Shown here in pieces: positions 1 to 8,911 of a DNA stretch of 8,911 nucleotides. Every line of letters begins with the position of its first letter. Position 1 is the first letter of the stretch. The notes under the pieces were generated by a model. It had not been told where the DNA came from. It searched no databases and saw only the letters and a list, made by a program, of their open reading frames with translations. Source of the DNA: Nitrospinota bacterium (lineage in GTDB: Bacteria; Nitrospinota; Nitrospinia; JACRGO01); NCBI GenBank assembly GCA_016212295.1, contig JACRGO010000086.1:1-8911 (forward strand). The letters are read 5' to 3'. The position numbers and the translations under genes were made by a program.

Positions 1-358
1 CCAAAGGTGTCTCCAATGTCGCGCAAAAGATGAGGCAACTACACCGTAGCGCCAGGTTGGTCTTCGATTACCTGCGCATGACAAAAAACTCCTGCACCCT
101 TAATGGCGTGTGAGATATGGTAGAACAAATTTACCGTGCCAATACAGCGCCTTGCCAGAAGAGGGAAAACAGGTAACAAAGGCGGCGAGGGCAAACGCTG
201 AGAAATCAGTCTCAGTGGGGGTTGAAAGGGCAAGGCAATTAAGAAGCATAGCAGGACAAGCGGGGTCTGGAAAAGGCGCTAACGTCGATTCTATCGCATA
301 GCGCGGCATGGCCGCAACCAAAATAAATTTCGATGCATTCAAGCGTTCGATGATATTA
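1..358. other. Region without a supportable gene, downstream of fliS
   Basis: I see no convincing gene here. Several short open frames (60-80 codons) overlap one another on both strands, which is the pattern of non-coding or decayed DNA. The longest, on the minus strand just beyond fliS, would begin at a TTG with no Shine-Dalgarno sequence, and its translation matches nothing I recognise. A plus-strand frame (110-301, GTG start) gives a charged, Ala/Arg/Lys-rich peptide that is protein-like in composition, but it also has no clear ribosome binding site. A small perfect hairpin (GCGGC-ATG-GCCGC, 303-315) is present without a following T-run, so it is not an obvious terminator for fliS. Confidence 0.5.
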
Positions 359-757
359 TTACTGTGATCCCTTCAGCTCTTTTAATTCCTTGAAAGGCAC
401 TTTTTCCCATGCGTCCTTTAAGGTGGTAAGGACGTTTAGCACGTGGTCCAGATTCTTGATCTGATTGCTGAAGTTGGCTTCGGTAAGTTGTTGGTTTACA
501 TGAAAATATAAATTGCTTAATTTCCCCGCGACTTCCCCGCCCTTTTGAAAATCCAGGGAGCTTAATAGCTCATTCACGATATTCATCGCCCTGCCTATCG
601 CTTTTCCTTTTCCCGCTATGTCATTCTTTTGTAACTTTACCTTGGCTTCATTGATGAATTTTATCGCCCCTCCGTAAAGCATTATTATCAGAGTTTTTTG
701 GTTCGCGGATGTTATTTGGGTCCTCTGGTACTGCTTATAAGCATTTGCCGCATACAT
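359..757 (-). CDS. fliS: Flagellar export chaperone FliS
   Basis: FliS is a small cytoplasmic helical-bundle chaperone. It binds the C-terminal helix of newly made flagellin, stops it polymerising early and presents it to the flagellar export gate. The 132-residue length is normal for the family. The N-terminus shows the typical pattern: an A-Y-x-x-Y-x-x-T-x-I-x-x-A segment followed by L-I-I-M-L-Y-x-G-A-I-x-F-I (about residues 24-36), with the family-typical N-E-L-L-x-S-L-D near residues 62-69. The ATG is preceded by AAGGGAG (768-774) at 10 bases, which supports this start. The gene lies 21 bp downstream of fliD on the same strand, the usual fliD-fliS order, and is probably cotranscribed from the sigma-28 promoter upstream of fliD. 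No flagellin gene is in the window. Confidence 0.95.
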   Translation of the reverse strand: MYAANAYKQYQRTQITSANQKTLIIMLYGGAIKFINEAKVKLQKNDIAGKGKAIGRAMNIVNELLSSLDFQKGGEVAGKLSNLYFHVNQQLTEANFSNQIKNLDHVLNVLTTLKDAWEKVPFKELKELKGSQ

Positions 758-778
758 ATTTTTTTATCTCCCTTGGAA

Positions 779-2503
779 TCAATAATACCTTCTATTATAA
801 TTCATACTGTTGAGCTGGCTGGACATGAATTGGCTCTGGCCCTGCATTGCCCCTAAAACGCCTTCCAGGTTAGCAAATCTTCTCTTGTATTCATCCTCCC
901 GCCTCACTAAAATGTCCTCTTGAAATTTTATTTTCTTGGCATTCTCAGTGATGGCATCTTCTATGTTTTTTGTCTTGTCGGAAAATCTTCCATCAAAAAC
1001 ATTGAGGTTATAAATTTCCCTGCTTATTTTTTCAGCAACTCCTAATGATAATGAAACAGAGCCGATGCTGCTGTAACCAGTAATACTATTATCGCCAAAT
1101 ACCGGATCGTTATTGGTGGTGGTTGTGATTGGGGCCGCGGCTTCGGCTATCCTCACCGTCAACCCCTTGGCAATACCAGTGGAACCTTGCAAAAACCTTC
1201 CGTTGCCAGTGGCGGTGTACTGATTTCCCGCTGAATCCTTAAAGTATCCCTGGACGTTGCCTGATGAATCCGTGCCGGTAAAGTGAGTGGTATAGGTCCC
1301 GGATGAGGTGTCCCTGATTTGGCCGACGAAGGTAACTGAAGTGTTCGATTCTGTACCGCTTGCCACGAAAATGTTGGCCACTCCGGCATGGTCATTGGCT
1401 ATGCTTTCGTCTAGCTTTGCGTTATCGATTGTCAAGCTCCCGTCCTGCTTACTGGTGGTAATTCCAATGGAAGCCAATGAGGTATAAGTCCCGGTGAGGC
1501 CTGTTACTTCGTTTGCCGCCAAATTATTCATGGTGGAGAGGACCCCCAGCAGGGTTGAATCACCGAACAATGGGAGGTTTGGCTTGTTAGCCGGGTCGAA
1601 GGCGGCATAGTCATAACTTGTGTTCTTCTGGATCAACTGCTTGGTCTCATTAAATTTCGACACGAAATTAACGATTTTCTCCTTTAAGGATGTGTCGTTC
1701 TTGGCAAAGGAAATGGTCCCCGACCCCGCGTTATTGATCTGGATGGTGGTTTTGTCGATCAAATCCGAGAACGTGTTGCTTGGCCTTGCAATTGTCTGGC
1801 CTCCAAAAACGATTTGAGCGTCCTGGGCCGCCTGCAACTCTGAAAAACTCAAGACAGCATTGGGATAAACATCAGTCCCAAGCACTGAAAAAGGCGTGGC
1901 GCTGTGCTGGACAGTAATTGCGTTGGCCGCTCCGACCTCATCAGAGGTAAGGATGAGGTGATTGGGCGTTGCGCTGGAACCGTCATCAATAATAGAGGCG
2001 GTCAAACCCAAATTGGCGGCATTTATGGAAGTCTTTAGTTTTTCCAGTGTGTTGTTCGTGCCGTCCAGTGAAATCGTGAAATCGGTCGTGGTCCCTCCCA
2101 TGGCAACGGAAAAGGTCCCTGGCTGCAGGGTCCCGCTATCCTCAACGCCGGCGCTCATGATCCGGTGGCTTTTGGCCAATCTATTAACAGTTATATCAAA
2201 GTTTTGTTCACTGGTCACCCCAGTGGAAAGAATTGAAACAACACTCCTGGTATCCTGGGAGTTGTTATTAGAAAAGGAACTGGTAATAGGACTCAGGTCG
2301 GAAAGGGTTTTCATGGAATTGGCTATGGTTTCCAACTCGGAAATTTTGCCCTTGACGTCGCTCCAGGTCTTCAGTTGATCCTGATAGTCATTCTGCTTGG
2401 CTTTCAGCAGGTTAACGGGCCTGCGCTCAAGGTCCATAAGCTTTGTGGTCATGCTGGCGAAATCAACGCCTGAGGACAGTCCTGAAACAGAAAAGGTCGA
2501 CAC
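779..2503 (-). CDS. fliD: Flagellar hook-associated protein 2 (filament cap protein FliD)
   Basis: FliD forms the oligomeric cap at the tip of the flagellar filament, under which exported flagellin subunits fold and insert. The 574-residue product has the family layout. An N-terminal D0/D1 segment (about 1-100) opens with S-G-L-x-S-G-x-D and is followed by a heptad-rich helix. A Ser/Thr/Gly-rich beta central part follows, and then a C-terminal coiled coil (about 505-565) ending in the typical R-R-E-x-x-Y-x-R-R-F-A-x-L-E and Q-x-Q-F-M-S-S-Q-L pattern. Residues about 385-445 look like extra beta-rich sequence inside the C-terminal domain, just after the V-A-N-I-F motif. The start is a GTG, chosen because AAAAGGAG lies 9 bases upstream and because the protein then begins M-S-T as in other FliD proteins. 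It is transcribed with fliS. Confidence 0.95.
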   Translation of the reverse strand: MSTFSVSGLSSGVDFASMTTKLMDLERRPVNLLKAKQNDYQDQLKTWSDVKGKISELETIANSMKTLSDLSPITSSFSNNNSQDTRSVVSILSTGVTSEQNFDITVNRLAKSHRIMSAGVEDSGTLQPGTFSVAMGGTTTDFTISLDGTNNTLEKLKTSINAANLGLTASIIDDGSSATPNHLILTSDEVGAANAITVQHSATPFSVLGTDVYPNAVLSFSELQAAQDAQIVFGGQTIARPSNTFSDLIDKTTIQINNAGSGTISFAKNDTSLKEKIVNFVSKFNETKQLIQKNTSYDYAAFDPANKPNLPLFGDSTLLGVLSTMNNLAANEVTGLTGTYTSLASIGITTSKQDGSLTIDNAKLDESIANDHAGVANIFVASGTESNTSVTFVGQIRDTSSGTYTTHFTGTDSSGNVQGYFKDSAGNQYTATGNGRFLQGSTGIAKGLTVRIAEAAAPITTTTNNDPVFGDNSITGYSSIGSVSLSLGVAEKISREIYNLNVFDGRFSDKTKNIEDAITENAKKIKFQEDILVRREDEYKRRFANLEGVLGAMQGQSQFMSSQLNSMNYNRRYY

Positions 2504-2512
2504 TGTTTTTAG

Positions 2513-2520
2513 CTCCTTTT
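2513..2520 (-). promoter_or_regulatory. Ribosome binding site of fliD, fixing a GTG start
   Basis: AAAAGGAG on the minus strand lies 9 bases before the GTG at 2501-2503. This strong Shine-Dalgarno match decides the start codon of fliD despite the absence of an ATG there. Confidence 0.8.
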
Positions 2521-2545
2521 ATTTCTTAAATTCTCTTACTCTATT

Positions 2546-2573
2546 TTATCGGATTTTTCAAAGTTTTTCTTTA
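2546..2573 (-). promoter_or_regulatory. Sigma-28 (FliA) type promoter for fliD-fliS
   Basis: On the minus strand, TAAAG (2573-2569) and TCCGATAA (2553-2546) closely match the known sigma-28 elements TAAAGTTT and GCCGATAA; the -10 element matches at 7 of 8 positions. The gap from TAAA to the -10 element is 16 bases against the usual 15. Transcription would start near 2539, giving a leader of roughly 36 bases before the fliD GTG, with the ribosome binding site inside it. Late flagellar genes such as fliD and fliS are classic FliA targets, so motif and context agree. The start site itself is inferred. Confidence 0.75.
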
Positions 2574-2591
2574 TTATTTTCTTCTGAATCT

Positions 2592-2614
2592 TCCGCCTGT
2601 GCGCCTATGCGCCT
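2592..2614. repeat. Short tandem octamer repeat in the fliD-mutS2 gap
   Basis: Three near-identical 8-base units read AGGCGCAT / AGGCGCAC / AGGCGGA on the minus strand (written 2614 down to 2592). An ATTCA word sits next to them at 2622-2626 (TGAAT on the plus strand), like the ATTCA beside the larger CGCAAAG-type inverted repeat at 5244-5406. A further CGCAT/CGCAA pair lies at 2654-2665, running into the last codons of mutS2. This looks like a degraded relative of the other intergenic repeats in the window; no second arm is clear. Confidence 0.4.
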
Positions 2615-2658
2615 TTGTTCCTGAATAACCGCGTTGGTTTTTTGCCACAACCACGCAT

Positions 2659-5070
2659 TTACGCAAAAACAACGCCACTATCCCCTGTGGATTTATCCAA
2701 CTCCACCACAGTGACCCCGTTTCCGCCTTCATGGGGATAGCCTGGACGAAAACCAAGATGCGAGGGAAATTCCTTGAGAAAGCCCAATACTTTTTCCTTA
2801 ACAGCCCCTGTTCCAATGCCATGGATAATTTTCACCTCTGAAGCCCCGGCAAGGATCGCGGAATCCATGAAACCCGCCAATACCCCGACAGCCTCGTCAG
2901 CGCGAAGTCCACGCAGGTCGCATGTTCCGGAAAAAGCGGACCTTGGGGCCTGGTCCAAAAGAATGGTAGTCTCTTTCTTTTTCTCCCTCCCCTTTTCACC
3001 GGTTTTCCTCTCAAACCCTCTTATTAATGACGTGGGGACCGAGGTTTCAAAGTTGCCCATTTTAACCTTGACGGTCCCTTGGCCGGAAGGCGCTTCCAGC
3101 AATTCTCCCCGGAACCTCATGCTGGGTATTTCCACTATATCCCCAGTTTTTAGTGATTGCAATGGAATATCGGCCTGGGGAGGGCAAAGGGATTCAAACC
3201 GGGGACGGACCATGGCGTTCAATCGGGCCTCCACCTTTCCAGCCCCCTTCCTGGACGGGCCGGCTTTCCAGTCCTCCAATACTCTTCGTATCTCCTTTTT
3301 CGCGTCCGCCACTTCCTGGGTTAGCCGCTTCCGTTTGTCCTTGTTAAAGGTTTCCAGTTGTCCGCGCGCTTCCTCCAAGGCCCTCCTCGCTTCCTCCACG
3401 TCCTCCCGCAGCTTTTCCCGCAAGGATTGAACCCGGGCGCTTTCCCTTTCAAGCCTCTCCCTCTCCTCCCCCAACCCGGCCAAAAGCCCATCCAGTCTGC
3501 GGTCCTTCCCTTCCAGCAAGTTTTTGGAAAACTCAAGAATTTCCTGGTCCATTCCAAGTCTTGAGGCGATCTCCAAGGGAGAACTCCTTTCAGGCAGCCC
3601 CAGAGCCAGGCGGTAGGTGGGGGCCATCTTTTCCAGATCGAACCCGAAGCCCATGTTGAGAAAATCCGGCCTGGTTTGCGCAAGCGCCTTAAGTGAGTTG
3701 TAATGCGTTGTCACCGCCACCATTATTTTCCTTTGAGTGAAATGAACCAGTATGGCCTCCGCCAATGCCGCCCCCTCCTGGGGCTCGGTGGAAACCATCA
3801 ATTCGTCCAATAGGACCAGCGAGCCTGGTCCTGCTGAATTCATTATGCCTATGATGTTGGCCAAGTGCGCCGAGAAGGTGGAGAGATTCAAATGGATGTT
3901 CTGTTCATCCCCTATATCAGCGTAGACTTCCGGGAAAAATGGGAGCTTTGAGCCGGTCCCGGCCGGGACTGGGAGTCCCGCCGCGGCCATCAAGGCCATC
4001 AATCCGATCATTTTCAGGGCCACGGTCTTCCCGCCTGTGTTGGGTCCTGAAATGATGACGCCACGGACATTTTCCCCGGTTATTATTGTGTTACCGATAG
4101 CCGCGGTCTTTTTCTCAGCCAAGAGAACCGGATGCCTGGCGTTCAGCAGATGGATTCCGCCGGACCTCAAAAGTTCCGGATAACACGCATCCATTTCCCT
4201 GCCGAATCCGGCAATGGCCTGCATGACATCCATCCTTGTGAGGCATTGAAAATTAACTCTTAGCGCGTCTCCGGCCAGAGCCGCCTCCCTGGTTACGCTC
4301 TCTAAAATCCGCAAGGCCTCACGCTCAATCTCCATTTCAACTATCTTCAGGCTGTTGTTTAAATCAACCAGTTCGGCTGGCTCAAGGAACAGCGTCGCGC
4401 CGGACGATGACATCCCGTGGACGATCCCCGGCGTCTTGGAGCGGCTTTCCACCTTGATGGGAATGACGTATCTCTGCTCCCTTTCCGTGTAGTATCTGTC
4501 CTGCAGGTGGGGCGCAAAGCGGGGAGAGTCTAAAATCTTTTCAATTTTTTTAGTGATGGCGGAGCGCAGTGAGCCGGCTTTTTTTCTCAGGGCCGACAAT
4601 TCCGGGCTTGCGTTTTCCCTTAACTCCCCTTCTTCGTTGATAGTCTGCATGATCCTCTTGCGCAGGCCGGGGACCTCCATAAGAGAGGAGGCCAGGGGAA
4701 AAAGAAATGGAATGGATTCAGGGGATATCTTCCTGAAGTAACGCGCCATGCCCTCGGAAATCTGAAGGAAACCGGCCAGGGCCTTTAATTCCTTAGGCTC
4801 AAGCGCTATCGCCCTGGACGCCTTTTCCAAAAGAGGAAGGACGTCATGGAAGACGCAGGCAGGCGGCGAGGGATCGGATTGAAGCAGGGCCGCCATCTCC
4901 CCTGCCGCCTGGGAAGCTTCGAGGGCTCTTTGGTAATCCGGCAGAGGCGCCAGTTTCAGGCATTCCCGCCTCCCTGATTCTGAAAAGGCCCGCGCGGCCA
5001 CCATGGCCTGGACTGCGTCCCAGCCGAGACGCTTCATGGAATCCAGGATCAAATTATTTTTTGTCAACAT
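2659..5070 (-). CDS. mutS2: Endonuclease MutS2 (RqcU-type MutS-family ATPase with Smr domain)
   Basis: MutS2 proteins are MutS-like ATPases that lack the mismatch-recognition domain. They have been linked to suppression of homologous recombination and, in Bacillus, to sensing and splitting collided ribosomes. With the start at 5070 the product has 803 residues, close to the family norm. Core and clamp-like helices occupy about 1-310. Walker A is GPNTGGKT (342-349), followed by N-L-S-T-F-S-A-H (395-402), Walker B L-V-L-L-D-E-L (418-424) and T-T-H-Y (454-457). A long charged coiled coil (about 505-605) leads to a KOW-like beta segment (about 638-690) and a C-terminal Smr domain (about 717-793) with C-D-L-R-G and H-G-I-G-T-G. 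After Walker B the usual G-A-G-T-D-P reads M-V-S-T-E-P. The frame runs open to 5193, but the extra 41 residues are unlike MutS2. An in-frame ATG at 5037 is a weaker alternative start. Confidence 0.93.
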   Translation of the reverse strand: MLTKNNLILDSMKRLGWDAVQAMVAARAFSESGRRECLKLAPLPDYQRALEASQAAGEMAALLQSDPSPPACVFHDVLPLLEKASRAIALEPKELKALAGFLQISEGMARYFRKISPESIPFLFPLASSLMEVPGLRKRIMQTINEEGELRENASPELSALRKKAGSLRSAITKKIEKILDSPRFAPHLQDRYYTEREQRYVIPIKVESRSKTPGIVHGMSSSGATLFLEPAELVDLNNSLKIVEMEIEREALRILESVTREAALAGDALRVNFQCLTRMDVMQAIAGFGREMDACYPELLRSGGIHLLNARHPVLLAEKKTAAIGNTIITGENVRGVIISGPNTGGKTVALKMIGLMALMAAAGLPVPAGTGSKLPFFPEVYADIGDEQNIHLNLSTFSAHLANIIGIMNSAGPGSLVLLDELMVSTEPQEGAALAEAILVHFTQRKIMVAVTTHYNSLKALAQTRPDFLNMGFGFDLEKMAPTYRLALGLPERSSPLEIASRLGMDQEILEFSKNLLEGKDRRLDGLLAGLGEERERLERESARVQSLREKLREDVEEARRALEEARGQLETFNKDKRKRLTQEVADAKKEIRRVLEDWKAGPSRKGAGKVEARLNAMVRPRFESLCPPQADIPLQSLKTGDIVEIPSMRFRGELLEAPSGQGTVKVKMGNFETSVPTSLIRGFERKTGEKGREKKKETTILLDQAPRSAFSGTCDLRGLRADEAVGVLAGFMDSAILAGASEVKIIHGIGTGAVKEKVLGFLKEFPSHLGFRPGYPHEGGNGVTVVELDKSTGDSGVVFA

Positions 5071-5076
5071 GGCAAA

Positions 5077-5106
5077 ATTATAACCCGATTTAATGTCCAA
5101 TGACAG
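5077..5106 (-). promoter_or_regulatory. Sigma-70-like promoter of mutS2, possibly giving a leaderless mRNA
   Basis: On the minus strand a perfect TATAAT (5082-5077) is preceded at 18 bases by CTGTCA (5106-5101), which matches TTGACA at 4 of 6 positions. Only six bases (TTTGCC) separate TATAAT from the mutS2 ATG at 5070-5068, so a normal start site would fall on or beside the A of the ATG. No Shine-Dalgarno sequence is visible in front of this ATG, which agrees with a leaderless transcript. This rests on motif spacing alone. Confidence 0.5.
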
Positions 5107-5225
5107 GACATCTTGTCTGCCACGCCAAAGGACAAAAAAAGGACTGAAAGGAAAAAAATTAAGGGCGTGACGCCATACCTTATTGTTATGCAAACGAATG
5201 GAGTTTACGGCATGTGTCTTGCTAT

Positions 5226-5241
5226 CTTGAAGAAATTCAAG
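5226..5241. repeat. Perfect short hairpin CTTGAA-GAAA-TTCAAG
   Basis: A six-base perfect inverted repeat with a four-base loop sits two bases outside the larger inverted-repeat element, between the divergent mutS2 and cytochrome genes. It could be an operator or part of the element boundary; nothing in the sequence decides this. Confidence 0.4.
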
Positions 5242-5243
5242 TC

Positions 5244-5406
5244 GCTATTCAGCTAACCGCAAAGACGCAAAGTTCGCAAAGGAAAGCTTTGCAAGAAAAA
5301 GCAAAAAGAGATTTTTGCCATGAACGTTGGGGCGCTGTACAAATTCCCTGAATTTATTTCTCCCCCAAATCCACTTTGCGCTCTTTGCGTCTTTGCGGTG
5401 AATAGC
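5244..5406. repeat. Inverted-repeat element (about 163 bp) with iterated CGCAAAG words
   Basis: The left arm (5244-5281) and the reverse complement of the right arm (5372-5406) share GCTATTCA, then CCGCAAAGACGCAAAG, two differing bases, then CGCAAAG. The left arm has about four extra bases after the ATTCA. The interior, about 90 bp, holds three perfect small hairpins: GCAAAG/CTTTGC (5276-5292), GCAAAAA/TTTTTGC (5301-5318) and AAATTC/GAATTT (5341-5355). No gene is visible inside. Its right edge lies 15 bases before the Shine-Dalgarno sequence of the cytochrome gene, so it forms most of that gene's upstream region. The layout resembles a miniature non-autonomous element or a repeat that folds into a structured RNA; I cannot name a family. 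Confidence 0.75.
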
Positions 5407-5421
5407 TACAAAAACCTTCAT

Positions 5422-5427
5422 AAGGAG
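5422..5427 (+). promoter_or_regulatory. Ribosome binding site of the diheme cytochrome
   Basis: AAGGAG lies 7 bases before the ATG at 5435 and fixes the start, placing a signal peptide at the very N-terminus. I found no convincing sigma-70 promoter between 5200 and 5420. Confidence 0.8.
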
Positions 5428-5434
5428 AAAAAGA

Positions 5435-6115
5435 ATGGTAAAGAAAATTTTGATAACAGCCATAGCCGGATTTTTGCTTCAGCCGGGCCTTTCCGCAGCC
5501 TCTCAAGGGGATGAAATTTTAAAGGGAAAATGCGCTGAATGCCACGCCCTTTCCAAGCCGGAAAACCTCTCAAGGACCAGGACGTCTAGCCGCAAGGGAC
5601 AGGACCTCTATTACGCCGGAAGCAAATATAACAGGGAATGGCTCGTGAAATGGCTCCAAAGCCCAACCAGAATACGGCCTTCAGGCGGCTATGGCGAAGT
5701 AACCAGCAAAAACCTATCAAACCCTTCTTCCCTACACTTAAGCCTCTCCAGTGATGAGGCCGAGGCCGTTTCCCAGGCCATGATGAATTTAAAGGCCCCG
5801 GCTGATGTGGTTGTTCCCGGCCTGTATGAAAACAACCCGGAGAACGTTACTGACGGACTCTCCTATTATCGCAATAACGGCTGCCTTTCCTGCCATCAGC
5901 TTGCCCCGGATTTGGGAGGCAAACTGGCGCCGGAACTCTACACCGCCGGGGAACGAATGCAGCCCGATTATATCGCTTCCTTCATCCGGCATCCAAAGGA
6001 ATTCGACCCTTTCGTCAACATGCCAAATCTTTATAAATCCAAGGAGGCAGTGCAGAAGATCACTGAATATCTCTTGCATATTCCAGCCTCGAAAAATGTT
6101 GGTAAGACGCCCTGA
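5435..6115 (+). CDS. Exported diheme c-type cytochrome
   Basis: The 226-residue product is a periplasmic electron carrier of the class I cytochrome c type. Residues 1-22 form a signal peptide (M-V-K-K, hydrophobic stretch, L-S-A-A), so heme attachment would be periplasmic. Two CxxCH heme sites are present: CAECH at 33-37 and CLSCH at 150-154. The second domain keeps a normal later ligand region (N-M-P at 195-197) before a final helix. The first domain has the W-L-x-x-W-L-x-S-P pattern (69-77) but no Met-Pro where the sixth ligand is expected. H101 lies near that place, and the pair M116-M117 falls later, in the helix. No other respiratory gene adjoins it; the nearest neighbour is the convergent radical SAM operon. 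The electron partner is unknown. A two-domain class I cytochrome is well supported; a finer family is not. Confidence 0.88.
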   Translation: MVKKILITAIAGFLLQPGLSAASQGDEILKGKCAECHALSKPENLSRTRTSSRKGQDLYYAGSKYNREWLVKWLQSPTRIRPSGGYGEVTSKNLSNPSSLHLSLSSDEAEAVSQAMMNLKAPADVVVPGLYENNPENVTDGLSYYRNNGCLSCHQLAPDLGGKLAPELYTAGERMQPDYIASFIRHPKEFDPFVNMPNLYKSKEAVQKITEYLLHIPASKNVGKTP

Positions 6116-6146
6116 GCCGTATATTCATAATTTAAAAAACTTTTGC

Positions 6147-6237
6147 ACTGCGGAGGCCGCGAAGACGCCGAGAAATGAAAACAGCAAGACCGTGTAAAAC
6201 TTTTATAAAAAATCTCCGCGTCTCTGGGCCTCCGCGG
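6147..6237. repeat. Diverged inverted repeat between convergent genes, possible bidirectional terminator
   Basis: The left arm (about 6147-6174) and the reverse complement of the right arm (about 6212-6237) share GCGGAGGCC and then GACGC plus GAGA, with one indel and a few mismatches. They enclose about 37 AT-rich bases. The words CCGCGGAGG and GACGCGGAGA are G-rich versions of the CCGCAAAGACGCAAAG seen at 5244-5406, so this is probably a related but diverged element. It lies between the 3' ends of the cytochrome and the radical SAM gene. A T-run follows on the plus strand (6249-6254) and another on the minus strand (6139-6134), so it may end transcription in both directions. Confidence 0.6.
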
Positions 6238-6241
6238 TTCA

Positions 6242-6300
6242 TCTCAAATTTTTTAGTCTCTCAAATCTGAAATCTGAAATTTCAAATCTCAAATTTTAAA
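6242..6300. repeat. AT-rich degenerate tandem repeat (AAATCTGA/CAAATCTC words)
   Basis: The tract repeats TCAAAT and TGAAAT words, for example AAATCTGAAATCTGAAAT at 6263-6280, and contains the palindrome TGAAATTTCA (6275-6284). It sits just beyond the stop codon of the minus-strand radical SAM gene. It has no coding potential; a simple low-complexity origin is the plainest explanation. Confidence 0.5.
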
Positions 6301-6304
6301 TGCC

Positions 6305-7588
6305 TCACTTAATTCTCTTTCCAAAGCTGGAGGAAAACTTTTCTCTCACCTTGTCCATCAACTCCGGGGTGATGACCGGAATGCCGTTAGATAGCGCGTA
6401 ATCCTCCACCCCCCTCCTTGCTATGGACCTTGCGAAAAATGGCACTCTTTTTAAACGGTCCTCTGCCTCCACTGTCCACCGTGGCCCGTTATTTTTACTC
6501 TGCTGTCCCTGAACCAAATCAAACTGGATTTCCGTGGCGATATTAACCACTTGCGCCCCGCCCTTTTCCGGATTGTACACGCACCAGAAATCCTCTCCCA
6601 TGCAGTCCCCGGTCTTAGCCAGGGCCCTGGCCCTGCATCCTCCGCAGAGCAGCTTGAATTCGCAGTCCTCGCATTTTCCGTTATATTTTGGACGCCGCAG
6701 ACTTCCAAACAGGGATGACGACCTCCAGATTTCAGCGAAACTCCTCTCCCTCACGTTTCCCGCGCTTTTTGACATATAAGGGCATGGGGTTACCTCCCCT
6801 TCCGGAGATATGCGGCAATAATTGGTCCCTGCCCTGCACCCGCCGACGTATCCCTTAAGAAGCGGTGAGTCCGGGTCCGCCTGGTACGCCACCCTTTTGA
6901 AGTGCGGAGCGCACTTGGCCCTGACCATCATCCCTGGATATTTCCCGTGCGCGTTGTAAAGAAATTTCAGGACCTCCTCGTACTGCTCCGGCGTGATGTC
7001 CGTCAGTTCCTCTCCCCTGCCTGTGCACACCAGGAAAAAGCAATTAAAGGCCACGGCCCCCAGTTCGTGGGCGAACTTGATGATGGAACCGATCTCATTT
7101 ATATTCCTCGTGGACACCGTGGTCTGAATCTGAAAATCCAGACCTTCCCGCTTCAGGGCCTCAATACCTTGCAGCGTCCCGTTCAAGGCCCCTGGGACCC
7201 CGCGAAACCTGTCGTGCGTTTCAGGGTCCAGGGAATCGATGCTAACCCCAACCCCCTTAACGCCGCTTTGGGAAAGCCTTCGGGCCATTGCGCCATCGAT
7301 TATGTTTCCGCCGGAGCCAACGACCACCATGAATCCCTTGGCTGTGGCGCATGAGGCGATATCAAAAATATCCGGCCTCAAAAGCGGTTCCCCGCCGGTG
7401 AGGATGAGACACGCCTGTGGATTGATCTCAGCCATCTGGCCGATGAGGACGCGGCACTCATCCAGCGACAATTCGTCCGCCGTCTCGCCGGAAAGGCTGT
7501 ATGCGTCCAGATAGCAATGCTCGCAGCGAAGCCCGCAGCGCTTGGTGACGTTCCATGATATGACGTAAGTTTCGAAAGCCACAGTCAA
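6305..7588 (-). CDS. NirJ/AhbD-like radical SAM protein with C-terminal PCP_red domain
   Basis: This 427-residue protein is a radical SAM enzyme with an auxiliary iron-sulfur (SPASM-type) region. C18-x3-C22-x2-C25 is the SAM cluster motif and G-G-E-P (65-68) the SAM-binding motif. The cysteines at 251, 258, 269, 306, 309, 315, 318, 329 and 336 form the C-terminal cluster region. Its pattern (G-C-R-A-G ... I-S-P-E-G-E-V-T-P-C-P ... G-N-V-R-E ... C-G-G-C-R-A-R-A ... T-G-D) is that of the heme and heme d1 enzymes AhbC, AhbD and NirJ. Residues about 369-420 (R-W-T-x-E-A-E-x-R-L-K-R-V-P-F-F-x-R) match the PCP_red domain known from the end of BchB/ChlB. I infer a tetrapyrrole substrate, with the exact reaction unknown. 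The start is a TTG in a TTGA overlap with the upstream gene's stop, with AAAAGG 5 bases before it; a GTG two codons later is possible. Confidence 0.85.
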   Translation of the reverse strand: MTVAFETYVISWNVTKRCGLRCEHCYLDAYSLSGETADELSLDECRVLIGQMAEINPQACLILTGGEPLLRPDIFDIASCATAKGFMVVVGSGGNIIDGAMARRLSQSGVKGVGVSIDSLDPETHDRFRGVPGALNGTLQGIEALKREGLDFQIQTTVSTRNINEIGSIIKFAHELGAVAFNCFFLVCTGRGEELTDITPEQYEEVLKFLYNAHGKYPGMMVRAKCAPHFKRVAYQADPDSPLLKGYVGGCRAGTNYCRISPEGEVTPCPYMSKSAGNVRERSFAEIWRSSSLFGSLRRPKYNGKCEDCEFKLLCGGCRARALAKTGDCMGEDFWCVYNPEKGGAQVVNIATEIQFDLVQGQQSKNNGPRWTVEAEDRLKRVPFFARSIARRGVEDYALSNGIPVITPELMDKVREKFSSSFGKRIK

Positions 7589-8718
7589 TAAAGCCTTTTC
7601 TGATTATAAAAAAACCATTTCATAAGCCTGAAAAAAAAGATGGAGCCCATCTGATTGGAGAGCGCCGAAAAATAATTCTTCCCGCCCAGGCATACCCTGC
7701 ATCTTGGGTGGACCACACGGCACTTTTTAAATCCCTCCACAACGGACAGGACCACATCGGAGTTCAAAAGGTCAGCCACGCTCGATTCCCTGACGTTCCC
7801 CACACGGGTCTTGCCGTCAAAGTCCTTGCAGCACAGGACCATGTCCCCGTTCCAGAGAATGCCGAAATGGTCAGTGAGGGCCGGGCAATACCCGAACCTG
7901 GACTCAACCATATTCCGGCCGCCCTTGCCGAAGGTATTTCCCCAACTGTTCAATAGATACGTCTCAAGATGGATGCCCGGGGCCACTTCCAGCACATTCC
8001 ATCTGTTAATGGAAATCCCGGCCAAGGCGTCCAATACCTTTTTCTCGCTCACCTCCCCGGCAATGCCGGGCATTTGGTGAAACAGCCTGGCCCACTCGGA
8101 AAAAACCCTTCTCAAAGCCCTGGTATCGTCAATGATATCCAACCGCCCCACGGCCTCTTTCACTGATTTGTTAAACTTCGTAACCAGGAAGTGTATCTTG
8201 ATGACTGCCTTTCCGCCGTTTGAGCGGAGGACCTGTATGGCGTCAAGAATTCCCCGCCGGTATTTCTCGTAAGTCATGCCCTTGGCCCTTCGGGTCTCGA
8301 AAGAATTCTCATCCGGCGTCTGCAAGGAGATATTCACCTGGTCCACCTCCAACTCCCTTAACATCCCGGCGGTTTCAGTGGACAGAAAACTTCCGTTTGT
8401 TGTGACCCCGGCGCGCAGTCCTCTCTCCCGGACATGCTTCACAATGAAAAAAAAATCGGGGTGGAGCATGGGCTCCCCCATTATGTGGAAGGTGACCTTT
8501 TCCGTGATATTGTTCCGCGCAAGGTCATCGATAACGGATTTCGCCAGGGCCGTATCCATCATCCCCGGCTTGCGGGACATTATGGTTTTTGGACAGAAGG
8601 AACAGTCGAAATTGCAGGCGTTTGTGAGTTCAAGATGCACTCGCTGGATTGGAAAATCTATAAGACCGGCGATCTTTCCTAGTTTGGAAGAAGCGGGAGA
8701 GCGGTTTTGGAGGGGCAT
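7585..8718 (-). CDS. Radical SAM/SPASM domain protein
   Basis: The product (377 residues) has the radical SAM signature C35-x3-C39-x2-C42 after a beta strand (R-V-H-L-E-L-T-N), a G-E-P motif at 81-83 and T-T-N-G at 106-109. A C-terminal SPASM region carries C278, C296, C297, C333, C340 and C343, around the typical G-Y-C-P ... W-N-G-D-M-V-L-C-C-x-D and G-N-V-R-E-S-S-V-A-D-L-L pattern. This predicts a SAM cluster plus one or two auxiliary clusters. The tail (about 359-372) is hydrophobic and aromatic and might touch the membrane. The substrate cannot be read from the sequence. SPASM enzymes include peptide modifiers, maturases and sugar-modifying enzymes. The ATG at 8718 is the first possible start after an in-frame stop at 8749-8751, yet no Shine-Dalgarno sequence is visible. 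It is the first gene of a two-gene operon with the PCP_red protein. Confidence 0.85.
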   Translation of the reverse strand: MPLQNRSPASSKLGKIAGLIDFPIQRVHLELTNACNFDCSFCPKTIMSRKPGMMDTALAKSVIDDLARNNITEKVTFHIMGEPMLHPDFFFIVKHVRERGLRAGVTTNGSFLSTETAGMLRELEVDQVNISLQTPDENSFETRRAKGMTYEKYRRGILDAIQVLRSNGGKAVIKIHFLVTKFNKSVKEAVGRLDIIDDTRALRRVFSEWARLFHQMPGIAGEVSEKKVLDALAGISINRWNVLEVAPGIHLETYLLNSWGNTFGKGGRNMVESRFGYCPALTDHFGILWNGDMVLCCKDFDGKTRVGNVRESSVADLLNSDVVLSVVEGFKKCRVVHPRCRVCLGGKNYFSALSNQMGSIFFFRLMKWFFYNQKRLY

Positions 8719-8724
8719 TAGTTT

Positions 8725-8770
8725 AAAGTGAACTAAAGTTAAAAGTGACTAAAGTGAACTAAAGCGACTA
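8725..8770. repeat. Short direct repeats (AAAGTGAACTAAAG) upstream of the radical SAM operon
   Basis: A perfect 14-base direct repeat, AAAGTGAACTAAAG, occurs at 8725-8738 and 8751-8764. Partial copies (AAAGTGACTAAAG at 8742-8754, AAAGCGACTAAG at 8761-8772) lie between and after, so the tract is a degenerate tandem repeat of ACTAAAGTGA words. It ends 6 bases before the ATG of the radical SAM gene on the minus strand and occupies the place where its ribosome binding site should be. Confidence 0.6.
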
Positions 8771-8840
8771 AGAAGCTGTCTTGAAAAAATGTTTATACTG
8801 AAGCGCGAATATGAGGCTTGAATAAGAAGCCCCTTAACAC

Positions 8841-8880
8841 ACCCCGGCCTTCGGCCACCCCTCTCAAGAGGGGAATTTTT
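8841..8880 (+). repeat. REP-like double hairpin with terminator-like T-run
   Basis: ACCCC is followed by the hairpin GGCC-TTC-GGCC (8846-8856) and then CCCCTC-TCAA-GAGGGG (8858-8873), with AATTTTT directly after. Read on the plus strand, the second hairpin plus T-run has the form of an intrinsic terminator, although no plus-strand gene precedes it in this window. The pattern of CACACCCC, a variable GC hairpin and a CCCCTC/GAGGGG hairpin resembles REP-type intergenic palindromes that I recall from many environmental genomes; that resemblance is from memory only. The remaining bases of 8771-8911 show no gene. Confidence 0.5.
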
Positions 8881-8911
8881 AAAAACAAATTTTCAGCCGC
8901 CGCGGACATGA

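Follow-up and report, generated by a model that had tools for sequence, protein, structure and literature searches.

The window, i.e. the whole stretch of 8,911 nucleotides of Nitrospinota DNA analyzed in this study, contains a gene on the minus strand (positions 6305..7588) for a 427-amino-acid protein which, on family scores and phylogeny, is an AhbD/NirJ2-like paralog and not AhbD proper. A complete PCP_red domain (PF08369) was confirmed at the C-terminus of this protein. Furthermore, the same domain was newly found in Nitrospinota on an AhbD-type protein and on the unrelated ChdC/HemQ, so that the two known types of coproheme decarboxylase both carry it. From its homologies, we somewhat favor a role in porphyrin side-chain modification for this AhbD/NirJ2-type radical SAM enzyme, most likely as an O2-independent propionate decarboxylase of coproheme or a close relative.

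Radical SAM core and family assignment

In the ORF list, the gene starts with TTG at position 7588; GTG at position 7582 is an alternative start, and the orthologs open with 'MAFETY'. The Pfam analysis revealed a Radical_SAM domain (PF04055) at residues 13-172 (E 3.8e-20), which contains the CX3CX2C cluster motif (residues 18-25; positions 7514..7537, minus strand) in alignment with AhbD, AhbC, and NirJ, and a SPASM domain (PF13186) at residues 251-310 (E 7.9e-13). The presence of both the motif and the SPASM domain assigned the protein to the radical SAM/SPASM enzymes. The best scores among the NCBIfam models were obtained with AhbD (332.7 bits) and NirJ2 (330.7 bits), followed by TIGR04053 (279.5 bits). 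All scores fell below the equivalog cut-offs: 500 bits for AhbD and NirJ2, and 515 bits for NirJ (score of 179). The scores for the peptide maturases were far lower: 137 of the 265-bit cut-off for MftC and 105 of 381 for PqqE.

The SPASM region (residues 226-336; positions 6581..6913, minus strand) contained eight cysteines, C226-X24-C251-X17-C269-X36-C306-X2-C309-X5-C315-X2-C318-X17-C336, and matched the complete motif of Methanosarcina barkeri AhbD, CX20-33CX17CX36-37CX2CX5CX2CX17-35C, in which they are the ligands of AuxI and AuxII (PMC10452713). In the alignment, all eight were invariant across 12 orthologs, and the AuxI ligands were missing in AhbC, NirJ, and TIGR04053. The loss of a SPASM ligand in the Nitrospinaceae-type orthologs was also considered and discarded; the cysteine that they lack corresponds to C258, outside the eight ligands.

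A phylogenetic tree was constructed from 40 sequences, including one NirJ2-type sequence and two peptide-type outgroups, with the PCP_red tails trimmed (except for AhbDpcp_G015). The orthologs formed a single clade (support of 100/99) apart from AhbC/NirJ and the peptide-type outgroups. AhbD and TIGR04053 formed another clade (94/89), which excluded these orthologs, and the NirJ2-type sequence from Paenibacillus, on a long branch, joined the ortholog clade weakly (80/51). The initial annotation had recognized an AhbC/AhbD/NirJ pattern in the cysteine-rich region, and the heme-enzyme-like nature of the core was supported: the NCBIfam scores and tree both placed it on the AhbD/NirJ2 side, and not with the peptide maturases tested.

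Since MftC and PqqE also carry full sets of eight SPASM cysteines, the motif alone cannot exclude a peptide substrate. A peptide- or protein-modifying SPASM enzyme, with PCP_red binding the substrate protein or a partner, is consistent with these cysteines, with the action of many SPASM enzymes on peptides, and with a possible protein-protein role of PCP_red, which is small and helical and in its model also resembled AAA+ lids (see below). We nevertheless regard it as quite improbable: the family scores and tree favor the AhbD/NirJ2 side, and no PqqD-like gene was recognized among the listed ORFs of the window (at least 80 amino acids; at least 60 amino acids in the neighborhoods).

C-terminal PCP_red domain and its other carriers

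The PCP_red domain (residues 371-415; positions 6344..6478, minus strand) was detected by Pfam, sequence searches, and a fold comparison. The Pfam match (E 9.4e-15) covered 45 of the 45 positions with 54.8 bits, against a gathering threshold of 32.5. When isolated, the 71-amino-acid tail matched Asr4154 (2l09; E 5.5e-9), the BchB domain from C. tepidum (2kru; E 7e-8), and the BchB/ChlB C-termini in the DPOR structures 3aek, 8vqi, and 2ynm. An alignment-free model of the tail (pLDDT of 76.7), in which predictor memory of 2kru and 2l09 is possible, gave Z values of 8.6 and 8.5 against these two structures, respectively, and a Foldseek E of about 1e-4. These results agreed with the initial identification of the tail as PCP_red, by sequence as well as by fold. 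A full-length model, built from two sequences only, was too poor (pLDDT of 47) and was set aside. After PCP_red, the next-nearest folds to the tail model (window positions 6308-6520) were the lid domains of AAA+ proteins (RuvB, MCM, and RuvBL), a likeness that is possibly a mere common helical arrangement. A histone-like or DNA-binding role for the tail was set aside, with these lids as the nearest non-PCP_red folds and within the range of such arrangements.

Family searches found no BchB among the PCP_red proteins of the genome from which the window derives, by which a remnant of photosynthesis was ruled out, in line with the earlier remark that the window holds no photosynthesis gene. The same genome encodes a stand-alone PCP_red doublet (L132:3906-4472, plus strand) between lipB-like and nadB-like genes. 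In PMC, searched with little of the subscription literature in reach, no paper joining 'radical SAM' and 'PCP_red' was found, and a single paper contained PF08369.

Two types of coproheme decarboxylase in the phylum carried the domain. An AhbD-type protein with C-terminal PCP_red was encoded in three genomes of family f6 (L124:2904-4295, plus; L126:402-1844, minus; L127:3502-4869, plus); the one protein scored reached 455.7 bits in a match split by an insertion. In f6, these genes adjoin a universal stress protein gene, which itself carries PCP_red. In the tree, AhbD-PCP_red fell among AhbDs with no tail, which implies either two or more separate fusions of PCP_red to radical SAM proteins or a loss of the domain. 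On the other hand, ChdC/HemQ (PF06778) with N-terminal PCP_red was found in Nitrospinaceae-like genomes (L118:2187-3146, plus; L117:1927-2892; L080-L085). All seven ChdC-PCP_red loci read contained the motif IYPFVK(S/T)REWY, the Tyr of which we take as the putative catalytic residue of ChdC; ChdC has Tyr at the position of Ile in chlorite dismutases (PMC7611857).

Up to 11 PCP_red matches were found per genome, and the carriers included universal stress proteins, zinc-ribbon proteins, and stand-alone doublets or triplets. Two-domain universal stress proteins contained two to five copies (L120:1213-3261, plus; L128:2626-4947, minus; L003:1267-2691, minus), and some proteins of this group added a rubredoxin-like or zinc-ribbon domain. 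A single protein (L131:2195-3625, minus) combined at least three copies with a rubredoxin-like domain and a heme-oxygenase-like diiron domain. Since PCP_red is common on stress proteins and alone, the domain is not heme-specific, and by itself is no proof of tetrapyrrole binding. The tetrapyrrole link proposed in the initial annotation was strengthened by AhbD-PCP_red and ChdC-PCP_red in relatives.

The wide distribution of the domain, from stress, zinc-ribbon, and diiron proteins to stand-alone forms, is also what may be expected of a mere stability, oligomerization, or docking module of the phylum, uninformative on the substrate. We consider this rather unlikely, because it is hard to attribute to chance that the domain is joined to two coproheme decarboxylases of unrelated type as well as to an AhbD paralog, and because the enzyme in which PCP_red was originally recognized acts on a tetrapyrrole. 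A broader proposal, which we hold only tentatively and rate slightly lower, is that PCP_red is a general tetrapyrrole module that became attached, in independent events, to AhbD, ChdC/HemQ, and a third enzyme, AhbD-like and with a new reaction on porphyrin side chains, while its stress-protein and stand-alone forms would carry or guard porphyrins.

Heme routes and gene neighborhood in Nitrospinota

A scan of contigs with close-relative patterns revealed a relative with 76-77% identity at a single locus in a Nitrospinia MAG. Matches with E ≤ 1e-60 were present in 49 of the 60 genomes of the class. They were orthologs (45-100% identity) in 46 of these genomes, every match extending into the PCP_red tail, and AhbD-type proteins only (37-40% identity) in the remaining three. 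AhbC was found in 6 of the 60 genomes, and the paralog was retained mostly where the ahb route is missing. The genome of the window encodes AhbC and AhbD as a distinct pair on a different contig, with AhbD above the cut-off (508 bits), and family searches found neither HemY nor HemH, suggesting that this genome uses the siroheme route. The initial proposal of an uncharacterized branch of heme or heme d1 synthesis was not supported: AhbC and AhbD are standard, and for cytochrome cd1 the genome yielded only weak and partial propeller (Cytochrom_D1) matches. A role in heme d1 synthesis was rejected on these matches and on the missed NirJ cut-off.

Of the 60 genomes in the class as a whole, 50 had HemY and 47 had HemH, while HemN above the cut-off was found in none and HemF in one; several genomes are incomplete and individual absences are weak. 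This distribution suggested a dependence on coproheme decarboxylation in most of the class, and the genomes with HemY and HemH appear to follow the coproporphyrin route. This route needs a coproheme decarboxylase: ChdC/HemQ, or AhbD in some organisms (PMC7242693). Strong ChdC-type matches were found across genome families f5, f7, f8, and f9. Two genomes (G002 and G003) encode AhbD-type proteins of 496 and 486 bits (L135:3141-4331, minus; L136:4603-5640, minus) together with HemY and HemH, and without AhbC; their coproporphyrin route may end with AhbD.

In a narrow form of the decarboxylase reading, the paralog would be a second coproheme decarboxylase that converts coproheme to heme b in place of AhbD or ChdC when the oxygen or redox conditions are different. 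The full AhbD cysteine motif, the PCP_red shared by AhbD-PCP_red and ChdC-PCP_red, and the service of AhbD in the coproporphyrin route of some organisms (PMC7242693) are consistent with this, as is the finding that the paralog was the only AhbD-type match in several f6 genomes; however, three of the latter are 73-82% complete and may lack AhbD-PCP_red through incomplete assembly, and the contig of G019 stops just behind the neighboring stress-protein gene. The stronger claim that the paralog is the sole coproheme decarboxylase of f6 was dropped, as the AhbD-PCP_red protein is present in this family. A plain duplicate of heme synthase would be redundant because AhbD coexists with the paralog in the genome of the window and ChdC-PCP_red does so in Nitrospinaceae-like genomes, and such long coexistence implies that the substrate, or the occasion, of the paralog differs from theirs. 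Its long separation from AhbD and coexistence with it favor a different substrate, and we judge the narrow form somewhat unlikely.

No tetrapyrrole gene adjoins the paralog in the window. A second radical SAM/SPASM gene (377 amino acids; positions 7585..8718, minus strand; ORF list, Pfam, and NCBIfam) lies upstream, with a 4-base overlap with the TTG start; a 46% identical gene was found near the ortholog in one relative, and the gene was otherwise unconserved. A convergent gene for a c-type cytochrome (226 amino acids, two CXXCH motifs; positions 5435..6115, plus strand; ORF list and Pfam) faces the paralog, an arrangement that was also unconserved among the ortholog loci. The remainder of the window (positions 359-5193) encodes FliS, FliD, and a MutS2-type gene, by Pfam.

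A different cytochrome c, with one CXXCH motif (268-321 amino acids), was encoded divergently beside the paralog in 13 of the 14 Nitrospinaceae-like loci; its N-terminal domain (e.g. L071:10412-11314, plus, and 12 homologs) had no Pfam name. This association raises the alternative that the paralog provides the monoheme cytochrome with a modified heme or a modified precursor of heme. Relatives of TIGR04053 in Thermus and haloarchaea, which lie near genes for cytochrome c, nitrite reductase, halocyanin, or hemG, point in the same direction. The monoheme gene was, however, absent from the window-type loci (f1, f2, and f6), and the diheme cytochrome of the window resembled it only weakly, in the heme domain alone, and is not clearly part of the system. 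Moreover, what is normally attached to form the heme c of such cytochromes is unmodified heme b. We consider a cytochrome-linked modification unlikely.

Putative reaction and comparison with known systems

The domain composition, cysteines, clade, tail conservation, and fusions are observed, while what the enzyme acts on and what its tail does are inferred, and the proposed reaction is drawn from homology to AhbD, in which propionates are decarboxylated with the radical and SPASM clusters (PMC11306076; PMC10452713). By analogy, the N-terminal cluster would generate a 5'-deoxyadenosyl radical, which would abstract hydrogen from the beta carbon of a porphyrin propionate, with loss of CO2, and the leftover electron would be removed via the two SPASM clusters. 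The C-terminal PCP_red would be accessory, either holding the tetrapyrrole or docking a partner or donor. The wide margin by which the AhbD cut-off was missed (333 vs 500 bits), a clade apart from AhbD, the coexistence with AhbD or ChdC-PCP_red, and the lack of an adjoining tetrapyrrole gene in the window speak against this reading, and the assignment should be regarded as provisional.

The name PCP_red refers to chlorophyll synthesis. The occurrence of the domain on both unrelated types of heme-finishing enzyme and on a third conserved paralog, in a non-photosynthetic phylum, suggests a wider role in porphyrin handling, with PCP_red as a general helper for heme-type pigments; as the domain has only about 50 residues, this role is testable. 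Nitrospinota include the main marine nitrite oxidizers. Since most of the class apparently depends on coproheme decarboxylation, the enzyme is relevant to the assembly of the many cytochromes of abundant nitrifiers.

Among known enzymes, AhbD (TIGR04545; Methanosarcina barkeri and Desulfovibrio) is most similar to the 427-amino-acid protein, with radical SAM and SPASM domains, CX3CX2C, eight cysteines with the AhbD spacing, and the top score; the differences are the score of 333 vs 500 bits, the separate clade, the PCP_red tail, and a loop that reads VCTGRG instead of the VPVGCG of AhbD. NirJ2 (TIGR04055; 330.7 bits) has the same cysteines, and the NirJ2-type sequence from Paenibacillus was weakly within the clade; however, the score was below the cut-off, no AhbA/B-type gene adjoins the paralog, and the NirJ2 model has no PCP_red. 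TIGR04053 ranked third in score (279.5 bits), shares about 35% identity, and has genes near those for cytochromes and nitrite reductase; it differs in lacking both the AuxI cysteines and PCP_red, and in belonging to the AhbD side of the tree. The tail resembles the C-terminus of BchB/ChlB (PF08369; 2kru and 2ynm) and Asr4154 (2l09) in sequence (E 5e-9 to 8e-4) and fold (Z 8.5 to 8.6), but the protein that PCP_red terminates is a radical SAM enzyme here and a nitrogenase-like subunit in the case of BchB. ChdC/HemQ (PF06778) of Nitrospinaceae-like genomes also carries PCP_red and, by family, also acts on porphyrin propionates, although with an unrelated fold, H2O2 chemistry, and PCP_red at the N-terminus.
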